A stretch of 64,000 nucleotides of DNA from Lachnospiraceae bacterium (GTDB lineage: Bacteria; Bacillota; Clostridia; Lachnospirales; Lachnospiraceae): positions 1 through 64,000 of the forward strand of contig JAEEOO010000017.1 of NCBI GenBank assembly GCA_016284315.1, in the 5' to 3' direction. Positions 1 to 64,000 of the stretch are shown here, one piece after another. Within the stretch, counting starts at the first letter, position 1. Every line of letters starts with the position of its first letter. The notes under the pieces were generated by a model, which did no database searches, had not been told where the DNA came from, and was given only the letters and a program-made list of their open reading frames with translations. The position numbers and the translations under genes are program-made.

Positions 1-388
1 AAATCTTGATCTGATTAAGGGGAACAAACTTAGAAAGAGCCATAACAAGTGAATAAGGCTCGTCCCCGGTAGAACATGCGGCGCTCCAGATCTTTAGGTT
101 CTTTCCAAACTTGTTGATAAGGTCAGGAAAAACTTCTTTATCCATGAATTGCCACTGATCTACATTTCTGTAAAACTCAGATACATTGATAGTAATGTAG
201 TTGATAAACTCATCAAAAATATCTTTGTTGGTCTTCAGCGCATCCATGTACTTGTCGTAGCCAACGATCTTATTCTTCTGAATAAGGGTGTCGATACGGC
301 GTTTCATCTGGCGCTCCTTGTATGCATTGAGGTCTATCTGTGTCAGTTTGAGAATTTCTTTTTTGAAATATTCGTAATCGTACTCCAT
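1..388 (-). CDS. cheR: Chemotaxis protein methyltransferase CheR (3' part outside window)
   Basis: CheR transfers methyl groups from S-adenosylmethionine to glutamates of chemoreceptors in the cytoplasm. About 129 N-terminal residues are visible. They begin MEYDYEYFKKEIL, contain the CheR N-terminal helical domain with YKERQMKRRI near residue 24, the segment YITINVSEFYRN near 65, and the SAM-binding motif WSAACSTGDEPYSL near 104, which matches the family's W-S-A-x-C-S-x-G-x-E-P-Y signature. The chosen ATG follows GGAGG by 8 bases. The gene runs off the left edge, so its end cannot be judged. It lies behind the rpsA terminator, separate from the other che genes at 21-26 kb, and probably has its own promoter. 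Confidence 0.93.
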   Translation of the reverse strand, partial: MEYDYEYFKKEILKLTQIDLNAYKERQMKRRIDTLIQKNKIVGYDKYMDALKTNKDIFDEFINYITINVSEFYRNVDQWQFMDKEVFPDLINKFGKNLKIWSAACSTGDEPYSLVMALSKFVPLNQIKI

Positions 389-424
389 AGAACATACCTC
401 CGATATTTAATTTAATACTTTTCT

Positions 425-430
425 ATTATA
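425..430 (-). promoter_or_regulatory. Extended -10 promoter for cheR
   Basis: Read on the minus strand the site is TGTTATAAT, a consensus extended -10, about 36 bases before the cheR start. The -35 region would fall in the tail of the preceding terminator and is poor. Position and match suggest that cheR is transcribed independently of rpsA. Confidence 0.5.
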
Positions 431-435
431 ACAAA

Positions 436-480
436 AACAAAAAAGAAAAGCGACTGCTAAGTTTTATACCCAGCAGTCGC
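436..480 (-). terminator. Rho-independent terminator after rpsA
   Basis: A 9-bp stem GCGACTGCT/AGCAGTCGC with a 13-base loop is followed on the minus strand by a T-rich tail. It starts 13 bases after the rpsA stop codon and closes the regulator-cmk-ispH-rpsA transcript. Confidence 0.85.
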
Positions 481-493
481 GAATAAACATTAA

Positions 494-1630
494 TTACTCT
501 TCTTCACCTTCGGAAGCGATTACAGCGTCGATATCAACTGAAACAACATCCTCATTGTCTTCCTTCTTAGGTTCGGGTGCAGTGAGTGCCTTGATGCTGA
601 GTGAAATCTTGTGATCTGCTTCGTTGAAGTCAACGATCTTAGCAGTTACTTCCTGTCCAACAGAAAGAACATCGCTGGGCTTCTCGATGTGATCCTTAGA
701 AATCTGAGATACATGGAGAAGTGCATCTACTCCGTTCTCAAGCTCTACGAATGCACCGAAGTCGGTCATTCTTGCTACCTTACCGGTAACAACGTTTCCG
801 ATAGCGAATTTATCGGAAGCATCCTTCCAAGGATTCTGATCGTCAAACTTAAGTGAAAGGGCAACTTTGCTTCCGTTGATCTCCTTAACGAGAACCTTAA
901 CGGTGTCGCCAACCTTAAATACTTTCTTGGGATGCTCAACTCTTCCCCAGCTCATCTCTGAGATGTGAAGAAGTCCGTCTACTCCACCGAGATCGATGAA
1001 TGCACCGAAATCGGTTACGTTCTTAACAACACCCTCAACGGTGTCGCCTTCGTGAATCTTCTCGAAGAGTTCCTTCTGAGCTTCAGCCTTCTTTGCAACG
1101 AGGAGCTGCTTACGATCTCCGATGCAACGACGCTTCTTGGGGCTGAACTCGATAACTACGAATTCGATCTCCTGATCCTTATACTTAGAAAGATCTCTCT
1201 CATAAGTATCTGAAACAAGGCTTGCAGGGATGAAGATTCTGGTCTCGTCAACGATAACGGTAAGTCCGCCATCCTGAACCTGGCTAACAACAGCCTTGAG
1301 AACCTCATGATTATTGAAGGCTTCTTCGATCTTCTTGCTGCCCTTCTCCTGCTGGAGACGCTTGTAGGTAACAAGAACCTGTCCGTCGCCGTCGTTAACT
1401 TTAAGTACCTTAACCTCGAGAGTATCGCCTTCCTTTACCGCAGTAGTAAGATCAACGCTGTTGTCATTCGTGTATTCATACTTAGTAAGAATACCATCAG
1501 CCTTGTATCCGATGTTCAGAATAATCTCTTCAGGCTTAACAGCGATTACTTTACCTTCGACTACCTCTCCTGTATGAATTGTTTTGAATGAATCTTCCAG
1601 CATTTGTTCAAAAGTAAGTTCCTCTGACAT
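494..1630 (-). CDS. rpsA: S1-domain RNA-binding protein (RpsA-like)
   Basis: This 378-residue protein is built of four S1 (OB-fold) RNA-binding repeats, starting near residues 20, 108, 190 and 275. The last two are most canonical, with TDFGAFIDLGGVDGLLH and TDFGAFVELENGVDALLH. It probably binds mRNA at the ribosome, as in the short S1 proteins of Firmicutes. The chosen ATG at 1630 (MSEELTFEQM) follows GAGGAGG with good spacing; the in-frame ATG 18 bases upstream runs through that same ribosome site and is unlikely. The start lies 23 bases inside the end of ispH in another frame, so translation is probably coupled. In many clostridia ispH and S1 domains form one fused gene; here they are separate. 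Confidence 0.9.
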   Translation of the reverse strand: MSEELTFEQMLEDSFKTIHTGEVVEGKVIAVKPEEIILNIGYKADGILTKYEYTNDNSVDLTTAVKEGDTLEVKVLKVNDGDGQVLVTYKRLQQEKGSKKIEEAFNNHEVLKAVVSQVQDGGLTVIVDETRIFIPASLVSDTYERDLSKYKDQEIEFVVIEFSPKKRRCIGDRKQLLVAKKAEAQKELFEKIHEGDTVEGVVKNVTDFGAFIDLGGVDGLLHISEMSWGRVEHPKKVFKVGDTVKVLVKEINGSKVALSLKFDDQNPWKDASDKFAIGNVVTGKVARMTDFGAFVELENGVDALLHVSQISKDHIEKPSDVLSVGQEVTAKIVDFNEADHKISLSIKALTAPEPKKEDNEDVVSVDIDAVIASEGEEE

Positions 1631-2468
1631 TATTTTGAACCTCCTCAATTAATTTTTGCGGGGTGGAAGCCCCTGCGGTAATACCCACCAAATTTGCCGA
1701 CTTGAGTTTACTCATATCGAGGTCATCCGGTGTTTGAACGTAAAAGGTATTTTCACAACAGTTTTTGCATATTTCAAAAAGTTTTCTTGTATTGGAACTG
1801 CTGCTGCTTCCTATCACGATCATCGCGTCCGCCTTACGGGCTAAGCCTTCTGCGTCGCGTTGTCTTTCTTCCGTTGCGTTACAGATTGTATTCACAACAT
1901 GAACATTGTACTCTTTTTTTTCAAGAATTTCAACGATTTCTTTAAATTTCTTGCTCTGAAATGTTGTTTGAGAAACCAATGTATATTCCGATTTTTCTTC
2001 CGGAACAAAATTTTCCGCATCGGAAACTTCCTTGAAAACTATACAATCGCCGTGAATCCAGCCTTTTATGCCTATAACTTCGGGATGATCAGGATCACCG
2101 ACGATTATTATTTTTCTTCCAATCCTTGATTCTTCCATGACCGTTCGGTGAATTTTTTTCACAAAAGGACATGTGGCATCAACAACTTCAAAACCTTTTT
2201 CCGTAAGTTCATTGTATACTTTTTCGGAAACTCCGTGTGCCCTTATTATCACAATGGCATTTTCTTCCGGAATTGTTTCTGAAAGAGCGTTCTCATCGGT
2301 TATTACCTTTACACCTCTCTCCTCAAGTTCACGAACCACTTCTTCGTTGTGAACAATAGGACCGTAGGTATATATGGGGCGCCCCTGTTTTAGCTGTTCG
2401 TAGACAGTTCCGACGGCCCTTTCAACGCCGAAACAAAAGCCCGCGCTTTTTGCTGTTTCTATTTCCAT
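1608..2468 (-). CDS. ispH: 4-hydroxy-3-methylbut-2-enyl diphosphate reductase
   Basis: IspH is the [4Fe-4S] enzyme for the last step of the MEP isoprenoid pathway, giving IPP and DMAPP. The protein (286 residues) begins MEIETAKSAGFCFGVERAV with the first cluster cysteine. It has DATCPFVKKIH near residue 95 with the second, TICNATEERQ near 190 with the third, and the C-terminal GITAGASTP motif. The ATG at 2468 was chosen because GGAG lies just before it; an upstream in-frame start would add ten residues absent from the family. The last codons overlap the rpsA start. It lies 46 bases after cmk in a common clostridial arrangement. Confidence 0.95.
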   Translation of the reverse strand: MEIETAKSAGFCFGVERAVGTVYEQLKQGRPIYTYGPIVHNEEVVRELEERGVKVITDENALSETIPEENAIVIIRAHGVSEKVYNELTEKGFEVVDATCPFVKKIHRTVMEESRIGRKIIIVGDPDHPEVIGIKGWIHGDCIVFKEVSDAENFVPEEKSEYTLVSQTTFQSKKFKEIVEILEKKEYNVHVVNTICNATEERQRDAEGLARKADAMIVIGSSSSSNTRKLFEICKNCCENTFYVQTPDDLDMSKLKSANLVGITAGASTPQKLIEEVQNNVRGTYF

Positions 2469-2514
2469 ATTATCTCCATCGGATATCTTTAAAAACAATG
2501 GTTACTGACATCGG

Positions 2515-3171
2515 TTAAGGGCACATTGCAATGACTGCGTCCGCAACCTGCTCTATTGTCATGTTTGAGGTATCCAGTAAAGTAGCATCATCAGCCTGCT
2601 TTAAAGGGGAAATCTCTCTGTGCATATCCTGATAATCTCTCTTTTCGATATCCTCTTTTATCTGTTCAAGGTCTGCGCTCTCACCTTTGGCTATGAGCTC
2701 ATCATATCTTCTCTTTGCTCTCACTTCACTGGATGCAGTAAGGAAGATCTTGGGACTTGCCCAAGGAAGCACAACGGTTCCAATATCTCTTCCGTCCATG
2801 ATGCAATCATTTTCTTTTGCAAGCTTCTGCTGAAGTTCAAAGATCTGGGCTCTAACAGCGGGAACTGCAGATGTTTTTGAAGCGGTAAGTCCCACTTCTT
2901 CAGTTCTTAAAAATGCATTTACGTTTTCACCGTTCAAATAAACGATCTGGGCTCCGTCTTCGTAACCTATGGTTACATTTGCGCCCTTGCAATCATTTGA
3001 GATTGCCTCGGTATCATTGACATCGGTTCCCTTTCTAAGTATATAAAGGGCGATGGCACGATACATAGCTCCGGTATCCACATAAATGATATTCTTCTTT
3101 TTGGCGATTAGTTTCGCGATAGTACTTTTTCCTGCACCTGCAGGTCCGTCAATTGCGATATTGAGTGACAT
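2515..3171 (-). CDS. cmk: Cytidylate kinase
   Basis: Cmk phosphorylates CMP and dCMP with ATP in pyrimidine nucleotide metabolism. The 218-residue length is usual for the bacterial enzyme. The P-loop GPAGAGKSTIAK is at residues 9-20, VDTGAMYRAIA follows near 31, and the substrate-binding segment MDGRDIGTVVLP is near 125. The start follows AAGGAG with 8 bases of spacing. In many clostridia a plsC-type acyltransferase lies between cmk and ispH; none is present here. Confidence 0.95.
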   Translation of the reverse strand: MSLNIAIDGPAGAGKSTIAKLIAKKKNIIYVDTGAMYRAIALYILRKGTDVNDTEAISNDCKGANVTIGYEDGAQIVYLNGENVNAFLRTEEVGLTASKTSAVPAVRAQIFELQQKLAKENDCIMDGRDIGTVVLPWASPKIFLTASSEVRAKRRYDELIAKGESADLEQIKEDIEKRDYQDMHREISPLKQADDATLLDTSNMTIEQVADAVIAMCP

Positions 3172-3223
3172 TTAAAAAACTCCTTAAAAAATATATAGAT
3201 CAAGACCTTCGGTCTTAAATTCT

Positions 3224-4507
3224 TTACTGTTCGATTGCCGATCCTGCGGCATGTCCGGTGGACCAGGCGATCTGAAGATTGAAACCACCGGTTACCGCAT
3301 CAAGGTCAAGGACCTCTCCGGCAAAGTAAAGGTCTTTAACATGCTTTGATTCCATGGTACCGGGATCGATATCTTTTACGGATATTCCGCCTCTTGTGAT
3401 GATGGCTTCCGCAAACCCTCTGGTTCCGGTGATATTAAGTGTAAGATTCTTTAAAGCGTCAAGAAGGCTCTTTCTCTCCTCTTTAGTAATATCATGAACC
3501 TTTTTGTCTTTATCAATACCTGCATATTCCACGATAACGGGAATAAGGCTTGCCGGAAGTAATCCGCCGAGAGAATTGGCAAAGCTCTTGTTGGCGTTTT
3601 CTTCAAAATCCCTAAGTATCCTTTTATCCAGCTGTTCTTCGGAAAGTGCGGGTTTAAGATCAATGATCGCCTTAACGTCCGAATGTTTATCGGGATCATA
3701 ATAACAGCTTCCCGTAAGGACCAAGGGACCGCTTATTCCAAAGTGGGTAAAGAGCATTTCTCCAAAACCGTCGTAAAGGGTCTTCTTTCCGCTCACAAGC
3801 TTCATTGATACGTTCTTAAGTGAAAGGCCCATGCACTTAGAAACCCACTTTTCTTTGGTCTCAAGAGGCACCAGTGAAGGCTTTGCTTTAACGATACCAT
3901 GTCCGCTCTTTTCAGCGAATTTATATCCGTCGCCCGTTGATCCTGTAAGCGGATATGATACTCCTCCGGTGCAGACTATAACAGCATCGGATTTAAGGAT
4001 AAGTAGCTTAGGCTCCGGCTTTCTTCCCTGTCCTTTATCTCCTTTGGTTACTCCGGTAACTTTCGCTGCTTTTACGCCTTCTGCTTTACCGTCTTTTATT
4101 GTAAGTTCCTTAACCTCGGTGTTAAGCAAAATCTCAACACCGTTCTCCTTAAGGATCTTTTCCAAAGCTTTAATTATATCCGATGAATGGTCAGATACAG
4201 GGAAAACTCTGTCTCCTCTTTCTGTCTTAAGAGGGCATCCCGCTTTCTCTATCATTTCCATCAGTGCAGTATTGTCAAAGCAATAAAATGAACTGTAAAG
4301 GAATTTGCGGTTTGTAACAACATTGGCAAGAAGCGTTTCCACATCTGCTCCATTGGTTACATTGCATCTTCCTTTACCGGTAATAAACAGCTTTTTACCA
4401 AGCTTTTCGTTTTTCTCAATAAGGGTTACTTTATTACCCTTTTCGGCTGCAGCGATAGCCGCCATCATTCCTGCCGCACCGCCGCCTACCACTATAACAT
4501 TACTCAT
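3224..4507 (-). CDS. HI0933/YhiN-family FAD-dependent oxidoreductase
   Basis: This is a 427-residue flavoprotein of the HI0933 (YhiN, BaiN-like) family. The N-terminal dinucleotide-binding motif VVGGGAAGMMAAIAAAEKG is followed by KLGKKLFITGKGRCNVTN, a family signature. ITRGGISVKDIDP and LYFAGEVLDLDAVTGGFN near the C-terminus complete the FAD site. The cellular substrate is unknown, and BaiN bile-acid activity cannot be inferred from sequence. The start overlaps the end of the rpiR-type gene by 8 bases. The flavoprotein-cmk-ispH-rpsA order recurs in Clostridia. Confidence 0.88.
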   Translation of the reverse strand: MSNVIVVGGGAAGMMAAIAAAEKGNKVTLIEKNEKLGKKLFITGKGRCNVTNGADVETLLANVVTNRKFLYSSFYCFDNTALMEMIEKAGCPLKTERGDRVFPVSDHSSDIIKALEKILKENGVEILLNTEVKELTIKDGKAEGVKAAKVTGVTKGDKGQGRKPEPKLLILKSDAVIVCTGGVSYPLTGSTGDGYKFAEKSGHGIVKAKPSLVPLETKEKWVSKCMGLSLKNVSMKLVSGKKTLYDGFGEMLFTHFGISGPLVLTGSCYYDPDKHSDVKAIIDLKPALSEEQLDKRILRDFEENANKSFANSLGGLLPASLIPVIVEYAGIDKDKKVHDITKEERKSLLDALKNLTLNITGTRGFAEAIITRGGISVKDIDPGTMESKHVKDLYFAGEVLDLDAVTGGFNLQIAWSTGHAAGSAIEQ

Positions 4508-5435
4508 CAGTTTCGTCTTTCTCTTTCCTCAAAGAATAATTGAGGATGGGTTCTGAATTGATGAAATTGATCTCATCATTAAGGTATACCTGATAGTTGC
4601 CCCAGACATCCTCAAGCATCTTAAGGTCCTGGTTAACGGCTTCAGGTTTTTTAAGGCACATGGCAACCACAAGGGCATTGATAATACTAAGTGGTGCCAC
4701 AAGTGAATCTACGATTGAAACCATGTCGCTTCTTGCAAAAAGATTACAGGAAGAATACAGGTTCATGGGTGAATAGGGAGAGTCTGTGATAGAGATGATC
4801 TTGGCTCTTCTGTCACTGGCAAATTCCATGGCCTTAAGGGTACGCATGGAATATCTGGGGAAGCTGATTCCAACGAAACAGTCCTTCTCACCTATCCTAA
4901 GCATCTGCTCAAAGGTTTCCGTTGTGGATGTGGTGTTCAAAAGTACCACATGGTTACGGATCATGTTAAGGTAAAAGTGTAAAAATGCCGCAAGGGGCTC
5001 GTTACTCCTGAGTCCCATGATATAAACAGTATCCGCTGTGAGGAGCGTATCTACTGCAGCATTAAATGCATCGGTATTTAAGTTTACAATGGTATCCTGG
5101 ATCTTTTCAATATCGGATGTAAGAACTGACTTTACGATCTCGGACTGAGTACTTCCGCCGTATCTTTCATCCAGTTTTTGCATCTTTGAGATCTTGCCTT
5201 TGATGCACTCTCCCAGGGCCTTCTGGTATTCGGGATATCCTTCGAATCCGAGAGCCATGGCAAATCTGACAACAGTGGATTCGCTGACACCTATAGCCTC
5301 TCCCACTTTTGCGGCAGTCAAGAATACCGCTTCATCGTACATATCAAGCACGTATCCCGCAATTTTCTTATGGCTTTTACTCATGGTGGGCATAGCCTCA
5401 CGAATAAGTGATAACACATCCTTGTTTGGCGTCAT
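4500..5435 (-). CDS. MurR/RpiR-family transcriptional regulator
   Basis: This 311-residue protein has an N-terminal helix-turn-helix of the RpiR type (roughly residues 5-80, with VGEAIGVSESTVVRFAMALG). A C-terminal SIS sugar-phosphate-binding domain follows (about 125-260, with TADTVYIMGLRSNEP and ISITDSPYSPM). Family members respond to phosphosugars. No sugar gene is adjacent, so the ligand is unknown. It follows the TetR-type gene by 12 bases and overlaps the flavoprotein gene, so all are probably cotranscribed. AAGGGG precedes the start. Confidence 0.88.
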   Translation of the reverse strand: MTPNKDVLSLIREAMPTMSKSHKKIAGYVLDMYDEAVFLTAAKVGEAIGVSESTVVRFAMALGFEGYPEYQKALGECIKGKISKMQKLDERYGGSTQSEIVKSVLTSDIEKIQDTIVNLNTDAFNAAVDTLLTADTVYIMGLRSNEPLAAFLHFYLNMIRNHVVLLNTTSTTETFEQMLRIGEKDCFVGISFPRYSMRTLKAMEFASDRRAKIISITDSPYSPMNLYSSCNLFARSDMVSIVDSLVAPLSIINALVVAMCLKKPEAVNQDLKMLEDVWGNYQVYLNDEINFINSEPILNYSLRKEKDETDE

Positions 5436-5447
5436 CTTGTTTCCCCT

Positions 5448-5999
5448 TTATTCTCTTGCAAAAGATTCATAGGATTTTTCAAGAAGAGAAATGGTCTCTT
5501 CATCGGTAAGATCAAAGTCTCCGGAGAGAGTCATGCAGGCTGCTCCGTGAATAAAGATCCACATCTTCATGAACATGTGACCGGGATTGGAGCATCCCAT
5601 TGTCCTTGCCAGATTGATCTCTTTAACAACATTTCCGTCTTCGCCGTTTAAGAGTTCATACATACTCTTTCCGCCCACGATACCGTTAACGAAAAGGAGT
5701 TTAAAATAGTTCTTCTCTTCTCTTGCAAAAGTTATATAAGCCAGTCCGAGGTTGGTAAAGGGAACGTTGCTCTTCTTTTCGAAAGCTTTATAGTACTCAA
5801 GGAAGTAACCGATGGTTTTATCGTATACGGCCTTCTGAAGTTCTTCCATATTCTTGTATACACGGAAGATAGGCTGAGTGGAACATCCTGCAGCTGCCGC
5901 AACTTTTCTGGCGGTAACGCTTTCAATTCCGGATTCCTTGACCATGTTAAAAGCTGTGTCAAGTATCATGTCGATAGTAATTGATTCTTTGCGTGCCAT
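5448..5999 (-). CDS. TetR-family transcriptional regulator
   Basis: This 183-residue protein has a TetR-type N-terminal DNA-binding domain: ITIDMILDTAFNMVKESG, then the helix-turn-helix SVTARKVAAAAGCSTQPIFR near residue 25. A helical C-terminal ligand and dimerisation region with MFMKMWIFIHGAACM follows. The effector cannot be predicted. It lies 20 bases after a hybrid histidine kinase and directly before an RpiR-type regulator, so three regulatory genes sit head to tail. Confidence 0.88.
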   Translation of the reverse strand: MARKESITIDMILDTAFNMVKESGIESVTARKVAAAAGCSTQPIFRVYKNMEELQKAVYDKTIGYFLEYYKAFEKKSNVPFTNLGLAYITFAREEKNYFKLLFVNGIVGGKSMYELLNGEDGNVVKEINLARTMGCSNPGHMFMKMWIFIHGAACMTLSGDFDLTDEETISLLEKSYESFARE

Positions 6000-6019
6000 T
6001 TGTTTCTTTTACCTTTCTC

Positions 6020-8230
6020 TTAACTGTTACTCTCAAAATATTTTCGAAGCAGGTCATCCACTCCTTTAATATCAATGGGTTTCGACATATAATCGTCAAA
6101 GCCTGCTTCAAGGTATGTTTCCTTAGCTCCGGTAATTGCATTTGCCGTCAGCGCTATAACAATAGTGCCATCGGATAGTAATTTATCTTTCCTCATCTTT
6201 GCCAAGGTTTCCATTCCGTCCATCTTGGGCATCATATGATCGAGGAAGATCATATCGTATTTAGTCTCTTTAACCTTCTCGATCGCTTCCGCACCGGATA
6301 ATGCCACATCCACTGTGACCTCGCTGAGCTTGAGGAATCTGGAAGCAACCTTAAGGTTCATATTGTTATCATCCACAACAAGGATCTTCTTGCCGGGTAT
6401 CTTAATGGGCTCGTGAATCGTGGTCTTTTTCTTCTCCGTTCCCTTAAGTTCAAAATCACCAATAGGTCTGGGATCCATGATCTCCTGGCCGACTACGAAG
6501 GAGAAAGTTGAACCTTTTCCATAGACGCTGTCCACCTCAAGTTTACTGTTCATCATATCAAGGAGACCTGTAACGATTGACATTCCAAGTCCGGTTCCTT
6601 CGATATTTCTGTTTCTCTTTTCCTCCACTCTTCCGAAGGATTCAAAGAGTTTGCCCATATCTTCTTCCTTGATTCCGATTCCCGTATCCTTTACTTCAAT
6701 GCGAAGGTATATCTCATTTCCGCATCTGGATTCTTCTCTGATAGAGAGAGTTACGCTTCCGCGCTCGGTATATTTGACTGCATTGGTAAGCAGGTTGACG
6801 ATTGTCTGTGCCACCCTGACGTCATCTCCGTAGAGTTCCCTCGGGATATTTGGATCTATATGCTTCATGAGATTAAGACTCTTGGATATAGCCCTGGGCG
6901 CAACCGAATTGATACAGTTGCTTATCATATCAACAGTTGAATACTTGACGGGGACGATCTCCATCTTTCCGCTTTCGATCTTTGAAAAGTCGAGAATACT
7001 GTTGATAAGTAATAGCAATGTTTTTCCTGCGGACTGAATGTTCTCGGAGTACTCAAGGATATCATCATCCTTGCACTCACGGAGTATCATCTCATTCATA
7101 CCAAGAACGGCATTAATAGGAGTTCTGATCTCATGGGACATCTGGGCCAGGAAACTACTCTTAGCCTTCTCCGCAGCAATTGCGGATTCAGCAGCTTCCT
7201 TCATACTTCTTGAATACATACGGTCCTTTGTAACGTCCAACATCAAAAGATAATAACCGCATTTCCTCCTGCCATCATACAAGTGGTTTGGCGTTACTTC
7301 ATAAATCTTGTCATCCTTTTCAAGAATGTAAGGCTCAGGAACGATCTCATTGTTCATGAAGATATGAAGAGCTGTCAGAATGACATCATATTGCTCTTCA
7401 TCCCTGTCAAGGAAAGCATCCGCTTTTGCTTTCGTCAGCGGAGGTATAACCCTTTTTGCCGATTTATTGGCAACCAGATATCTTCCGCTTCTGTCGAAGC
7501 ATACGATTCCACCGGTTCCTTCTTCAAGAAGAGTTTCCGAAATTCCGGCAGAAATATCGTAAAGCCTTATTCTTCTGAAAAGGAAAAGGAAGACAGTCTC
7601 AGCAATGATATAAAAGGCCGGCATGGTCTCAATTTCAAAACCAATGGTTCTTGAGATTGCTCTGGTTCCAAAGAACACGGTAACGCTGACTACGTCAAGA
7701 ACAATAAGAACATAAAGAGTTCTTATTGATGTATCCGGTCTGCAAACAAGGGCATAGACAAGAACACCGACGCTGGCTACCATTATAACGATCATGTACG
7801 CATAGAAAACCGTATGGAGCGGACCATATTCCTTGATCATGCTTCCGACTCCGTCCACCATAACAAAGGTAACCTTTTTATAAAACAGCGTTCCTTTATC
7901 CATTGTAAGCACTGCACCATACATGGCAAAAGCACATCCGAGCATTACTGCCCTGACAATGGGGTGGAGTTTAATATTGCAAAGTGAAATGATTCCGAAT
8001 AATAGGAAAAGATGAAGAAAACAGCCGCCCACATAAACAATCTTTTGGGCCATCAACGCCTCATGCAAGGTCCGGGCACTGTATAACCAGCTATAACCAA
8101 GGTTTACAAGAGGAACGATAGCGAATGTAAACATGTACTCAAATGACGCATTCTTTCGCCAACTGAGCACAAACAATATCATCATTATGCAGGCTATGAT
8201 TACAAACGTCTCATAATAAATATGCAGCAT
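6020..8230 (-). CDS. Membrane hybrid histidine kinase with C-terminal receiver
   Basis: This is a 736-residue sensor kinase. Residues 1-220 carry about seven hydrophobic segments resembling the 7TM histidine-kinase sensor module. A PAS-like stretch spans about 230-340 (GIVCFDRSGRYLVANKSAKR). The HisKA box AQMSHEIRTPINAVLG has the phospho-acceptor at His366. A HATPase domain spans about 470-600 (LLTNAVKYTERG, DTGIGIKEEDMGKLFESF, GTGLGMSIV). A receiver domain begins near 620 (ILVVDDNNMNL) with the predicted phospho-Asp in MIFLDHMMPKMDG and the switch lysine in MSKPID. No separate output protein is adjacent, so signalling probably passes to an unlinked HPt or regulator. The ribosome site (GGTGA) is weak. 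Confidence 0.9.
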   Translation of the reverse strand: MLHIYYETFVIIACIMMILFVLSWRKNASFEYMFTFAIVPLVNLGYSWLYSARTLHEALMAQKIVYVGGCFLHLFLLFGIISLCNIKLHPIVRAVMLGCAFAMYGAVLTMDKGTLFYKKVTFVMVDGVGSMIKEYGPLHTVFYAYMIVIMVASVGVLVYALVCRPDTSIRTLYVLIVLDVVSVTVFFGTRAISRTIGFEIETMPAFYIIAETVFLFLFRRIRLYDISAGISETLLEEGTGGIVCFDRSGRYLVANKSAKRVIPPLTKAKADAFLDRDEEQYDVILTALHIFMNNEIVPEPYILEKDDKIYEVTPNHLYDGRRKCGYYLLMLDVTKDRMYSRSMKEAAESAIAAEKAKSSFLAQMSHEIRTPINAVLGMNEMILRECKDDDILEYSENIQSAGKTLLLLINSILDFSKIESGKMEIVPVKYSTVDMISNCINSVAPRAISKSLNLMKHIDPNIPRELYGDDVRVAQTIVNLLTNAVKYTERGSVTLSIREESRCGNEIYLRIEVKDTGIGIKEEDMGKLFESFGRVEEKRNRNIEGTGLGMSIVTGLLDMMNSKLEVDSVYGKGSTFSFVVGQEIMDPRPIGDFELKGTEKKKTTIHEPIKIPGKKILVVDDNNMNLKVASRFLKLSEVTVDVALSGAEAIEKVKETKYDMIFLDHMMPKMDGMETLAKMRKDKLLSDGTIVIALTANAITGAKETYLEAGFDDYMSKPIDIKGVDDLLRKYFESNS

Positions 8231-8309
8231 ATTTTCACCATGAAGTCAAGCAATGATCAGTTACGGTTCGATAGTACAATTCTCCTATATAAAGCTCTTA
8301 ATGAAATAT

Positions 8310-8315
8310 ATTATA
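8310..8315 (-). promoter_or_regulatory. Extended -10 promoter upstream of the hybrid kinase
   Basis: The minus strand reads TGTTATAAT, a perfect extended -10, about 80 bases before the kinase ATG and past the oadA terminator. The -35 region is not consensus. It is the only strong candidate for starting the kinase-tetR-rpiR transcript. The remaining leader (8231-8303) shows no riboswitch I recognise. Confidence 0.55.
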
Positions 8316-8398
8316 ACATGTGAAATCTAATTATTCTACAACAAAATATAGTATGTGTTTTCCTTATGAACACGCTATTTGTAGAAGCTTTGGAATAT

Positions 8399-8429
8399 AA
8401 AAAAGGCACCGGAAAAATCCGATGCCTTT
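8399..8429 (-). terminator. Terminator after oadA
   Basis: The minus strand reads AAAGGCATCGGA, a short T loop, then TCCGGTGCCTTTTTTAT. This is a 12-bp stem with one G-U pair running into a T tract. It ends the decarboxylase transcript 20 bases after its last stop codon. Confidence 0.88.
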
Positions 8430-8448
8430 GGTTATTTTTTATTTGATA

Positions 8449-9876
8449 TTAAACAGGGTAAGCGCCGTTCTTGGTGTCTGCCTGATTCATATCTACTTTC
8501 TCCTGTTGAGCCTGACGATACTTGAAGAAGTCGGTTGCAACCTGAGGGAAAAGTGCGTATGAAAGTACGTCCTCATCCTGCTGCTTCCATTCCTTCATCT
8601 CGCTCTCGAGCTTATCCATCTCGTTCTCAAGATTATCTGCGAAACGTCCGGTAAGTCTCTTCTCTCCGGGAATAACCTTATCGATTACTTCCTGGTTCAT
8701 AGGCTTAACAGTCTGACCATACTCACCGCGGAGAACAGCCTTGGTCTCCTTGGTAGCCATCTTGTATCTCTCACCCATGAGAACGTTGAATACAGCCTGG
8801 GTACCAACGATCTGTGATGAAGGTGTAACAAGAGGGGGCTCACCCAGGTCTTTACGTACACGAGGAATCTCCTCAAGTACTTCACGGTACTTATCTTCTG
8901 CGTTCTGCTCTTTAAGCTGGCTAACCATGTTAGAAAGCATTCCGCCGGGTACCTGGTAAAGAAGGGTCTTGATGTTAACACCGAGAACCTTGGGTGAAAG
9001 AAGTCCGCTCTTAAGGCACTCATCACGATAGGGAGCGAAGTAATCAGCGATCTCAGCAAGAAGATCCTGATCATATCCGGTATCATAAGGAGTTCCTCTG
9101 AAGGTCTCAACCATAACTTCGGTAGCGGGCTGTGAAGTACCCATAGCAAGAGGGCTCATTGCGCAGTCGATAACGTCTACGCCTGCCTCAACTGCCTTGA
9201 GGTAAGTCATTGAAGCTACACCGGAAGTGTAGTGAGTGTGGAGCTGGATAGGAAGCTTGGTGTTCTCTTTCATAGCCTTGATAAGTTCGGTAGCTCTGTA
9301 AGGAACAAGAAGTCCTGCCATATCCTTGATACAGATTGAATCTGCACCCATCTCCTCGATCTCTTTTGCCATCTTAGCCCAATACTCGAGGGTATATGCA
9401 TCACCGAGGGTATAAGAAAGAGCAACCTGTGCATGTCCTCTTCCTTCCTGCTTCTTGATGCGGTTAGTTGCGTTAACTGCTTCCTGAAGGTTAGGCATGT
9501 AGTTAAGGCAATCGAAGATTCTGATGATATCGATTCCGTTTGCGATGGACTTCTCAACGAATGCATCAACAACGTCATCTGCGTAAGGTCTGTAACCTAA
9601 GATGTTCTGACCTCTGAAGAGCATCTGAAGCTTGGTGTTCTTGAACTGATCACGAAGCTTACGAAGTCTCTCCCAGGGATCTTCCTTAAGGAATCTGAGG
9701 GATGCATCGAATGTAGCACCTCCCCAGCACTCTACTGAGTGATAGCCAACCTTATCCATCTTTGCTGCAATGGGAAGCATGAACTCGGTAGGCATTCTTG
9801 TAGCGATAAGAGACTGGTGTGCGTCACGGAGCACGGTCTCGGTTATCTTAATGGGTTTCTTTTCTATTTCTGCCAT
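8449..9876 (-). CDS. oadA: Oxaloacetate decarboxylase alpha / pyruvate carboxylase B-type carboxyltransferase
   Basis: This 475-residue carboxyltransferase transfers carboxyl groups between oxaloacetate (or pyruvate) and biotin. It has the HMGL-like TIM barrel with metal-site and active-site motifs ETVLRDAHQSLIATRM near residue 13, LQMLFRGQNILGYR near 84, ICIKDMAGLL near 185 and IQLHTHYTSG near 210. The conserved carboxylase domain follows to about 450. Unlike the classical alpha subunit it has no C-terminal biotinyl domain; the biotin protein is encoded separately at 11279-11653. It is the last gene of the cluster, separated from oadB by 207 bp that hold a structured repeat. The start follows AAGGAT. 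Confidence 0.92.
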   Translation of the reverse strand: MAEIEKKPIKITETVLRDAHQSLIATRMPTEFMLPIAAKMDKVGYHSVECWGGATFDASLRFLKEDPWERLRKLRDQFKNTKLQMLFRGQNILGYRPYADDVVDAFVEKSIANGIDIIRIFDCLNYMPNLQEAVNATNRIKKQEGRGHAQVALSYTLGDAYTLEYWAKMAKEIEEMGADSICIKDMAGLLVPYRATELIKAMKENTKLPIQLHTHYTSGVASMTYLKAVEAGVDVIDCAMSPLAMGTSQPATEVMVETFRGTPYDTGYDQDLLAEIADYFAPYRDECLKSGLLSPKVLGVNIKTLLYQVPGGMLSNMVSQLKEQNAEDKYREVLEEIPRVRKDLGEPPLVTPSSQIVGTQAVFNVLMGERYKMATKETKAVLRGEYGQTVKPMNQEVIDKVIPGEKRLTGRFADNLENEMDKLESEMKEWKQQDEDVLSYALFPQVATDFFKYRQAQQEKVDMNQADTKNGAYPV

Positions 9877-9914
9877 GATGATATCCTTTCGTTTAAGTTT
9901 TAAATCCTAGTGAC

Positions 9915-10057
9915 GGCGTCTAGTTTGTCATAGTTGTTTTCAGCACCGCTTCTCAGCTGTAGTGTCCTCGAAGCAGCGGTACTAAGCTCATTCTTCGAAT
10001 TCGCTAAGTGCCGGCCTCGGACATACTGCTGAAAATCAACTATAACAAACTCCCGCC
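9915..10057 (+). repeat. Structured dispersed repeat, copy A (oadB-oadA gap)
   Basis: Copy A is a 143-bp element in the same orientation as copy C and opposite to copy B. The outer GGCG/CGCC pair is followed by arms GTTTGTCATAGTTG and CAACTATAACAAAC that pair with each other across a core. The core holds CACCGCTTCTCAGC, TGTCCTCG, CAGCGGTACTAAGCTC, the hairpin ATTC-TTC-GAAT, CGCTAAGTGCCGG and CCTCGGACAT. The core matches copies B (31886-32039) and C (56948-57099), while the arms differ in sequence. Boundaries are set by the outermost paired bases and are approximate. It fills most of the 207-bp gap within the decarboxylase cluster. Confidence 0.8.
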
Positions 10058-10083
10058 TGTAATATTATTAGTTCTGATCTTGA

Positions 10084-11235
10084 TCAGAACACTCCGAAGA
10101 TCGCCATAAAGGTACCGGCTGCGACGGCGGTTCCGATAACGCCGGCTACGTTAGGTCCCATAGCGTGCATAAGGAGGAAGTTGGTGGGATCTGCTTCCGC
10201 ACCGACCTTCTGTGATACACGTGCTGCCATAGGTACTGCGGATACACCTGCGGAACCGATAAGGGGATTAACCTTACCCTTGGTTGCTACGCACATGATC
10301 TTACCGAAGATAACTCCGGCTGCGGTACCGAATGCAAATGCAACAAGTCCGAGTGCAACGATCTTTAAGGTGCTGACGTTGAGGAAGGACTCTGCACTGG
10401 TGGTAGCTCCTACGGAAGTTCCGAGGAGGATAACAACGATGTACATCATAGCATTTGATGCTGTCTCGGTAAGCTGTCTTACCACGCCTGACTCCTTGAA
10501 GAGGTTACCAAGCATGAGCATACCTACAAGAGGTGCTGTGGTAGGAAGGATGAGACAAACAACAATAGTGATAATGATCGGGAAGAGGATCTTCTCGAGC
10601 TTTGATACGGGACGAAGCTGACCCATCTTGATCTCACGCTCTTTCTTGGTGGTGAGAAGCTTCATGATGGGAGGCTGGATAATGGGCACGAGGGACATAT
10701 ATGAATATGCCGCAACGGCGATAGGTCCAAGAAGTGCGGTCTGTCCAAGTTTTCCTGCAAGGAAGATGGATGTAGGGCCGTCTGCTCCTCCGATGATTGA
10801 TACTGCAGCAGCTGCCTTATCATTGAATCCGAGAGCGATAGCTCCGAAGTATGCAGCGAAAATACCAAACTGTGCTGCAGCTCCGAGAAGGAAGCTCTTG
10901 GGGTTAGCGATAAGGGGACCAAAGTCTGTCTGCGCTCCTACACCTAAGAAAATAAGTGAAGGAAGAATTGCAAGCTCGTCCAGCTTGTAGAAATAGTAGA
11001 GCAATCCACCCTGTCCGTTTGCAGCGGTCTCTGCGCTTCTGATGATATCGGGATAGATATTTACAAGAAGCATACCGAATGCGATAGGTACAAGAAGGAG
11101 TGGCTCAAACTCATGGCGTATTGCCAAGTAAAGGAAAAAGCAGGCAACTACGATCATCAAATAGTTTCCCCATGTTAAATTGAAGAATGCTGTCTGATGA
11201 AGCAAGTTGTCCAACGTATTAGCTACGTAAGCCAT
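10084..11235 (-). CDS. oadB: Sodium-pump decarboxylase beta subunit
   Basis: This 383-residue membrane carboxybiotin decarboxylase couples release of CO2 from carboxybiotin to export of Na+. It is highly hydrophobic, with about ten or eleven membrane segments. It contains the family sodium-site region SIIGGADGPTSIFLAGKL near residue 143 and the C-terminal repeat-related segment LLMHAMGPNVAGVIGTAVAAG. It matches the OadB/MmdB/GcdB family; sequence alone does not separate the substrate classes. It lies 43 bp after the biotin-carrier gene, with GGAGG before the start. Confidence 0.93.
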   Translation of the reverse strand: MAYVANTLDNLLHQTAFFNLTWGNYLMIVVACFFLYLAIRHEFEPLLLVPIAFGMLLVNIYPDIIRSAETAANGQGGLLYYFYKLDELAILPSLIFLGVGAQTDFGPLIANPKSFLLGAAAQFGIFAAYFGAIALGFNDKAAAAVSIIGGADGPTSIFLAGKLGQTALLGPIAVAAYSYMSLVPIIQPPIMKLLTTKKEREIKMGQLRPVSKLEKILFPIIITIVVCLILPTTAPLVGMLMLGNLFKESGVVRQLTETASNAMMYIVVILLGTSVGATTSAESFLNVSTLKIVALGLVAFAFGTAAGVIFGKIMCVATKGKVNPLIGSAGVSAVPMAARVSQKVGAEADPTNFLLMHAMGPNVAGVIGTAVAAGTFMAIFGVF

Positions 11236-11278
11236 AAATTACCTCCGATTAGCGTTTATAACGCGGTTTCACATTCGA

Positions 11279-11653
11279 TTAGTTAAGAGTAGCAAGGCAT
11301 GCTCCTGCCTCGATAGCGTCTCCTACTGCAACGTCGATAGATGCAACGGTTCCGTCCTGAGGAGCAACAACGGGGATCTCCATCTTCATAGCCTCGATGA
11401 TAACAACGGCATCACCCTTCTTTACTGCATCTCCAACCTTCTTCTCAAGCTTGAATACCTTACCTGCTGCACCGGCCTCAACCTTAACTGATCCTGCACC
11501 TGCAGATGCCTTGGGAGCAGCTGCGGGAGCTGCCTTAGGTGCTGCCTTGGGAGCTGCGGGAGCCTTTGCTGCTACGGGGGCTCCTGAAGTAGCGCCCTCT
11601 TCTACTACAACATCATATACGTTTCCGTTCACGGTAATAGTATAGTTTTTCAT
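11279..11653 (-). CDS. Biotin carrier protein of the decarboxylase (MmdC/GcdC-like)
   Basis: This 124-residue swinging-arm protein carries carboxyl groups between the carboxyltransferases and the membrane decarboxylase. The N-terminal 25 residues are followed by an Ala-Pro-Lys-rich flexible linker (about 26-52) and a biotinyl domain with the EAMKMEI motif; the biotinylated residue is Lys90. The ATG at 11653 (MKNYTITVNG) follows GGAGG at good spacing; an in-frame ATG 15 bases upstream overlaps that site and is unlikely. It supplies the biotin domain missing from the oadA product. Confidence 0.93.
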   Translation of the reverse strand: MKNYTITVNGNVYDVVVEEGATSGAPVAAKAPAAPKAAPKAAPAAAPKASAGAGSVKVEAGAAGKVFKLEKKVGDAVKKGDAVVIIEAMKMEIPVVAPQDGTVASIDVAVGDAIEAGACLATLN

Positions 11654-11680
11654 TTTTAAATCCTCCATAAAATGATCTTA

Positions 11681-12523
11681 TTATCTTCTTCTGCGAATTG
11701 AACGGACTACGTATCCGTCTGTGCTGCCGCTGCCTTCGAATGCTGCAATGGCTGCTGCGATAACTGCAACAAGCTCTGTATCGTCTTCTTCTGCAGTCTC
11801 GTTTGCGATGATCTGATTAACAGCATTGTCGATTCCTGCTTCTGCGGGGCTCTTAGCTGCTGCTTTTGCGGCTTTTTTATCTGCTGCGCTCTTCTGAATC
11901 TTGGGAATTACGCCAAATACACTGATAAGAAGGCTGATAAGGATAAGAACGACAAATACGGTTCCCATTCCCATAAGGGTATTAAGACCTGCCTTACCCA
12001 TCTTCTGGCTCATGGTGTAGTTCTCGTTTAATGAAGCGGACTCAAGCTTAGCCTCCATATCGTTTGAAATGATGATCTCAGCTGTTGCTTCACCCTTCTC
12101 GCACTTAACGGGTACATTAACAACAATCTGGGTTCCGTCTACATAAGATGTAACCTCACCGTTAAGAACGATTCCGTTTTCATTCTTCTGAATAGCTCCA
12201 AGGCTTTCTGCTGCAGCCATAAAGCTTGAACGTGCGTTGTAGAATCCGTAACCGTCAACATCAAGTTTAAGAGCTCCGGAACAAGCAAGTTCGATATCAT
12301 CCATAGTAAGTTCATCCCAAGGAATGATTCCGTATTCAGCTTCGATCTGAGCCATTCCGCCATCTGCGAATTTATTTAATGTAGGGATGATGGTTTCTAC
12401 CGCAAGCTTTTCTGCGCTGTCAAGCTTAGCCTGCTGATATTCGCTGATCTCATTCTTTGAACCGCAAGCAGTCAGGCCTACTACACAGAGGGCAGCCGCC
12501 ATAAAGACTGTAAACTTCTTCAT
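11681..12523 (-). CDS. OadG-family decarboxylase gamma-like lipoprotein
   Basis: This 280-residue protein begins with a signal peptide ending in a lipobox, LTACGSKNE, so the N-terminal part is probably outside the cell and lipid-anchored. An extracellular region of about 160 residues follows, then one membrane helix near residues 185-207 (MGMGTVFVVLILISLLISVF). The cytoplasmic tail ends in ELVAVIAAAIAAFEG and a basic SIRRRR end. The helix and tail match the OadG/MmdD gamma subunit, usually only about 80-100 residues, which assembles the complex. The N-terminal extension is of unknown function. Confidence 0.82.
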   Translation of the reverse strand: MKKFTVFMAAALCVVGLTACGSKNEISEYQQAKLDSAEKLAVETIIPTLNKFADGGMAQIEAEYGIIPWDELTMDDIELACSGALKLDVDGYGFYNARSSFMAAAESLGAIQKNENGIVLNGEVTSYVDGTQIVVNVPVKCEKGEATAEIIISNDMEAKLESASLNENYTMSQKMGKAGLNTLMGMGTVFVVLILISLLISVFGVIPKIQKSAADKKAAKAAAKSPAEAGIDNAVNQIIANETAEEDDTELVAVIAAAIAAFEGSGSTDGYVVRSIRRRR

Positions 12524-12539
12524 GTTTCGTCCACCTTTC

Positions 12540-13967
12540 TTAAATTGTCACATGCTTTTTGTCGTAAGGCATCTCCTCTTTGGAAAGAAGCATTTCAAAA
12601 GCACCGATTACATACTTTCTGGTCTCTGAAGGCTCTACGATCTGATCAACGTATCCTCTTCTTGCAGCGCTTGCTACATTGAGAGTAAGCTCTTCATACT
12701 CTTTAGCCTTGGCATCGATAACATCGCTTCCCTGTCCCTGATACATGATCTTGGCAGCAAGCTTGCTGTCCATGGTTCCGATCTGGGCATTAGGCCATGC
12801 CATGGTGATATCTGCTCCTACAGCCTTTGAGTTCATAACGTTTGCTGCGGTTCCGAATGCCTTGCCGACAACAAGGTTAACCTTGGGAACGGTAGCGCTT
12901 GCAAATGCTGCGGTAAGCTTTGCTGCAGCTCTTGCAATAGTCTTCTCTGAAGCTACGGTAGCTTCATATCCGGTAACGTTTGTAAGTGAAAGTACAGGAA
13001 TTTCGAAAGCATCACAGAACTTGATGAATTCTTCTGCCTTGTAGCATCCTGCGGTGGTAAGAACAGTACCGAACTTCTTACCTTCTTCTCCTTCCTCGGG
13101 AAGGATCTCGCTTCTGTTTGCTACTGCACCAACGGTTACTCCATCGAGACGGATGAATCCGGTAACCATCTCAGGTGCGAATTCGCTCTTAACTTCGAAG
13201 AAATCGTTGTCATCAGCGATAACCTTAAGAACTTCTGCAGTGTCACCTGCGAATCCCTCAAGTCCGTCGAAAGTACGGTTGAGATCGTCGGTGCACTCAA
13301 TATCGTTTACGTCATAGTTGTTTGAAGGAAGGAAATCTACAAGGCTTCTGATAGCGCTGTAAAGTTCATCCTCATCTTCTACTACATCTGCAAGACCTGC
13401 CTCTGAAGACTGGAATGCAGCAGATGCTGTGTTGTTCTTTTCAGTTGTGTTTCCATCAAGTGCATTGGGAGAATTAACAAAGAGCTTTGCATTATCCTTA
13501 AGCATGAATGTGAAGTCGGTAAGAGTAGGGAACAATGCAAGTCCACCTCCGCATGTACCAACGATAGCTGTGATCTGAGGGATCACGCCCGAAGCAGCTA
13601 CCTGCTTTGCATATACTTCGCCAAAAGCGTTAAGTGCATCGGTAGCCTCCTGAAGTCTGAGTCCTGCGCAATCGATGATTCCGATCACGGGAGCTCCCAT
13701 TTTAAGTGCAAGATTATAAATGTTCACGATCTTGCGTGCGTGCATTTCCCCTATGGTTCCGCCAAGGACTGATGCATCCTGGCTATATACATAGACAAGA
13801 TTTTCATTGATGGTACCGTAACCGGTAACGCATCCGTCTGACGGCATCTGGGACGGTTCCATATTGAAATCTGTTGCTCTTGCGGTTACAAGAGAGCCGA
13901 TTTCAACGAAACTGTTGTCGTCGAGCAGCTGTTTGATTCTAGTGCTCGCTGCTAAAGTTGTGCTCAT
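12540..13967 (-). CDS. mmdA: Acyl-CoA carboxyltransferase (MmdA-like)
   Basis: This 475-residue protein is of the propionyl-CoA carboxylase beta / methylmalonyl-CoA decarboxylase alpha family, with two crotonase-like halves. The N-terminal half has VYSQDASVLGGTIGEMHARK, DCAGLRLQEA and IVGTCGGGLALFPTLTDF, the last forming the first oxyanion site. The C-terminal half has FEIPVLSLTNVTGY and KAFGTAANVM. It would transfer carboxyl between an acyl-CoA and the separate biotin protein. It is shorter than the roughly 510-residue classical enzymes and more divergent, so the acyl-CoA is uncertain. It is the first gene of the cluster, with GGAGG before the ATG. Confidence 0.85.
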   Translation of the reverse strand: MSTTLAASTRIKQLLDDNSFVEIGSLVTARATDFNMEPSQMPSDGCVTGYGTINENLVYVYSQDASVLGGTIGEMHARKIVNIYNLALKMGAPVIGIIDCAGLRLQEATDALNAFGEVYAKQVAASGVIPQITAIVGTCGGGLALFPTLTDFTFMLKDNAKLFVNSPNALDGNTTEKNNTASAAFQSSEAGLADVVEDEDELYSAIRSLVDFLPSNNYDVNDIECTDDLNRTFDGLEGFAGDTAEVLKVIADDNDFFEVKSEFAPEMVTGFIRLDGVTVGAVANRSEILPEEGEEGKKFGTVLTTAGCYKAEEFIKFCDAFEIPVLSLTNVTGYEATVASEKTIARAAAKLTAAFASATVPKVNLVVGKAFGTAANVMNSKAVGADITMAWPNAQIGTMDSKLAAKIMYQGQGSDVIDAKAKEYEELTLNVASAARRGYVDQIVEPSETRKYVIGAFEMLLSKEEMPYDKKHVTI

Positions 13968-13996
13968 ATGTTGACCTCCGTAATATATATGTGATA

Positions 13997-14017
13997 GGGG
14001 AAAAACAACTTTTCCCC
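13997..14017 (-). promoter_or_regulatory. Leader hairpin before mmdA
   Basis: The minus strand carries a perfect 8-bp stem GGGGAAAA/TTTTCCCC with a 5-base loop, about 30 bases before the mmdA ATG and just upstream of its ribosome site. No T tract follows, so it is not an ordinary terminator. It could stabilise the mRNA or affect initiation. Confidence 0.45.
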
Positions 14018-14038
14018 CATTTTTATGATCCCTACCAT

Positions 14039-14044
14039 ATTATC
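14039..14044 (-). promoter_or_regulatory. Extended -10 promoter of the decarboxylase cluster
   Basis: The minus strand reads TGTGATAAT. It lies between the scpB terminator and mmdA, about 72 bases before the ATG. The -35 region is weak. It is the best candidate for driving mmdA through oadA. Confidence 0.5.
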
Positions 14045-14143
14045 ACAAAATGCCTTTTTAGCATAGACTAAAACAGTAAAATTCCCAACAAAAAACAAGT
14101 ATTCCGACATTGGAAACCGTTTTTTATTTTGAATCTTCAAATT

Positions 14144-14178
14144 ATAAAAATAGACGAGTCTCATAAGAAACTCGTCTA
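14144..14178 (-). terminator. Terminator after scpB
   Basis: A perfect 8-bp stem TAGACGAG/CTCGTCTA with a 12-base loop is followed on the minus strand by TTTTTAT. It begins 26 bases after the scpB stop codon. Confidence 0.85.
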
Positions 14179-14204
14179 AATAATAAATCATCTTATTCTG
14201 TTTG

Positions 14205-14774
14205 TCAGATATCCAGTTTTAACTGAATCTCTTCTTCCGCCTGTTTCTTGAACTCTTCCACCTGAACGGGATTGATCTGGGGGAGTTCATCAAGGCTGTG
14301 AACGCCGAAACTTCTTAAGAACTGCTCTGTGGTTCCGAAAAGAAGAGGCTTGCCCGGTGCATCAAGTCTTCCCAGCTCCTGAATAAGGTCGTACTCAAGA
14401 AGCTTGTTTATAGCGTGGTCGCAAGAAACGCCTCTAACCTTCTCAATCTCAATCCTTGTAACGGGCTGCTTGTAAGCAATGATGGAAAGAGTCTCAAGAA
14501 CCGTATCCGTAAGCTGGAATCTGGGAGGATTCTTTGCGATCTTTATGAGTGAATCATATATCTCCGGCTTTGTGCAGAGCTGAACGGAATTCTCAAACCA
14601 AGTGAGCATGATGCCACGCTCATCCTTCTGATATTCCTCCGTCATCTCCTCAAGGATCTTTCTTGTAGCCTTTTTATCAAGTTCGATCACGTCCGCAAGT
14701 CTTCCGATATCAACGGACTCGCCCATGGAAAAAAGGACGCCCTCCAATATCTTTTTAGCCTGTGTATTATCCAT
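14205..14774 (-). CDS. scpB: Segregation and condensation protein B
   Basis: ScpB is the winged-helix (kite) partner in the SMC-ScpA-ScpB condensin, which compacts and separates chromosomes. The 189-residue product is of usual length. It has two winged-helix halves with the conserved ILEGVLFSMGESVDIGRL start, the central TLSIIAYKQPVTRIEIEKVRG and the FGTTEQFLRSFG motif near residue 145. It follows scpA by 25 bases. Confidence 0.95.
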   Translation of the reverse strand: MDNTQAKKILEGVLFSMGESVDIGRLADVIELDKKATRKILEEMTEEYQKDERGIMLTWFENSVQLCTKPEIYDSLIKIAKNPPRFQLTDTVLETLSIIAYKQPVTRIEIEKVRGVSCDHAINKLLEYDLIQELGRLDAPGKPLLFGTTEQFLRSFGVHSLDELPQINPVQVEEFKKQAEEEIQLKLDI

Positions 14775-14799
14775 TTTAATCTACTCTCTCTTTTTTCGA

Positions 14800-15561
14800 T
14801 CAAGATGTCTGTTCTTTGTAATAATTCGATGTGATGATTATATCATCAAAAAGCTCGTCCTGGTGAATGGTTATCTCTCCGTCGTGCATCATCTCAAGGA
14901 TGATAAGGAAAGTAACGATTATCTCTGCGCGGCTCTTCTGCCTCTCGAGGAGCTTGGTAAAGGAAAAGAACTCATGTGTCTGGGCAAAAGCTCTGACATA
15001 AAGGGTCTTTGTATCAAGGTCGATCTCTTCTTTTTCGATCTTACCGTATTGGCTTCTTATGGGGTCCACTCTGTCTTCCTGACGACGGACGATATTCTTA
15101 AAGATCTCGTGGAGTTTTGAAAGGTTCATATCTCCCACAAGCTCTTCATAATCGATGGGCGGAATGTAGCCCGAAACTTCCTTGGGAAGCTGCTTCTTTC
15201 TGTAAAGCACCTGAGCTGCATCAACCTGTCTGTCCCTAAGTTCAAAAGACATGTACTTGTACATCTTATACTCAAGGAGCTTTTCAACAAGTTCGCTTCT
15301 GGGGTCGATCTCCTCACCCTCTTCATCCACTTCGGGAGGAAGGAGCATCTTACACTTAATATCAATGAGGGTAGCGGCCATAACGAGGAACTCGCTCATT
15401 ACGTCCATGTTCTCCGTCTCCATCTGTTTGATGTAAGCCAGATACTGTTCCGTAACCTCAACAATGGGGATATCATAAATGTCTATTTTGTTTTTTTCTA
15501 TGAGATGCAGCAAAAGGTCCAGAGGGCCTTCGAACTTCTCAAGCTTAACCTGTATAGCCAT
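14800..15561 (-). CDS. scpA: Segregation and condensation protein A
   Basis: ScpA is the kleisin that bridges the SMC heads and ScpB. The 253-residue protein starts VKLEKFEGPLDLLLHLIEKN, the N-terminal SMC-neck-binding signature. It has YLVMAATLIDIKCKMLLP-type helix 3 sequence near 65-85, an acidic linker, and a C-terminal winged helix around 185-250. It lies 13 bases after the phosphoesterase gene and 25 before scpB. Confidence 0.95.
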   Translation of the reverse strand: MAIQVKLEKFEGPLDLLLHLIEKNKIDIYDIPIVEVTEQYLAYIKQMETENMDVMSEFLVMAATLIDIKCKMLLPPEVDEEGEEIDPRSELVEKLLEYKMYKYMSFELRDRQVDAAQVLYRKKQLPKEVSGYIPPIDYEELVGDMNLSKLHEIFKNIVRRQEDRVDPIRSQYGKIEKEEIDLDTKTLYVRAFAQTHEFFSFTKLLERQKSRAEIIVTFLIILEMMHDGEITIHQDELFDDIIITSNYYKEQTS

Positions 15562-15574
15562 TATATAACCTCAG

Positions 15575-16447
15575 TTAATCTGCTTTTTCGTCCTTCTCAA
15601 AAGATACTACCACTAAGTCTCCGGGATTGAACAAACGGAAGGGGATCGTATGAGCTCCAAGGCCCCTTGATACGATCATGGTAGTACTGTCTTTCTTATA
15701 TTCTCCCTGATAATACTTTGGGAAAAATGTGGCGTTTGGTGAAAGCACGCCTTTGTTTATAATAGGGATCCTTACGATGCCTCCGTGAACATGTCCCGAA
15801 AAGACAACATCCGCACCGTAGGAAACATAATCTTCAAAAAAATCGGGATTGTGGGCAAGGAGGATATTTAAATTATCCTTGTCGGGCTCACCAAGCTCTG
15901 AAAGAAGTTCTCCTTCCTCGATTGGAATAATGCCCATCCTCTTGTAATGCTTTTTATTGATCTCAGAGCCGATAACGGTAACACCGTAATCTTCAAGAGT
16001 AACTCTTTCATTGACCAAAAGGCATACGCCGCTTTCCTTGATGGCTTCACAGTACTTATCATATTTATCGCCGAATCTCTCTCGATAAATATCCATCCTC
16101 ATCTCATGATTACCGTTTTCGTAATACACGGGATATTTAGAAGCCAGAGCCTTAACAAAATTCATGGCAGGATCGGTCTTTTCCTTTGGATGACCATTGA
16201 CCATATCTCCTGCCACAAGGATCATATCGGGATTTATCTCATCAACGGCATCAAGAAGAGGCTTATTGTCTTTTCCGTATACTTTATTGTGAAGATCGGA
16301 TACAACAACTGCCGTGAAGTCTTTTTTTATCTTTTTGTGTTTGAATGTGTATCTGCTTACCGTAAACCGGTTTGTATCATAAACCGCCATCCAGATGAAG
16401 AATAAAACTATCGCTATGGCGGCGGCAATAATTATATCTTTGACCAT
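15575..16447 (-). CDS. Membrane-anchored metallophosphoesterase
   Basis: This 290-residue calcineurin-like phosphoesterase has one N-terminal membrane helix (about residues 4-22). The metal-site motifs are in order: VSDLHN near 50, VAGDMVNG near 78, ENGNHEMR near 111, a His in LLAHNPDF, and FSGHVHGG near 216. It is similar to the YaeI/YkuE group, some of which act on lipid phosphates; the substrate here is unknown. It leads the transcript into scpA and scpB. The start follows AGGAA. Confidence 0.85.
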   Translation of the reverse strand: MVKDIIIAAAIAIVLFFIWMAVYDTNRFTVSRYTFKHKKIKKDFTAVVVSDLHNKVYGKDNKPLLDAVDEINPDMILVAGDMVNGHPKEKTDPAMNFVKALASKYPVYYENGNHEMRMDIYRERFGDKYDKYCEAIKESGVCLLVNERVTLEDYGVTVIGSEINKKHYKRMGIIPIEEGELLSELGEPDKDNLNILLAHNPDFFEDYVSYGADVVFSGHVHGGIVRIPIINKGVLSPNATFFPKYYQGEYKKDSTTMIVSRGLGAHTIPFRLFNPGDLVVVSFEKDEKAD

Positions 16448-16469
16448 GAATAACTATTTCCTATCAAGG

Positions 16470-16498
16470 AAAAAAGCCCCTGACAAATAGCCAGGGGC
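16470..16498 (-). terminator. Terminator after rpsU
   Basis: The stem GCCCCTG/CAGGGGC is followed on the minus strand by six Ts, 11 bases after the rpsU stop codon. It also precedes the phosphoesterase gene, which then depends on read-through or an unrecognised promoter. Confidence 0.88.
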
Positions 16499-16508
16499 CT
16501 GATTTACG

Positions 16509-16685
16509 TTAGTTAAACTTACGCTTTCTGGCAGCCTCAGACTTCTTCTTACGTCTGACGCTGGGCTTCTCGTAATGCTCGCGCTTACGAATTTCCTGCT
16601 GGATACCTGCCTTAGCACAGCTTCTCTTGAAGCGGCGAAGTGCGCTGTCCAGAGATTCATTCTCTTTTACGATAACGCTCGACAT
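16509..16685 (-). CDS. rpsU: 30S ribosomal protein S21
   Basis: S21 is a 58-residue basic protein of the small subunit. The sequence [20 protein letters not shown], then [20 protein letters not shown] and a Lys/Arg-rich tail, is the complete family pattern. The ATG at 16685 was chosen over an upstream in-frame ATG because the protein then matches the family exactly and GGGAGG lies before it. It is a single-gene unit between a consensus promoter and a terminator. Confidence 0.97.
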
Positions 16686-16760
16686 GCTTTCTTGACCTCC
16701 CTTCAGTCCCATGAGACTGACTCAGGTTTTGTGACTATATAAAACTACAGTCCGCTACAA

Positions 16761-16789
16761 ATTATACTTGGATTAAAACCTTATGTCAA
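16761..16789 (-). promoter_or_regulatory. Consensus sigma-A promoter of rpsU
   Basis: On the minus strand TTGACA (16784-16789) is followed after exactly 17 bases by TATAAT (16761-16766). Both boxes are perfect consensus. Transcription would begin near 16754, giving a leader of about 70 bases before rpsU, and predicts strong constitutive expression. Confidence 0.92.
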
Positions 16790-16821
16790 TAAAAAATTTT
16801 TGTTTATCTGAAATACCTTTA

Positions 16822-17511
16822 TTATCCTGCTATGATCTTGCAGATTTCCTCGTAAGTTGCGCCCATATTAATGGTGTAAGTTCCGGGGTGTATCCTTCTG
16901 TCATATCCGTTCTGCATCATATATGCGTTAAAATCGGTGGCATCTGTAATAAGGCCTGCATTCTTAAGAATTGAAGCTGCGGTCTCGGAGGCGGCACCTG
17001 AATGGATGCTGATGGTTATTGCCTCTCCTGTTGCGGGAACCTCTGTAGGTTCGGGCTCAGGCTCCTTCTCTGTAACTACCTCAGCTACAGGTTCTTCCTT
17101 CTTTTCCTCAGTTACCTGCTCTTCAGGCTCTTCTTTTTTCTCTTCTTTTTTCTCTTCTTTGGCCACCTGCTCTTCGGGAGTAACCTCTGTAAGTTCCTCT
17201 TCCTTGTTCTCAGTATCCTCAAGGTTTTCTTCTGTATTCTCAGAAGTCTGTTCAGAAACTTCTTCAGTCTTCTCTTCGGATACTTCCTCGGGCTTTTCTT
17301 CAGCAGTCTCTTCTATTTCCCGGTCTGCTGTTGCATCTATGAGGGAATAGCTGCTTCCCTCTACCATTCCGAGCTCTGCGGCCCGCTGTCTTATTTCAGC
17401 GTCCGTCATCTCGCCTCTGTTGTTTTTTAAATTAACGGCTGTAAGAATAAGCGCTGTAACAACGATACCTATTCCCAGTCCTCTTAAATAAAATCTGAGT
17501 TTACTGTTCAT
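16822..17511 (-). CDS. MltG-like membrane protein lacking the catalytic domain
   Basis: This 229-residue protein has an N-terminal membrane helix (about 8-28). A very acidic Glu/Lys/Val repeat-like spacer runs from about 60 to 150. The C-terminal domain of about 75 residues has ITISIHSGAASETAASIL, GLI, NAYMMQNGYDRRIHPGTYTI and TYEEICKIIAG. That pattern matches the LysM-like N-terminal subdomain of the endolytic transglycosylase MltG/YceG, but the glutamate-bearing lytic domain is absent. A peptidoglycan-binding role is plausible. The start is uncertain: ATGs at 17511 and 17520 and a TTG at 17529 are all possible. No terminator is visible before the rpsU promoter. Confidence 0.75.
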   Translation of the reverse strand: MNSKLRFYLRGLGIGIVVTALILTAVNLKNNRGEMTDAEIRQRAAELGMVEGSSYSLIDATADREIEETAEEKPEEVSEEKTEEVSEQTSENTEENLEDTENKEEELTEVTPEEQVAKEEKKEEKKEEPEEQVTEEKKEEPVAEVVTEKEPEPEPTEVPATGEAITISIHSGAASETAASILKNAGLITDATDFNAYMMQNGYDRRIHPGTYTINMGATYEEICKIIAG

Positions 17512-17543
17512 GATTTCCATCCATACCAAGTTTTTTAGTCAGA

Positions 17544-18410
17544 TCATTTTGCGTGAAGTCCGATGATCAAAGAAACTTCACCGACGCCCATATCAAGGGT
17601 TCTTGCGATCTCCACATCGGTCTTACCGAGTTTGTGAAGGGCTATGACCTGATCATGAAGCTGTTCCTGGGATACTTCCTCGCTTACAGCTGCCTGCTCC
17701 TGTGCAGGAGCGGGAATTACGGGAACAGGTGCGGGTGCTTCCTGTGCAAATGCTTCATCTGCTTCTTCAAGAGCAAGTTCTGCCCACTTTAAGGTACGGA
17801 TCTTGGGTTCTTCTTTGGTTTCCGGCTTGTACTCCGAAATCACATTGGTTCCGGCTTCAACCTGGGGGAATGCAGTCTCGGGAGAAAGGGCCTTGAAATT
17901 GGTAGCGGTGCTTTCGGGAGAAAGAGACTTAAATCCGGTGATGGCAGCCTCTGCTTCCTTGGTGCTCTCCTGAGCAGCTTCAGCGGCGCTTGCAGCCTCT
18001 GCAGCGCTCTCCTTTGCGGTCTTGGCAACAACTGCAGCCTCAGAAACCGCTTCCTTAAGATCCTCATGCTTATTGTTAAGCATATCGTAAAGGAACATTA
18101 CTTCCTTGTGATTCTTATTGATCTCATCGAGAACGGTATCCGAATACTCATTTACCGCCATGATCTTTTCATTTGAAATGCGTTCAAGACTTCTCTCTGT
18201 CTTTTCCTGTGCATATTCAATAGCTTCATCCACCACATTGTCGATATGTGAACGCAAGCCGTCGATCTCGCCCTTTACTTTAAGCTTGACCTCGTCGGAG
18301 ATCATTTCTTTTACTTCCTCTGAAGTCTCCTTTTTGCTGACGGGAATGATGAAACTGATCACAAAGATCAAAACTCCCGCAACAAGTAACGCTATTTCCA
18401 ATGGACTCAT
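17544..18410 (-). CDS. Membrane-anchored coiled-coil protein, DUF6115-like, unknown function
   Basis: This 288-residue protein has one N-terminal membrane helix (residues 4-24). A long predicted coiled coil of Glu/Lys/Asp pattern spans about 30-130, then an Ala/Glu-rich stretch to about 150 and a Pro/Ala-rich linker around 215-245. The short C-terminal segment, ALHKLGKTDVEIARTLDMGV, resembles a helix-turn-helix. This layout resembles proteins labelled DUF6115 near clostridial motility genes; that link is from memory and moderately sure. It lies 26 bases after the 105-residue gene. Confidence 0.7.
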   Translation of the reverse strand: MSPLEIALLVAGVLIFVISFIIPVSKKETSEEVKEMISDEVKLKVKGEIDGLRSHIDNVVDEAIEYAQEKTERSLERISNEKIMAVNEYSDTVLDEINKNHKEVMFLYDMLNNKHEDLKEAVSEAAVVAKTAKESAAEAASAAEAAQESTKEAEAAITGFKSLSPESTATNFKALSPETAFPQVEAGTNVISEYKPETKEEPKIRTLKWAELALEEADEAFAQEAPAPVPVIPAPAQEQAAVSEEVSQEQLHDQVIALHKLGKTDVEIARTLDMGVGEVSLIIGLHAK

Positions 18411-18436
18411 AACTACATAAACCTACCTAATATTTT

Positions 18437-18754
18437 TTATACTCTTAAATCAAATCCGCCGCCCTGAGGACCTTTTACAACCATCTTGTCCGTCGGCTCT
18501 TTATGTCCCTGATTTCTTCTGTCCCGTCCGCCGTCTCCGTAATATTCATTGGAACCTTTATCCTTGGCATCTTGTTTCTTGTTATGCCAATCGGTCTGAG
18601 AAGTTGTGGAGACATTCTGGCGCTGCTGAACTTCCTTCTGCTGAAGGCTGTTGTGAATATGGTTCTGGTCTACCTCGGGCTTTACGTCTTCATTATGCTT
18701 TATAAAGGAGTAATCCTGAGCTCTTACTATAGGCGCTATGTCCATTCCTGCCAT
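18437..18754 (-). CDS. Small hydrophilic protein of unknown function
   Basis: A 105-residue, very polar protein rich in Gln, Asn, Lys and Asp, with no membrane segment. It begins MAGMDIAPIVRAQDYSFIKH and ends in a Gly-rich GPQGGGFDLRV tail. It is probably mostly disordered. I do not recognise a domain. The gene has a good ribosome site (GAAGGGAGG) and lies 21 bases after fapA and 26 before the coiled-coil gene, so it is likely real and in the same unit. Confidence 0.7.
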   Translation of the reverse strand: MAGMDIAPIVRAQDYSFIKHNEDVKPEVDQNHIHNSLQQKEVQQRQNVSTTSQTDWHNKKQDAKDKGSNEYYGDGGRDRRNQGHKEPTDKMVVKGPQGGGFDLRV

Positions 18755-18775
18755 AGTAAACCTCCCTTCCGATGA

Positions 18776-20365
18776 CTAAAGTGGCATCATCTTAACTTCA
18801 CCCTGAACTTTTTCAAATCTGCAGTACTTGTAACTATCCTGTACATTCATTGAAACATCACCGATGATGATGGTAGTTCCGGGATAAACAACACCTGTTA
18901 CATGTACAGATGCAGTCTTTATCTGTGCAAAGGTCTCATCAAGTTCTTTAAGCCTTGCGCTCTTAACTTCCAGTTCTTTCTTCTTCTCTTCGAGAAGGGC
19001 CGCGCTCTGTTTTACGTATGCGATCTGGTCGGGAAGGATCTTGGCACCCTTGGCCTTCTTCTCCTGGAAATTCTGGATGATGGGCTGGGTATTCTTAATT
19101 GTTTTGATGATCTCTCCGACTTCCTTCTGAATAGTAAGATATTCAGTTTTAAGTTCCGGATTGACTCCGACTTCAACTATAGTTGAAGCACCCATGGGTG
19201 CTCCCAGAGTTCTTACTTCAATAACACTTTCAGCCTGTACACGGCCACCTGTTATGAAGCCTTTTTTACCGGTAACTCTGATATCGGATCCGGACTGAAC
19301 CGTACTGTGAAGTATTGATTCGGTATCAACAAATCCTCCTGCGATAACAGTTGCGCTTTCAATAAATTTGGTGATGACATTTCCTTCGGCTTTGATGATA
19401 CCCTTTGCCATTCCTTTTACACCACGGGCAATGGTAATATTTCCTCCGGAAATAAGTGTGGCACCTTCAACGACGCCGTTAACGATTATATCACCTGTAG
19501 ACTTGACTTCAAAGTTACTTGCAACATTTCCGTTGATCTTAACAGTTCCGTCGTAATCAATATTGCCGGTGCTGTTATCAACGTTCTCAACCTCATAGAC
19601 ATTGGATACGAATACCTGATCTCCAACCAGCATTACGTGTCCGTTTACCTTTGAGGATATGGACATGCGGTCCTCTGAGAGCTGTATGTTGTTTCCAAAG
19701 CTTAAATGTACAGTCCTTACGTCCCTGGGCTTAATGGGATTACCGAGAACGTTAAATCCGGATTCCCCCTTGTCTTCGGGAATGATCCTTGCAAGTACTT
19801 CTCCTTCCTTGCAATGGTTTACCATGTTCAGATGGAAATAGTCAACACTTCCGTCTTCCGCCATCTCGGGATGGGCTGCGATCTTGGTATTAAAGTAATA
19901 CTCTATCTCAGCGTCTTTTCCGTGACGAGGTTTTTTACCCTTGGCAACAGGTACCTGAATTCCCCAGTAACCGGCGCTTCCGAAATGCTTTTTAAGGATC
20001 TCTTCCTGGATTCCGGCTTTGATCATCCTAAAGCTCATATCGCTTAAGAATTCATCGTATGTAAGTCTGTTTCCGGTAGATGAAGGAGGCGTAAACTTTG
20101 CAACAGCCACAAGATTATCCGGAGATAAGGTAAATAAATACTGCTCGTTGATCGCAGGGCAGGGTCCGTCTCCAAGCTTGATAACCTTGTCCTCTCCGGA
20201 TTCGGCAGCTGCCTTCATCTCGGAAAGATCGTACTTAATGTCATGGTTATCAAGATAATTGATAAGTTCCTGTGTGACTATTTTTTCTCCTCCGTCTTTG
20301 GGCTGATGGAAATGAATTCCATAACCATCGGGGAGGGTTATTATTCTGTAGTAACCGTTTCTCAT
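18776..20365 (-). CDS. fapA: FapA-family (DUF342) polymer-forming protein
   Basis: This 529-residue protein has the FapA architecture. The N-terminal domain spans about 60-200 (with GDGPCPAINEQYLF). A right-handed beta-helix of short repeats spans about 230-400 (DGTVKINGNVASNFEVKSTG, GDIIVNGVVEGATLISGG, KGIIKAEGNVITKFIESA). A C-terminal coiled coil spans about 410-480. FapA proteins are widespread in Firmicutes and often sit by motility genes; the biochemical role is not established. It starts a new unit after the sigma-factor terminator, with GAAGGAG 12 bases before the ATG. Confidence 0.88.
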   Translation of the reverse strand: MRNGYYRIITLPDGYGIHFHQPKDGGEKIVTQELINYLDNHDIKYDLSEMKAAAESGEDKVIKLGDGPCPAINEQYLFTLSPDNLVAVAKFTPPSSTGNRLTYDEFLSDMSFRMIKAGIQEEILKKHFGSAGYWGIQVPVAKGKKPRHGKDAEIEYYFNTKIAAHPEMAEDGSVDYFHLNMVNHCKEGEVLARIIPEDKGESGFNVLGNPIKPRDVRTVHLSFGNNIQLSEDRMSISSKVNGHVMLVGDQVFVSNVYEVENVDNSTGNIDYDGTVKINGNVASNFEVKSTGDIIVNGVVEGATLISGGNITIARGVKGMAKGIIKAEGNVITKFIESATVIAGGFVDTESILHSTVQSGSDIRVTGKKGFITGGRVQAESVIEVRTLGAPMGASTIVEVGVNPELKTEYLTIQKEVGEIIKTIKNTQPIIQNFQEKKAKGAKILPDQIAYVKQSAALLEEKKKELEVKSARLKELDETFAQIKTASVHVTGVVYPGTTIIIGDVSMNVQDSYKYCRFEKVQGEVKMMPL

Positions 20366-20423
20366 ATAGAGTTAAGTCTCCTTCTCTTCAAAGTACATTA
20401 GTTTTTTGTTTTATAATATCCCC

Positions 20424-20461
20424 TAAAAAAAGCCAGTGGCATAGAAATCCTGCCACTGACT
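20424..20461 (-). terminator. Terminator of the flagellar operon
   Basis: The minus strand reads AGTCAGTGGCA, a 9-base loop, then TGCCACTGGCTTTTTTT. The single mismatch on the plus strand is a G-U pair on the minus strand, which supports this orientation. It directly follows the sigma-factor stop codon and ends the operon that begins at flgB. Confidence 0.88.
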
Positions 20462-20466
20462 ATATA

Positions 20467-21234
20467 TCACGGCGTAAATATTCCCATGTAAGCTCCGAGT
20501 TTTGTCCTCATCTTCCCGATAGCTCTTGTATGTAGCTGGGAAATACGGGATTCGGAAACTTCCAATACATTCGCAATTTCTTTTAAAGTAAGCTCCTGAT
20601 AATAGTAAAGCTCTATGATCCTCTGTTCTTTCTCGGTCAAAAGTTCCATTGCCTCTCCGAGCATTTTGTAGAGTTCCTGCTTTTCTATGTTTTCTTCAGG
20701 CGACACAAAACGAGCGGTCGTAGACCCATATCCCTGGGGTACGTCGCTACCCGATTCCATAAATTCGTCAAGAGAAACCAGCCCCGTGATCTTCATCTGG
20801 GACTGCCAGTCGTAGAACTCATCTTCAGAAATTCCAAGACCTTCTGCGATCTCGAGATCCGTTGCGGCTCTGCCCTTCTCCTGCTCTACCTGTTTCATTA
20901 CAGCATCGATCTGCTTCTGTTTCTGGCGGATGGTCCTGGGGATCCAGTCCATCTTTCTTATCTGGTCCAAAATTGAACCTCTTATACGAAGGCTCGCATA
21001 AGTTTCAAACTTAACTTCCTTAAGGAAATCAAATTTATCGATGGCATCTATGAGTCCGAAAATACCATAGCTGCATAAGTCCTCGTACTCAACATTGTAA
21101 CCGAGGTACATGCTGAGTCTGCCGGCAACGAGCTTAACCAACGGTGCAAATTCTATGATAAGTTTCTCTCGCAGCTCCGGGGACTTGTTTTTGGAGTATT
21201 CATCTAAGAGTTTTTTTCTAGCAGCTTCATCCAT
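20467..21234 (-). CDS. fliA: Flagellar sigma factor (FliA/SigD/WhiG family)
   Basis: This 255-residue RNA polymerase sigma factor directs late flagellar genes. Region 2 has EFAPLVKLVAGRLSMYLG, YEDLCSYGIFGLIDAIDKFD and FETYASLRIRGSILDQIRKM with WIPRTIRQK, the last being typical of FliA/SigD. Region 3 spans about 120-165. Region 4 has LTEKEQRIIELYYYQELTLK and a final helix-turn-helix with EVSESRISQLHTRAIGKMR. It is the last gene of the fla/che operon, as sigD is near the end in Bacillus subtilis. No FlgM is in the window. Confidence 0.95.
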   Translation of the reverse strand: MDEAARKKLLDEYSKNKSPELREKLIIEFAPLVKLVAGRLSMYLGYNVEYEDLCSYGIFGLIDAIDKFDFLKEVKFETYASLRIRGSILDQIRKMDWIPRTIRQKQKQIDAVMKQVEQEKGRAATDLEIAEGLGISEDEFYDWQSQMKITGLVSLDEFMESGSDVPQGYGSTTARFVSPEENIEKQELYKMLGEAMELLTEKEQRIIELYYYQELTLKEIANVLEVSESRISQLHTRAIGKMRTKLGAYMGIFTP

Positions 21235-21245
21235 TGGATATTACC

Positions 21246-21542
21246 CTAAATTCCCTCATCATTTTTTTCTTCGACACTGCCATCCGTAGCAAGGGCAAGC
21301 TCCTCTTCGGCTTCTCTTGCTTTTCGTTCTTCCTCTTCTTTCTCGAAATTAACTTTCTCGAAATGCTTGATTACAAGCACAATAAGTGTGCCGGTAAAAT
21401 ACATTACCGCCATCACCGCTATAAGGGATCCGAGCTTGGCAAGGATGGAATAGTCTTTGATGAATGTGATCACAACGGTAATAAGGCCTCCGAGAAGCAT
21501 TAATATTACCGGTATGTTCTTTTTCTTATCAGATCCTTCCAT
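21246..21542 (-). CDS. Small membrane protein of unknown function in the che region
   Basis: A 98-residue protein with two predicted membrane helices (about residues 10-28 and 35-58), then a charged cytoplasmic tail of about 40 residues rich in Glu with EEEERKAREAEEELAL. I recognise no domain. It lies between cheD and fliA with short gaps on both sides, 11 bases before fliA, and so is cotranscribed with them. The location suggests a motility role, but nothing in the sequence says which. Confidence 0.7.
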   Translation of the reverse strand: MEGSDKKKNIPVILMLLGGLITVVITFIKDYSILAKLGSLIAVMAVMYFTGTLIVLVIKHFEKVNFEKEEEERKAREAEEELALATDGSVEEKNDEGI

Positions 21543-21580
21543 CTGCCAAGCTCCCCACGATATTAATAGTAGTCTGTCAA

Positions 21581-22069
21581 TTAAATGACCTTTTCTCCCT
21601 TGCCGGCTGTCTTAATGACATAATCTCCGGTCTCGGGATCGAATATTACGGTACGACCGTAATTAAGTCCTGTATCTTCTGCTAAAATCGGTATACCAAG
21701 TTCCTTGAGTTTAACCTTAACAGCTTCAGCGTTGCGTTCACCTACCTGCATTGCAGCGCTCTTGCTCTGCATGGCGAACATCATAGCTCCCCCTGCGATC
21801 TTGGCAACCATACGGCGGCGAACCGCCCCGAGAGCTTCCATCTGTCTGACAAGCTCTTCCACACCTGTGTCCGCAAATTTAGCAATGTTCGTCTGACTGT
21901 TTTTAATAGCTGTACTGTCCGGCAACATTATGTGTGCCAAACCTCCGACCTTGTTTTGTGTATCGCGGATAGCGACACCTACACATGAACCGAGTCCAAG
22001 CGTTGTTATGGTGTTCGGAGGAAGACAGGTTTTGAGGTCAGCCATTCCTACTTTAATAACTTCACCCAT
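21581..22069 (-). CDS. cheD: Chemoreceptor glutamine deamidase CheD
   Basis: CheD deamidates glutamines in chemoreceptors and, bound to CheC, adjusts CheY-P hydrolysis. The 162-residue product has the catalytic Cys in TLGLGSCVGVAIRD near residue 29 and the His in GGLAHIMLPDS near 46. KIAGGAMMF and AEDTGLNYGRTVIFDPETG complete the family pattern. It follows cheC by 18 bases. Confidence 0.95.
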   Translation of the reverse strand: MGEVIKVGMADLKTCLPPNTITTLGLGSCVGVAIRDTQNKVGGLAHIMLPDSTAIKNSQTNIAKFADTGVEELVRQMEALGAVRRRMVAKIAGGAMMFAMQSKSAAMQVGERNAEAVKVKLKELGIPILAEDTGLNYGRTVIFDPETGDYVIKTAGKGEKVI

Positions 22070-22087
22070 AGTTTTCTCCGAATTCCT

Positions 22088-22708
22088 TTATATGCTTATT
22101 CCGAGGGAAGTAAGTATCCTCTCGTACGACTCAATATCAGGTACAAGAACAAAGTAACCATCGATCTCAACCTCATCAAAGAACTGAGACTGGATCAAAA
22201 GGATATTGTCACCATAAATTCCGAATTCGATAGCAGGCACTGACATGATAGCTGCAGCCATGTCAACGGTAAGTGCCGGCGGTGAAGGGAATATGGTAAG
22301 ATTTGTGATCGTTGCAAGAGAGTTAAGGTACGCACCGGTGATGATGTTACCGATCTCCTGCATTGCGGAAAGTTCCATCTCGGAAAATTCCGTTCCGGGC
22401 TGCGTCATGCCCGGCATGATCTTATCGATCAAATGCTTAGCTGAGTTAACTTCTACGAGGAACAGCATACTTCCTGTGATGTCTCCCTCAACTCCGAGGA
22501 AGACACCACACATGATCTGTTCGTCGCCGCCTACGGCTTCTCCAACCTGATTAAACTCAAGAAGATCAACCTTAGGTACTCTCATATCTATCTTACAGTT
22601 AAGCATCTGGGAAAGAGCAGTCATCGCATTTCCTGCTCCGATATTTCCGAGTTCCTTCAGCACGTCATAGTACTGCTCGGATACCTGTTCAAGATTTAAT
22701 TCTCCCAT
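22088..22708 (-). CDS. cheC: CheY-P phosphatase CheC
   Basis: CheC dephosphorylates CheY-P and binds CheD. The 206-residue protein has two copies of the phosphatase motif: LKELGNIGAGNAMTALSQM near residue 16 and SAMQEIGNIITGAYLNSLA near 110, each with the Glu and Asn used in catalysis. The C-terminal half is the CheC/FliY fold. It lies between cheW and cheD. Confidence 0.95.
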   Translation of the reverse strand: MGELNLEQVSEQYYDVLKELGNIGAGNAMTALSQMLNCKIDMRVPKVDLLEFNQVGEAVGGDEQIMCGVFLGVEGDITGSMLFLVEVNSAKHLIDKIMPGMTQPGTEFSEMELSAMQEIGNIITGAYLNSLATITNLTIFPSPPALTVDMAAAIMSVPAIEFGIYGDNILLIQSQFFDEVEIDGYFVLVPDIESYERILTSLGISI

Positions 22709-22731
22709 GTCTAACCTCTCTGATAATTATA

Positions 22732-23229
22732 CTAGTTGTCTTCGAGTGAAATCATGTTTAAATCAAGTATGGATATAAGCTCGCCGTTATTCTTTCCGAC
22801 TCCGCTTAAGAAGTTGGCCTTATCACTCTTGGAATCATGAGCTACCTTCTCAATTGATTTCTCTGAAAGGGTAACTACTTCCTTAACTTCATCAACAAGA
22901 ATACCGACCTGGCCTTCATTCTCGGTCTTTAAGATGATGATCCTGGTTGCTTTATCAAAAACATCCTCATCAAGTCCCATCTTAAGTCTTAAGCTTACTA
23001 CGGGAAGAATTTCTCCTCTTAAGTTGATAACGCCCTTAAGATAGGGGGCTACCTTGGGAATTCTGGTGATCCGCTGCATTCTTACAATATTGTTTACATA
23101 GCTGATATCGATACCATACTGCTCGTCTCCAAGGCGAATAACTATGTACTGGAAGGTCACATCAACTATTTTGGTTTCATCTCCGTCTTCAGGAAGCTGA
23201 AGATTGTTATTTACACTAAGCTGATCCAT
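22732..23229 (-). CDS. cheW: Chemotaxis coupling protein CheW
   Basis: CheW links chemoreceptors to CheA. The 165-residue SH3-like protein has IVIRLGDEQYGIDISYVNNI near residue 29, RIPKVAPYLKGVINLRGEIL near 55 and VDEVKEVVTLSEKSIE near 112. An extra 25 residues precede the core. It is 17 bases after cheA. Confidence 0.95.
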   Translation of the reverse strand: MDQLSVNNNLQLPEDGDETKIVDVTFQYIVIRLGDEQYGIDISYVNNIVRMQRITRIPKVAPYLKGVINLRGEILPVVSLRLKMGLDEDVFDKATRIIILKTENEGQVGILVDEVKEVVTLSEKSIEKVAHDSKSDKANFLSGVGKNNGELISILDLNMISLEDN

Positions 23230-23246
23230 TTTCTATTCTCCCTTCG

Positions 23247-25349
23247 TTACAGTAAAGTATTTGCATCAAAGATAAGAGCAACTTCACCATCTCCGAGGAT
23301 GGTTGCTCCGGTGATGAACTTAACATGTTTTACATACTTGCCGAGAGGCTTGATAACGATCTCCTGCTGTCCGATGAGTTCATCGATAACAAGGCCCGCC
23401 ATTCTATCACCCTTCTTAACAATAACAGCAATAAGTGAATTCTCATCAATGGGATGACTCTCTGTCCCAATAACTTCGTTAAGTCTGATAAGAGGTATAA
23501 CTGTACCGCGAAGGTTAATAACCTCCTCGTTCTGTACAAGCTTAATATCAGATTTTTCAATTGTCTCGATTGTCTGGATGGAGCCGAGGGAAATGGCATA
23601 TTTCTCTCCGCCGACAACAACCATGAGAGCCTGGATGATAGCAAGGGTAAGAGGAAGTCGGATGGTCCAGGTTGACCCTACTCCGAGTTCACTCTTAACA
23701 TCAACTTCACCGCTAAGGGACTCGATCATTGACTTAACTACGTCAAGACCAACGCCTCGTCCGGATACGTCGGTAACTTTCTTTGCGGTAGAGAATCCGG
23801 CATTGAAAAGGAGGTTTATTACTTCCTTGTCGCTCATAGCGGCTGCCTGCTCAGGAGTAATAACTCCGCGCTCGATTCCCTTGGCTCTTACGGCCTCGAT
23901 ATCGATACCGTTACCATCATCTCTTACTTCGATGATAACGTTGTTACCATCCTGGTAAGCATCCAGCCAAATGGATCCTGCTTCAGGTTTGCCGCGCTGA
24001 GCACGAATCTCTGCCGACTCGATACCGTGGTCAGCGGAGTTACGAAGAAGGTGCATAATAGGGTCGCCGATCTGGTCTACTACGGTACGGTCTAACTCTG
24101 TCTCTTCACCGGACATATAGAAGTCGAGTTTCTTGCCAAGCGTCTTCTGAAGGTCTCTGATCATACGAGGGAATTTATTGACAGTACTCTCGATGGGAAC
24201 CATTCGAACCTTCATAACAGATTCATGAAGGTTTGAAGTAACGCTCTCAAGATATTCGATCTGCTCGTTAAATGTCTGATTGTTTCCTTCTGATGAAGAA
24301 GATGCGGAAACAAGTGAGTTCTTAGCGGTAATAAGCTCGGATACAAGGTTCATGAGGCTGTCGAGCTTTTCAATGTCGACACGAACCGTCTGTTTAACAG
24401 CAACCTTGCCGGGCTTCTTGTCGGCAGCCTTTGCGGGAGCGGCGCCCTGTGCGGGAGTTGCTGCGGGAGCAGCCTTCGGAGCTTCTGCAACGGCAGGAGC
24501 AGTAGTCTGAGCTGCGGGAGCCTCTTCCGCTTCGCCATCTGAAGTCTTAAGCTTCTCAACGTCAATTTCTGCGCCGACAGCCTTTTCAATCTCAGAAACT
24601 GCTTCAGCTGCAGCAACAAGATTCTCAAGGGTATCCTCGGAAATTACCACAAGTGTGAAATCAAGGTCGAACTTCTCGTCCTCAAGATCCTGAGAATTGG
24701 GGTTGGAAACGATAAGATCGCCCTTTTCTTCAATCGCTTTAACTACAAGGAACGCTCTTGCAGCTTTAAGAACGCAGGAAGGATCAACGGAAACTTTGAT
24801 TCCGTATACCTTCTGTCCGCTCTTAACTGCTTCTTTAAGTGTATTAACCTGGGTCTCATCATACTTAATGTCATACCAGGGCTCATCTGAAGAAGCTTCT
24901 GCTGCGTGTGCTTCTTCCTTCTTGGGAGCTGCTGCGGCTGCGGGTGCACTTCCGCCGCCTGCACCCTTATTATTAAGGATGTCATTGAGCTGACGGATAA
25001 TAGGTTCATTATCGTTTGTGCCTTCATCTCCGGTGTTTTTTACATTATCTGTGTACTCCTGAATAGCATCCAAGCACTGGAAGAGAACGTCGATCATCTC
25101 GGGCTGAACCTTAATGTTTCCGTTTCTAACTTCCGAAAAAACATTTTCCATGTCATGGGTGAGGTTCTGCATCCTCTTAAATCCCATGGTACCCGCCATA
25201 CCTTTCATGGAATGTGCGGCACGGAAAATTTCATTTACGGTATCTGCGTTTTCAGGATCCTGTTCGAGTTCAAGGATTTGAGTATTCAGATTCTGTAAAT
25301 GCTCATTCGTCTCATCAAGAAAGATTTCAAGATACTGACTGACATCCAT
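23247..25349 (-). CDS. cheA: Chemotaxis histidine kinase CheA
   Basis: This 700-residue kinase phosphorylates CheY and CheB in response to receptors. The P1 phosphotransfer domain has the acceptor His46 in FRAAHSMKGMAGTMG. An Ala/Pro linker is followed by a P2-like region (about 155-270), a second Ala/Pro linker (about 272-312) and the P3 dimerisation helices with VRVDIEKLDSLMNLVSELI. The P4 ATPase has HLLRNSADHGIE, RDDGNGID and GRGVGLDVVKSMIE. The P5 CheW-like domain fills the last 140 residues. All domains of an active CheA are present. Confidence 0.97.
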   Translation of the reverse strand: MDVSQYLEIFLDETNEHLQNLNTQILELEQDPENADTVNEIFRAAHSMKGMAGTMGFKRMQNLTHDMENVFSEVRNGNIKVQPEMIDVLFQCLDAIQEYTDNVKNTGDEGTNDNEPIIRQLNDILNNKGAGGGSAPAAAAAPKKEEAHAAEASSDEPWYDIKYDETQVNTLKEAVKSGQKVYGIKVSVDPSCVLKAARAFLVVKAIEEKGDLIVSNPNSQDLEDEKFDLDFTLVVISEDTLENLVAAAEAVSEIEKAVGAEIDVEKLKTSDGEAEEAPAAQTTAPAVAEAPKAAPAATPAQGAAPAKAADKKPGKVAVKQTVRVDIEKLDSLMNLVSELITAKNSLVSASSSSEGNNQTFNEQIEYLESVTSNLHESVMKVRMVPIESTVNKFPRMIRDLQKTLGKKLDFYMSGEETELDRTVVDQIGDPIMHLLRNSADHGIESAEIRAQRGKPEAGSIWLDAYQDGNNVIIEVRDDGNGIDIEAVRAKGIERGVITPEQAAAMSDKEVINLLFNAGFSTAKKVTDVSGRGVGLDVVKSMIESLSGEVDVKSELGVGSTWTIRLPLTLAIIQALMVVVGGEKYAISLGSIQTIETIEKSDIKLVQNEEVINLRGTVIPLIRLNEVIGTESHPIDENSLIAVIVKKGDRMAGLVIDELIGQQEIVIKPLGKYVKHVKFITGATILGDGEVALIFDANTLL

Positions 25350-25398
25350 AATTTCAAACCTCCGTTTTCATTAATTTGAAAAACTATTTTTTGAAAAA

Positions 25399-26484
25399 CT
25401 ACTTTGTGATTCCGACCTTCATTATTATTTCCTGCGCCAATTCATCCAGTGGCGTATGCTGGTCCGACAGTCCCGCTACATCAACACTCTTAGGCATTCC
25501 GTAGATAGTACAGCTTTCCTTGGTCTGAGAGATAACATGGATCTTTTTAACTGCTTTAAGATTCTTGATACCCTCGGTACCATCCGCACCCATTCCGGTC
25601 ATTACCACACATATGATGCTGTCAAACTTGCTGCCCCTAAGGGATTCATACATGTAGTTGGCACAAGGTTTAACACCTTCTCTGGAGGGTTCGTCAGAAA
25701 GATGAATGCTGTATTTTCCGGCTGCACCGGTTACAAGATTCATATGCTTTCCGCCGGGTGCGATATAAACCGTACCCTTTTCGATAACGTCCCCTTCTTT
25801 TGCCTCTACAACATGGATCTCACTAAGAGAATCAAGTCTTTCTGCAAGTGATGCGGTAAATCCGACAGGCATGTGCTGAACTAAAAGCACAGGTGCATCG
25901 AGATTTCCCGGAAGTCTGGGAATAACTGACTGAAGAGCTTTGGGTCCGCCGGTGGAGCTTGCAATAGCAACTATCTTGTTACCCGGAACTCTGTCGGCAG
26001 TTTTCTTGATTATCTCAAGAACTTTCTTGGTCTTGTTTTTCTCTTCCTCTATTTTTTCTTGTGAACGGAAAACAGGGTAGCTACTCGCTACAACACCGCT
26101 CAATATTCTTAAAAAATCTTTGGGGAAAATGCCTTCTTTACACTGATAAGCGTTATCAGGCTTATGGATAAAATCGAGAGCTCCGAGATCAAGGGCATCA
26201 AGGGTAGTCTGGGCTCCCTCTCTGGTATCCGTGCTCGCCATCATGACACGTAGCTGAATTTTTGCTTTCTGAACTTCACGCAAAAACTCAAGACCATTCA
26301 TTTTGGGCATATTAACGTCCAAAACAACCGCATCATATTTGTTCTTGCTTACCAGATCTAAGGCTTCAAGTCCATTAACTGCCTTACCGGCAACTTCAAA
26401 TCTGTCATCGCTTTCGATTATATCACAGAGCACTCTTCTCATGAGTGCAGAGTCATCAACGACGAGAATTTTTTTCTTATCCAT
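25399..26484 (-). CDS. cheB: Chemotaxis methylesterase/response regulator CheB
   Basis: CheB removes methyl groups from chemoreceptors and is activated by CheA. The 361-residue protein has a receiver domain with the phospho-Asp56 in AVVLDVNMPKMNGLEF. The methylesterase domain starts near 165 with VAIASSTGGPKALQ (catalytic Ser), LLVQHMPVGFTASLAERL (His) and VVMTGMGADGTEG (Asp). It stands between the PilZ gene and cheA. Its partner CheR is elsewhere, at 1-388. Confidence 0.96.
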   Translation of the reverse strand: MDKKKILVVDDSALMRRVLCDIIESDDRFEVAGKAVNGLEALDLVSKNKYDAVVLDVNMPKMNGLEFLREVQKAKIQLRVMMASTDTREGAQTTLDALDLGALDFIHKPDNAYQCKEGIFPKDFLRILSGVVASSYPVFRSQEKIEEEKNKTKKVLEIIKKTADRVPGNKIVAIASSTGGPKALQSVIPRLPGNLDAPVLLVQHMPVGFTASLAERLDSLSEIHVVEAKEGDVIEKGTVYIAPGGKHMNLVTGAAGKYSIHLSDEPSREGVKPCANYMYESLRGSKFDSIICVVMTGMGADGTEGIKNLKAVKKIHVISQTKESCTIYGMPKSVDVAGLSDQHTPLDELAQEIIMKVGITK

Positions 26485-26494
26485 GGCAATTTAC

Positions 26495-27220
26495 CTAGCT
26501 CTTTCTGCGTACTTTACGCTCTTCTTCGAAGATAAACTGTATGATCTCTTCCCTGGTTGCTTCGTCTATATTGTAATACTGAACTCTGTGTTCAAAAGTT
26601 CCCGGTCTGTTCTCAAGTTCTCTTACTTCAAGAACCTTTCCCACAAGTTCGTACTGCTTTCTCTCTGTTCCTCTGACTAAATTGTAGCTGCAGTAGATCA
26701 TGCTTCCAAGCTCGTATCGCTGGTTTGACATGAATCTGAGTCCGCCGCCGGATATATCAACGACAACGCTTCGCTTGATGGGACGGTTGGGCTGAAGCCA
26801 TATCTTTGACTTCTGCTGCACTGCGTTGATCTCTTCCTCTTCAAGATTTCTTGCACACATTTCAAGTGCACAGCTGAATCTGTAGAATTCTCTTCTCTGG
26901 TACTTACGAAGGTTACTTGTAAGTTCAATGGCAAGGAAGAACATGCTGTCGGTCTTATATCTGTCAATAACCCTTGCAAAGCACTGATAAAGTCCCGCTT
27001 CGGTATAAACGACTACATTGTACTCCGCGTCAATGGGAAGGAGTATCAATTTGGTCTTTTCCATTGGCATAAGCAGCTCAAGGGTATCTTCAGAGGTAAT
27101 ATCCGATATTTTGGTAGTATATGTTTTGGTGAGCTCGGTTCCGTCATCGGCAAGTCTTACCTTACCTCCCACGGGTGTGAGTTCTACTCTGTCACCTTCT
27201 TTAATAAACTTGTTTATCAT
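26495..27220 (-). CDS. PilZ-domain flagellar brake protein (YcgR-like)
   Basis: This 241-residue protein has an N-terminal YcgR-type domain (about 1-100) and a C-terminal PilZ domain. Cyclic di-GMP-binding motifs are visible: RRxxxR-like QRREFYRF at about 108-115 and DISGGGLRF near 160. It probably binds c-di-GMP and slows or stops the flagellar motor. It lies between flhG and cheB; a related gene (ypfA-like) exists in other Firmicutes, though usually not in the operon. Confidence 0.88.
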   Translation of the reverse strand: MINKFIKEGDRVELTPVGGKVRLADDGTELTKTYTTKISDITSEDTLELLMPMEKTKLILLPIDAEYNVVVYTEAGLYQCFARVIDRYKTDSMFFLAIELTSNLRKYQRREFYRFSCALEMCARNLEEEEINAVQQKSKIWLQPNRPIKRSVVVDISGGGLRFMSNQRYELGSMIYCSYNLVRGTERKQYELVGKVLEVRELENRPGTFEHRVQYYNIDEATREEIIQFIFEEERKVRRKS

Positions 27221-27238
27221 ATGGTGTCTCCTTGCTAT

Positions 27239-28132
27239 TTATTCCCCGCCGTAGATCCTGGGTCTTTTCCCCATAATATGCTGGAAGAATGCAGCCATTC
27301 CTCTGTTGCCTCCCGCAAGTTCATTTTCTTTGTCGAGAAGCTTTGCTGCTATATGCTCGTATGCCTGTGATGATTTGGCATTGGGATTTGCCAGCGATAC
27401 AGGGATCTGGGCCATTACCGCCCTCATGAGCATATTGTCCTGGGGAATGCTTCCAAGATAGCTCATGGGCAATTTCAAAAATCTTTGAACTACCGAGTAA
27501 AGCTTTCTGAAAAGAAGCTGGCCTTCTTCTTCCTTCTCCACTCTGTTGGCGATCATTTTGATCTGAGTGTTCTGCTGGTTAAATCTCGGATGTCTGCAAA
27601 GAGCTTTAAGCAATGAATACGAGTCTGTGATACTGGTGGGCTCCGGTGTTGTCATCAGCAGGATTTCTCCGCTGGCAACAAGAAATTCCAAAACCGCATC
27701 GGATATTCCCGCTCCGGTATCAACTATTATTATATCAGCAATTGCGTCAAGTTGGGCAAGATTACTGATAATATAATTAAGATAATCAACACTTAAGTTG
27801 CTCATGCCTGCGATTCCCGATCCGCCGGAGATAAATCCAACCTCCGCAGGGCCCCAGGTAATGATATCCGTAATACTCTTTCCCTGATATATAAGGTCGC
27901 AAAGATTATGCTTGGGTACAGCGCCAAACATGATCTCAATGTTGGCAAGTCCAAAATCCGCATCAAGAATGATAACTCTCTTACCCATCTTTCTGAAATG
28001 GATAGCGAGGTTGATGGCAGTATTGGATTTACCTACACCGCCCTTGCCACTGGTTATGGTAATAACACGTGCAAGAGGCTTTGCTTGTTCTTGTGCTTTT
28101 TTAAGTCTTAAGCTTTCTGCCTGATCCATCAT
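27239..28132 (-). CDS. flhG: Flagellar number regulator FlhG (MinD-like ATPase)
   Basis: This 297-residue MinD/ParA-type ATPase acts with FlhF to set flagellar number and position. The deviant Walker A motif TSGKGGVGKSNTAINLA is near residue 27, DADFGLANIEIMFG near 58, and IIIVDTGAGISDAVLEF near 130. The N-terminal DQAESLRLK resembles the short DQAxxLR motif by which FlhG activates FlhF. It follows flhF by 32 bases, with AAAGGAG before the ATG. Confidence 0.94.
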   Translation of the reverse strand: MMDQAESLRLKKAQEQAKPLARVITITSGKGGVGKSNTAINLAIHFRKMGKRVIILDADFGLANIEIMFGAVPKHNLCDLIYQGKSITDIITWGPAEVGFISGGSGIAGMSNLSVDYLNYIISNLAQLDAIADIIIVDTGAGISDAVLEFLVASGEILLMTTPEPTSITDSYSLLKALCRHPRFNQQNTQIKMIANRVEKEEEGQLLFRKLYSVVQRFLKLPMSYLGSIPQDNMLMRAVMAQIPVSLANPNAKSSQAYEHIAAKLLDKENELAGGNRGMAAFFQHIMGKRPRIYGGE

Positions 28133-28164
28133 AACTCCTTTAGTACTCCCCCAATATCAATCAA

Positions 28165-29490
28165 CTACTGCTTTCCACCGAGAAGCTGTTTAACAGTCTT
28201 CTGCGGGTTAAAGGCCTCAATGTCATCAGGCACGTTCTGTCCATTGGTTATATATGCAATAGTTGCCCCCGATTCACATCTCATGTTATAAACGTTGCCG
28301 CACTCACCGGTCTCATCCAGCTTTGTAAAGATAAGCTGATAATCCGAGATTTCACGATAGTTGTCGGCGATCTTCTTAAGGTCTTTGTATTTTGTGGTTG
28401 CAGAAAGGACAAGGAATGTCTGAGTCTCAAGTTCTTCCGCTACCTTTAAAAATTCCTTCTGCTTGTTAAGAAGTTCCTCGTTTCTGTGGGAGTGTCCCGC
28501 AGAGTCTACGAAGATGTATTCGCAATCTGCGAAATCCTCGAAAGCTTTTGTAAGCTCTTCGGGCTCATAGATAACGCGGAAGGGAACACCAAGAATTCCG
28601 GCGTAGGTCCTTAACTGATCTGTTGCCGCAATACGGTATGTATCCGTTGTAAGAAGCGCCACCTTCTTCTTCTCGTTAAGGGAATAGCTGCTGGCGATCT
28701 TAGCGATGGTAGTTGTTTTTCCGACTCCGGTGGGACCGATAAAGAAACATACCTTGGGCCCTTTTGTCGAAGGCAGGATTCCGTCAGACTTACCGAATTT
28801 AAGGATCATCTTCTGATAAATGTTTCCGAGGATATAATCCATGGATACTCCGGGCTTCTTATACTTCTCGGCTTCAGCAATGATCTCTCCGGCGTACTTT
28901 TCATCTACTTCCTTGTCGATCATTGTGTTGTAAAGCAGTTTTAAGAATCTGTCCACTTCCTTCTCCTGCTCGTCAAGCTCTTCTCTGATAGCCTTATCTC
29001 CGTTTTCATGGTCAACGGCTTTTCCGGCCTTGTCAGCGTTGTCTCTTGCAAGTCCGAGAGCAGCATGTTCTCTGTTGATCTGGTACTCGATAAGGTTCTG
29101 AAGATTATCAAGTTTTTTCTCAAGTACCTGATTGTCTGTAGCAGGAGTTGAAGGAGCGGGTGAAGTCTCAGGTCCGATGCCTGTACGGGCTCCGGCTGCG
29201 GCTACAACTGCTGTTGCCACATCCGTCTTGTCCTTCACGGAATTCTTTTCCTGAGCCACTTTTTCCTGTGCTGCCACTTGAGCTTGGGCGATCTTCCTGA
29301 TCTGTCTCAAAGGCTCTTCCTCATCCTCTTTTGCTGCGGTAAGCTCAACTTGCTTTTTACGCAGGAAAGAGAATGCTCCCTTGGGCTTCACGTACTTAAG
29401 ATTCATAATAACGAAGCCGTCGCCTAATTCCTTCTTTGCCATTTCGTTGGCTTCGCTCTCGGTTTTTGCAGTAAATTTTCTAATAATCAT
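28165..29490 (-). CDS. flhF: Flagellar biosynthesis GTPase FlhF
   Basis: This 441-residue SRP-type GTPase sets the site of flagellum assembly. The N-terminal basic domain begins MIIRKFTAKTESEANEMAKK. A long Ala-rich linker (about 65-125) and helical N domain follow. The G domain has the P-loop IGPTGVGKTTTIAK at about 251-264, LLTTDTYRIAATDQLRTYA and IFVDSAGHSHRN. The third motif reads SAGH rather than the usual TAGR. The gene begins one base after the flhA stop codon, with only a weak ribosome site, so coupling is likely. Confidence 0.94.
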   Translation of the reverse strand: MIIRKFTAKTESEANEMAKKELGDGFVIMNLKYVKPKGAFSFLRKKQVELTAAKEDEEEPLRQIRKIAQAQVAAQEKVAQEKNSVKDKTDVATAVVAAAGARTGIGPETSPAPSTPATDNQVLEKKLDNLQNLIEYQINREHAALGLARDNADKAGKAVDHENGDKAIREELDEQEKEVDRFLKLLYNTMIDKEVDEKYAGEIIAEAEKYKKPGVSMDYILGNIYQKMILKFGKSDGILPSTKGPKVCFFIGPTGVGKTTTIAKIASSYSLNEKKKVALLTTDTYRIAATDQLRTYAGILGVPFRVIYEPEELTKAFEDFADCEYIFVDSAGHSHRNEELLNKQKEFLKVAEELETQTFLVLSATTKYKDLKKIADNYREISDYQLIFTKLDETGECGNVYNMRCESGATIAYITNGQNVPDDIEAFNPQKTVKQLLGGKQ

Positions 29491-29491
29491 C

Positions 29492-31543
29492 TTATGCTGT
29501 TACCATTCCTACTGACTGAAGTTCCACGTTCGACTCAATCTCATTATATGAAACAACCGCTAAATCTCTGTAATAATCTTCTGTCATTCGTTTGAAGTAC
29601 ATACGGACAATTGGAGAAGTAATAACAATAGGTGTTTTTCCAAGGTTCTCCAGCTTTTCCACTTCCTTGCCCACGGATTCCATGATCGCTCTCGATCTCT
29701 GAGGATCCATGTTGAGAAAAGCTCCCGTTTCGGTCTGCTTAACGCTTCCCATGATCTCCTGCTCAATCTTGGGATCCAGAGTTACTACACTGCTGGTCTC
29801 ATTGGCAGGGAAATATTTGATTGAGATTGCTCTCTTAAGCGCCTGACGGACATACTCTGTAAGGATGTCCGTATCTCTTGTTGTCTGTGCATAGTCCGCA
29901 AGAGTCTCCAGGATAGTAAGCAGGTCTCTGATAGATATGCCTTCCCGCAGAAGGTTCTGAAGAACTTTCTGGATCTCGCCGAGTCCAAGAAGCTTTGGAG
30001 TAAGCTCCTCCACAAGGGCAGGATTGGAATCTTTGAGATTGTTGAGAAGACTCTGTACATCCTGACGGGTAAGAAGTTCGTCGATGTGCTGACGAATGAT
30101 CTCCGTAAGATGAGTTGCTATGATGGAAGGTGGATCGACAACGGTATATCCAAGGCTCTCCGCTCTCTCCCTCTGACCTTCGGTTATCCATGTTGCGGGT
30201 AAATGGAAGGAAGGCTCAAAGGTAGGAATACCGGTGATCTCTTCTTCAACATATCCGGGGTTCATGGCCATATAGTGATCGAAAAGTATCTCACCTTCAC
30301 TGACCTGAATTCCCTTGATCTTTATTATATACTGATTGGGGTTCAGCTGTATATTATCTCTTAATCGGATAATAGGAACAACTGTACCAAGTTCCAGAGC
30401 GATCTGTCTTCTGATCATAACGACACGGTCAAGAAGGTCACCGCCCTGATTAACATCCGCAAGGGGAATGATACCGTAACCAAATTCCAGCTCGATGGGG
30501 TCCACCGCAAGAAGGGAGTTGACGTTCTCGGGCTGTCTGATCTCTTCTGCCTCCTGCTCCTCTTCGCTGACTTCTGTCTCGATGGCAGCGATCTTTGCCT
30601 TTCTGGAAGTATTCCATCCAAGGAAAACAAACAAAAGAGCCAAGGGAACAAAAATGTACCAGGGGAGGGGTGTAAATGCACCAAGAAATGCAAGTACAAA
30701 GCCGACTATGAACAGGGCCTGGCTTCTCTTAAACAGCTGATTGAGAATTGTAGGTCCAAAGTCTTCGGTCTTGGCACCTTTGGTTACAAGTATACCTGTT
30801 GATAACGCTGTCATCAGTGAAGGGATCTGGGATACAAGTCCATCACCGATGGTTAATATCGCATATTTGTCAAGAGCTGCTGTTATTGAAAGGCCACCTC
30901 TTAACATACCCATGGCGATACCGCCGATAAGGTTTATGAATGTAATGATAAGACCTGCGGTTGCATCTCCTTTAACGTACTTGGTGGCACCGTCCATGGA
31001 ACCGAAGAAACTTGCCTCTTCCTGGATCTTATCTCTTCTTCTCTTTGCTTCCGCATCATCGATGGCGCCGGTGTTTAAGTCGGCGTCGATAGCCATCTGT
31101 TTACCGGGCATAGCGTCCAAGGTAAATCTTGCGGTTACTTCGGATACACGCTCGGAACCTTTGTTGATGACCATGAACTGAACGATGATCAGAATGATGA
31201 ATACGATTATTCCGACGATCAGGTCGCCTCCGCCTACAAATCCACCGAAGGTGTCAATGACTTTACCTGCATCTCCCCTCAAAAGTATAAGTCTGGTAGA
31301 TGAGGTATTAAGACCAATCCTAAATACGGTGGTAAACAAAAGTAAGGTAGGGAAGAAGGACATATCCAAAACTTCCGGAGCAAACATTGTGCCGAACATG
31401 ATGGTCATGGATACGGCAATATCTATGGCAAGGAGGACATCCAAAAGCCCGGCGGGCATGGGGATAATGAGCATGACGATGGCGACGACGATGTAGATCG
31501 CGACCGCGAAGTCTTTTATGTGAAGCTTTTTCAAAAAGTTCAT
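29492..31543 (-). CDS. flhA: Flagellar export gate protein FlhA
   Basis: FlhA is the main export-gate subunit and substrate docking site. The 683-residue protein has about eight N-terminal membrane segments. The cytoplasmic FHIPEP loop has RFTLDAMPGKQMAIDADLN near residue 140 and GAIDDAEAKRRRDKIQEEA. The C-terminal docking domain spans about 345-683. The distance to flhB upstream is about 510 bp, unlike the tight spacing elsewhere, because repeats lie between. Confidence 0.96.
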   Translation of the reverse strand: MNFLKKLHIKDFAVAIYIVVAIVMLIIPMPAGLLDVLLAIDIAVSMTIMFGTMFAPEVLDMSFFPTLLLFTTVFRIGLNTSSTRLILLRGDAGKVIDTFGGFVGGGDLIVGIIVFIILIIVQFMVINKGSERVSEVTARFTLDAMPGKQMAIDADLNTGAIDDAEAKRRRDKIQEEASFFGSMDGATKYVKGDATAGLIITFINLIGGIAMGMLRGGLSITAALDKYAILTIGDGLVSQIPSLMTALSTGILVTKGAKTEDFGPTILNQLFKRSQALFIVGFVLAFLGAFTPLPWYIFVPLALLFVFLGWNTSRKAKIAAIETEVSEEEQEAEEIRQPENVNSLLAVDPIELEFGYGIIPLADVNQGGDLLDRVVMIRRQIALELGTVVPIIRLRDNIQLNPNQYIIKIKGIQVSEGEILFDHYMAMNPGYVEEEITGIPTFEPSFHLPATWITEGQRERAESLGYTVVDPPSIIATHLTEIIRQHIDELLTRQDVQSLLNNLKDSNPALVEELTPKLLGLGEIQKVLQNLLREGISIRDLLTILETLADYAQTTRDTDILTEYVRQALKRAISIKYFPANETSSVVTLDPKIEQEIMGSVKQTETGAFLNMDPQRSRAIMESVGKEVEKLENLGKTPIVITSPIVRMYFKRMTEDYYRDLAVVSYNEIESNVELQSVGMVTA

Positions 31544-31599
31544 TATCTCTCCTCCTTTCTTTCATGATTTCTATATTTCTCGTTTTTTTATTTCTCGGT

Positions 31600-31835
31600 G
31601 TGGTTCCGGCAAGTTGGTTCTTCGCTACGATTCCGCTACTAAGCTCGAGCCACTTTGCTAAATTCAAAATCGCCCTGCAATTCATCTTGCCTCAGCAAGA
31701 TGACCGCCCCAAGGCGGGCAACGCCATTTACTGGCGTTGCAGGACTCGCAACGCTCGCCTCATCATGGCGAGCTGCTCAAACATTATCGCAGGAACGATT
31801 TACGCACGTGTCTCTTGCTAAGTGCTCCATCTACC
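31600..31835. repeat. Hairpin-rich intergenic element between flhB and flhA
   Basis: This GC-richer non-coding stretch has four consecutive short-loop hairpins: CATCTTGC-CTCA-GCAAGATG (31683-31702), CCGCC-CCAA-GGCGG (31704-31717), GCAACGCCA-TTTAC-TGGCGTTGC (31718-31740) and GCTCGCC-TCATCAT-GGCGAGC (31753-31773). The block is flanked by ACTAAGCTC and GCTAAGTGC, short motifs also found around the small hairpin in repeat copy A. No reading frame of note is present. I infer a structured RNA or repeat insertion related to its neighbour at 31886; boundaries are approximate. Confidence 0.6.
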
Positions 31836-31885
31836 CGCTCAGATACCAATCTTACCGCACCCGCACCTTGAGATTGTGATAAACA

Positions 31886-32039
31886 GGCGGAGACTGTGAG
31901 CTATATGTGTGAAGGCAGCATGTCCGAGGCCGGTACTTAACGAAAACAAGCGGAAGCGCAGTTTGAGTTTAGTTCCGCTGCCACGAGGACCTGAAGCCGA
32001 GAGGCGGTGCCTGAACACATATACTCGCAGTAGGCCGCC
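31886..32039 (-). repeat. Structured dispersed repeat, copy B (flhB-flhA gap)
   Basis: Copy B is a 154-bp element, inverted relative to copies A and C, so it is in the sense of the flagellar operon. It has GGCGG-CCTA and TCT-CCGCC ends, arms CTGCGAGTATATGTG and CACATATAGCTCACAG that pair, and the core CACCGCCTCTCGGCTTCAGG. It also has a small stem AAAC/GTTT, and GTTAAGTACCGGCCTCGGAC. The core is almost identical to copy C while the arms are unrelated. It begins 16 bases after the flhB stop codon. Confidence 0.82.
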
Positions 32040-32055
32040 GTCGCTTATAAAGCAT

Positions 32056-33165
32056 CTAAACCTTCCCCTGCAAGTGGTAGACGAAGGCGAGGACTTCGGC
32101 GACGGCTTGATAGAGCTCCGGCGGGATGGCCTGACCGATGTCTACGTTGTGGTAGAGCATTCGGGCGAGAGGTTTGTTCTCAACGATGTGGATGGAGTTT
32201 TCCTTTGCCACATCTTTGATCCTCTGGGCCAGATATCCTTCACCCTTTGCTATAACCATCGGTGCGTCGATGATCTTGGGATCGTATCTGATAGCAACTG
32301 CATAATGGGTAGGGTTTGTGATTACGACATCCGCTTTGGGAAGGTCCTGCATCATACGACGGCGGGATGCTTCCATCATCTTCTGTCTGATCTTACCTTT
32401 GATCTGGGGATCACCTTCCATCTGTTTGTACTCGTCTTTGACTTCCTGTTTGGTCATCTTCATATCTTTTGAAAACTTCCACTTCTGATAACCAAAGTCT
32501 ATTCCGGCAATGACGATATAAAGTGCTGAGATCCTTATTCCAAGATCAGTTACCAATTTACCGACTATGCTGAGAGATTCCAAAAATTCTTTTTCATAAA
32601 AAGAAAATATGATCCCAATATTCTTGCTTACATAGTTGTATGCCACCACTCCGATAAGTGTCAGTTTAAGCAGTGACTTTAAAAGTTCCATTACAGAGTT
32701 TAAAGAAAATATCCTCTTAAAACCTGAAATGGGATTGATCTTATTAAACTTTGGCTTTAAGGTCTTTCCCGTGGGTTTCCACTTAACCTGGAAAAGGTCT
32801 GAAGCGAAAGCGATGGCAAAACCAATGGCAAGTATTGGAAGAATGATCATGATAATGCTGTAGATCATTCTCCTGAAAACCATATTTGTATCGTTTACCG
32901 GCATCTGTCCGTTCCAGAAAACGACAACGTTAGAGATTTCACTGTAAAAAACGGAAAAATTATTTAAAAGATTTCCGCCGATATACCCCATAAGAACTTT
33001 TAGAACCAGAAAGACTCCGATTAGTCCGAGACAGTTTGCCACTTCTCTGCTCTTGGCTACCTGACCTTCTTTACGGGCATCGCTTAATTTTTTATCTGTG
33101 GCGGGCTCTGTTTTTTCTCCGCCCTGACCTTCAGCAAAGAAAGTCAGACTATATTCAAAAACCAT
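32056..33165 (-). CDS. flhB: Flagellar export switch protein FlhB
   Basis: FlhB switches the export apparatus from hook to filament substrates. The 369-residue protein has four membrane segments in residues 45-225 and a cytoplasmic domain with the self-cleavage motif NPTH at 284-287 in DVVITNPTHYAVAIRY. KTEPATDKKLSDARKEGQVA near the start is also typical. The ATG follows GGGAGG. Length is normal. The adjacent repeats lie after its stop codon and do not disturb the protein. Confidence 0.96.
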   Translation of the reverse strand: MVFEYSLTFFAEGQGGEKTEPATDKKLSDARKEGQVAKSREVANCLGLIGVFLVLKVLMGYIGGNLLNNFSVFYSEISNVVVFWNGQMPVNDTNMVFRRMIYSIIMIILPILAIGFAIAFASDLFQVKWKPTGKTLKPKFNKINPISGFKRIFSLNSVMELLKSLLKLTLIGVVAYNYVSKNIGIIFSFYEKEFLESLSIVGKLVTDLGIRISALYIVIAGIDFGYQKWKFSKDMKMTKQEVKDEYKQMEGDPQIKGKIRQKMMEASRRRMMQDLPKADVVITNPTHYAVAIRYDPKIIDAPMVIAKGEGYLAQRIKDVAKENSIHIVENKPLARMLYHNVDIGQAIPPELYQAVAEVLAFVYHLQGKV

Positions 33166-33190
33166 AATCAGACCTCCCTGCCTCTAAGAA

Positions 33191-33973
33191 TTACGACATC
33201 GCTTGAACGAACAGTACCATCATCTTCTTCATTTCGTCGTATATCATATCTGCCATAGTGGGCAAAAGTGATGTTGTTAAGAAGAGGACTCCCAGTCCAA
33301 CGATTATCTTTAACTGTACACCTACGGCAAACATGTTCATCTGGGGTGAAACCTTTGCCATGATACCAAGAACGGCATTCAGCATAAGCATTGCCGCAAA
33401 TATGGGAAGCATTATCCTAAATCCGATGAGTATATAATCCGTCATGAATGTGATAGCGGAATTCACCAGCTTTTCGGAATTAAAGATAGCTCCGTTTATG
33501 GGTATCAATGTAAATGTATCCTTTAATGCTCCAAGTAAATATATATATAATCCACTGGCAAGCATCATAAGGTTAAAGGAATAGTTGTATATACCACCGG
33601 TTATTGTTGATGTCTGTCTTGTTGCGGGATCAAGGATCTGGACCATGGTAAGTCCCGCTTCCATGTCGGAAACTGTACCTGCAAAGTTTAATATACTTAA
33701 ACAGATATTTGCCGATAGACCAATGAGAAGGCCCACAACTGCTTCTTTTATTACAATTATCGCCAGTTCAACAAGAGATTCCGTAACAACTGCTTGTGAA
33801 GGCGTAAGGGTATTGTAAAGGATGTAAGATATGAACAGACTCAGGATGACTCTCACGTTTCTCGGAGTATTGGTCATACTGAAAAACGGAGCTATATACA
33901 CGAACATGCTCACTCTTACAAATATCAGCAGAAAATATTCAAGATCGTAAAATGAAAATGAATAATCTATCAT
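33191..33973 (-). CDS. fliR: Flagellar export protein FliR
   Basis: FliR is a membrane component of the export channel with FliP and FliQ. The 260-residue protein has about six hydrophobic segments and the conserved FVRVSMFVYIAPFFS near residue 18. FAGTVSDMEAGLTMVQILDP lies near 95 and GIMAKVSPQMNMFAVGVQLK near 205. Its start overlaps the fliQ stop by 4 bases (ATGA), indicating coupling. Confidence 0.95.
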   Translation of the reverse strand: MIDYSFSFYDLEYFLLIFVRVSMFVYIAPFFSMTNTPRNVRVILSLFISYILYNTLTPSQAVVTESLVELAIIVIKEAVVGLLIGLSANICLSILNFAGTVSDMEAGLTMVQILDPATRQTSTITGGIYNYSFNLMMLASGLYIYLLGALKDTFTLIPINGAIFNSEKLVNSAITFMTDYILIGFRIMLPIFAAMLMLNAVLGIMAKVSPQMNMFAVGVQLKIIVGLGVLFLTTSLLPTMADMIYDEMKKMMVLFVQAMS

Positions 33974-34242
33974 CTGTGTACATAATAGCTAAAAGTAGTC
34001 CAAAGCCCTTTAGCATATTCAACCATAGTGTTCATCATCCAGCCGCCGAGTATCATCAGGGTCAGGAAAATTCCGATAAGCTTGGGAACAAATGTAAGTG
34101 TCTGTTCCTGAATGGACGTTACCGTCTGAAAGATACTGACAATAAGACCAATGGCCATTGATACAAGCAAAAGAGGAAGAGCTGTCTCAAGAATAACATA
34201 AAGCCCTTGCCTCACCATTTCGGTAACTGCTTCTGTTGTCAT
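33970..34242 (-). CDS. fliQ: Flagellar export protein FliQ
   Basis: A 90-residue protein with two membrane helices. VILETALPLLLVSMAIGLIV and SIFQTVTSIQEQTLTFVPKL are the family signature. It forms the export channel with FliP and FliR. GGAGG precedes the ATG. It is separated from fliP by 118 bp that contain a strong hairpin. Confidence 0.95.
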   Translation of the reverse strand: MTTEAVTEMVRQGLYVILETALPLLLVSMAIGLIVSIFQTVTSIQEQTLTFVPKLIGIFLTLMILGGWMMNTMVEYAKGLWTTFSYYVHR

Positions 34243-34332
34243 AGTACGCTCCTCCTTTCCCGGAATTTTGATTATTTTCGAATATAAAATTTGAATATAA
34301 AAAAACGTTCTTGCCTTCTTTAACGCTCTTTA

Positions 34333-34359
34333 GCCGGGCTTCAATAACTGAATCCCGGC
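34333..34359 (-). other. Intercistronic hairpin after fliP
   Basis: The minus strand carries GCCGGG-A-TTCA, loop GTTAT, TGAA-G-CCCGGC, starting one base after the fliP stop codon. No T tract follows, so it is more likely a stabilising or processing hairpin within the operon than a terminator. Confidence 0.55.
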
Positions 34360-34360
34360 A

Positions 34361-35230
34361 TCAGTAAAAGGTTTGAACTACCTGTCCTATTATGAGCGCC
34401 CATCCGTCAGCAAGCACGAACAAGAGGATCTTGAACGGCATTGAAATCGTAGTGGGCGGAAGCATCATCATACCCATACTCATGAGAGTAGATGCGACAA
34501 CCATATCTATAACGATAAACGGTATGTAGATCATAAAACCAATCCAGAAGGCGGTTCTGAGCTCTGAAATCATAAAGCTGGGAACCAGCACGGAAGTAGG
34601 AATGGTTTCGAGAGATCCGTCCCATTCAAGGTCCGCGATCTGCATAAACAGTTGCACGTCCTTGAGCTGAGTCTGAGGATACATGAATTCTCTTAGCGGG
34701 TCCATGGCCAGCTTTACGAATTCATCTGTTTTAATCTCTCCCGCTTCATAAGGCTTAACCGCAGTCTCATTGATCTGGGTTATTGTAGGCTGCATGATAA
34801 AGAATGTAAGTATCAGTGCAAGGCCGAGCAAGATCTGGTTGGGCGGAGCCGTCTGCGTGTTCAGCGCCGCTCTGGTGAAATGAAGTACGATGATGATCCT
34901 CGTAAAGGAGGTCATCATAATGATCAGCGTGGGAGCAATGGCGATAAGAGTCAGCGTAATAAGGATACGCAGCGCTCCGTTAAGGGAACCATTGTCACCT
35001 TCATACTCAAGTGTCACTCTGTTAAGAGTATTAAGAGTATTAAGATCCTCCGGACTGTCGTAAGTACCTGCGGGATCTACCGTAGTAGATACTGCCGTTT
35101 CACCGGTATCAAGATGATGTTCTTCGGTAGCATAAGAAAAAGATTTCCCATTAAACCACAATATGCCCACCGCAAGCAGCAGGCATAATAGCTTTATAAT
35201 ATTTTTTCCAGTTTTTGTGAGTGATCTCAT
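34361..35230 (-). CDS. fliP: Flagellar export protein FliP
   Basis: FliP is the core pore subunit of the flagellar export channel. The 289-residue protein has an N-terminal signal-like segment, then ALRILITLTLIAIAPTLIIM near 85, MTSFTRIIIVLHFTRAALNT and PPNQILLGLALILTFFIMQP. The C-terminal STLMSMGMMMLPP follows, with all family segments present. The ATG at 35230 was chosen because AAGGA precedes it; it lies just inside the end of fliO. An upstream ATG would add seven residues without a ribosome site. Confidence 0.95.
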   Translation of the reverse strand: MRSLTKTGKNIIKLLCLLLAVGILWFNGKSFSYATEEHHLDTGETAVSTTVDPAGTYDSPEDLNTLNTLNRVTLEYEGDNGSLNGALRILITLTLIAIAPTLIIMMTSFTRIIIVLHFTRAALNTQTAPPNQILLGLALILTFFIMQPTITQINETAVKPYEAGEIKTDEFVKLAMDPLREFMYPQTQLKDVQLFMQIADLEWDGSLETIPTSVLVPSFMISELRTAFWIGFMIYIPFIVIDMVVASTLMSMGMMMLPPTTISMPFKILLFVLADGWALIIGQVVQTFY

Positions 35231-35231
35231 A

Positions 35232-35603
35232 TTACTCGTCCTTCGCATCATTACTGGAATTTTGATCTTTTTTTAATGCCTTTTCAAACATACTTTTAAA
35301 GGCAGATTTAGAGCCGTCAGGCTTAATTTCCTTAAGCTCTGACGGATCAATATCTCCCAAATAAGTAACATTGTCTTTAGACACAGCAAGTACTTTGTAG
35401 ACATTGCCTACTCGTACGATCTGCATCCACTTATTGTTCGCAATATGGGTAGTCTCAATGACCTCTATATTACGACCTGAATTTTGACTTCTTTGGTAAT
35501 TTGCAAGCCACTTAGTCACAACTGCCGTTATGGCCAAAACGACCACAAAAACCACAAGCACAGTTATTAGCTGCGCATAAGCAGATGTGCTCAGTAATAT
35601 CAT
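35232..35603 (-). CDS. fliO: Flagellar protein FliO
   Basis: A 123-residue membrane protein with one N-terminal helix (about residues 10-30). A small cytoplasmic domain follows with IEVIETTHIANNKWMQIVRV and VYKVLAVSKDNVTYLGDI, the typical FliO pattern. FliO helps assemble the FliP ring. Its ATG shares one base with the cheY stop codon. Confidence 0.88.
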   Translation of the reverse strand: MILLSTSAYAQLITVLVVFVVVLAITAVVTKWLANYQRSQNSGRNIEVIETTHIANNKWMQIVRVGNVYKVLAVSKDNVTYLGDIDPSELKEIKPDGSKSAFKSMFEKALKKDQNSSNDAKDE

Positions 35604-35965
35604 TAGCCTACAACCTTCTTGACAGCCTCAAGTACTCTATCCTGCTGGAAAGGCTTAACGATGAAGTCCTTAGCGCCTGCCTGGATAGACTCAATAACCA
35701 TTGCCTGCTGTCCCATTGCGGAACACATAATAACTTTTGCTCCTGCATCAATTCCCTTGATAGCCTTAAGAGCCTGGATACCATCCATCTCGGGCATGGT
35801 AATATCCATAAGTACGAGATCGGGAGTAAGCTCCTTGTACTTCTCTACTGCCTTTGCTCCGTTCTCAGCCTCGCCTGCAACATTGTATCCATTCTTAGAA
35901 AGGATATCTTTGATCATCATTCTCATAAATGCTGCATCGTCAACAATCAGGATGTTTTTAGCCAT
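35603..35965 (-). CDS. cheY: Chemotaxis response regulator CheY
   Basis: A 120-residue single receiver domain, the phosphorylated signal to the motor switch. ILIVDDAAFMRMMIKDIL at the start, phospho-Asp54 in LVLMDITMPEMDG, SAMGQQ near 84 and the switch lysine in FIVKPF are all present. The ATG at 35965 follows GGAGG; an upstream in-frame start would add five residues. It lies between fliY and fliO as in Bacillus subtilis. Confidence 0.96.
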   Translation of the reverse strand: MAKNILIVDDAAFMRMMIKDILSKNGYNVAGEAENGAKAVEKYKELTPDLVLMDITMPEMDGIQALKAIKGIDAGAKVIMCSAMGQQAMVIESIQAGAKDFIVKPFQQDRVLEAVKKVVG

Positions 35966-36000
35966 TTTCTTTTCCTCCAATATATATTTATTTGGGGCTA

Positions 36001-37302
36001 CTACTTAATTATTTCTGTTACACGTACGCCGAAGCTTTCCTCGATGACTACAACTTCGCCTCGTGCAACAAATTTACCGTTTACAAGTACGTCGATAGGT
36101 TCGCCGGCAATGCGGTCAAGTTCTATGATCGTACCGGGTGCAAAATTAAGGATCTCGGAAATTGTCTTGGATGTACGTCCAAGTTCAACCGTAACTTCGA
36201 GAGGAACATCCATGATAAGATTGATGTTCTCTCCGCCTGCGATTCCCGACAGATCCGGTGCAAAACTCTGGAACTGAACAGGTTTAACATTAACTGCCTG
36301 CTGAGGCATTCCCATTCCCGGCATCATTCCCATTCCGGGCATCATACCCATTCCCATTCCGGGCATCATTCCCATGCCCATCTGAGGCATTCCGCCCATC
36401 TGGCTCATGTCCATACCGGGCATTCCCATCTGGGGTGCCGCGCCCATCTGAGGCTGAGCTGCCATAGGATCGGGAGCAGGTGCTGCGGGTGTGGGAGCTG
36501 CTGCAGGTGCAGGTTCGGGTGCAGCTGAGCCGCTGTCCCCTCCGCCCATCTGATTGTTAACAAAGGTATCAACAATCTTCTTGGCGAACTCTATAGGATA
36601 GAGCTGCATGATGTTTGAATCAACCAGTCCATCTCCAATCTCCATCTTGAAGGAAATCTTTACGAAGGTTCCTCCAAGGAAAGGAGCTATTTCAGCGCCA
36701 CTCTCATACTTTGAGAGATCAAGTAATGAAGAATCCGGCGGCGAAATATCGATCATTGTTGAGAGCATAGTGCTCAGAGAAGTGGCTGCGGAGCCCATCA
36801 TCTGGTTCATGGCTTCCGATATCGCACTCAAATGGATCTCTGAAAGCTCACCGTCTGTACTTGTTCCGTCTCCACCCATCATAAGGTCTGTAATGACCTT
36901 AACGTCTGACTCTTTAAGAACTAATATATTGGTTCCATCCAGCCCTTTAGTATATTTGATCTGGATGAATACACAAGGTCTCTCGTAATTAACAAGAAGA
37001 TCATCCCATTTGGCAAGTGTAACAATCGGCGTTGTGATGTTAACTTTGCGGTTAACAAGGGAATAGAGTGTTGTGGCCGAACTCCCCATGCTTATATTGG
37101 CGACTTCGCCTATGGCATCTTTCTCAACATCCGTTAACTCAAACCCTTCGTCAGCTGACGCTGCTTCGGAGCCCACAAGGAAATCTTCCTTAGGAGTCTC
37201 GTCCGTAGGTTTGGGGAGTTCCAGACCGCTGAGATCAGGTGCTTCATCTCCGGACAAGTCCATGCCGCTTAAAAGGGCATTTATCTCGTCCTGGGAAAGC
37301 AT
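36001..37302 (-). CDS. fliY: Flagellar switch protein FliY (FliN with CheC-like domain)
   Basis: FliY forms the motor C-ring and dephosphorylates CheY-P. The 433-residue protein starts with the CheY-P-binding motif LSQDEINALLSGMD. It has CheC-like phosphatase segments (VEKDAIGEVANISMGSSATT near 60 and SAISEAMNQMMGSAATSLST near 157). The C-terminal FliN domain follows (DVPLEVTVELGRTSKTISEI near 350). Between them, about residues 250-335, is a Pro/Ala stretch and then a tract rich in Met, Gly and Pro with repeated MPGMGM units, unusual for the family. The second ATG (37302) is preferred since AAGG sits nine bases before it. Confidence 0.93.
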   Translation of the reverse strand: MLSQDEINALLSGMDLSGDEAPDLSGLELPKPTDETPKEDFLVGSEAASADEGFELTDVEKDAIGEVANISMGSSATTLYSLVNRKVNITTPIVTLAKWDDLLVNYERPCVFIQIKYTKGLDGTNILVLKESDVKVITDLMMGGDGTSTDGELSEIHLSAISEAMNQMMGSAATSLSTMLSTMIDISPPDSSLLDLSKYESGAEIAPFLGGTFVKISFKMEIGDGLVDSNIMQLYPIEFAKKIVDTFVNNQMGGGDSGSAAPEPAPAAAPTPAAPAPDPMAAQPQMGAAPQMGMPGMDMSQMGGMPQMGMGMMPGMGMGMMPGMGMMPGMGMPQQAVNVKPVQFQSFAPDLSGIAGGENINLIMDVPLEVTVELGRTSKTISEILNFAPGTIIELDRIAGEPIDVLVNGKFVARGEVVVIEESFGVRVTEIIK

Positions 37303-37315
37303 TCCTTCCATCCTT

Positions 37316-38296
37316 CTATTCCTCCTCTCTTATTACCGACGTTACCCTGACAGCATAGCTGTCATCATTAGCCCCGGGCAGCGCAGTAAATTTTTTTATA
37401 TTTCCGACATATATATCAAGATCACTATCCGTCTTGGTGTTAAGACGGAGACAGTCGCCGACTTGCAAGTTCATAAAGTCGTTGATTGAAATGACTGTCT
37501 TTCCAAGTATTGCTCTGATGGGAATATCCACTCTTCGGATCATGGTCTCGATGTAATCCTGGAAGTTCTCATCCCTGTTCTCCTGCATTGTAGAGAACCA
37601 GTACTTGGTATTCAGCTTATCCATAACATCTTCAAGAGTTATGAAAGGTAAGCAAACGTTCATAAATCCTTCGACATCGCCAATCTTGATGTTAAGCGTT
37701 ATGATGGCTATCATCTCGTTTGGCGCGATGATCTGTGCGAATTGAGGATTTGTCTCAACCCTCTGTAGGATCGGTGAGATATCAAGCACATTCTTCCAAG
37801 GTTCATGCAGGAGGTTGACCATCATGATCAGGATTCTCTGAATTATGGTCATCTCGATCTCGGAAAAATCTCTTGCTTTATCAAGAGCCGCTCCCGTACC
37901 GCCGAGCATTCGGTCTATCATGGCATATGCGATGTTGGTCGCAAGGTCCATTATAATATTACCGTTCAGCGGTTCAAAATTTACTATACCCAGGATCACC
38001 GGGTTAGATAACGCGTTTGAAAACTCATTAAAGGTAACCGTCTCGGAACTGGCTACCGTAACCTGTACGTTCTTTCTAAGGAACACAGGCAGGTTTGTTG
38101 AAATAAGTCGTCCGTAGTGCTCAAATATAATTTCAAGCGTTCTTAAATGCTCTTTTGAAAACTTTGTGGGTCGACCGAAGTCGTAGTTTCGAACCTGTTT
38201 CTCTTCTTCCCCCGATATAGAATCCATATCGAGATCACCACTGGACAGAGCCGCCAACAGGTTGTCTATTTCGTTTTGTGAAAGGACCTCTCCCAA
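37316..38296 (-). CDS. fliM: Flagellar switch protein FliM
   Basis: FliM is the C-ring protein that binds CheY-P. The 326-residue product begins MGEVLSQNEIDNLLAAL, the CheY-P-binding motif. It has a CheC-like middle domain and the C-terminal SpoA domain (DIPIRAILGKTVISINDFMN). The start codon is TTG, preceded by GGGAGG; no better ATG exists. It lies 13 bases before fliY. Confidence 0.95.
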   Translation of the reverse strand: MGEVLSQNEIDNLLAALSSGDLDMDSISGEEEKQVRNYDFGRPTKFSKEHLRTLEIIFEHYGRLISTNLPVFLRKNVQVTVASSETVTFNEFSNALSNPVILGIVNFEPLNGNIIMDLATNIAYAMIDRMLGGTGAALDKARDFSEIEMTIIQRILIMMVNLLHEPWKNVLDISPILQRVETNPQFAQIIAPNEMIAIITLNIKIGDVEGFMNVCLPFITLEDVMDKLNTKYWFSTMQENRDENFQDYIETMIRRVDIPIRAILGKTVISINDFMNLQVGDCLRLNTKTDSDLDIYVGNIKKFTALPGANDDSYAVRVTSVIREEE

Positions 38297-38335
38297 GCGG
38301 TCTCACCTCCCATGGTTAAGATTTTTGTTCAAGCC

Positions 38336-38866
38336 TTAACCGTATACTGTATCGCTGATAACAACGCCGTAAATGAAGTCTGAACCGAACAGATCCTGTA
38401 TAGCCTTGAGGATCTCAGCCTTTAAGCCTTCCTCATCATTCTTGCACTCTTCCTCTGTCTTTGAAGCGACGATGGTACGGATCTTATCTTTAATAACGCT
38501 CTCATTGGCTGCGATAAGCTCATTCATGGTCTTGTAATCTTCATGAGCCTTGTTTACCTGAAGAGAAAAATGGCAAACCATATGAGACTTAACAACCTTA
38601 CCGTTCTCATCGGTATATTCCTTAAGAGGAATGGTCATCTGATCCGCAATGGAATAGATCTCTGTATCTGCCAAAGTGACTGCAGGAGAACCGCTCTCCT
38701 CAGCCTCGCCACCGGTAAGCTCGAGATTCATAACAGTCGCTATGTTATCTATAAGAGCGGCAGTCTTTTTATTGGTACTTGTAACACTGATCATCATTAC
38801 TGCAGTAAGCGCGATATTAACAAGCAAAAGCGCTAAGATCACCATCGTAAGCAAATTCTTTTTCAT
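38336..38866 (-). CDS. fliL: Flagellar basal-body protein FliL
   Basis: A 176-residue protein with one N-terminal membrane helix (about 6-26) and an extracytoplasmic domain. The C-terminal part DKIRTIVASKTEEECKNDEE followed by LKAEILKAIQDLFGSDFIYG carries the weakly conserved FliL pattern. FliL supports the stator. GAGGAATTAAA precedes the ATG. Its place between motB and fliM agrees with the call. Confidence 0.88.
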   Translation of the reverse strand: MKKNLLTMVILALLLVNIALTAVMMISVTSTNKKTAALIDNIATVMNLELTGGEAEESGSPAVTLADTEIYSIADQMTIPLKEYTDENGKVVKSHMVCHFSLQVNKAHEDYKTMNELIAANESVIKDKIRTIVASKTEEECKNDEEGLKAEILKAIQDLFGSDFIYGVVISDTVYG

Positions 38867-38902
38867 TTTAATTCCTCGCTTTGCGAATGATTATAAATCA
38901 AT

Positions 38903-39772
38903 CTACTTTGTGTTGTTGTAGATTCTTATCTCGACACGTCTGTTCTTGGCTCTTCCCTCTTCGGTAGAGTTGTCGGCAATGGGAACTCGCTCTCCCATTC
39001 CTGCGTGCTTGATCTTTGTAGGATCAAGGGTAGAATTCTGTACGAGATAATAAAATACCGAAAGGGCACGGGCACTTGAAAGTTCCTCGTTATCAGCAAA
39101 GCGCGCGCTCTTAATGGGTATATTGTCGGTATGTCCGTTGATCTCCACCTCTCCGCCGGCGTATCTCTCAAGGATAACAGCTACCTTGTCGAGAACAGCC
39201 ATGGACTCCTTCTTCAAGCTTGCGGAACCCGAATCAAAAAGGAGGGCTCCCTTCATGGTAAGAAGTACATACTGTGAAGTGAAAGAAACATCTATCTGAT
39301 CCGACATATTGTTGTCGGCGACAGCTTCCGAAATAAGTTCTGCCAACTGTTCATTCTCAGCGGTCTTCATCTCTTCCATGATGTCGCTGACTTCCTCAAT
39401 GTTCTCGGCGATACTGTCAGGATTGATACCATCCTCGGGGACCGCCTGCTGGGAAGCATCATATTCCTGGACATTGTCGGATTCCGTTTCAGCGTCCTCC
39501 GCAGCGCCCATGCTGTTGATGTATTCAGCGAGATCGTTGAGCTGGCTGACACCGTTACTGATAAGGATACCCTCACCAATGGATGTTGCACCGGCTGTAA
39601 AAATACTGAATGAACTGCTCATTGATGCTATGAGTTCATTGAGCTTTGCCTCATCAATGGTTGACATTGAGAACAAAAGCACGAAGAAACACAGCAGCAG
39701 GTTCATAAGGTCGGAGAAAGTCGCCATCCATGCCGGGGAACCGGCTGGGGGATCTTCCTGCTTTTTGCCCAT
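38903..39772 (-). CDS. motB: Flagellar stator protein MotB
   Basis: MotB anchors the stator to peptidoglycan and carries the ion-binding acid. The 289-residue protein has PAWMATFSDLMNLLLCFFVL near the start, with the expected ion-site Asp21. A linker follows, then a C-terminal OmpA-like domain from about 165 (EINGHTDNIPIKSARFADNE, RALSVFYYL, GMGERVPIADN, RAKNRRVEIRI). Whether it uses H+ or Na+ cannot be told. GGAGG precedes the ATG, and motA ends 2 bases upstream. Confidence 0.95.
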   Translation of the reverse strand: MGKKQEDPPAGSPAWMATFSDLMNLLLCFFVLLFSMSTIDEAKLNELIASMSSSFSIFTAGATSIGEGILISNGVSQLNDLAEYINSMGAAEDAETESDNVQEYDASQQAVPEDGINPDSIAENIEEVSDIMEEMKTAENEQLAELISEAVADNNMSDQIDVSFTSQYVLLTMKGALLFDSGSASLKKESMAVLDKVAVILERYAGGEVEINGHTDNIPIKSARFADNEELSSARALSVFYYLVQNSTLDPTKIKHAGMGERVPIADNSTEEGRAKNRRVEIRIYNNTK

Positions 39773-39774
39773 CC

Positions 39775-40563
39775 TTATTCACCTCCCTCGTCAGAAGATG
39801 CTGCTTCACGATCCTTGGGTGCAAGGAAGGACTTAAGCTTCTCTTCGATTACACGGGGGTTTTCTCCTGCCTGTATGGACAAAAGACCTTCAACCATAAC
39901 TTCTTTCTGGATCATCTCAATAGCGTTATCCGCTTTGAGCTTGTTGGATGTAGGAGTACAGATCCAGTTTGCAAGAAGTGAACCGTACAATGTTGTAATA
40001 AGAGCTACCGCCATGGAAGGTCCGATGGACGATGCATCCGACATGTTATTAAGCATGTTAACAAGACCTACCAGGGTACCGATCATTCCCCATGCAGGGC
40101 CCATGGCTGCAAGTGTATCCCAGAAGCCTACACGGTTCTTGTGTCTTGCTTCGGAGTTGTCCATCTCAGCCTGCATAATGGCTCTTACGAGATCGGGGTC
40201 CGTACCGTCGACAACGAGCAAAATTCCCTTTTTAAGGAACGGCTCATCCATATCTGCCGCAGCTTCTTCAAGTGCGAGCAGACCATCTTTACGGGCCACA
40301 TTCGATAATTCAATTATTTTTTTGATGATATCGGTTGTATTAGCGCTGGGTGCCTTGAAGATCAGCAACAGACTCTTGAGGCCGGCTATGAAATCTGCCA
40401 TGGACTGTGAACAAAGAGTTGCCGCAAGCGCTCCACCGAATGTGATGATCGCGGAAGGAGCGTCAAGGTAGCTGGGGAATCCTCCGATTCCGGCTGCTGA
40501 AATAATACCGAAAATCAGCATACCCAGACACAGAAAGAATCCGATTAAGGATGCTAAATCCAC
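39775..40563 (-). CDS. motA: Flagellar stator protein MotA
   Basis: A 262-residue membrane protein with four membrane segments. LASLIGFFLCLGMLIFGI is near the N-terminus, the ArgGlu-type cytoplasmic loop spans about 60-140, and WDTLAAMGPAWGMIGTLVGL begins near 150. Together with MotB it forms the torque-generating ion channel. The start codon is GTG, with GAGGG upstream. Confidence 0.95.
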   Translation of the reverse strand: MDLASLIGFFLCLGMLIFGIISAAGIGGFPSYLDAPSAIITFGGALAATLCSQSMADFIAGLKSLLLIFKAPSANTTDIIKKIIELSNVARKDGLLALEEAAADMDEPFLKKGILLVVDGTDPDLVRAIMQAEMDNSEARHKNRVGFWDTLAAMGPAWGMIGTLVGLVNMLNNMSDASSIGPSMAVALITTLYGSLLANWICTPTSNKLKADNAIEMIQKEVMVEGLLSIQAGENPRVIEEKLKSFLAPKDREAASSDEGGE

Positions 40564-40639
40564 TTAGTTTATCCCTCTTTCTCACGCAAAATGCAGCATT
40601 TACTTCCTCTTTTTTTTTGAAAATTTTGGAAGAAAATGC

Positions 40640-40828
40640 TTATTCTTCTGCAAGAATATCCTTTCTGTAAGATTTTACTAAATTTTTGATGTCTTGTCTA
40701 CTTTCTTTTACAATTATTTTTCTGCCTGTGGTGAGGGTCAAAACCGTGTCCGGAGTCTCCTCTACAAGCTCGAGTAAATGCGGATTTATAAGGATTCTTG
40801 TGCCGTTTATCCTTGTGACTTCTATCAT
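40640..40828 (-). CDS. flbD: Flagellar protein FlbD
   Basis: A 62-residue protein of the FlbD/SwrD family: MIEVTRINGTRILINPHLLE, then EETPDTVLTLTTGRKIIVKE and a helical tail. In Bacillus subtilis the homologue SwrD raises motor torque. The ATG at 40828 gives the standard length and follows GGAGGGTGG. It is placed between flgE and motA as in many Firmicutes. Confidence 0.92.
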   Translation of the reverse strand: MIEVTRINGTRILINPHLLELVEETPDTVLTLTTGRKIIVKESRQDIKNLVKSYRKDILAEE

Positions 40829-40933
40829 GCTTCCACCCTCCAAAAACTTCACAATGTTGCAGAATCACTCGGTAAAATTTTTTAATAATTTTACCAAAAA
40901 AACTAAATTTTTGCAAAATTTATAAAATGCCGA

Positions 40934-40962
40934 AAAGGAACGGGCAAAAAACCCGTTCCTTT
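40934..40962 (-). terminator. Terminator-like hairpin between flgE and flbD
   Basis: An 11-bp perfect stem AAAGGAACGGG/CCCGTTCCTTT with a 7-base loop lies 50 bases after the flgE stop codon. On the minus strand it runs into only a short T tract before CGGCATTTTATA. It may reduce rather than stop transcription into flbD-motAB and the distal operon. Confidence 0.6.
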
Positions 40963-41012
40963 AGTGCTATTTTAAGTGTTTAGAACAGGATATTTATCCT
41001 ATTCCGCCCCGA

Positions 41013-42707
41013 TTATCTCTTAAGGTTTGTAAGCTCCTCAAGGAGTGTATCGGATACAGTAATGATTCGGCTGTTAGCCTGGAAACCACGCTGTGTGGTG
41101 ATCATTGTAGTAAACTCGTTTGAAAGGTCTACGTTACTCATTTCAAGAACACCGGTTGTCATGTATCCGCCGGATGCGCTGACATCAACACCGATTCCGT
41201 CGAACTCACCGGAGTTCATGGTTGCTGAGTAGAGGTTATCTCCTTCCTTGGAAAGACCTGAGTTGTTTGCAAATGCTGCGGTTGCGATCTGACCGAGAAG
41301 TCTTGTCATACCGTTATCATAGCTTGCGTAGATCTGACCCTGCTTATCGATTGATACGCCGATCATATCGCCAAGCATACGTCCTGAGCCGATTCCCTTC
41401 TCATCACCGCTGGTTGCGGCAACAGTTGAAGTACCGTTGTTGTTGAACATTGAGATATCCTTGAAGTCAATGGTGATGTCTTCAAAGTTTCCACCGAGCT
41501 GCTTAAGGTTAAGGATTGCGGTGGTTGCGGTTGATCCGCTGACGCCTGTGAAAGCACCGGTGTTGGTATTGAAATCAAGGGTGATACCGTCAAGAGTACG
41601 TCCGTCAAATGTGATCTTTGTGCCTGCCGTATCAGTGGTTACATTGCTGTTGGTAAAAGTAGAAAGGTCTCCGCTGTTTATAAGCTGTTCCATGGTCTTT
41701 GAAACAGCACCCGTGCTGTCCATAGTAGCAAGCTTAAGGAAGTCCTCTGTTGATCCTTGATATCCGTATGCGGAAGCGATGGCAGCAAGCTTCTCAAGGT
41801 CTTCGTCTGAGTAGGTTTCAGTGGTGGAATCCTTGGTAATGGGGAGTGTTGCAATTACCTCCGCAGGAGTAACGTTAGTATTAGAAAGTGTACTTCCGCT
41901 CCAAGTATAGCCGGTCTTCAATGAAACAACCGTGGTATCCTTCACAGATCCATCTGCAAAGAAAGGACTGGATGCACTGTTAAGGGAGACAACATTTCCG
42001 TTTGAATCAAGAAGTTTTGAAAGCTCTACGGAATATGATCCCTTTGTATCTGAATCCTTAAGGGTAAGTCTTGCAGTGTAGCTGTATCCCAGTGCATCGT
42101 AGAAGTTAAGGTTAACTGTCTTACCTGCATCTGAAGTAACATCGGTATCGTTCTGGTCAAGAATACCTGCTACGGTTGCCTTGTAAGTAGCCTCAGGGGG
42201 ATAGGTCATGTTTGCATCGCTCATGATGCGGAGCGCCTGTACTGTATCCTTCTTAACAACGGTAGGATCCTCAGTATCGGGAAGCCATCCCATTACGTTG
42301 TAACCGGTAGATGTCATCGCAAGGTTTCCGCCTCCGTCAACGTAGAATGAACCGTCACGGGTGAAGAAATTTGAAAGTCCGTTGCTTACAACGAAGAAGT
42401 TTTTACCAGTGATCATTATATCGAAGGGATTTCCGGTAGACTGAGCCGAACCCTGACCATCAATGTTCATTGTGATAGCTGCGCTCTTAACACCAAGTCC
42501 GATCTGACGGGCGTTGGTACCACCGGTTCCGGTAGTTGCGTTAGGACCGCTGGCCTGCTGTGTGGTCTGGCTCATAAGGTCAGAAAAGTTGATTGTACTG
42601 GATTTGAATGCAGTAGTGTTAACGTTAGCGATATTGTTACCGATAACGTCCATTCTTGTCTGGTGTGTCTTGAGTCCTGCTACACCAGAATAAAGTGATC
42701 TCATCAT
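41013..42707 (-). CDS. flgE: Flagellar hook protein FlgE
   Basis: A 564-residue hook subunit. The N-terminal rod/hook signature MMRSLYSGVAGLKTHQTRMD and NNIANVNTTAFKSS is followed by a large middle section (about 150-480) that is Ser/Thr/Asp-rich and likely surface exposed. The C-terminal signature EMSNVDLSNEFTTMITTQRG and the final helix close the protein. The middle is longer than in the roughly 400-residue enteric hook. The first of two adjacent ATGs was chosen; AGGAGG lies upstream. Confidence 0.95.
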   Translation of the reverse strand: MMRSLYSGVAGLKTHQTRMDVIGNNIANVNTTAFKSSTINFSDLMSQTTQQASGPNATTGTGGTNARQIGLGVKSAAITMNIDGQGSAQSTGNPFDIMITGKNFFVVSNGLSNFFTRDGSFYVDGGGNLAMTSTGYNVMGWLPDTEDPTVVKKDTVQALRIMSDANMTYPPEATYKATVAGILDQNDTDVTSDAGKTVNLNFYDALGYSYTARLTLKDSDTKGSYSVELSKLLDSNGNVVSLNSASSPFFADGSVKDTTVVSLKTGYTWSGSTLSNTNVTPAEVIATLPITKDSTTETYSDEDLEKLAAIASAYGYQGSTEDFLKLATMDSTGAVSKTMEQLINSGDLSTFTNSNVTTDTAGTKITFDGRTLDGITLDFNTNTGAFTGVSGSTATTAILNLKQLGGNFEDITIDFKDISMFNNNGTSTVAATSGDEKGIGSGRMLGDMIGVSIDKQGQIYASYDNGMTRLLGQIATAAFANNSGLSKEGDNLYSATMNSGEFDGIGVDVSASGGYMTTGVLEMSNVDLSNEFTTMITTQRGFQANSRIITVSDTLLEELTNLKR

Positions 42708-42829
42708 AAGACATTTCCTCCTAAGCGTTTGTGGAACTTTGAATAAGCTCCGATTTTGCTTTGGAGAAGTCATTGTTTGGATTTCGTCTATCTCTCGGAA
42801 ATCCAAGACCCCCATCCAGGTCCGGTCTT

Positions 42830-43231
42830 TTACATAATGACTGCTCCGTTAATGTGTGTGAACACGTTTTCAATTGTTTCTGTGGAATCCATTGCCGTAA
42901 CCACCGTCTGATTGGGGATGTTTACGATGAATGCCATGTCATCCACGAGCACGAGTGAATCTTTGATTCCTTTCTCAGCTGCTTTTCTTGCTCCGCCTTC
43001 AAGTCTGTTCATCTGATCTGCAGAAATCTGAATGCCTCTGTCAGCAAGTCTGAATGAAGCATGTTTGGAAAACTTAAGTCCGTTTTCTTCAAGATTTTTC
43101 TGGGATAAGATCTGACCAAACGAAAGTCCGTCTGCGGTGGTGGTTTTCTTTGCCTTTTCTTCCTTGGGGGCATTGATAACCTGATTAGCAAGCTGCTCTA
43201 TAGAAAGGAAACTGTTCTTTTGAATATCCAT
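42830..43231 (-). CDS. Flagellar operon protein, TIGR02530-like
   Basis: A 133-residue protein between flgD and flgE. Its C-terminal half, FSKHASFRLADRGIQIS, KGIKDSLVLVDDMAFIVNIP and ENVFTHINGAVIM, matches the uncharacterised flagellar-operon family TIGR02530 of Firmicutes. The function is unknown; the constant location beside flgD and flgE suggests hook assembly. AAAGGAG precedes the start. Confidence 0.87.
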   Translation of the reverse strand: MDIQKNSFLSIEQLANQVINAPKEEKAKKTTTADGLSFGQILSQKNLEENGLKFSKHASFRLADRGIQISADQMNRLEGGARKAAEKGIKDSLVLVDDMAFIVNIPNQTVVTAMDSTETIENVFTHINGAVIM

Positions 43232-43284
43232 ATCAGTTATCTCCTTTCTTTCTTCGCTCGCTTTACTTCCACACTGAATATATC

Positions 43285-43317
43285 GGCTCGGAGGTAAATT
43301 TCTTTACCCCCGAAGCC
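43285..43317 (-). other. Intercistronic hairpin after flgD
   Basis: The minus strand folds into a stem of about 14 bp, from GGCTTCGGGGGTAAA to TTTACCTCCGAGCC, with one bulge, one G-U pair and a GAAA loop, in the gap between flgD and the next gene. No T tract follows. Probably an mRNA-stability or processing element. Confidence 0.5.
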
Positions 43318-43353
43318 AAATATTTTCTATGATTCTGTGGTTTCTTCAGTTTT

Positions 43354-44019
43354 TTAAGAATCAGTATTTTCTGTTAACGCCGCTGCTCTGAGTTCCGCAA
43401 GCTTTTCGGCATATTTTGTGTATCTGCTGTAAGTATCGGAAGCTATGAAGCTCTTTTCGTAATCAGACATGTTCTTATATGTCTCACCAAGCTCATCAAT
43501 GGTCTTTCCTTCGCCGGAAATAGTGATGTTTACAACAGCGGGAAGTTTGTTAAGTGCAATGGTGAAACTCTCAGCTTTGTTGAATGCGTTCTTGTAATCC
43601 GTATCAACAACAGTATCAAGATCCTTAATGGAGTAGAGGTTTTCATTGATTGAAAGATAAGGCTTGTTATTTTCATAAACAACGTAGTCAACCTTACCCT
43701 CAATGTATTTGGACTCTCCGCTTGCATCGGTGGTCCTGATGTAAACATTCTTTCCCACAAGAGCACTTGCCCTCTGCATTTCCATGGTGCCGGACATGTT
43801 TGAGATAGCCTCAACCTGAGAGAACTGCGCATACTGAGCGATATATTCGGTATTTGAAGTAGGTTCCATGGGATCCTGGTACTTCATCTGGGCCACAAGA
43901 AGCTGGAGGAATGTATCCTTGTCCATATCCTTTCCTGTAGTCTGAGTTGCTTTAGATAAAGAGTTCTGAGAATCCGTCTCAACTACTTTTCCGTTTTGAA
44001 CGGGTGCTACTAATGCCAT
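43354..44019 (-). CDS. flgD: Flagellar hook capping protein FlgD
   Basis: A 221-residue hook-cap protein. The N-terminal export and capping region has DKDTFLQLLVAQMKYQDPME near residue 34 and EYIAQYAQFSQVEAISNMSG near 62. A variable C-terminal part follows, including TDASGESKYIEGKVDYVVYE, as in short Gram-positive FlgD proteins. It follows fliK by 23 bases. Confidence 0.93.
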   Translation of the reverse strand: MALVAPVQNGKVVETDSQNSLSKATQTTGKDMDKDTFLQLLVAQMKYQDPMEPTSNTEYIAQYAQFSQVEAISNMSGTMEMQRASALVGKNVYIRTTDASGESKYIEGKVDYVVYENNKPYLSINENLYSIKDLDTVVDTDYKNAFNKAESFTIALNKLPAVVNITISGEGKTIDELGETYKNMSDYEKSFIASDTYSRYTKYAEKLAELRAAALTENTDS

Positions 44020-44042
44020 ATATAGCTCCTTTCTGTTACTTA

Positions 44043-45557
44043 CTATACGCGGGCATCCATTGTCTGGCCGTTGGCTGCCATCATTTCAGCAGTAATGCGG
44101 TCTTCTTCGTCGAGATCTTCCATGTCTTCGGGAAGAAGATCCGGTCCAAGGGTAAGTCTTCTTACTCTCTTCTGTTCCTGCTGCTGAGGATCGCCCTCGT
44201 TTCCGTGCCGGTTAAGATCCTGCTGGCTTAGCTGAGTTCCTACCGAAACCTCAATGGTATTAACCTTAATGCCCTGCTCTTCGAATCTTTCTTTGAGCTG
44301 GATCATCTGGTTTTCAAGAACTGCCTTAACCTGCTCATCGGATGCTACAAAGTTTGCCGAGATATTTCCGTCCTTGTGAACAAGACTTATCTGGATATTT
44401 CCGAGAGATGCGGGATGAAGCTGCATCTCCAAAGTCTGCATATCAGGTTTAACGGATGACCTCATGTAATCCAATATCTGATTTGCAATGTCCTGTGTCC
44501 CGGCTGTTGTTTCCTGCTGAAATACCGAACTAAACGGTGCATCAGTAAGGATGTTGTTTAAATTGTTCTGAAGAGGATTCTGGAATACCAGATGTCCGGG
44601 ATTCATATGTGAATCTCCGTGACGGCCGTCACGACCGTTTTCATTTCCTCTTGCATTCGCCTTAACAAGAGCTTCGGTTCCAAGGGTAGTTCCCTCTTCC
44701 GTTGTAACCTGTGCAAGATCATCCTTGATCACTGAAGAAGCAGAAGACTTAACTTCTTCTTTCTTGTTTTCGATCACCTTAGAAATGACAGTTTCAGGTA
44801 AAACTTCCTGTTTTACAGCTACTTCATCACCTTCGGTTACATCCTGCATCGCCATCAGATCTCTGAGTTCTTTTACATTAAATTCCTCAAAGCCCGATTC
44901 GGTTCCGAGTACCTCTTTTAATTCGGCGCTAATATTCTGAAATTGCTCAAATTGGGTTTCGTTTGTAAGAAGCGAGAGGGAATCCTCAGCGCCCATCGCA
45001 CGAAGAGCAAAAGCAGAAAGATTTTCGGGGTTTAAAAGGTCTGTTTCCGTCAGCTGAAGATCTGCTAGAATATCCTTAGCCTCTTCGGGAGTGATATTCA
45101 GGATCTCACTGATCTGAAGAAGGAAATCTGCTGCAACAGTCTCAAGTACTGCCATAGCTTCAGTAACTTCTTCGTCTGACATAACCTTTGACTTTTCAGC
45201 CAGCCCGGTTCCTTTGGGTTTGTCGTTACTTACGGATTTTTCAGATGAATCCGTTTTGTCAGCGACCTGCTTTTTATCGGCTGCAGATGTCATTCCGGCA
45301 TCTGCTTTGTCCTCTCCGGCAATTCGGTCCGAGGTATCTTTTCCACCGTTAGCAGGATTTTTGTCCGCCATTTTCGTTTCTGTCTTTGAAACATTTGCTA
45401 TATCGAGGCTTGCATCCTTGCCTGCCATCAAATAGCTTTCAAAACTGGCGGAGTCGCTTTTTGTTTCCGTGGAAATCTTGCTTGCCATCAGCGATTGAGT
45501 TCCAATGCTTAAGCTTGCGAACAGACTTCCCACATCATTTACAGATGTGCTGCCCAT
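44043..45557 (-). CDS. fliK: Flagellar hook-length control protein FliK
   Basis: A 504-residue export substrate that measures hook length and switches FlhB. The N-terminal two thirds are Ser/Lys/Asp/Glu-rich and low in complexity, as expected for the ruler. The C-terminal Flg_hook domain begins near 385 with LEMQLHPASLGNIQISLVHK, then ANFVASDEQVKAVLENQMIQ and GIKVNTIEVSVG. AAAGGAG precedes the ATG. A hairpin-rich 263-bp gap precedes the gene. Confidence 0.92.
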   Translation of the reverse strand: MGSTSVNDVGSLFASLSIGTQSLMASKISTETKSDSASFESYLMAGKDASLDIANVSKTETKMADKNPANGGKDTSDRIAGEDKADAGMTSAADKKQVADKTDSSEKSVSNDKPKGTGLAEKSKVMSDEEVTEAMAVLETVAADFLLQISEILNITPEEAKDILADLQLTETDLLNPENLSAFALRAMGAEDSLSLLTNETQFEQFQNISAELKEVLGTESGFEEFNVKELRDLMAMQDVTEGDEVAVKQEVLPETVISKVIENKKEEVKSSASSVIKDDLAQVTTEEGTTLGTEALVKANARGNENGRDGRHGDSHMNPGHLVFQNPLQNNLNNILTDAPFSSVFQQETTAGTQDIANQILDYMRSSVKPDMQTLEMQLHPASLGNIQISLVHKDGNISANFVASDEQVKAVLENQMIQLKERFEEQGIKVNTIEVSVGTQLSQQDLNRHGNEGDPQQQEQKRVRRLTLGPDLLPEDMEDLDEEDRITAEMMAANGQTMDARV

Positions 45558-45666
45558 AAGCGTTCTCCTTTCCGATATGTGATTTTTGAAATGGCATAGT
45601 GTACCATTACATTCTCTATATCGGAGGGAGAAGCGAATTCTTTATAGTTTTCTGAAAAATATTTTG

Positions 45667-45820
45667 AAACTGCGATAAAATACATCGCAGTTTGCGCAAT
45701 ACTCCGTATCAAAAAGCTCGTTAAGGCATCGAGACTTTTTGATCAGCATCATAAAGTACATGATGCTGATTGCTTATGCATCTCGACCTTTGGTCAACAT
45801 TTCAAAGTACGAAATGTTGA
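45667..45820 (-). repeat. Tandem hairpins with a constant loop, between motE-like gene and fliK
   Basis: Three inverted repeats share the loop AAARTAC (GTAYTTT on the minus strand) but have unrelated perfect stems: AAACTGCGAT/ATCGCAGTTT (45667-45693), ATCAGCATCAT/ATGATGCTGAT (45742-45770) and TCAACATTTC/GAAATGTTGA (45794-45820). A fourth hairpin, AAAAAGCTCG/CGAGACTTTTT with a bulged A, is at 45711-45740. The last hairpin on the minus-strand reading abuts the motE-like stop codon. A near copy of the right half of hairpin 2 recurs at 63464-63487. Confidence 0.75.
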
Positions 45821-46702
45821 TTAGCTATCTGGATCCATAATCTTGGTTAATTTCGCAGCGACCTCTGCGTCCATAACTCCGAGGATCTTTCCTCTGTCTT
45901 CGGAGTTCATGGTGTTGAGGATCTTGGCGGCAAGCTTAAGGCCGTCATTATCAACCATCTTCTCAAATATTCCGGCAGCCTGCTTGGGCTTCATCTGAGA
46001 ATATGCTTCCGCATAGTTTTTGATCTCCTGATCTGCTTCAAGCTGAGCAACTACCTGCTTGTAGAGGTATTCAGCGGTGGTGGCATCTATGGACTCATAG
46101 TACTTTTTGTACTCTTCAGCTCCGGGACCTTTTTCAGCATAGATAACCTCTTCGTAGAACTGGTTTCTGATACGCTGGAATTCCACCTGCATCTTTTCAA
46201 ATTCTTTAAGCCTTGTAACCTCGGCGGTCAGCTCAGTGATCTGCTCATCCTTGGTGGTGTTTGCGGTCTGAAGTGCATCCAGCTGCATTTCAAGAACTGC
46301 GATCTGGTTTACTGCCTCTTCAAGGGATGTATATCCGCCATAACTGTCGGGATCGTTAGTAAGGCTCTGGGATGCTCCGGGAAGGATCTTGTTGATAACG
46401 GGAACATCCTTCAAGATAGGAGTCATAACAGAGCTTCCGAAACCGCCGACATCGAGTTTGATAACAACAACTACGACTGCCAGCCACAAAAGCACAATAA
46501 AAACAGTGGCAAGAAAAGTTACAAATCCGTTTCCTTCCTTGTCTTCATTCAAGGCTTCTTCCTGTTTGGCGATCTCTTTGGCACGCTTACGTGCTTCTGC
46601 CTTGGACTTAGCCTGATCTTTCTTTAATTGCTTTTTTTCGTTTTCGAGTTTTTTACGCTCTGTTTCAGCCGCCTTTTCTTCCGGCGTCATTTGTTTGGCC
46701 AT
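45821..46702 (-). CDS. MotE-like flagellar protein (MgtE-N type domain)
   Basis: A 293-residue protein with a highly charged Lys/Glu-rich cytoplasmic N-terminus (1-60) and one membrane helix (about 62-82). An extracellular coiled coil spans about 130-190, and the C-terminal helical domain has EAYSQMKPKQAAGIFEKMVD, LAAKILNTMNSEDRGKILGV and EVAAKLTKIM, the MotE/MgtE-N pattern. In other bacteria MotE chaperones MotC. Its role here between fliJ and fliK is inferred from position. Confidence 0.82.
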   Translation of the reverse strand: MAKQMTPEEKAAETERKKLENEKKQLKKDQAKSKAEARKRAKEIAKQEEALNEDKEGNGFVTFLATVFIVLLWLAVVVVVIKLDVGGFGSSVMTPILKDVPVINKILPGASQSLTNDPDSYGGYTSLEEAVNQIAVLEMQLDALQTANTTKDEQITELTAEVTRLKEFEKMQVEFQRIRNQFYEEVIYAEKGPGAEEYKKYYESIDATTAEYLYKQVVAQLEADQEIKNYAEAYSQMKPKQAAGIFEKMVDNDGLKLAAKILNTMNSEDRGKILGVMDAEVAAKLTKIMDPDS

Positions 46703-46729
46703 TTTCAGTCCCTTTTTATCTAAATAGTT

Positions 46730-47179
46730 TTAATTGCTTATCTTTTTAACGTGGGTATAACTGGTAAGTTCATCCACGGTCTTGCCTTCTGCTCTGTTCT
46801 CCTCACGGATGAACTCTTCAAAGGCTTTTTCCCTTAACCTGTCGTAGGTCTTTCTCTCCATGACGGCTTCCGCCATCTTAACCCTGGCAAGTTCAAGAAG
46901 TTCCTCAGCTTTTTTTACTTCCAGTTTTTGAGCTTCTATGGCTTCCTCGGTCTGTTTTCTTGAAAGAGCGTTGTCATCTATATCCCTGAAGTTCAGATTG
47001 CCTTCAAGAAGCTTCGTTGCTTCCGCTTCAAGATTCCATTTCTTTTGGATCAGATTTCCAAGTTTGTTTTCCTCTTCCTCAAGCTTTGCTGCAGCCGCGG
47101 AAAATTCCTGCTTGGACTGAGTCTCCATCTTAACTTTTATATCCAGAACATTCTGGAGACTGAATCTGAATCTTGCCAT
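46730..47179 (-). CDS. fliJ: Flagellar export chaperone FliJ
   Basis: A 149-residue, almost wholly coiled-coil protein that begins MARFRFSLQNVLDIKVKMET, the FliJ start pattern. It is the central stalk of the export ATPase and a chaperone escort. Its ATG shares a base with the fliI stop codon, indicating coupled translation. Confidence 0.92.
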   Translation of the reverse strand: MARFRFSLQNVLDIKVKMETQSKQEFSAAAAKLEEEENKLGNLIQKKWNLEAEATKLLEGNLNFRDIDDNALSRKQTEEAIEAQKLEVKKAEELLELARVKMAEAVMERKTYDRLREKAFEEFIREENRAEGKTVDELTSYTHVKKISN

Positions 47180-48501
47180 TATTCTTCAAAAAGCTGTTCC
47201 AGTTTTTCGATGCTCTCTTCAAATGAAAATTTCTCGTCAGTCTCCTGGCAAACAAATTCATTTATCGCATCTATCTTTGAAACCGCGTAATCAATCTTGG
47301 GGTTAGAGCCCGTCTTATAGGCTCCTATATTTATCAGGTCCTCTGCCTCGTTGTATGTAGCAAGAACTGTCTTAAGCTTTCCTGCAGCCACCTTATGATC
47401 CTTGGTTGCGATCATGCTCATGCATCTTGAAATACTCTGTAGTACATCGATGGCGGGATAATGATTCTTATGCGCAAGCTTACGATCCAGCATGATATGT
47501 CCGTCAAGGATACTCCTTGCTGTATCGGTAATAGGCTCGTTGAAATCATCACCGTCCACAAGGACCGTATAAAGTCCGGTAATGGAACCCTTTGCCGAAT
47601 TACCCGCTCTCTCAAGGAGCTTAGGCATCTCGGAATAAACACTCGGTGGATATCCTCTTGTAACCGGCGGTTCTCCGCTGGCAAGTCCTATCTCACGCTG
47701 AGCCATTGAAAAACGTGTAAGGGAATCCATCATAAGAAGAACATCTCTTCCGCTTTCCCTAAAATATTCTGCGATAGCGGTAGCCGTCATGGCAGCCTTT
47801 TTTCTCTCAAGAGCAGGTCTGTCAGATGTAGCAACTACAACTACGCTTCGCTTCATTCCTTCTTCGCCGAGGTCGCGTTCAATGAATTCACGCACCTCTC
47901 TACCACGCTCTCCGATAAGAGCGATGACATTTATATCCGCTTTGGTATTTCTTGCAAACATACCCATAAGGGTAGATTTTCCAACGCCGGATCCTGCAAA
48001 GATACCAATTCTCTGTCCCTTGCCAATGGTTATAAGTCCGTCAACAGCTTTAACACCGAGAGGAAGGACTTCATCTATGATGGCTCTCTCCATGGGATCG
48101 GGCGCTGTATTGTCAACGGGAGCATATCCACCCTCGATAACGGAACCATCAAGAGGAATTCCAAGACCATTCAAAGTCTTTCCAAGAAGCTGATCGGAAA
48201 CAGCAACCCTCAGGGGATAGCCGGTATTTTCAACAATACTTCCCAGGCCTATTCCATCTGTGGAATCATAGGGCATAAGAAGGGTTTTCTTATCACGGAA
48301 TCCAACGACTTCGGCCATAATAGGCTTCAGTTTTTCTCCTGCCTCATTCTCGGGTTTGATAACGCACATATCCCCAAGCTTTGCATCGGGACCCGCAGAT
48401 TCAATAGTGAGTCCAACCACATTGACTACTTTTCCCTTTTTCAGGAAAAAGTTCATCTCTTTGACTTTATTATATTTTTGAAGATTTATCTCTGTGGTCA
48501 T
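47179..48501 (-). CDS. fliI: Flagellum-specific ATPase FliI
   Basis: A 440-residue F1-beta-like ATPase that energises protein export. Walker A FAGSGVGKSTLMGMFARN starts near residue 168. IGERGREVREFIERDLGE and the Walker B segment VLLMMDSLTRFSMAQREIGL follow, with EPPVTRGYPPSVYSEMPKLL just downstream. It is of normal length and lies between fliH and fliJ. Confidence 0.96.
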   Translation of the reverse strand: MTTEINLQKYNKVKEMNFFLKKGKVVNVVGLTIESAGPDAKLGDMCVIKPENEAGEKLKPIMAEVVGFRDKKTLLMPYDSTDGIGLGSIVENTGYPLRVAVSDQLLGKTLNGLGIPLDGSVIEGGYAPVDNTAPDPMERAIIDEVLPLGVKAVDGLITIGKGQRIGIFAGSGVGKSTLMGMFARNTKADINVIALIGERGREVREFIERDLGEEGMKRSVVVVATSDRPALERKKAAMTATAIAEYFRESGRDVLLMMDSLTRFSMAQREIGLASGEPPVTRGYPPSVYSEMPKLLERAGNSAKGSITGLYTVLVDGDDFNEPITDTARSILDGHIMLDRKLAHKNHYPAIDVLQSISRCMSMIATKDHKVAAGKLKTVLATYNEAEDLINIGAYKTGSNPKIDYAVSKIDAINEFVCQETDEKFSFEESIEKLEQLFEE

Positions 48502-48513
48502 AGATCGCCCGAA

Positions 48514-49422
48514 CTACTCTTCTCTGTTTTCTTTTACGTAGGACAGCATTCGAAGCTTATTGGTCAGTTCCGTAAGTTCGGTATCAAGACCGCAGTCGTA
48601 GATACCGCCGTCCGTCTCGATAAAGCACTGATTCTTTGTAAGGCTGATATCTTCGATTATCTCCACTGTGCTGTCAGGAAGTGTCGCAGCTGCCTCCAAA
48701 GTCTTTTTCTGCATACCTAAGAAAGCTGAATCATCTGCTGAAACATGGATCAAATAGCTCCTTGTTCCTTCAGTCTTTCTCATGGTATTCTCGATCAAAT
48801 GAAGAAGGATCTGCCTCTGATTTGAAAGTTCAACATTAAAAATGTGCTTATAAATGTCCGTGATAGTTTCCACAAGGTCTGACTCCACGGACTCGTACTT
48901 TCTCGCATATTCCTCTTCAAGACGTTTTTCTTTTTCGATAAACTCGGCTTTAGCCTGTTCAAACTCGGCTTTGCCTTCTTCATATCCGGCGCTGTAGCCC
49001 TCATCACGGGCTGCACTTCTGATGGACTCAGCTTCCGCCTCAGCAGAACTTCTGGCATCATTCAGTATTTCCTGCGCCTGTACATTGGCATTTTCAATAA
49101 TGGAACCGGCTTCACGGTTTGCCTTTTCAACAAAAGCAGACGCATTTGGTCTTTCGGCTCCGGCATCTTCGCCTTCTACACTTCCCTCATATTCCGCAAA
49201 AAGTCCTTCAGCAGGATCTCCACCCTCGAATTCACCCTCAATGGGTTCTCCGTCTTCACCAATGGTTTCGGCATGAAGCCCCGCCACAAACTGTGCCTGA
49301 GCACGCTCCTGTTCCTCAAGGCGCATCTTCTCAAGCTTGGCTTCCATAAGCGCATTCATATCAATGACTCGCTTATCTTTATTGCTTATATTCACATAAG
49401 ATGTTTTCAAAAGATTAGGCAA
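48514..49422 (-). CDS. fliH: Flagellar assembly protein FliH
   Basis: A 302-residue regulator of FliI. The N-terminal MPNLLKTSYVNISNKDKRVI is typical of Firmicute FliH. It is followed by an acidic, low-complexity stretch (about 50-95), a long helical region (about 100-195) and the C-terminal globular domain with IYKHIFNVELSNQRQILLHL. Its start overlaps fliG by 8 bases. Confidence 0.9.
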   Translation of the reverse strand: MPNLLKTSYVNISNKDKRVIDMNALMEAKLEKMRLEEQERAQAQFVAGLHAETIGEDGEPIEGEFEGGDPAEGLFAEYEGSVEGEDAGAERPNASAFVEKANREAGSIIENANVQAQEILNDARSSAEAEAESIRSAARDEGYSAGYEEGKAEFEQAKAEFIEKEKRLEEEYARKYESVESDLVETITDIYKHIFNVELSNQRQILLHLIENTMRKTEGTRSYLIHVSADDSAFLGMQKKTLEAAATLPDSTVEIIEDISLTKNQCFIETDGGIYDCGLDTELTELTNKLRMLSYVKENREE

Positions 49423-50431
49423 TTATCTCGTCGCCTCCGCCTCTGGAAATAATGATCTCGCCCGCATCCTCCAGCTTTCTTATGATGTTTACGATCTTCT
49501 GCTGAGCTTCTTCTACGTCCTTCATACGAACAGGGCCCATGAATTCCATGTCCTCTCGTATCATGGTTGCAAGACGCTTTGAAAGGTTATTGAAGATTGC
49601 ATTCTGAACCTGTTCATTTGCACCCTTAAGGGCAATTCCAAGGTCGTTATTATCAACATCTCTAAGCACACGCTGAATTGACTTGTCGTCCAGAAGGAGG
49701 ATATCTTCGAATACGAACATCTTCTTTCTGATCTCGTCGGCAAGCTCGGGCTCTTCGATCTCGAGAGATTCCATAATGTGTTTCTCTGTACCACGGTCAA
49801 CAGAGTTGAGGATTTCGACAACGGAGTCGACACCACCGATAATGGTGTAATCCTGGTTGACGAGGGAAGCAAGTTTTGATTCCAATACTTTCTCCACCTC
49901 CTTGATGATATCGGGGCTGGTTCTGTCCATGACCGCGATACGCTTTGCAACATCCGCCTGTCTGTCGGGAGCAAGGGCAGAGATGATCTGACCTGCCTGT
50001 GATGCTGACAGATATGAAAGGATAAGGGCAATGGTCTGAGGATGCTCATCCTGAATGAAGTTGATGAGCTGTGACGCATCAGTCTTACGAACAAACTCGA
50101 AGGGCTTAACCTGAAGTGAAGCAGTAAGTCTGCCGATAACCTCCATGGCCTTGTCGCTTCCGAGAGCATGCTCCAAAAGGTCTTTCGCATAGGTGATACC
50201 ACCTTCTGCGATGTACTGCTGAGCAAGGCACACTTCGTAAAACTCGTTTATAACATCTTCTTTTGTCTGAGGAGTAACACTTCTTGTGTTAGCGATCTCA
50301 AGAGTAAGTTCCTCAATCTCCTCTTCTTTAAGATGTTTGAATATACCTGCAGAGCGCTCAGGTCCCAATACTATGAGCAATATAGCTGCTTTTTGTAATC
50401 CCGGTAATCCAGTATCGGCATTTTTAGCCAT
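49415..50431 (-). CDS. fliG: Flagellar motor switch protein FliG
   Basis: A 338-residue C-ring protein that contacts MotA. The N-terminal domain begins with GLPGLQKAAILLIVLGPERS. The middle ARM repeat carries FVRKTDASQLINFIQDEHPQ with the EHPQ motif. The C-terminal torque domain has MFVFEDILLLDDKSIQRVLR with the conserved charged residues. All three domains are complete. Confidence 0.97.
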   Translation of the reverse strand: MAKNADTGLPGLQKAAILLIVLGPERSAGIFKHLKEEEIEELTLEIANTRSVTPQTKEDVINEFYEVCLAQQYIAEGGITYAKDLLEHALGSDKAMEVIGRLTASLQVKPFEFVRKTDASQLINFIQDEHPQTIALILSYLSASQAGQIISALAPDRQADVAKRIAVMDRTSPDIIKEVEKVLESKLASLVNQDYTIIGGVDSVVEILNSVDRGTEKHIMESLEIEEPELADEIRKKMFVFEDILLLDDKSIQRVLRDVDNNDLGIALKGANEQVQNAIFNNLSKRLATMIREDMEFMGPVRMKDVEEAQQKIVNIIRKLEDAGEIIISRGGGDEIIA

Positions 50432-50449
50432 AACTCTACGTTCTCCTTT

Positions 50450-52045
50450 TTACCACTCATCCTGTAACCAGTTGCGGAGCAGGATCGCTGCCGCTTCGGG
50501 GTTCTCATCAACAAACTTCTCGACCATCTTTCTTGTCTCGGATTTTGTCTCAACATCGATATCCTCAATAGACGGCTCGGGCGTGGATTGCAAAATAGTC
50601 TCGACTGACAATTCTTCCTCCTGAGCAGCTTCCTTCTTAACTGCCATGCTTCTGAGTACTACTACCACAAGCAGGATCAGGATGAGAAGGAACAGTGCAA
50701 CCGAAAGGACGGTTGTCCAGCTTACGCTTAAGCCCTCTTTGTCATAGAACAGAGGGGATTCATATGCAATGATGGTTATATTTTCAACAGGAACTCCCGT
50801 TGCATTTGCAACCATCTGATAAAACTCTTCGTCAACTTCAAGCTTGGTATCTTTGTTGTTTGCAAGCTTGTACTGCTCCCATGTCATACCATCGAGAAGT
50901 CCCATTGTCTTGGCATCCTTCTCGGATAGTTCCTTAAAAGTAATTGCCGCGATTGAGAGGGATGACTTGGTGTAGTCGATGGATCCCGGAGGGATGACAG
51001 CATATCTCGAATGTTCATTGGGGAGGTAATCGCTTACCGTCTCGTTAGAGGATGATGAGCTCTCGGAATTATCCTGATAAACGTAGGTGGTACCCTCTCC
51101 GTTTGAATCGGTTCCGGGAACACCTCCTGTTCCGCTGGTAGACTCAGACTCAAAAGTCTCCTGATGTGAGAGATAACCTTCGGTTCTGTCATCTGCAACA
51201 GAATATTCCTTGATGGTATCCTCGTAATTTGAGTAGTCCATATCAAGGTGGGTTGTTACTTCGATATTGTTGTACTGGTTGGTACCGTAAAGAACCTTTT
51301 TGGTCTGGTTTGATATATATGACTCAGCGGTGTTCTGAAGTTCCTGCATGGAATTTGCGATTCCCGCAGTAGTATAGTCGTCGCCGCCGACAAAGAGCAT
51401 ATTTCCGTCATCATCAAGGATGGTGATGTTTGATGTGGTCTCGCTTCCGAGGCAGGTAGCAACCGCCTTTGCGATTCCCATTGCACTGCCGTTGTTAAAG
51501 TTAACATCGGTAGTAAGCTGGATCCATGCTGAAGATTCCTGCTGCTGTGAAAGCAGGGTTCCTACATCATTGGGTACATGGATCTTGACCCTGGCATTCT
51601 TAACGCCTTCGATGGTCCTGATCATATTGACTATAGCGGTCTCATCATATTTCTGATAATTACGCTGTCTGTCCAGTGTGGTTGTTGAAAGTGAAGTGCT
51701 CTGATAGTCCGAAAGATTAAGTTCCTCGGGCTTGTATCCCGATGAAGCAAGAGCAAGCTGTGCTGAAGAAAAATCTTCATTCTTTACTGAGATCACAAGA
51801 GCATTTGTTGAAATCTGGTATTCAATGCCCGCATCTGACAGGATGCCCACGATCTGTGATGACTCTCCTGTTGTCTCGGCAATATAAAGTGTCTCGTACT
51901 GAGGTCTGGTGACCACCGTTAAAATGACAATAAAGACAACTATCGCCAGAACTCCAAGTCCGATGATGATCGCCTTTTGTCTTGTGGTGAACTTGAGCCA
52001 CCACTCTTTTATTTTGTTCAAAGTATTCCGTAACCACTCAGGCAT
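50450..52045 (-). CDS. fliF: Flagellar MS-ring protein FliF
   Basis: A 531-residue ring protein with membrane helices near residues 25-46 and about 440-465. The periplasmic ring-building domain has GIEYQISTNALVISVKNEDF, RTIEGVKNARVKIHVPN and NPTGxxx-free linker sequence. A Ser/Thr/Asn-rich beta-collar loop spans about 300-340. The C-terminal FliG-binding tail is acidic, with VEKFVDENPEAAAILLRNWL. Complete. Confidence 0.96.
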   Translation of the reverse strand: MPEWLRNTLNKIKEWWLKFTTRQKAIIIGLGVLAIVVFIVILTVVTRPQYETLYIAETTGESSQIVGILSDAGIEYQISTNALVISVKNEDFSSAQLALASSGYKPEELNLSDYQSTSLSTTTLDRQRNYQKYDETAIVNMIRTIEGVKNARVKIHVPNDVGTLLSQQQESSAWIQLTTDVNFNNGSAMGIAKAVATCLGSETTSNITILDDDGNMLFVGGDDYTTAGIANSMQELQNTAESYISNQTKKVLYGTNQYNNIEVTTHLDMDYSNYEDTIKEYSVADDRTEGYLSHQETFESESTSGTGGVPGTDSNGEGTTYVYQDNSESSSSSNETVSDYLPNEHSRYAVIPPGSIDYTKSSLSIAAITFKELSEKDAKTMGLLDGMTWEQYKLANNKDTKLEVDEEFYQMVANATGVPVENITIIAYESPLFYDKEGLSVSWTTVLSVALFLLILILLVVVVLRSMAVKKEAAQEEELSVETILQSTPEPSIEDIDVETKSETRKMVEKFVDENPEAAAILLRNWLQDEW

Positions 52046-52082
52046 TGGAATGAACCTCCGCGTCTAAATATTTCTTTAAAGA

Positions 52083-52415
52083 TTAAATCTGGATCTGCAT
52101 TAATTCCTTATATGCTTCCAGAACTCTGTCCCTTATTGCGACTGTGTACTGAAGGGCGGTTGATGCCTTCTCCAGTGCTATCGTAAGGTCATGAGTCGAA
52201 TCACTCTCTCCCAAAGCAAACAGGATTTCCTGATTCTCCGCATCGGACAGATAACTGTTGGTGCGTGTAATATTATTGATCGCTGAGTTTAAAGCGGCCT
52301 CAAACATTGTTCCGTCTGTGGACTCGCCGGTTTTCATTCCCAGCCCCTTAACATTCGTAAGCTTAGAAACGTCGTTTGTTGCGCCTGTCATAGCGCGTAC
52401 CATAGCTGCGTTCAT
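52083..52415 (-). CDS. fliE: Flagellar hook-basal body protein FliE
   Basis: A 110-residue rod-MS-ring adaptor. Its C-terminal two thirds, FEAALNSAINNITRTNSYLS and THDLTIALEKASTALQYTVA with IRDRVLEAYKELMQIQI, are the family signature. It lies between flgC and fliF. Confidence 0.94.
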   Translation of the reverse strand: MNAAMVRAMTGATNDVSKLTNVKGLGMKTGESTDGTMFEAALNSAINNITRTNSYLSDAENQEILFALGESDSTHDLTIALEKASTALQYTVAIRDRVLEAYKELMQIQI

Positions 52416-52459
52416 TATTTACCCTCGCCTTTATGAATTACCCGATCATCGGTTACCCT

Positions 52460-52909
52460 TTACTGACCTAACTCCAGTCCCCTCTGGGCCATTGATTTAC
52501 TTGCCTGGAACGCTGTAGCGTTGGCTTCGTACGATCTGCTGGCATCGATCAGGTTAGTCATTTCGGTAATGATATTTACGTTGGGATATGTAACATATCC
52601 GTTCTCATCCGCGTCGGGATTGGAAGGGTCGTAAACCATGTTCATCTCGGTGGTGTGGTCCTCGAAGACCTTGGTCACCTTAACGCCCTTGCCTGCGTAA
52701 TTCTTGGAAACAGATCCAAGCACATGGCTGAAAGTGTCGCTGTTCCTAACGCCCTTTTCCTCAAACACAACAACCTTTCTTCTGTAAGGCGTTCCGTCTT
52801 CGGTCCTTGTGGTGTTGGCGTTTGCAACGTTCTCCGCAATAACGTCCATGCGGTATCTCTGGGCTGTAAGGCCCGATGCACTTGTATCAAAAGATGTAAA
52901 CATACTCAT
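52460..52909 (-). CDS. flgC: Flagellar basal-body rod protein FlgC
   Basis: A 149-residue proximal rod protein. MSMFTSFDTSASGLTAQRYR and VIAENVANANTTRTEDGTPY form the N-terminal motif, and VNIITEMTNLIDASRSYEAN the C-terminal one. The ATG at 52909 follows GGAGG. Confidence 0.95.
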   Translation of the reverse strand: MSMFTSFDTSASGLTAQRYRMDVIAENVANANTTRTEDGTPYRRKVVVFEEKGVRNSDTFSHVLGSVSKNYAGKGVKVTKVFEDHTTEMNMVYDPSNPDADENGYVTYPNVNIITEMTNLIDASRSYEANATAFQASKSMAQRGLELGQ

Positions 52910-52936
52910 AGTCAAATACCTCCGTCTTAGTCAAAA

Positions 52937-53329
52937 CTACTTTCTCATAGCAGTCTGGAGATTCTGGAACTCCTGGGTAATGCTCTTGATGAGACCTTCG
53001 TACTTAAGCTGGTTCTGAGCCAGATATACGTTCTCGGTCTCTACGTCTACATTGTTTCCGTCAAGTCTGTAGGAAAAACTTGAAGCATCTGTATATGTTC
53101 CAACACGAAGATGTGAAAGATTCGCTCTTGAAACCTTTGTATCTGTATCAACAAGGACATTGTTTCCAAGCTCTTTTGCAAGAACAGATTCAAAGTCAAC
53201 GTCCTGTCTTTTGTAATTGGGAGTATCAACGTTTGCGATGTTGTTGGCGATGGCTTCGTTCCTAAGCCAGGAAGCGTCTGCCGCCTTTTCCATGATGTTG
53301 ATGTAATCGAATGCGTTAGTTCTAATCAT
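52937..53329 (-). CDS. flgB: Flagellar basal-body rod protein FlgB
   Basis: A 130-residue proximal rod protein, the first gene of the fla/che operon. It carries NEAIANNIANVDTPNYKRQD near residue 25, LRVGTYTD and the C-terminal LKYEGLIKSITQEFQNLQTA. The ATG at 53329 follows AAAGGG; upstream in-frame codons lie in the leader. The transcript leader is about 60 bases, too short for a large riboswitch. Confidence 0.95.
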   Translation of the reverse strand: MIRTNAFDYINIMEKAADASWLRNEAIANNIANVDTPNYKRQDVDFESVLAKELGNNVLVDTDTKVSRANLSHLRVGTYTDASSFSYRLDGNNVDVETENVYLAQNQLKYEGLIKSITQEFQNLQTAMRK

Positions 53330-53397
53330 AATTCCCTTTCCGGCGCCATGAAACGCCTTTTGGATAGAATTATTCACTATGTATAATCATACTGAAT

Positions 53398-53426
53398 AAT
53401 ATACCATAATTAATTAAAATTCACAA
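53398..53426 (-). promoter_or_regulatory. Sigma-A-type promoter of the flagellar/chemotaxis operon
   Basis: On the minus strand TTGTGA (53421-53426), a 17-base AT-rich spacer ending in TGG, and TATATT (53398-53403) form an extended -10 promoter. It lies after the codY terminator and about 62 bases before flgB. It would drive the whole operon down to fliA at 20.5 kb. No convincing CodY box overlaps it. Confidence 0.75.
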
Positions 53427-53484
53427 CATTTAGAGTCCCAAAAAGAGTTGTTTGTATATTTTGAGGAAGCCACCTTCAAAGTAT

Positions 53485-53541
53485 CAAAAAAGGTTCCTGA
53501 AAATGCACCCCAATCCGTTCGTGCAGGTTCAGAAACCTTTT
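53485..53541 (-). terminator. Terminator after codY
   Basis: A long imperfect stem pairs AAAGGTTTCTGAACCTGCAC with GTGCATTTTCAGGAACC across a 12-base loop, followed by six Ts on the minus strand. It lies about 35 bases after the codY stop codon and separates codY from flgB. Confidence 0.85.
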
Positions 53542-53573
53542 AAATCCGTTTGAATATTTATTTGTTCACAAAG

Positions 53574-54356
53574 TTATTTCATTGTGTGGCGAAGCTGCTC
53601 TATCTCGTCAAATACCACATCGTTAAGAACCTTGATGTAAGTACCCTTCATACCGGAAGATCTTGACTCGATAACGCCGGCACTTTCAAACTTTCTCAGG
53701 GCATTAACGATAACAGATCTTGTGATACCAACCTTATCGGCGATCTTACTTGCAACAAGGACGCCTTCGGTTCCGCCAAGTTCATCGAAGATGTGAACGA
53801 TAGCTTCAACCTCTGAATATGAAAGAGTGCTGATGGCTGATTTAACAACCGCTACCTTTCTGGACTCTTCTGCGTTCTCCTCGTTAACGGAGCGGAGCAT
53901 CTCAAGTCCCACAACGGTGGTACCGTACTCGCAAAGGATGATATCGTCAATATCGTACTGTTTGTCTGTCTTGTAGATGAACAGAGTTCCCAGTCTCTCT
54001 CCTGCAATCTCGATAGGTGTGATGATAGCCTGGAACTTGTCGGTAGCAACCTTCTCAAATCCCAGAGTTGCAAGGTTAACATTCTCCTTGGTTGAAAGAA
54101 TTCCCAAAAATCTCTCATTGAGCATGGGATCGATAAACTCGCCAACCTTGTTGGTAACAAGTTCTCCGATCACCTCAATCCCGTCACAGAATCCGGCTCC
54201 AAGAACTTTTCCCTTACGGCTTATAACAAGTATATCGGAAGAAAGGATCTCTTTCATTACATCGCAAATATCATTAAAAACTACTTTGCTGGTGTTGTTG
54301 TTATGGAGAAGTTTGCCAATTTTTCTTGTCTTATCTAACAGTGATACACTACTCAT
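53574..54356 (-). CDS. codY: Global transcriptional repressor CodY
   Basis: CodY is the branched-chain amino acid and GTP-responsive regulator of Firmicutes. The 260-residue protein has the N-terminal GAF domain (1-155, with EFIDPMLNERFLGILSTKEN) and the C-terminal winged helix with GVLVASKIADKVGITRSVIV and NALRKFESAGVIESRSSGMK. It stands between topA and flgB. In Bacillus subtilis codY also directly precedes flgB, so the neighbourhood is old. GGAGG precedes the ATG. Confidence 0.97.
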   Translation of the reverse strand: MSSVSLLDKTRKIGKLLHNNNTSKVVFNDICDVMKEILSSDILVISRKGKVLGAGFCDGIEVIGELVTNKVGEFIDPMLNERFLGILSTKENVNLATLGFEKVATDKFQAIITPIEIAGERLGTLFIYKTDKQYDIDDIILCEYGTTVVGLEMLRSVNEENAEESRKVAVVKSAISTLSYSEVEAIVHIFDELGGTEGVLVASKIADKVGITRSVIVNALRKFESAGVIESRSSGMKGTYIKVLNDVVFDEIEQLRHTMK

Positions 54357-54405
54357 TTAAACCTCCATTGCACAAAAACGAATAATCGGCATACCAGTTG
54401 TTTAT

Positions 54406-54434
54406 AGTATATCACATATTTTGCAAGTATACAA
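54406..54434 (-). promoter_or_regulatory. codY promoter
   Basis: The minus strand reads TTGTAT (54429-54434), 17 bases ending TGTGA, then TATACT (54406-54411), an extended -10. Transcription would start about 44 bases before the codY ATG. A CodY-box-like sequence lies right upstream. Confidence 0.75.
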
Positions 54435-54436
54435 TA

Positions 54437-54451
54437 AATTATCTGAAAATT
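54437..54451 (-). promoter_or_regulatory. Putative CodY box
   Basis: The minus strand reads AATTTTCAGATAATT, which differs at one position from the CodY consensus AATTTTCWGAAAATT. It ends two bases upstream of the codY -35 element, consistent with autoregulation. The call rests on the match and position only. Confidence 0.65.
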
Positions 54452-54533
54452 TACTTCCTTGTTCTGAATTCTTGTTCAAAACCGCGTAACAAAGACAAAA
54501 TTTCTAAATGTTTGCTAATTTTGAAACAACAAA

Positions 54534-56609
54534 TTATTCTTTGTCTTTGTTTCTATTTTCAGAATATCCACATTCTTTATTGCTGCAAAGATTACGGCTT
54601 CCCTTTACCACCATCATGCCACCGCACTTGGGGCACTTTTTCTCGATAGGCTTATCCCATGAAACGAAATCACAATCGGGATAACCAAGGCATCCGTAGT
54701 ATCTGCGTCCCTTCTGGGACATCTTCATAACAACATCCTTGCCGCACTTAGGGCAAGCTACGCCGATCCTCTCGAAGAAGGGCTTGGTGAAACGGCAATC
54801 AGGGAATCCGGGACAAGCAAAGAACTTACCGTGAGGACCATACTTGATGACCATTCTCTTCCCGCATTCTTCACAGATCTCATCAGAAAGCTCATCTTCG
54901 ATCTTGATCTTTTCAAGCTCTTTTTCAGCGTTCTGAACCGCTGCGTCAAGATCGGGATAGAAATTACGCACGATGGTCTTCCACTTTACATCACCGTTCT
55001 CAACGCCGTCGAGAAGGGTTTCAAGATTAGCGGTAAAATTCTCGTCAACGATGGTGGGGAATGCTTCCTTCATGATATCGTCAACTGCATTACCAAGTTC
55101 TGTAGAGTAAAGATTCTTACCTTCTTTGGCAACATATCTTCTCTGCTGAATAGTTGTAATGGTAGGTGCATATGTGCTGGGACGTCCGATTCCCTTTTCC
55201 TCAAGCGCACGTACGAGAGAAGCCTCGGTAAAGTGTGCAGGGGGCTGGGTAAAGTGCTGCTTTGCATCAAAGTCTTTAAGCTTAAGCACACTGTCCTTGC
55301 CAATGGTTCCTTTAAGAGTGTTCTCTTCTTCCTTGTCATCTGAGCTTGTATAAACGCTCATAAAACCGTCAAATACACATGTTGAGGCCGAAAGTGTAAA
55401 GATATGCTCTCCTGCTCCAACCTTGACATTGGTTGTTGTATATTTTGCGGGAGCCATACGGCTTGCAAGGAAACGTTTCCAGATAAGAGTATAAAGTCTT
55501 AAATGATCTCTCTGAAGAACATCCTTAAGACTGTCGGGATTTCTGTTTATATCGGTAGGACGGATAGCTTCGTGTGCATCCTGTATCTTCTTTCCGGATT
55601 TGGCAGCTTCCTGCTTTGCTCCCTGATACTCATCAGAGTAATGCTTTTTGATATATTTGCTTGCCATCTTCTCAGCTTCATCAGAAACTCGGGTGGAGTC
55701 TGTACGAAGGTAAGAGATCAAACCAACGGTTCCCTCTTTTCCTATTTCAATTCCTTCATAAAGCTGCTGTGCGATACGCATAGTCTTGGAAGTTGAGAAT
55801 CCAAGAACTTTGCTGGCTTCCTGCTGAAGAGTTGAGGTTGTAAAAGGAAGAGGTGCCTTACGGCTTCTCTCACCATTGGTTATATCAACTACTTTAAACT
55901 GTTTCTTACCGATATCGGCAATGATATCCTTAACCTGCTTTTCGCTTGTAAGTTCTACTTTACCCTTCTTGGTTCCATAGTACTTTGCACTGACAGGCTT
56001 CTTCTCTTTGTCGACACCCAATACGGCATCAAGAGACCAATACTCTTCGGGAATGAATTCATCGATCTCTCTTTCTCTGTCACAGATGATCTTAAGTGCG
56101 ATGGACTGAACTCGTCCTGCTGAAAGACCTCTCTTAACCTTAGCCCAGAGTACGGGAGAAATCCTGTATCCCACCATTCTGTCCAACATACGTCTGGTCT
56201 GCTGGGCATCAACAAGATCCATATCGATCTCACGGGGATGCTTTAAAGATTCCTTAACAGCATTCTGAGTGATCTCATTAAAGGTAATTCTATATGTCTT
56301 TTTATTTTCAAGCTTAAGGGTATGATAGAGGTGCCAGGAAATGGCCTCTCCTTCACGGTCAGGGTCGGTTGCGAGATAAACATTATCAGCTTTCTTTACA
56401 AGCTTTCTAAGTTCGGCAACAAGATCTCCCTTACCACGAATAGTGATGTACTTAGGTTCATAATCATGCTCCACATCAATTCCCAAAGAACTCTTCGGTA
56501 GGTCACGTACATGTCCCTGACTGGCAGCAACTTCAAAATCGTCGCCAAGGAATTTCTTAATGGTTTTTACCTTTGCAGGGGACTCAACGATCACAAGATT
56601 TTTAGACAT
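54534..56609 (-). CDS. topA: DNA topoisomerase I
   Basis: A 691-residue type IA topoisomerase that relaxes negative supercoils. The TOPRIM domain starts MSKNLVIVESPAKVKTIKKF with ATDPDREGEAISWHL. The active-site Tyr is in EGTVGLISYLRTDSTRVS. Three C-terminal C4 zinc-finger modules begin with CEECGKRM, CPKCGKDV and CPKCGGMM. The ATG at 56609 follows GGAGG; upstream in-frame codons would run through the tRNA gene. It probably reads from the tRNA promoter. Confidence 0.96.
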   Translation of the reverse strand: MSKNLVIVESPAKVKTIKKFLGDDFEVAASQGHVRDLPKSSLGIDVEHDYEPKYITIRGKGDLVAELRKLVKKADNVYLATDPDREGEAISWHLYHTLKLENKKTYRITFNEITQNAVKESLKHPREIDMDLVDAQQTRRMLDRMVGYRISPVLWAKVKRGLSAGRVQSIALKIICDREREIDEFIPEEYWSLDAVLGVDKEKKPVSAKYYGTKKGKVELTSEKQVKDIIADIGKKQFKVVDITNGERSRKAPLPFTTSTLQQEASKVLGFSTSKTMRIAQQLYEGIEIGKEGTVGLISYLRTDSTRVSDEAEKMASKYIKKHYSDEYQGAKQEAAKSGKKIQDAHEAIRPTDINRNPDSLKDVLQRDHLRLYTLIWKRFLASRMAPAKYTTTNVKVGAGEHIFTLSASTCVFDGFMSVYTSSDDKEEENTLKGTIGKDSVLKLKDFDAKQHFTQPPAHFTEASLVRALEEKGIGRPSTYAPTITTIQQRRYVAKEGKNLYSTELGNAVDDIMKEAFPTIVDENFTANLETLLDGVENGDVKWKTIVRNFYPDLDAAVQNAEKELEKIKIEDELSDEICEECGKRMVIKYGPHGKFFACPGFPDCRFTKPFFERIGVACPKCGKDVVMKMSQKGRRYYGCLGYPDCDFVSWDKPIEKKCPKCGGMMVVKGSRNLCSNKECGYSENRNKDKE

Positions 56610-56735
56610 GATTTCCTCCTCTTTCCTTCTCAGAAATTTCTTTAAAAAGTTTTCCATGAAGTAAAAAATCTTGAGGTAGATCCTCAAGACTTCAAATAGG
56701 GTTGGGCTGTTCAATTTTTCATTGAATAAAGCAAG

Positions 56736-56807
56736 CAGCTGGTAGGGGAATCGAACCCCTGATTCCGCCGTGAGAGGGCGGCGTCTTAACCCCTTGACCA
56801 ACCAGCC
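56736..56807 (-). tRNA. tRNA-Glu (CTC)
   Basis: A 72-base cloverleaf on the minus strand. The acceptor stem GGCTGGT/ACCAGCT has one G-U end pair. The D arm has GGTCAAGGGGTTAAGAC. The anticodon stem CCGCC/GGCGG has loop CTCTCAC (anticodon CTC, reading GAG). The T arm is AGGGGTTCGATTCCCCT. The 3' CCA is not encoded. It lies about 126 bases before topA and is probably cotranscribed with it. Confidence 0.96.
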
Positions 56808-56837
56808 ACAGTGGCGTTTCATTCACGCGACTTGCTT

Positions 56838-56866
56838 ATATTACTATACAACAAAAAATAATGCAA
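56838..56866 (-). promoter_or_regulatory. Promoter of tRNA-Glu and topA
   Basis: On the minus strand TTGCAT (56861-56866), a 17-base spacer and TAATAT (56838-56843) lie about 24 bases before the likely 5' end of the tRNA gene region. Confidence 0.8.
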
Positions 56867-56947
56867 GTGTTTTTTTCAAATTTTTTTATTTTTTTTTGTA
56901 AATGTTAGAAAAGCCCGTAATTACGTGGTTTTTGTTATTCTAGTGTC

Positions 56948-57099
56948 GGGGGCCTACTACATGTAATATGCTTCCGGCACCGCCTCTCGGCTTCAGGTCC
57001 TCGTGGCAGCGGAACTAAACTCATACTTCGTTTCACTCGTATTCGTTAAGTACCGGCCTCGGACATGCTGCCGTCATCATATCACATGCAGTCTCCCCC
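56948..57099 (+). repeat. Structured dispersed repeat, copy C (polC-tRNA gap)
   Basis: Copy C is a 152-bp element with ends GGGGG-CCTA and TCT-CCCCC. It has paired arms (CTACATGTAATATG with CATCATATCACATGCAG) and a core with CACCGCCTCTCGGCTTCAGG, TCCTCGTGGCAGCGGAACTA, a small stem ATAC/GTAT, then GTTAAGTACCGGCCTCGGAC. The core is nearly identical to copy B. Beyond the ends TAGTGTC and GATACTA may extend the pairing. It lies between the polC terminator and the tRNA promoter. Confidence 0.82.
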
Positions 57100-57107
57100 T
57101 CGATACT

Positions 57108-57145
57108 AAATAAAGAAGAAACACCCTCGCAGAGGGTGTTTCTTC
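57108..57145 (-). terminator. Terminator after polC
   Basis: The 13-bp perfect stem AAGAAACACCCTC/GAGGGTGTTTCTT with a 3-base loop lies about 15 bases after the polC stop codon. The minus-strand tail is T-rich (CTTTATTTAG). Confidence 0.82.
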
Positions 57146-57160
57146 TATAATAATAAAAAA

Positions 57161-60100
57161 TTACATGAAGTCGAAAAGCGAAATCTGATTTGTCTCGGGT
57201 AAGTCGGTCAAGATTCCGAGTTTGACCAAATTGTCAGTAATAGTTGCCGAGGCGTGGGCGCGCTCTCTAAAGTCCTGCTTGGAAAGGAAGGGACCGTCCT
57301 TGGCAGCTTCCACGATGGAGTCGGCTACGGTTTCGCCGAGGCCTTCAATGCTGGTAAGGGAGGGCATTACGCGACCGTCGTCCATTACCTGGAAGAGTCT
57401 TGCTTTGACCTTGAAGATGTCGATGGGAGCAAAGTCGTAACCACGGGCGCACATCTCTTCTACTACTCTAAGGTCTGAGAGCTGGCCCTCTTCTTTTGTG
57501 GAGAGTTTTTCTACGCCGGGTACTTTTGCATCCGCATCCGCTTTACGTTTTCTGAAATCCGCAAGGTATCTGTCTCTTACAGCTTTACCCATGCACATGA
57601 TTTCATAAGAGAATGCCTTGGCTCTGATACTGAAGTATGCGCTGTAGTATGCCTGTGGTCTGTGGATCTTGCAATATGCGATTCTCCAGGCCATCATTAC
57701 GTAAGCCGCAGCGTGAGCCTTGGGGAACATGTACTCGATCTTCTGGCATGATTCAATGTACCAGTCGGGTACGTTGTGAGCCTTCATGTCTTCCTTCCAC
57801 TCAGGCCACTTATCGCTCTTACCCTTAGCTACGATTCCTTTACGAACCGCCTCCATGATCTTGAAGGATTTCTCCGATTCGATTCCCATGCTGATAAGAT
57901 ATGTCATGATATCGTCACGGGTACAGATAGCTGTTGAAATGGTTGCCTTTCCTTCTCTGATAAGATCCTGGGCGTTACCGAGCCAAACAGCGGTACCGTG
58001 GGAAAGTCCGGATATACGAACAAGGTCGGAGAAAGCCTGGGGCTTTGTCTCCATAAGCATGCCCATAGCGAAGTCTGTACCAAATTCGGGTATACCAAGA
58101 GCGCCCAGCTGGGTTCCGCCAAGGTCCTCAGGAGTTACACCAAGGGCATCAGTATTCTGGAAAAGGCTCATTACGTCCTTTCCGTCAAGAGGAATATCCT
58201 TAACGGGATCAAGACCTGTAAGGTCCTGGAGCATTCTGATCATGGTGGGATCATCGTGTCCAAGTATATCGAGTTTCAAAAGGTTATGGTCGATACTGTG
58301 GTAATCAAAGTGTGTGGTTATGGTAGGGATCGGCTTGTTCGCAGGGTGCTGCACCGGTGTGAAGGAACAAATGTCCTCACCAACGGGTAGTACAACGATT
58401 CCTCCGGGGTGCTGACCGGTTGATGTTCTAACGCCCATGCATCCCTGAACGATACGGTTGATCTCCGCACCGCGCTTTGTTATGCCGTGTTCCTCATAAT
58501 ATTTCTTAACGTATCCGTATGCAGTCTTATCCGCAAGACCGGAAATAGTTCCCGCACGGAAAGTCTGACCGGATCCGAAGATAACCTCTGTATATTTGTG
58601 AGCCTTTGCCTGATACTCACCGGAGAAGTTAAGGTCGATATCGGGCTCCTTATCTCCCTTGAATCCAAGGAAGGTCTCGAAAGGAATATCAAATCCCTCT
58701 TTGATAAGGGGCTCTCCGCAAACAGGGCAGTTTCTGTCGGGCATATCGATACCCGCTTTACCGCCGTACTTCTTTACTTCCTCGCTGTCAAAGTCTACGA
58801 AATGGCATTTAGGACAGATATAGTGAGGGCTTAAGGGATTAACCTCAGTTATTCCCGACATGGTAGCAACGAAGGAAGAACCAACGGATCCACGGGAACC
58901 AACAAGATAACCGTCTTCCACCGATTTCCAAACCAGTTTCTGGGCAATGATGTACATAACGGCGAAACCATTGGATATGATGGAATGAAGTTCTCTCTTA
59001 AGTCTCTCCTCTACGATGGGAGGAAGTTCCGGTCCGTAAATTTCATGTGCTCTGTTGTAGCAAATATCAGTCAGAGTCTTGTCACTGTCAGGAATGACAG
59101 GAGGACATTTATCGGGGCGAACAGGCGCAATGGTCTCGCACATATCCGCGATCATATTTGTGTTTGTAACGACAACTTCTTTTGCCTTCTCGGGTCCGAG
59201 ATACTGGAATTCCTCAAGCATCTCTTCTGTTGTATGAAGATAAAGAGGAGGCTGACGGTCCGCATCATCAAATCCTTTTCCCGCCATGATTATACGGCGG
59301 TAAACTTCGTCCTGAGGATCAAGGAAATGGACATCACAAGTAGCCACAACGGGCTTGTGGAATATCTCACCGAGTTCAACAACCCTCTTGTTTATCTCTC
59401 TGATATCATCAAGGGAGTTGATGTTCTTGAATCTCTTTTCCATTATGACTTCGCCGTTTTCAAGTTTCTTTTTGTCAACGGCATCAACCATGTAAGCGTT
59501 GTTTCCAACCGGCTGGATTTCAAGATAATCATAGAAATCAACAAGCCTTGTTATCTGATCCTGAGTCTTTCCTTCAAGGAGCGCTCTGTAGAGTTCTCCT
59601 GCCTCGCAGGCACTTCCTATGATCAGTCCGTCCCTGTATTTCTGTACTCTACTCTTGGGAACGATGGGAAATCTTCCGCTAAAGTAATCAAGGTGGGACT
59701 CACTGATAAGGTGGTACAAATGCACTCTTCCAAGATCGTTCTTGGCAAGGATGATACAGTGATGGGATCTGATCTTGGAAATGGCTTCCTTGCTGGTTCC
59801 CATCTTGTCATTTATCTGAGAAAGATGGGTATAACCTTCGGATGAAAGCTGATTCATAAGCTTAATGAAGATCAGCGCAGTACACTCCGCATCATCCACC
59901 GCTCTGTGGTGATGAGCAAGAGAAACATTCAAAAGTTTTGCAACCGCATCAAGAGTATATTTTCCGTGACCGGGAAGCTGTACTCTTGAAAGGAGAAGGG
60001 TATCCATATATGTGAAAGTCTGAGGATAGCCCAGTCTCTCGCAGTTTGCTTTGATATAGTTAACGTCAAATTCTGCGTTATGGGCAACAAGAACACAGCC

Positions 60101-61939
60101 CTCACAGAAGTCCAAAAACTTCGGAAGGATAAGGTCTATTGTCTCCGCTGTTGCCACCTGTCCATCGGTTATTGAAGTCAGCTTTTCTATCTCATAAGGA
60201 ATAGGTCTTTCAGGGTTTACAAAGGTTGAAAATCTGTCAACGATCTGACAGCCTGACACCTTTACCGCACCGATCTCGATGATGCGGTCGTTAACAGGTG
60301 AAAAGCCGGTAGTCTCAATATCAAAGACAACGAAATCGGAATTAAAATCTCTTCCGTCATCATCCATTACAACTTTCAAAAGGTCGTCTGCGAGATAACA
60401 CTCAACGCCGTACAAAACCTTAAAGAAATCCTGTCTGTCGGGGTTCTTGTCTCCCGCTTCGGCACGTTTTCCTTTTTCTGCTTTCCAAAGATCATCCCAT
60501 GCATGTCCCGCATCGGTAAATCCCTGAACAACACCGTGATCGGTTATGGCGATGGCTCTGTGTCCCCACTTGTATGCACGTTTTACGATATCCTTTGGTT
60601 CGGATACCGCATCCATATCGCTCATCTTTGTATGGCAGTGGAGCTCTACTCTCTTGCGGAGTGCAAGGTCCTCTCTGCTCTTAACGAAACTGGGTATCTT
60701 TATCATGGAAGATACATTGCCAATGGTTATTTCGTGAGCAAATTTATCGTATGAAGCAATACCTTTTAATTTTACAAATCCACCGACTTTAAGATCCTTT
60801 TCAAGCTCGTTTATCTTCTCCGAAGGAATGAAAAGTTTTACTGAAATCGAGTCGGTATAATCGGTGATCTCGAAGGTATAAATTGCCTTCTCAGGTCTGT
60901 TACGAAGTACCGTCGCTTCAGCGGTCATAACCTGTCCCTGAACAGTAACTTCGCCTATCTCTCCGATGATCTCTTCTATCTTTGTAAGGTCGGCTGTCTG
61001 GTCCATTTCCCTACCATAAATAACATCGGGATCATCCGACCATTTAAGCTCTGTAAAGCGGTTTCCTCCACCGTAGGAACTTCTCTGTCCGCCCTTGAAA
61101 TTGTTTCTATTAAATGCAGGTTTTTCGCCTGATCTTTCCTGGGGCTTTTTATCTCCCGGATCCTTCTGGAACTTCTTGACAAGTTCACTGTTTCCGCCTG
61201 TTTTTGCGGCTTCTTTTGAGCTTTCCTTATTCTCTCCGGCGCCCTTGTTTTCAGCCTTTGCACTGTCCTTTTTGGAAGCCTCTTCGCCCTCTTTCTTAGG
61301 CACATTTCCGATGTAGATCTCTTCTTTTTCCACACCGATTCCAAGCTTCTTTTCTATCTCTTTTATGCGAAGCTGAATCTTGAAATCAGTCTCTTTTTCA
61401 TAATCATTTTCGGGAACATCACCATAGGAAACAGATATATTTGCATGCAAAGCAAACCTGTCGGTAAGCACATCCGAAAGGTACTGCGTTAGTTCTTTTT
61501 CTTTGTCTCTGTAAAGGAAAATATCCTGAATTTCCAGCGAGAAAGCATCCTCTGCAGTGATGTTAACCTTCGCTGAATGAAATGCATTATATAAAGTAAG
61601 AGATTTACTCTTTAATTCTATCTCAAGGCTGTCACGATAATCATTCAAAACATACTTAAGATCATAGCTGCTTGATAACTCAAACTTCTCATTGATCTTA
61701 ATGGAAAAGTCCTCGGGACTGTCGGAACCGCAGGCTTTGGAATACTGCTTGCAGATCTCGTCCTCCACCTCAAGAACGATTGCTTTTGGGATAACATGCT
61801 TACTTAAAAGATAAATCCTTAAAACATGTCTGTCCTTGCTGGCTGCCACTCGTTTAATTGTCGTGTCCTGAAAATAATCTGCCGCTTTAGTCTTTAACTG
61901 CAGTGAGGGAAACACCTCAAAAAAACTTTTGTCTACCAA
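57161..61939 (-). CDS. polC: DNA polymerase III alpha subunit, PolC type
   Basis: PolC is the main replicative polymerase of Gram-positive bacteria. The 1592-residue protein has an N-terminal domain (1-205) and a very charged low-complexity linker (about 215-300). An OB fold (about 330-412) is followed by a PHP domain beginning VELHCHTKMSDMDAV at 431. The inserted DEDD proofreading exonuclease begins DFVVFDIETTGFSPVND at about 535. The polymerase palm (DKEPDIDLNFSGEYQAKAHK) follows, with fingers and a C-terminal helix-hairpin-helix. It is about 150 residues longer than the roughly 1440-residue Bacillus enzyme, much of it in the linker. The start codon is TTG after AGGTG. It lies 41 bases after ispG. 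Confidence 0.97.
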   Translation of the reverse strand: MVDKSFFEVFPSLQLKTKAADYFQDTTIKRVAASKDRHVLRIYLLSKHVIPKAIVLEVEDEICKQYSKACGSDSPEDFSIKINEKFELSSSYDLKYVLNDYRDSLEIELKSKSLTLYNAFHSAKVNITAEDAFSLEIQDIFLYRDKEKELTQYLSDVLTDRFALHANISVSYGDVPENDYEKETDFKIQLRIKEIEKKLGIGVEKEEIYIGNVPKKEGEEASKKDSAKAENKGAGENKESSKEAAKTGGNSELVKKFQKDPGDKKPQERSGEKPAFNRNNFKGGQRSSYGGGNRFTELKWSDDPDVIYGREMDQTADLTKIEEIIGEIGEVTVQGQVMTAEATVLRNRPEKAIYTFEITDYTDSISVKLFIPSEKINELEKDLKVGGFVKLKGIASYDKFAHEITIGNVSSMIKIPSFVKSREDLALRKRVELHCHTKMSDMDAVSEPKDIVKRAYKWGHRAIAITDHGVVQGFTDAGHAWDDLWKAEKGKRAEAGDKNPDRQDFFKVLYGVECYLADDLLKVVMDDDGRDFNSDFVVFDIETTGFSPVNDRIIEIGAVKVSGCQIVDRFSTFVNPERPIPYEIEKLTSITDGQVATAETIDLILPKFLDFCEGCVLVAHNAEFDVNYIKANCERLGYPQTFTYMDTLLLSRVQLPGHGKYTLDAVAKLLNVSLAHHHRAVDDAECTALIFIKLMNQLSSEGYTHLSQINDKMGTSKEAISKIRSHHCIILAKNDLGRVHLYHLISESHLDYFSGRFPIVPKSRVQKYRDGLIIGSACEAGELYRALLEGKTQDQITRLVDFYDYLEIQPVGNNAYMVDAVDKKKLENGEVIMEKRFKNINSLDDIREINKRVVELGEIFHKPVVATCDVHFLDPQDEVYRRIIMAGKGFDDADRQPPLYLHTTEEMLEEFQYLGPEKAKEVVVTNTNMIADMCETIAPVRPDKCPPVIPDSDKTLTDICYNRAHEIYGPELPPIVEERLKRELHSIISNGFAVMYIIAQKLVWKSVEDGYLVGSRGSVGSSFVATMSGITEVNPLSPHYICPKCHFVDFDSEEVKKYGGKAGIDMPDRNCPVCGEPLIKEGFDIPFETFLGFKGDKEPDIDLNFSGEYQAKAHKYTEVIFGSGQTFRAGTISGLADKTAYGYVKKYYEEHGITKRGAEINRIVQGCMGVRTSTGQHPGGIVVLPVGEDICSFTPVQHPANKPIPTITTHFDYHSIDHNLLKLDILGHDDPTMIRMLQDLTGLDPVKDIPLDGKDVMSLFQNTDALGVTPEDLGGTQLGALGIPEFGTDFAMGMLMETKPQAFSDLVRISGLSHGTAVWLGNAQDLIREGKATISTAICTRDDIMTYLISMGIESEKSFKIMEAVRKGIVAKGKSDKWPEWKEDMKAHNVPDWYIESCQKIEYMFPKAHAAAYVMMAWRIAYCKIHRPQAYYSAYFSIRAKAFSYEIMCMGKAVRDRYLADFRKRKADADAKVPGVEKLSTKEEGQLSDLRVVEEMCARGYDFAPIDIFKVKARLFQVMDDGRVMPSLTSIEGLGETVADSIVEAAKDGPFLSKQDFRERAHASATITDNLVKLGILTDLPETNQISLFDFM

Positions 61940-61980
61940 AATGAATCACCTGTAACGTTTATTTTCCGCTTTCGCGAGGG

Positions 61981-63042
61981 TTATACCGTCCAATTATCAA
62001 GCTCATACTTAAGAGCATTTAAAAGCTCGGATTCGGGAAGTTTCTTAATGATCTCGCCCTTCTTGATAAGGAGACCTTCTCCGATTCCACCGGCAACTCC
62101 AAGATCAGCCTCTCTTGCTTCTCCGGGGCCGTTAACAACGCATCCCATGACCGCAACCTTGATATCCAATGGATAATCTGCCACAAGAGCTTCTACCTTT
62201 CCTGCAAGGCCTATAAGGTCTATCTGGGTCCTTCCGCAGGTGGGGCACGATACAACCTCGATGCCGCCCCTTCTAAGGCCCAGAGTCCTTAAAATAAGCT
62301 TTGCAGCCTTTATCTCTTCCACGGGATCTCCTGTAAGTGAAACACGAATTGTATCTCCGATTCCCTGATTTAAGATAAGTCCAAGTCCGATGGATGACTT
62401 AATGCTTCCGCTCATAACAGTTCCTGCCTCGGTAATTCCGACATGAAGGGGATAAACCGTCTTTCCGGCAAGAAGTTCATGGGCCTTAACGCACATCATT
62501 ACATCAGATGACTTAATACTGATGACCAGATTGTCATAGCCTAGGTCCTCGATGATATGAACCTTATCGAGGGCGCTTTCAACTATGCCTTCGGCAGTTA
62601 CTCCGCCGTACTTTTCGATCAGGGGCTTCTCAAGGGAGCCTGAATTAACGCCGACTCTAATGGGAATATTTCTTTCCTTTGCGGTATCAACAACCGCTTT
62701 GATCTTTTCGGTGCTGCCGATGTTTCCGGGATTAATGCGGATCTTATCTGCGCCGTTTTCCATGGCTGCAATAGCCATCTTATAGTCAAAGTGGATATCT
62801 GCCACAAGAGGAATATGGATCTGCTTCTTAATCTCTTTAATGGCGTTTGCTGCCTCTATTGTAGGAACCGTGCATCTGATGATCTCGCAGCCCGCTTTTT
62901 CAAGGCGAAGGATCTGATCTACGGTGGCCTTTACATCCTCAGTTTTGGTATTTGTCATGGACTGGATCGCGATGGGCTCTCCGCCTCCGATTATCCTGCC
63001 GCCGATATTTATCTTCTTTGTATTATCTCTATATGTTGACAT
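61981..63042 (-). CDS. ispG: 4-hydroxy-3-methylbut-2-en-1-yl diphosphate synthase
   Basis: IspG is the [4Fe-4S] enzyme for the penultimate MEP-pathway step. The 353-residue product has IQSMTNTKTEDVKATVDQI near residue 25, DIHFDYKMAI near 78, RINPGNIG near 97, and the C-terminal cluster site with CPTCGRTQIDL and AVMGCVVNGPGEAREADLG. The ATG at 63042 follows GAGG. ispG-polC adjacency is common in Clostridia, although dxr and the site-2 protease gene that often precede them are not here. Confidence 0.96.
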   Translation of the reverse strand: MSTYRDNTKKINIGGRIIGGGEPIAIQSMTNTKTEDVKATVDQILRLEKAGCEIIRCTVPTIEAANAIKEIKKQIHIPLVADIHFDYKMAIAAMENGADKIRINPGNIGSTEKIKAVVDTAKERNIPIRVGVNSGSLEKPLIEKYGGVTAEGIVESALDKVHIIEDLGYDNLVISIKSSDVMMCVKAHELLAGKTVYPLHVGITEAGTVMSGSIKSSIGLGLILNQGIGDTIRVSLTGDPVEEIKAAKLILRTLGLRRGGIEVVSCPTCGRTQIDLIGLAGKVEALVADYPLDIKVAVMGCVVNGPGEAREADLGVAGGIGEGLLIKKGEIIKKLPESELLNALKYELDNWTV

Positions 63043-63062
63043 ATTTATTACCTCAAAAATAA

Positions 63063-63098
63063 TAAGCGATGGGAACATTCCCACTGCTTACTATAATA
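63063..63098 (-). promoter_or_regulatory. ispG promoter with a dyad at the transcript start
   Basis: The minus strand has TGGTATTAT (extended -10 at 63093-63098; -35 weak). Right after it is the near-perfect dyad TAAGCAGTGGGAA-TG-TTCCCATCGCTTA (63063-63090). The dyad would be an operator or the first hairpin of the mRNA. Its identity is unknown. Confidence 0.5.
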
Positions 63099-63200
63099 CC
63101 ATAAACCATGTACAAAAAACTTACCAAATATGCTCTTATTATTTCTAATATTTTTTTTGACATAATAAGGGAGTTCTTTCAGGAATCTTTTTTTGGCATT

Positions 63201-63230
63201 ATAAAAGCCCCGTATTCACGGGGCTTTTAT
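63201..63230. terminator. Bidirectional terminator-like hairpin upstream of ispG
   Basis: A perfect 13-bp stem ATAAAAGCCCCGT/ACGGGGCTTTTAT with a 4-base loop. Each strand has CTTTTAT at the end of the stem. It shields ispG from upstream transcription. The non-coding stretch 63043-63606 otherwise holds the ispG leader, two more palindromes and part of a repeat. Confidence 0.65.
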
Positions 63231-63393
63231 AAAAAAAAGGAGAGAGATTTATGAGAACCCACTTACGTGGGTTGGGGTTGGTTGTGTAATGTGTTGTATC
63301 TCTTATCTGAGAAGATAATAACACTTAATTATGTCTACTTTGTGTCCAAAATCCAAAACAAATATAAAATTTCTAAAAAAGAAATAAAGAAAA

Positions 63394-63422
63394 TGTCCCC
63401 CTAACCCCGTCCCCGGGGGACA
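63394..63422. repeat. GC-rich palindrome (REP-like)
   Basis: TGTCCCCC and GGGGGACA flank a 13-base CCCC-rich loop in an otherwise AT-rich gap. The pattern resembles REP-type palindromes scattered in clostridial genomes; only one copy occurs in this window. Confidence 0.45.
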
Positions 63423-63433
63423 ACTCAAAAAAA

Positions 63434-63464
63434 ACAAGCCACCGCGAAATACGTGGTGGCTTGT
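63434..63464 (-). terminator. Terminator downstream of the small gene at 63.6 kb
   Basis: The minus strand reads ACAAGCCACC, A-CG, a short loop with GTATTT, CG-C, then GGTGGCTTGT followed by eight Ts. The loop sequence resembles the constant loop of the hairpins at 45.7 kb. Confidence 0.75.
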
Positions 63465-63487
63465 AAAGTACATGATGATGATTGCTT
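63464..63487 (+). repeat. Partial copy of the constant-loop hairpin repeat
   Basis: TAAAGTACATGATG followed by ATGATTGCTT matches 45752-45775 at 23 of 24 positions. The left stem arm of the 45.7-kb hairpin is missing here, replaced by the terminator arm. Confidence 0.6.
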
Positions 63488-63606
63488 CTAAGCGTTTACT
63501 ACTTTACCAAATTCATTGGCAAATCGCTTGATTTTTCAAGTCTTTCAAAGCCTATCAGTTTATAAAGTAGTAACAAAAAGTAGTAATTAATTAATGCTTA
63601 AATATG

Positions 63607-63921
63607 TCAAATCGCAACATCCTTGCCGGCAAAATCAGAAAAGAACCTCTCGAAGTCATCTCTCTTCACGTAATAATTCTTGCCCATCTTTAGAGCATAC
63701 TTCATCGAGAACAACAACTTCATAATTCTGAGAGCTTTTTGATGTTCGCACCGAAAAATGATTTCAACATCCTTGACATCATAGATATCTCTTACAATGT
63801 CACTATTAACATCGAATGTCACATTATCAATATCTTCGATTTTAATTTCTTTGTTATCCAGCGCTTCTTCTATTGCATCTATCGCTAAGAAACGCTCATA
63901 CATTTCATCGGTAACTATCAT
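63607..63921 (-). CDS. Small protein of unknown function
   Basis: A 104-residue, mixed-charge soluble protein starting MIVTDEMYERFLAIDAIEEA and ending FSDFAGKDVAI. It has no membrane segment or recognised domain; the C-terminal half is Lys/Phe/Tyr-rich (MKYALKMGKNYYVKRDDF). AGGG lies before the ATG at 63921 (a TTG precedes it in frame). A clear terminator follows downstream at 63434. The 76 bases to the right edge show nothing recognisable. Confidence 0.6.
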   Translation of the reverse strand: MIVTDEMYERFLAIDAIEEALDNKEIKIEDIDNVTFDVNSDIVRDIYDVKDVEIIFRCEHQKALRIMKLLFSMKYALKMGKNYYVKRDDFERFFSDFAGKDVAI

Positions 63922-64000
63922 CAAAAAGGCCCTGTTTGAATTATTGGTTTTTCATCCCTGCGACTCACGAATCCACCTGTGTAAAATGTATTCCCAATCC

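Follow-up and report, generated by a model that had tools for sequence, protein, structure and literature searches.

The sequence that lies between a tRNA/topA and the gene for a PolC-type DNA polymerase in this Lachnospiraceae genome folds on itself and recurs between other genes, which raises the question of whether such a repeat is a structured RNA or a structured element that moves. An earlier note, made from the letters alone, had described three copies (A, B and C) in the window, by which we mean the whole stretch of 64,000 nucleotides analysed here. All three are present where they had been placed, and at E < 1e-29 the window has no others that match R1, a covariance model that we built from eight copies of the window's own genome; a fourth, partial R1 match (9977-10013, plus strand, E 0.04) is copy A seen on the opposite strand. 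We argue below that the R1 elements are probably small, non-autonomous, paired and structured mobile elements, a sister branch of the TwoAYGGAY family (RF01731), the folded strand of which is moved by an enzyme encoded elsewhere. The features in the window are as follows.

about 9904..10062, minus strand: copy A, complete with its conserved ends, which read TTACAGG ... CGTCACTAGGAT on the folded strand; it lies between the genes for the beta subunit of a sodium-pump decarboxylase and the alpha subunit of an oxaloacetate decarboxylase
9926..10044, minus strand: R1-matched part of copy A, 119.5 bits
about 31560..31880, minus strand: structured element that is larger than copy B, differs from it and forms its inverted partner
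about 31881..32050, plus strand: copy B, full element, in the gap that separates flhB from flhA
31900..32027, plus strand: R1-matched part of copy B, 110.9 bits
about 56937..57104, minus strand: copy C, whole element, between tRNA/topA and the PolC-type DNA polymerase gene
56960..57086, minus strand: R1-matched part of copy C, 123 bits
56982..56991, minus strand: hairpin GCC-GAGA-GGC of copy C with a GNRA-type loop, the stem being GAC/GTC or GCT/AGC in other copies
57015..57022, minus strand: conserved apical helix motif of copy C, 3' strand, GAGTTTAG
57043..57050, minus strand: conserved apical helix motif of copy C, 5' strand, CTTAACGA

The count of three proved far too low once the search left the window. 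The own genome, which is 81% complete, holds 17 R1 copies, and the model finds copies in 29 of the 31 genomes of the genus (up to 28 each) and in 38 of 100 genera of the family (up to 25 each). In a sample of the order, R1 matches occur in seven of 196 genomes, the own genome included, and all seven belong to the Lachnospiraceae: seven of the 22 listed family members match, against none of the remaining 174, of which five are listed as other families and 169 were assigned by list order. The family and order scans used stricter filters, which lose weak R1 copies; within the order as sampled, R1 matches are confined to a single bacterial family. Rfam gave no match over the element in the window, in copy C or in 36 other loci, and no riboswitch, ribozyme or HEARO; RF01731 itself has no match in the window or the own genome at its gathering score of 43 bits. 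An origin in phages or plasmids was rejected, copy C matching nothing among 50,697 phage records or 72,556 plasmid records, and viral contigs gave zero exact hits of the core pattern. Titles and abstract openings in the literature yielded no description of the R1 sequence family. The suspicion that the family is undescribed thus holds for Rfam, for phage and plasmid records and for the published descriptions covered, and is qualified by the resemblance to TwoAYGGAY discussed below. The Lachnospiraceae, a major family of the gut and rumen, gain a large group of structured mobile repeats that are often paired and, it seems, undescribed so far.

The folding of copy C is beyond chance: the minus strand reaches -68.3 kcal/mol (z = -7.1) and the plus strand -49.9 kcal/mol (z = -3.6), and on either strand none of 200 shuffles was equally stable. 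The orientation first given to the copies has to be turned round, as the reverse complement folds better, placing A and C on the minus strand and B on the plus strand. This reverse strand is the better folder in each of the 10 own copies; with RNA parameters it comes out ahead in 99 of 120 distinct copies, and with DNA parameters in 107 of 128 copies (duplicates included). Paired positions hold 115 G·U against 28 A·C, an excess that points to a strand preference, and the arms are nearly strand-symmetric (254 G·U, 184 A·C-equivalent).

Read on the folded strand, with the base pairs assigned partly by eye, the R1 element of the own genome is a branched structure of about 155-170 nt, ends included. 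On its 5' side a conserved end, WWACAG in most own copies, leads into a short GC-rich end helix, a small internal loop and a long arm helix, the sequence of which is unique to each copy. The branched core begins with GGCA/TGCC, followed by a covarying helix (CAG/CTG, ATG/CAT, AGT/ACT), and continues through GTCC/GGAC and CGG/CCG into an apical helix, ACT-U-AGC-GA.../...GA-GCU-U-AGU, so that the long core helix features a tandem G·A, a U·U and CUUAG/CUUAG; in copy C the strands GAGTTTAG and CTTAACGA face each other as tandem G·A, three base pairs and U·U. The pairing of CGG-ACT-AA with TT-AGT-CCG proposed earlier survives as this apical helix, with the correction that it contains the U·U mismatch and the tandem G·A. 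A small hairpin follows, GCC-GAGA-GGC or its variants, and the TCTC remarked on earlier is, on the better-folding strand, its GAGA loop. On the 3' side the arm strands come back and are followed, in most own copies, by the end CGTNACTAGGAT; the first bases of the end CGTNACTAGGA are part of the stem. The two ends of single copies are mostly dissimilar (WWACAG vs CTAGGAT). We rejected the end motif TCCTAGTNACG as a hallmark of the element, as it is not over-represented in five genomes (34 matches against 50 for a reversed control), and in the own genome seven of its 11 matches lie at R1 copies. Other stretches with TCCTAGTNACG resemble elements that have different interiors, miniature forms of about 45 nt or remnants; the miniature forms and remnants may be chance, because the number of TCCTAGTNACG matches is about what chance gives.

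Both the core and the arms vary in ways that preserve pairing. Alignment A4 comprises 128 matches (120 distinct) from 99 selected loci, some of them fetched for holding pairs, and its copies are non-independent where they share a genome or genus. Across the 120 distinct copies, 95.0% of 4043 paired cells pair and 32 of 35 pairs have changed on both sides; cells changed on both sides number 1238, where shuffles average 346 and slid controls reach 245 at the most. Because A4 was fitted to model R1, the cleaner control is a MAFFT alignment of eight own copies, in which 92.5% of cells pair and both-side changes occur at 15 pairs (shuffle mean 8.2; slid versions 1-5) and in 30 cells (11.5 in shuffles), further pair types being not above shuffles (21 vs 20.2).

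The outer arms were examined by exchanging them among the 120 copies. Own arms average -38.3 kcal/mol and foreign arms -15.8 kcal/mol, and the own arm is the best partner of 120 in 96 cases and among the top three in 116. Non-complementary arms, which the earlier note had regarded as telling against its reading, are found in one of the 120 distinct copies (L022) when defined by an arm energy weaker than -15 kcal/mol. The left half of the exception (L022/L004, own contig C5, about 5900-6065) belongs to one subtype and the right half to another, and it looks like a chimera of two subtypes, through recombination or an assembly error.

How private the arms are is best seen in two own copies, L012 and L016, the cores of which are 98% identical and the arms 63% (shuffled arms about 57%), each arm nonetheless pairing with its own partner; in the remaining most-similar core pairs the arms are 58-74% identical. 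That arms differ so much more than cores suggests a process quicker than drift, judging from the sequences compared, and gene conversion of the cores may be an alternative account of it. Three routes to such arms are conceivable: compensatory drift while the core stays fixed, correction templated by the hairpin, or regeneration of the arms when the element moves. Near-identical cores with almost wholly different, still self-complementary arms pose the question of the latter two. A hairpin at the target as the source of the arms was rejected, no such palindrome being apparent by eye in the empty sites A-C.

Comparison of orthologous sites across the genus, with R1 run over 65 loci and incomplete loci omitted, places most of these sites without the element. 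Both flanks of site C were found in 10 other genomes, and the own genome alone has an R1 match there. At site B, between flhB and flhA, 26 of the 29 loci read (of 30) have 34-134 nt between the reference points, and three have long inserts of 532-591 nt (own, G123 and G110); the insert of G110 carries two R1 matches in divergent order and that of G123 has no R1 match. Site A, between the decarboxylase beta and alpha genes, was read in 24 of 30 loci and has R1 matches in four of them: the own genome, G107, G120 and, weakly (33 bits), G102, with differing subtypes. Among the other loci at this site, 13 of the 24 have a short gap only, three about 100 nt and one (G124) a large, different insert. 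In G127, G109 and G126 (L282, L283, L291) site A is occupied by a different kind of insert, which has several hairpins and a length of about 165-195 nt. Site A may be an insertion hot spot. From the empty orthologous sites it follows that R1 elements have been inserted; a target-site duplication was not recognised by eye at sites A-C. With the covariation and the arm-swap result, the empty sites support the earlier view of a structured mobile repeat under selection for its structure.

The insertions are spread over many places, most of them between genes. Clustering of flanks gave about 70 distinct sites for the 120 copies, a rough and probably high figure because flanks shorter than 200 nt were omitted, and in 108 of the 120 copies any overlap with an open reading frame of 100 aa or more is 60 nt at most. 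The reading frames that flank them (110 cases) are arranged in tandem in 83, convergently in 18 and divergently in nine, compared with 98, 18 and 17 for other neighbours in the same loci, and the neighbouring genes are diverse.

Many copies come as pairs. Counting as close those neighbours that lie within 1 kb, all 20 of the 20 close R1 pairs among the matches listed for the genus (150 places) are divergent, their 5' ends facing, with 45-229 bp between model matches. Outside the genus, seven close pairs occur among the matches listed, the family list taken without the own genome's places and the order list as the places of G157 and G170 only: four divergent, two tandem and one convergent at 794 bp. 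Both tandem pairs belong to G039 (L186, L187), on the same strand and about 150-180 bp apart. Copy B is itself one half of a pair whose other half is a different element: the minus strand of 31560-31890 folds at -131.1 kcal/mol (z -7.9), this partner carries CTTAGCAA and GAGCTTAG in its two halves, and parts of it are found again on own contigs C37 and C49 as well as in genomes G107, G123 and G124. The pair at L164, which was read out in full, has inverted outer ends.

These observations bear on several other explanations of the repeat. A cis-regulatory leader or riboswitch acting on the downstream gene would account for the several own copies that sit directly upstream of start codons, and 37 of the 120 copies lie nearest a gene's 5' end in the sense direction; yet 71 of the 120 are nearest a 3' end and 12 are antisense at a 5' end, the neighbouring genes are diverse and orthologous sites mostly lack the element, so that position and orientation relative to genes speak against this reading, and we give it almost no weight. 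The copies might instead encode a domesticated non-coding RNA: transcribed from each copy, it would act in trans, for instance by serving as a decoy that binds a protein, and multiplicity would be a dosage effect. The GNRA loop, the tandem G·A and the preference for G·U over A·C at paired positions are RNA-like, and a decoy for CsrA has been proposed for TwoAYGGAY (available portion of PMC4333381); the AYGGAY loops behind that idea were not seen by eye in the R1 element, however, and the insertion-like distribution, the empty sites, the unlike members of pairs and the diversity of neighbours all stand against an RNA of this kind, which we regard as unlikely although it is the most plausible of the alternatives weighed in this and the next paragraph. 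An ordinary MITE of a DDE-type insertion sequence, with the outer ends TCCTAGTGACG ... CGTCACTAGGA as terminal inverted repeats, would fit the inverted outer ends of the L164 pair and an inverted repeat at the ends of copy C. It fits poorly with single copies, the ends of which are mostly unlike each other, with a conserved part that is the interior and not the ends, with an end motif no more frequent than its control and with the lack of a recognised target duplication, and we consider it improbable.

Somewhat better, though still doubtful, is the proposal that these are REPINs or BIMEs proper, that is, outsized REP-type repeats moved by a resident RAYT-type Y1 (HUH) transposase acting on single-stranded DNA hairpins. 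REP dimers look alike in forming inverted pairs between genes (PMC3733652, as far as its available text goes), and the genus holds RAYT-like genes with open frames of 208-322 aa, among them a Y1 gene on own contig C39 (L303, 1468-2247) that scores 78.4 bits to NF047646, for which the cut-off is 80. Within the genus PF01797 is found in six of the seven genomes with at least 14 copies and in three of the 24 others (Fisher P 0.0007, kinship ignored), but one of those six (G104) has only a 143-aa frame of IS200 type. Across the family the domain occurs in 23 of the 38 genera with R1 and in 33 of the 62 without R1 (P 0.54), and genera with at least eight copies do not stand apart from the others (P 0.14). 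Two genomes with a listed completeness of 100%, G039 and G060, have 11 and nine copies and no PF01797 match. None of 15 loci around Y1 genes has an R1 match, the repeats adjoining one RAYT-like gene (L300) are of another type, and the R1 element is much larger than the 20-40 bp REPs and has no GTAG tag. Dependence on Y1/RAYT transposases is not supported at the family level, and we regard a RAYT as an unlikely mobiliser, its association being confined to the genus and no linkage being seen in the 15 loci; the RAYT genes and the PF01797 associations in the genus and in 100 genera of the family yielded no mobilising enzyme. Loci L299 and L300 both contain RAYT-like Y1 genes, and the one at L300 is adjoined by a long, G-rich inverted repeat, which may be the equivalent of the TIRs known from TIRYT genes. 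Group II or retron, attC and Helitron-like readings were also weighed and set aside as presumably inapplicable.

The relationship that we favour is with TwoAYGGAY. RF01731 exceeds its cut-off in 17 of the 31 genomes of the genus, with up to nine matches, and it is found in one of the seven R1-rich genomes (at least 14 copies) compared with 16 of the 24 others (P 0.03, kinship ignored); the cultivated carrier G100 has three R1 and five TwoAYGGAY matches. Like the R1 element, TwoAYGGAY is multi-copy in the same genus, forms divergent pairs and has long outer arms that are self-complementary and specific to each copy. All nine of nine close TwoAYGGAY pairs among the matches listed are divergent, two of them with one member below the cut-off and the four weakest entries left out of the count; and when arms were taken from the flanks beyond the Rfam model, own arms gave -51.1 and foreign arms -20.1, the own arm being best in 29 of 29 copies, which fall in 19 flank clusters. 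The two also meet directly, in one mixed divergent pair (L063, genome G110), where the partner of an R1 element is an RF01731 match (1761-1921, 53.8 bits, gathering 43); one such mixed pair was seen.

A helix of tandem G·A, three base pairs and U·U (GARYUUAG / CUUARYGA) is common to both, as the closing stem in TwoAYGGAY and as the apical helix in the R1 element. In the order CTTARYGA..GARYTTAG it is present in 93 of 120 R1 copies and one of 29 TwoAYGGAY copies, and inside out, as GARYTTAG..CTTARYGA, in 11 of 29 TwoAYGGAY copies and none of the 120 R1 copies, with about zero in shuffles for either; the strict motif is absent from 18 of the 29. TwoAYGGAY differs in its two AYGGAY hairpin loops, in place of which R1 has the long tandem-GA helix and the GNRA hairpin: by eye, the loops of the R1 element are GNA/variable and GNRA, and the two AYGGAY loops were not seen. 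The two models miss each other's elements, with zero R1 matches in 30 RF01731 loci (L358-L387), and since they show no cross-match, sister status rests on architecture, pairing and the short motif. What the Rfam model of RF01731 describes seems to be no more than the core of an element that is larger and probably mobile. TwoAYGGAY has been listed as a probable RNA that is not cis-regulatory (Weinberg et al. 2010, PMC2864571), and a CsrA-binding role was proposed with its tandem GAs noted (PMC4333381); the accessible parts of three further papers (PMC11701678, PMC7657543, PMC11661157) add no function, and mention of mobility was not found in the accessible parts of these five papers. An orphan Rfam family thereby gains an alternative reading, as a mobile paired element and not a regulatory RNA.

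Beyond the fold, the covariation, the copy-specific arms, the insertion relative to empty sites and the divergent geometry of pairs in the genus, each of which can be read directly from the sequences, the reading of R1 as a paired mobile element would work as follows. An enzyme encoded elsewhere would recognise the folded single strand, either RNA or single-stranded DNA, and move it. What it recognises would be the conserved core plus a helix of any sequence, which would leave the sequence of the arms free while their pairing is kept. The elements would insert between genes, alone or, in the genus, as pairs facing away from each other. A more speculative extension, which we put forward tentatively and do not ourselves expect to hold, covers the class formed by the TwoAYGGAY and R1 branches together: the folded single strand would be the recognised unit, and the arms would be rewritten as a fresh inverted copy on or after moving, one enzyme both moving the core and building or correcting a new self-complementary arm.

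Two kinds of known repeats invite comparison with such a mobile element. REPs, in REPINs, BIMEs and their CGTC-tagged forms, resemble it in forming inverted dimers between genes (PMC3733652; PMC3116915); as these papers describe them in the parts available, REPs are hairpins with unpaired end tags, the transposase of the CGTC REPs being unknown, and they differ as palindromes of 20-40 bp with a GTAG or CGTC tag, whereas the R1 element has about 155-170 nt and a branched core. The bcr1-bcr18 repeats of the Bacillus cereus group are intergenic, 100-400 bp long and in the case of bcr1 present in tens of copies, and have features of mobile elements; some have conserved secondary structure and appear in transcripts (PMC6542083; PMC3446304). 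Going by these descriptions, taken from the available portions of both papers, they are like R1 in being intergenic, multi-copy, structured and mobile-like; they differ in belonging to other bacteria and in a TTTAT motif tied to mobility, and the same portions describe neither divergent pairs nor copy-specific arms. By defining features R1 is a member of neither the REPs nor TwoAYGGAY, and its likeness to the bcr repeats is one of description; by analogy, we read R1 and TwoAYGGAY as branches of one class that would work in the manner of REPINs or bcr repeats.
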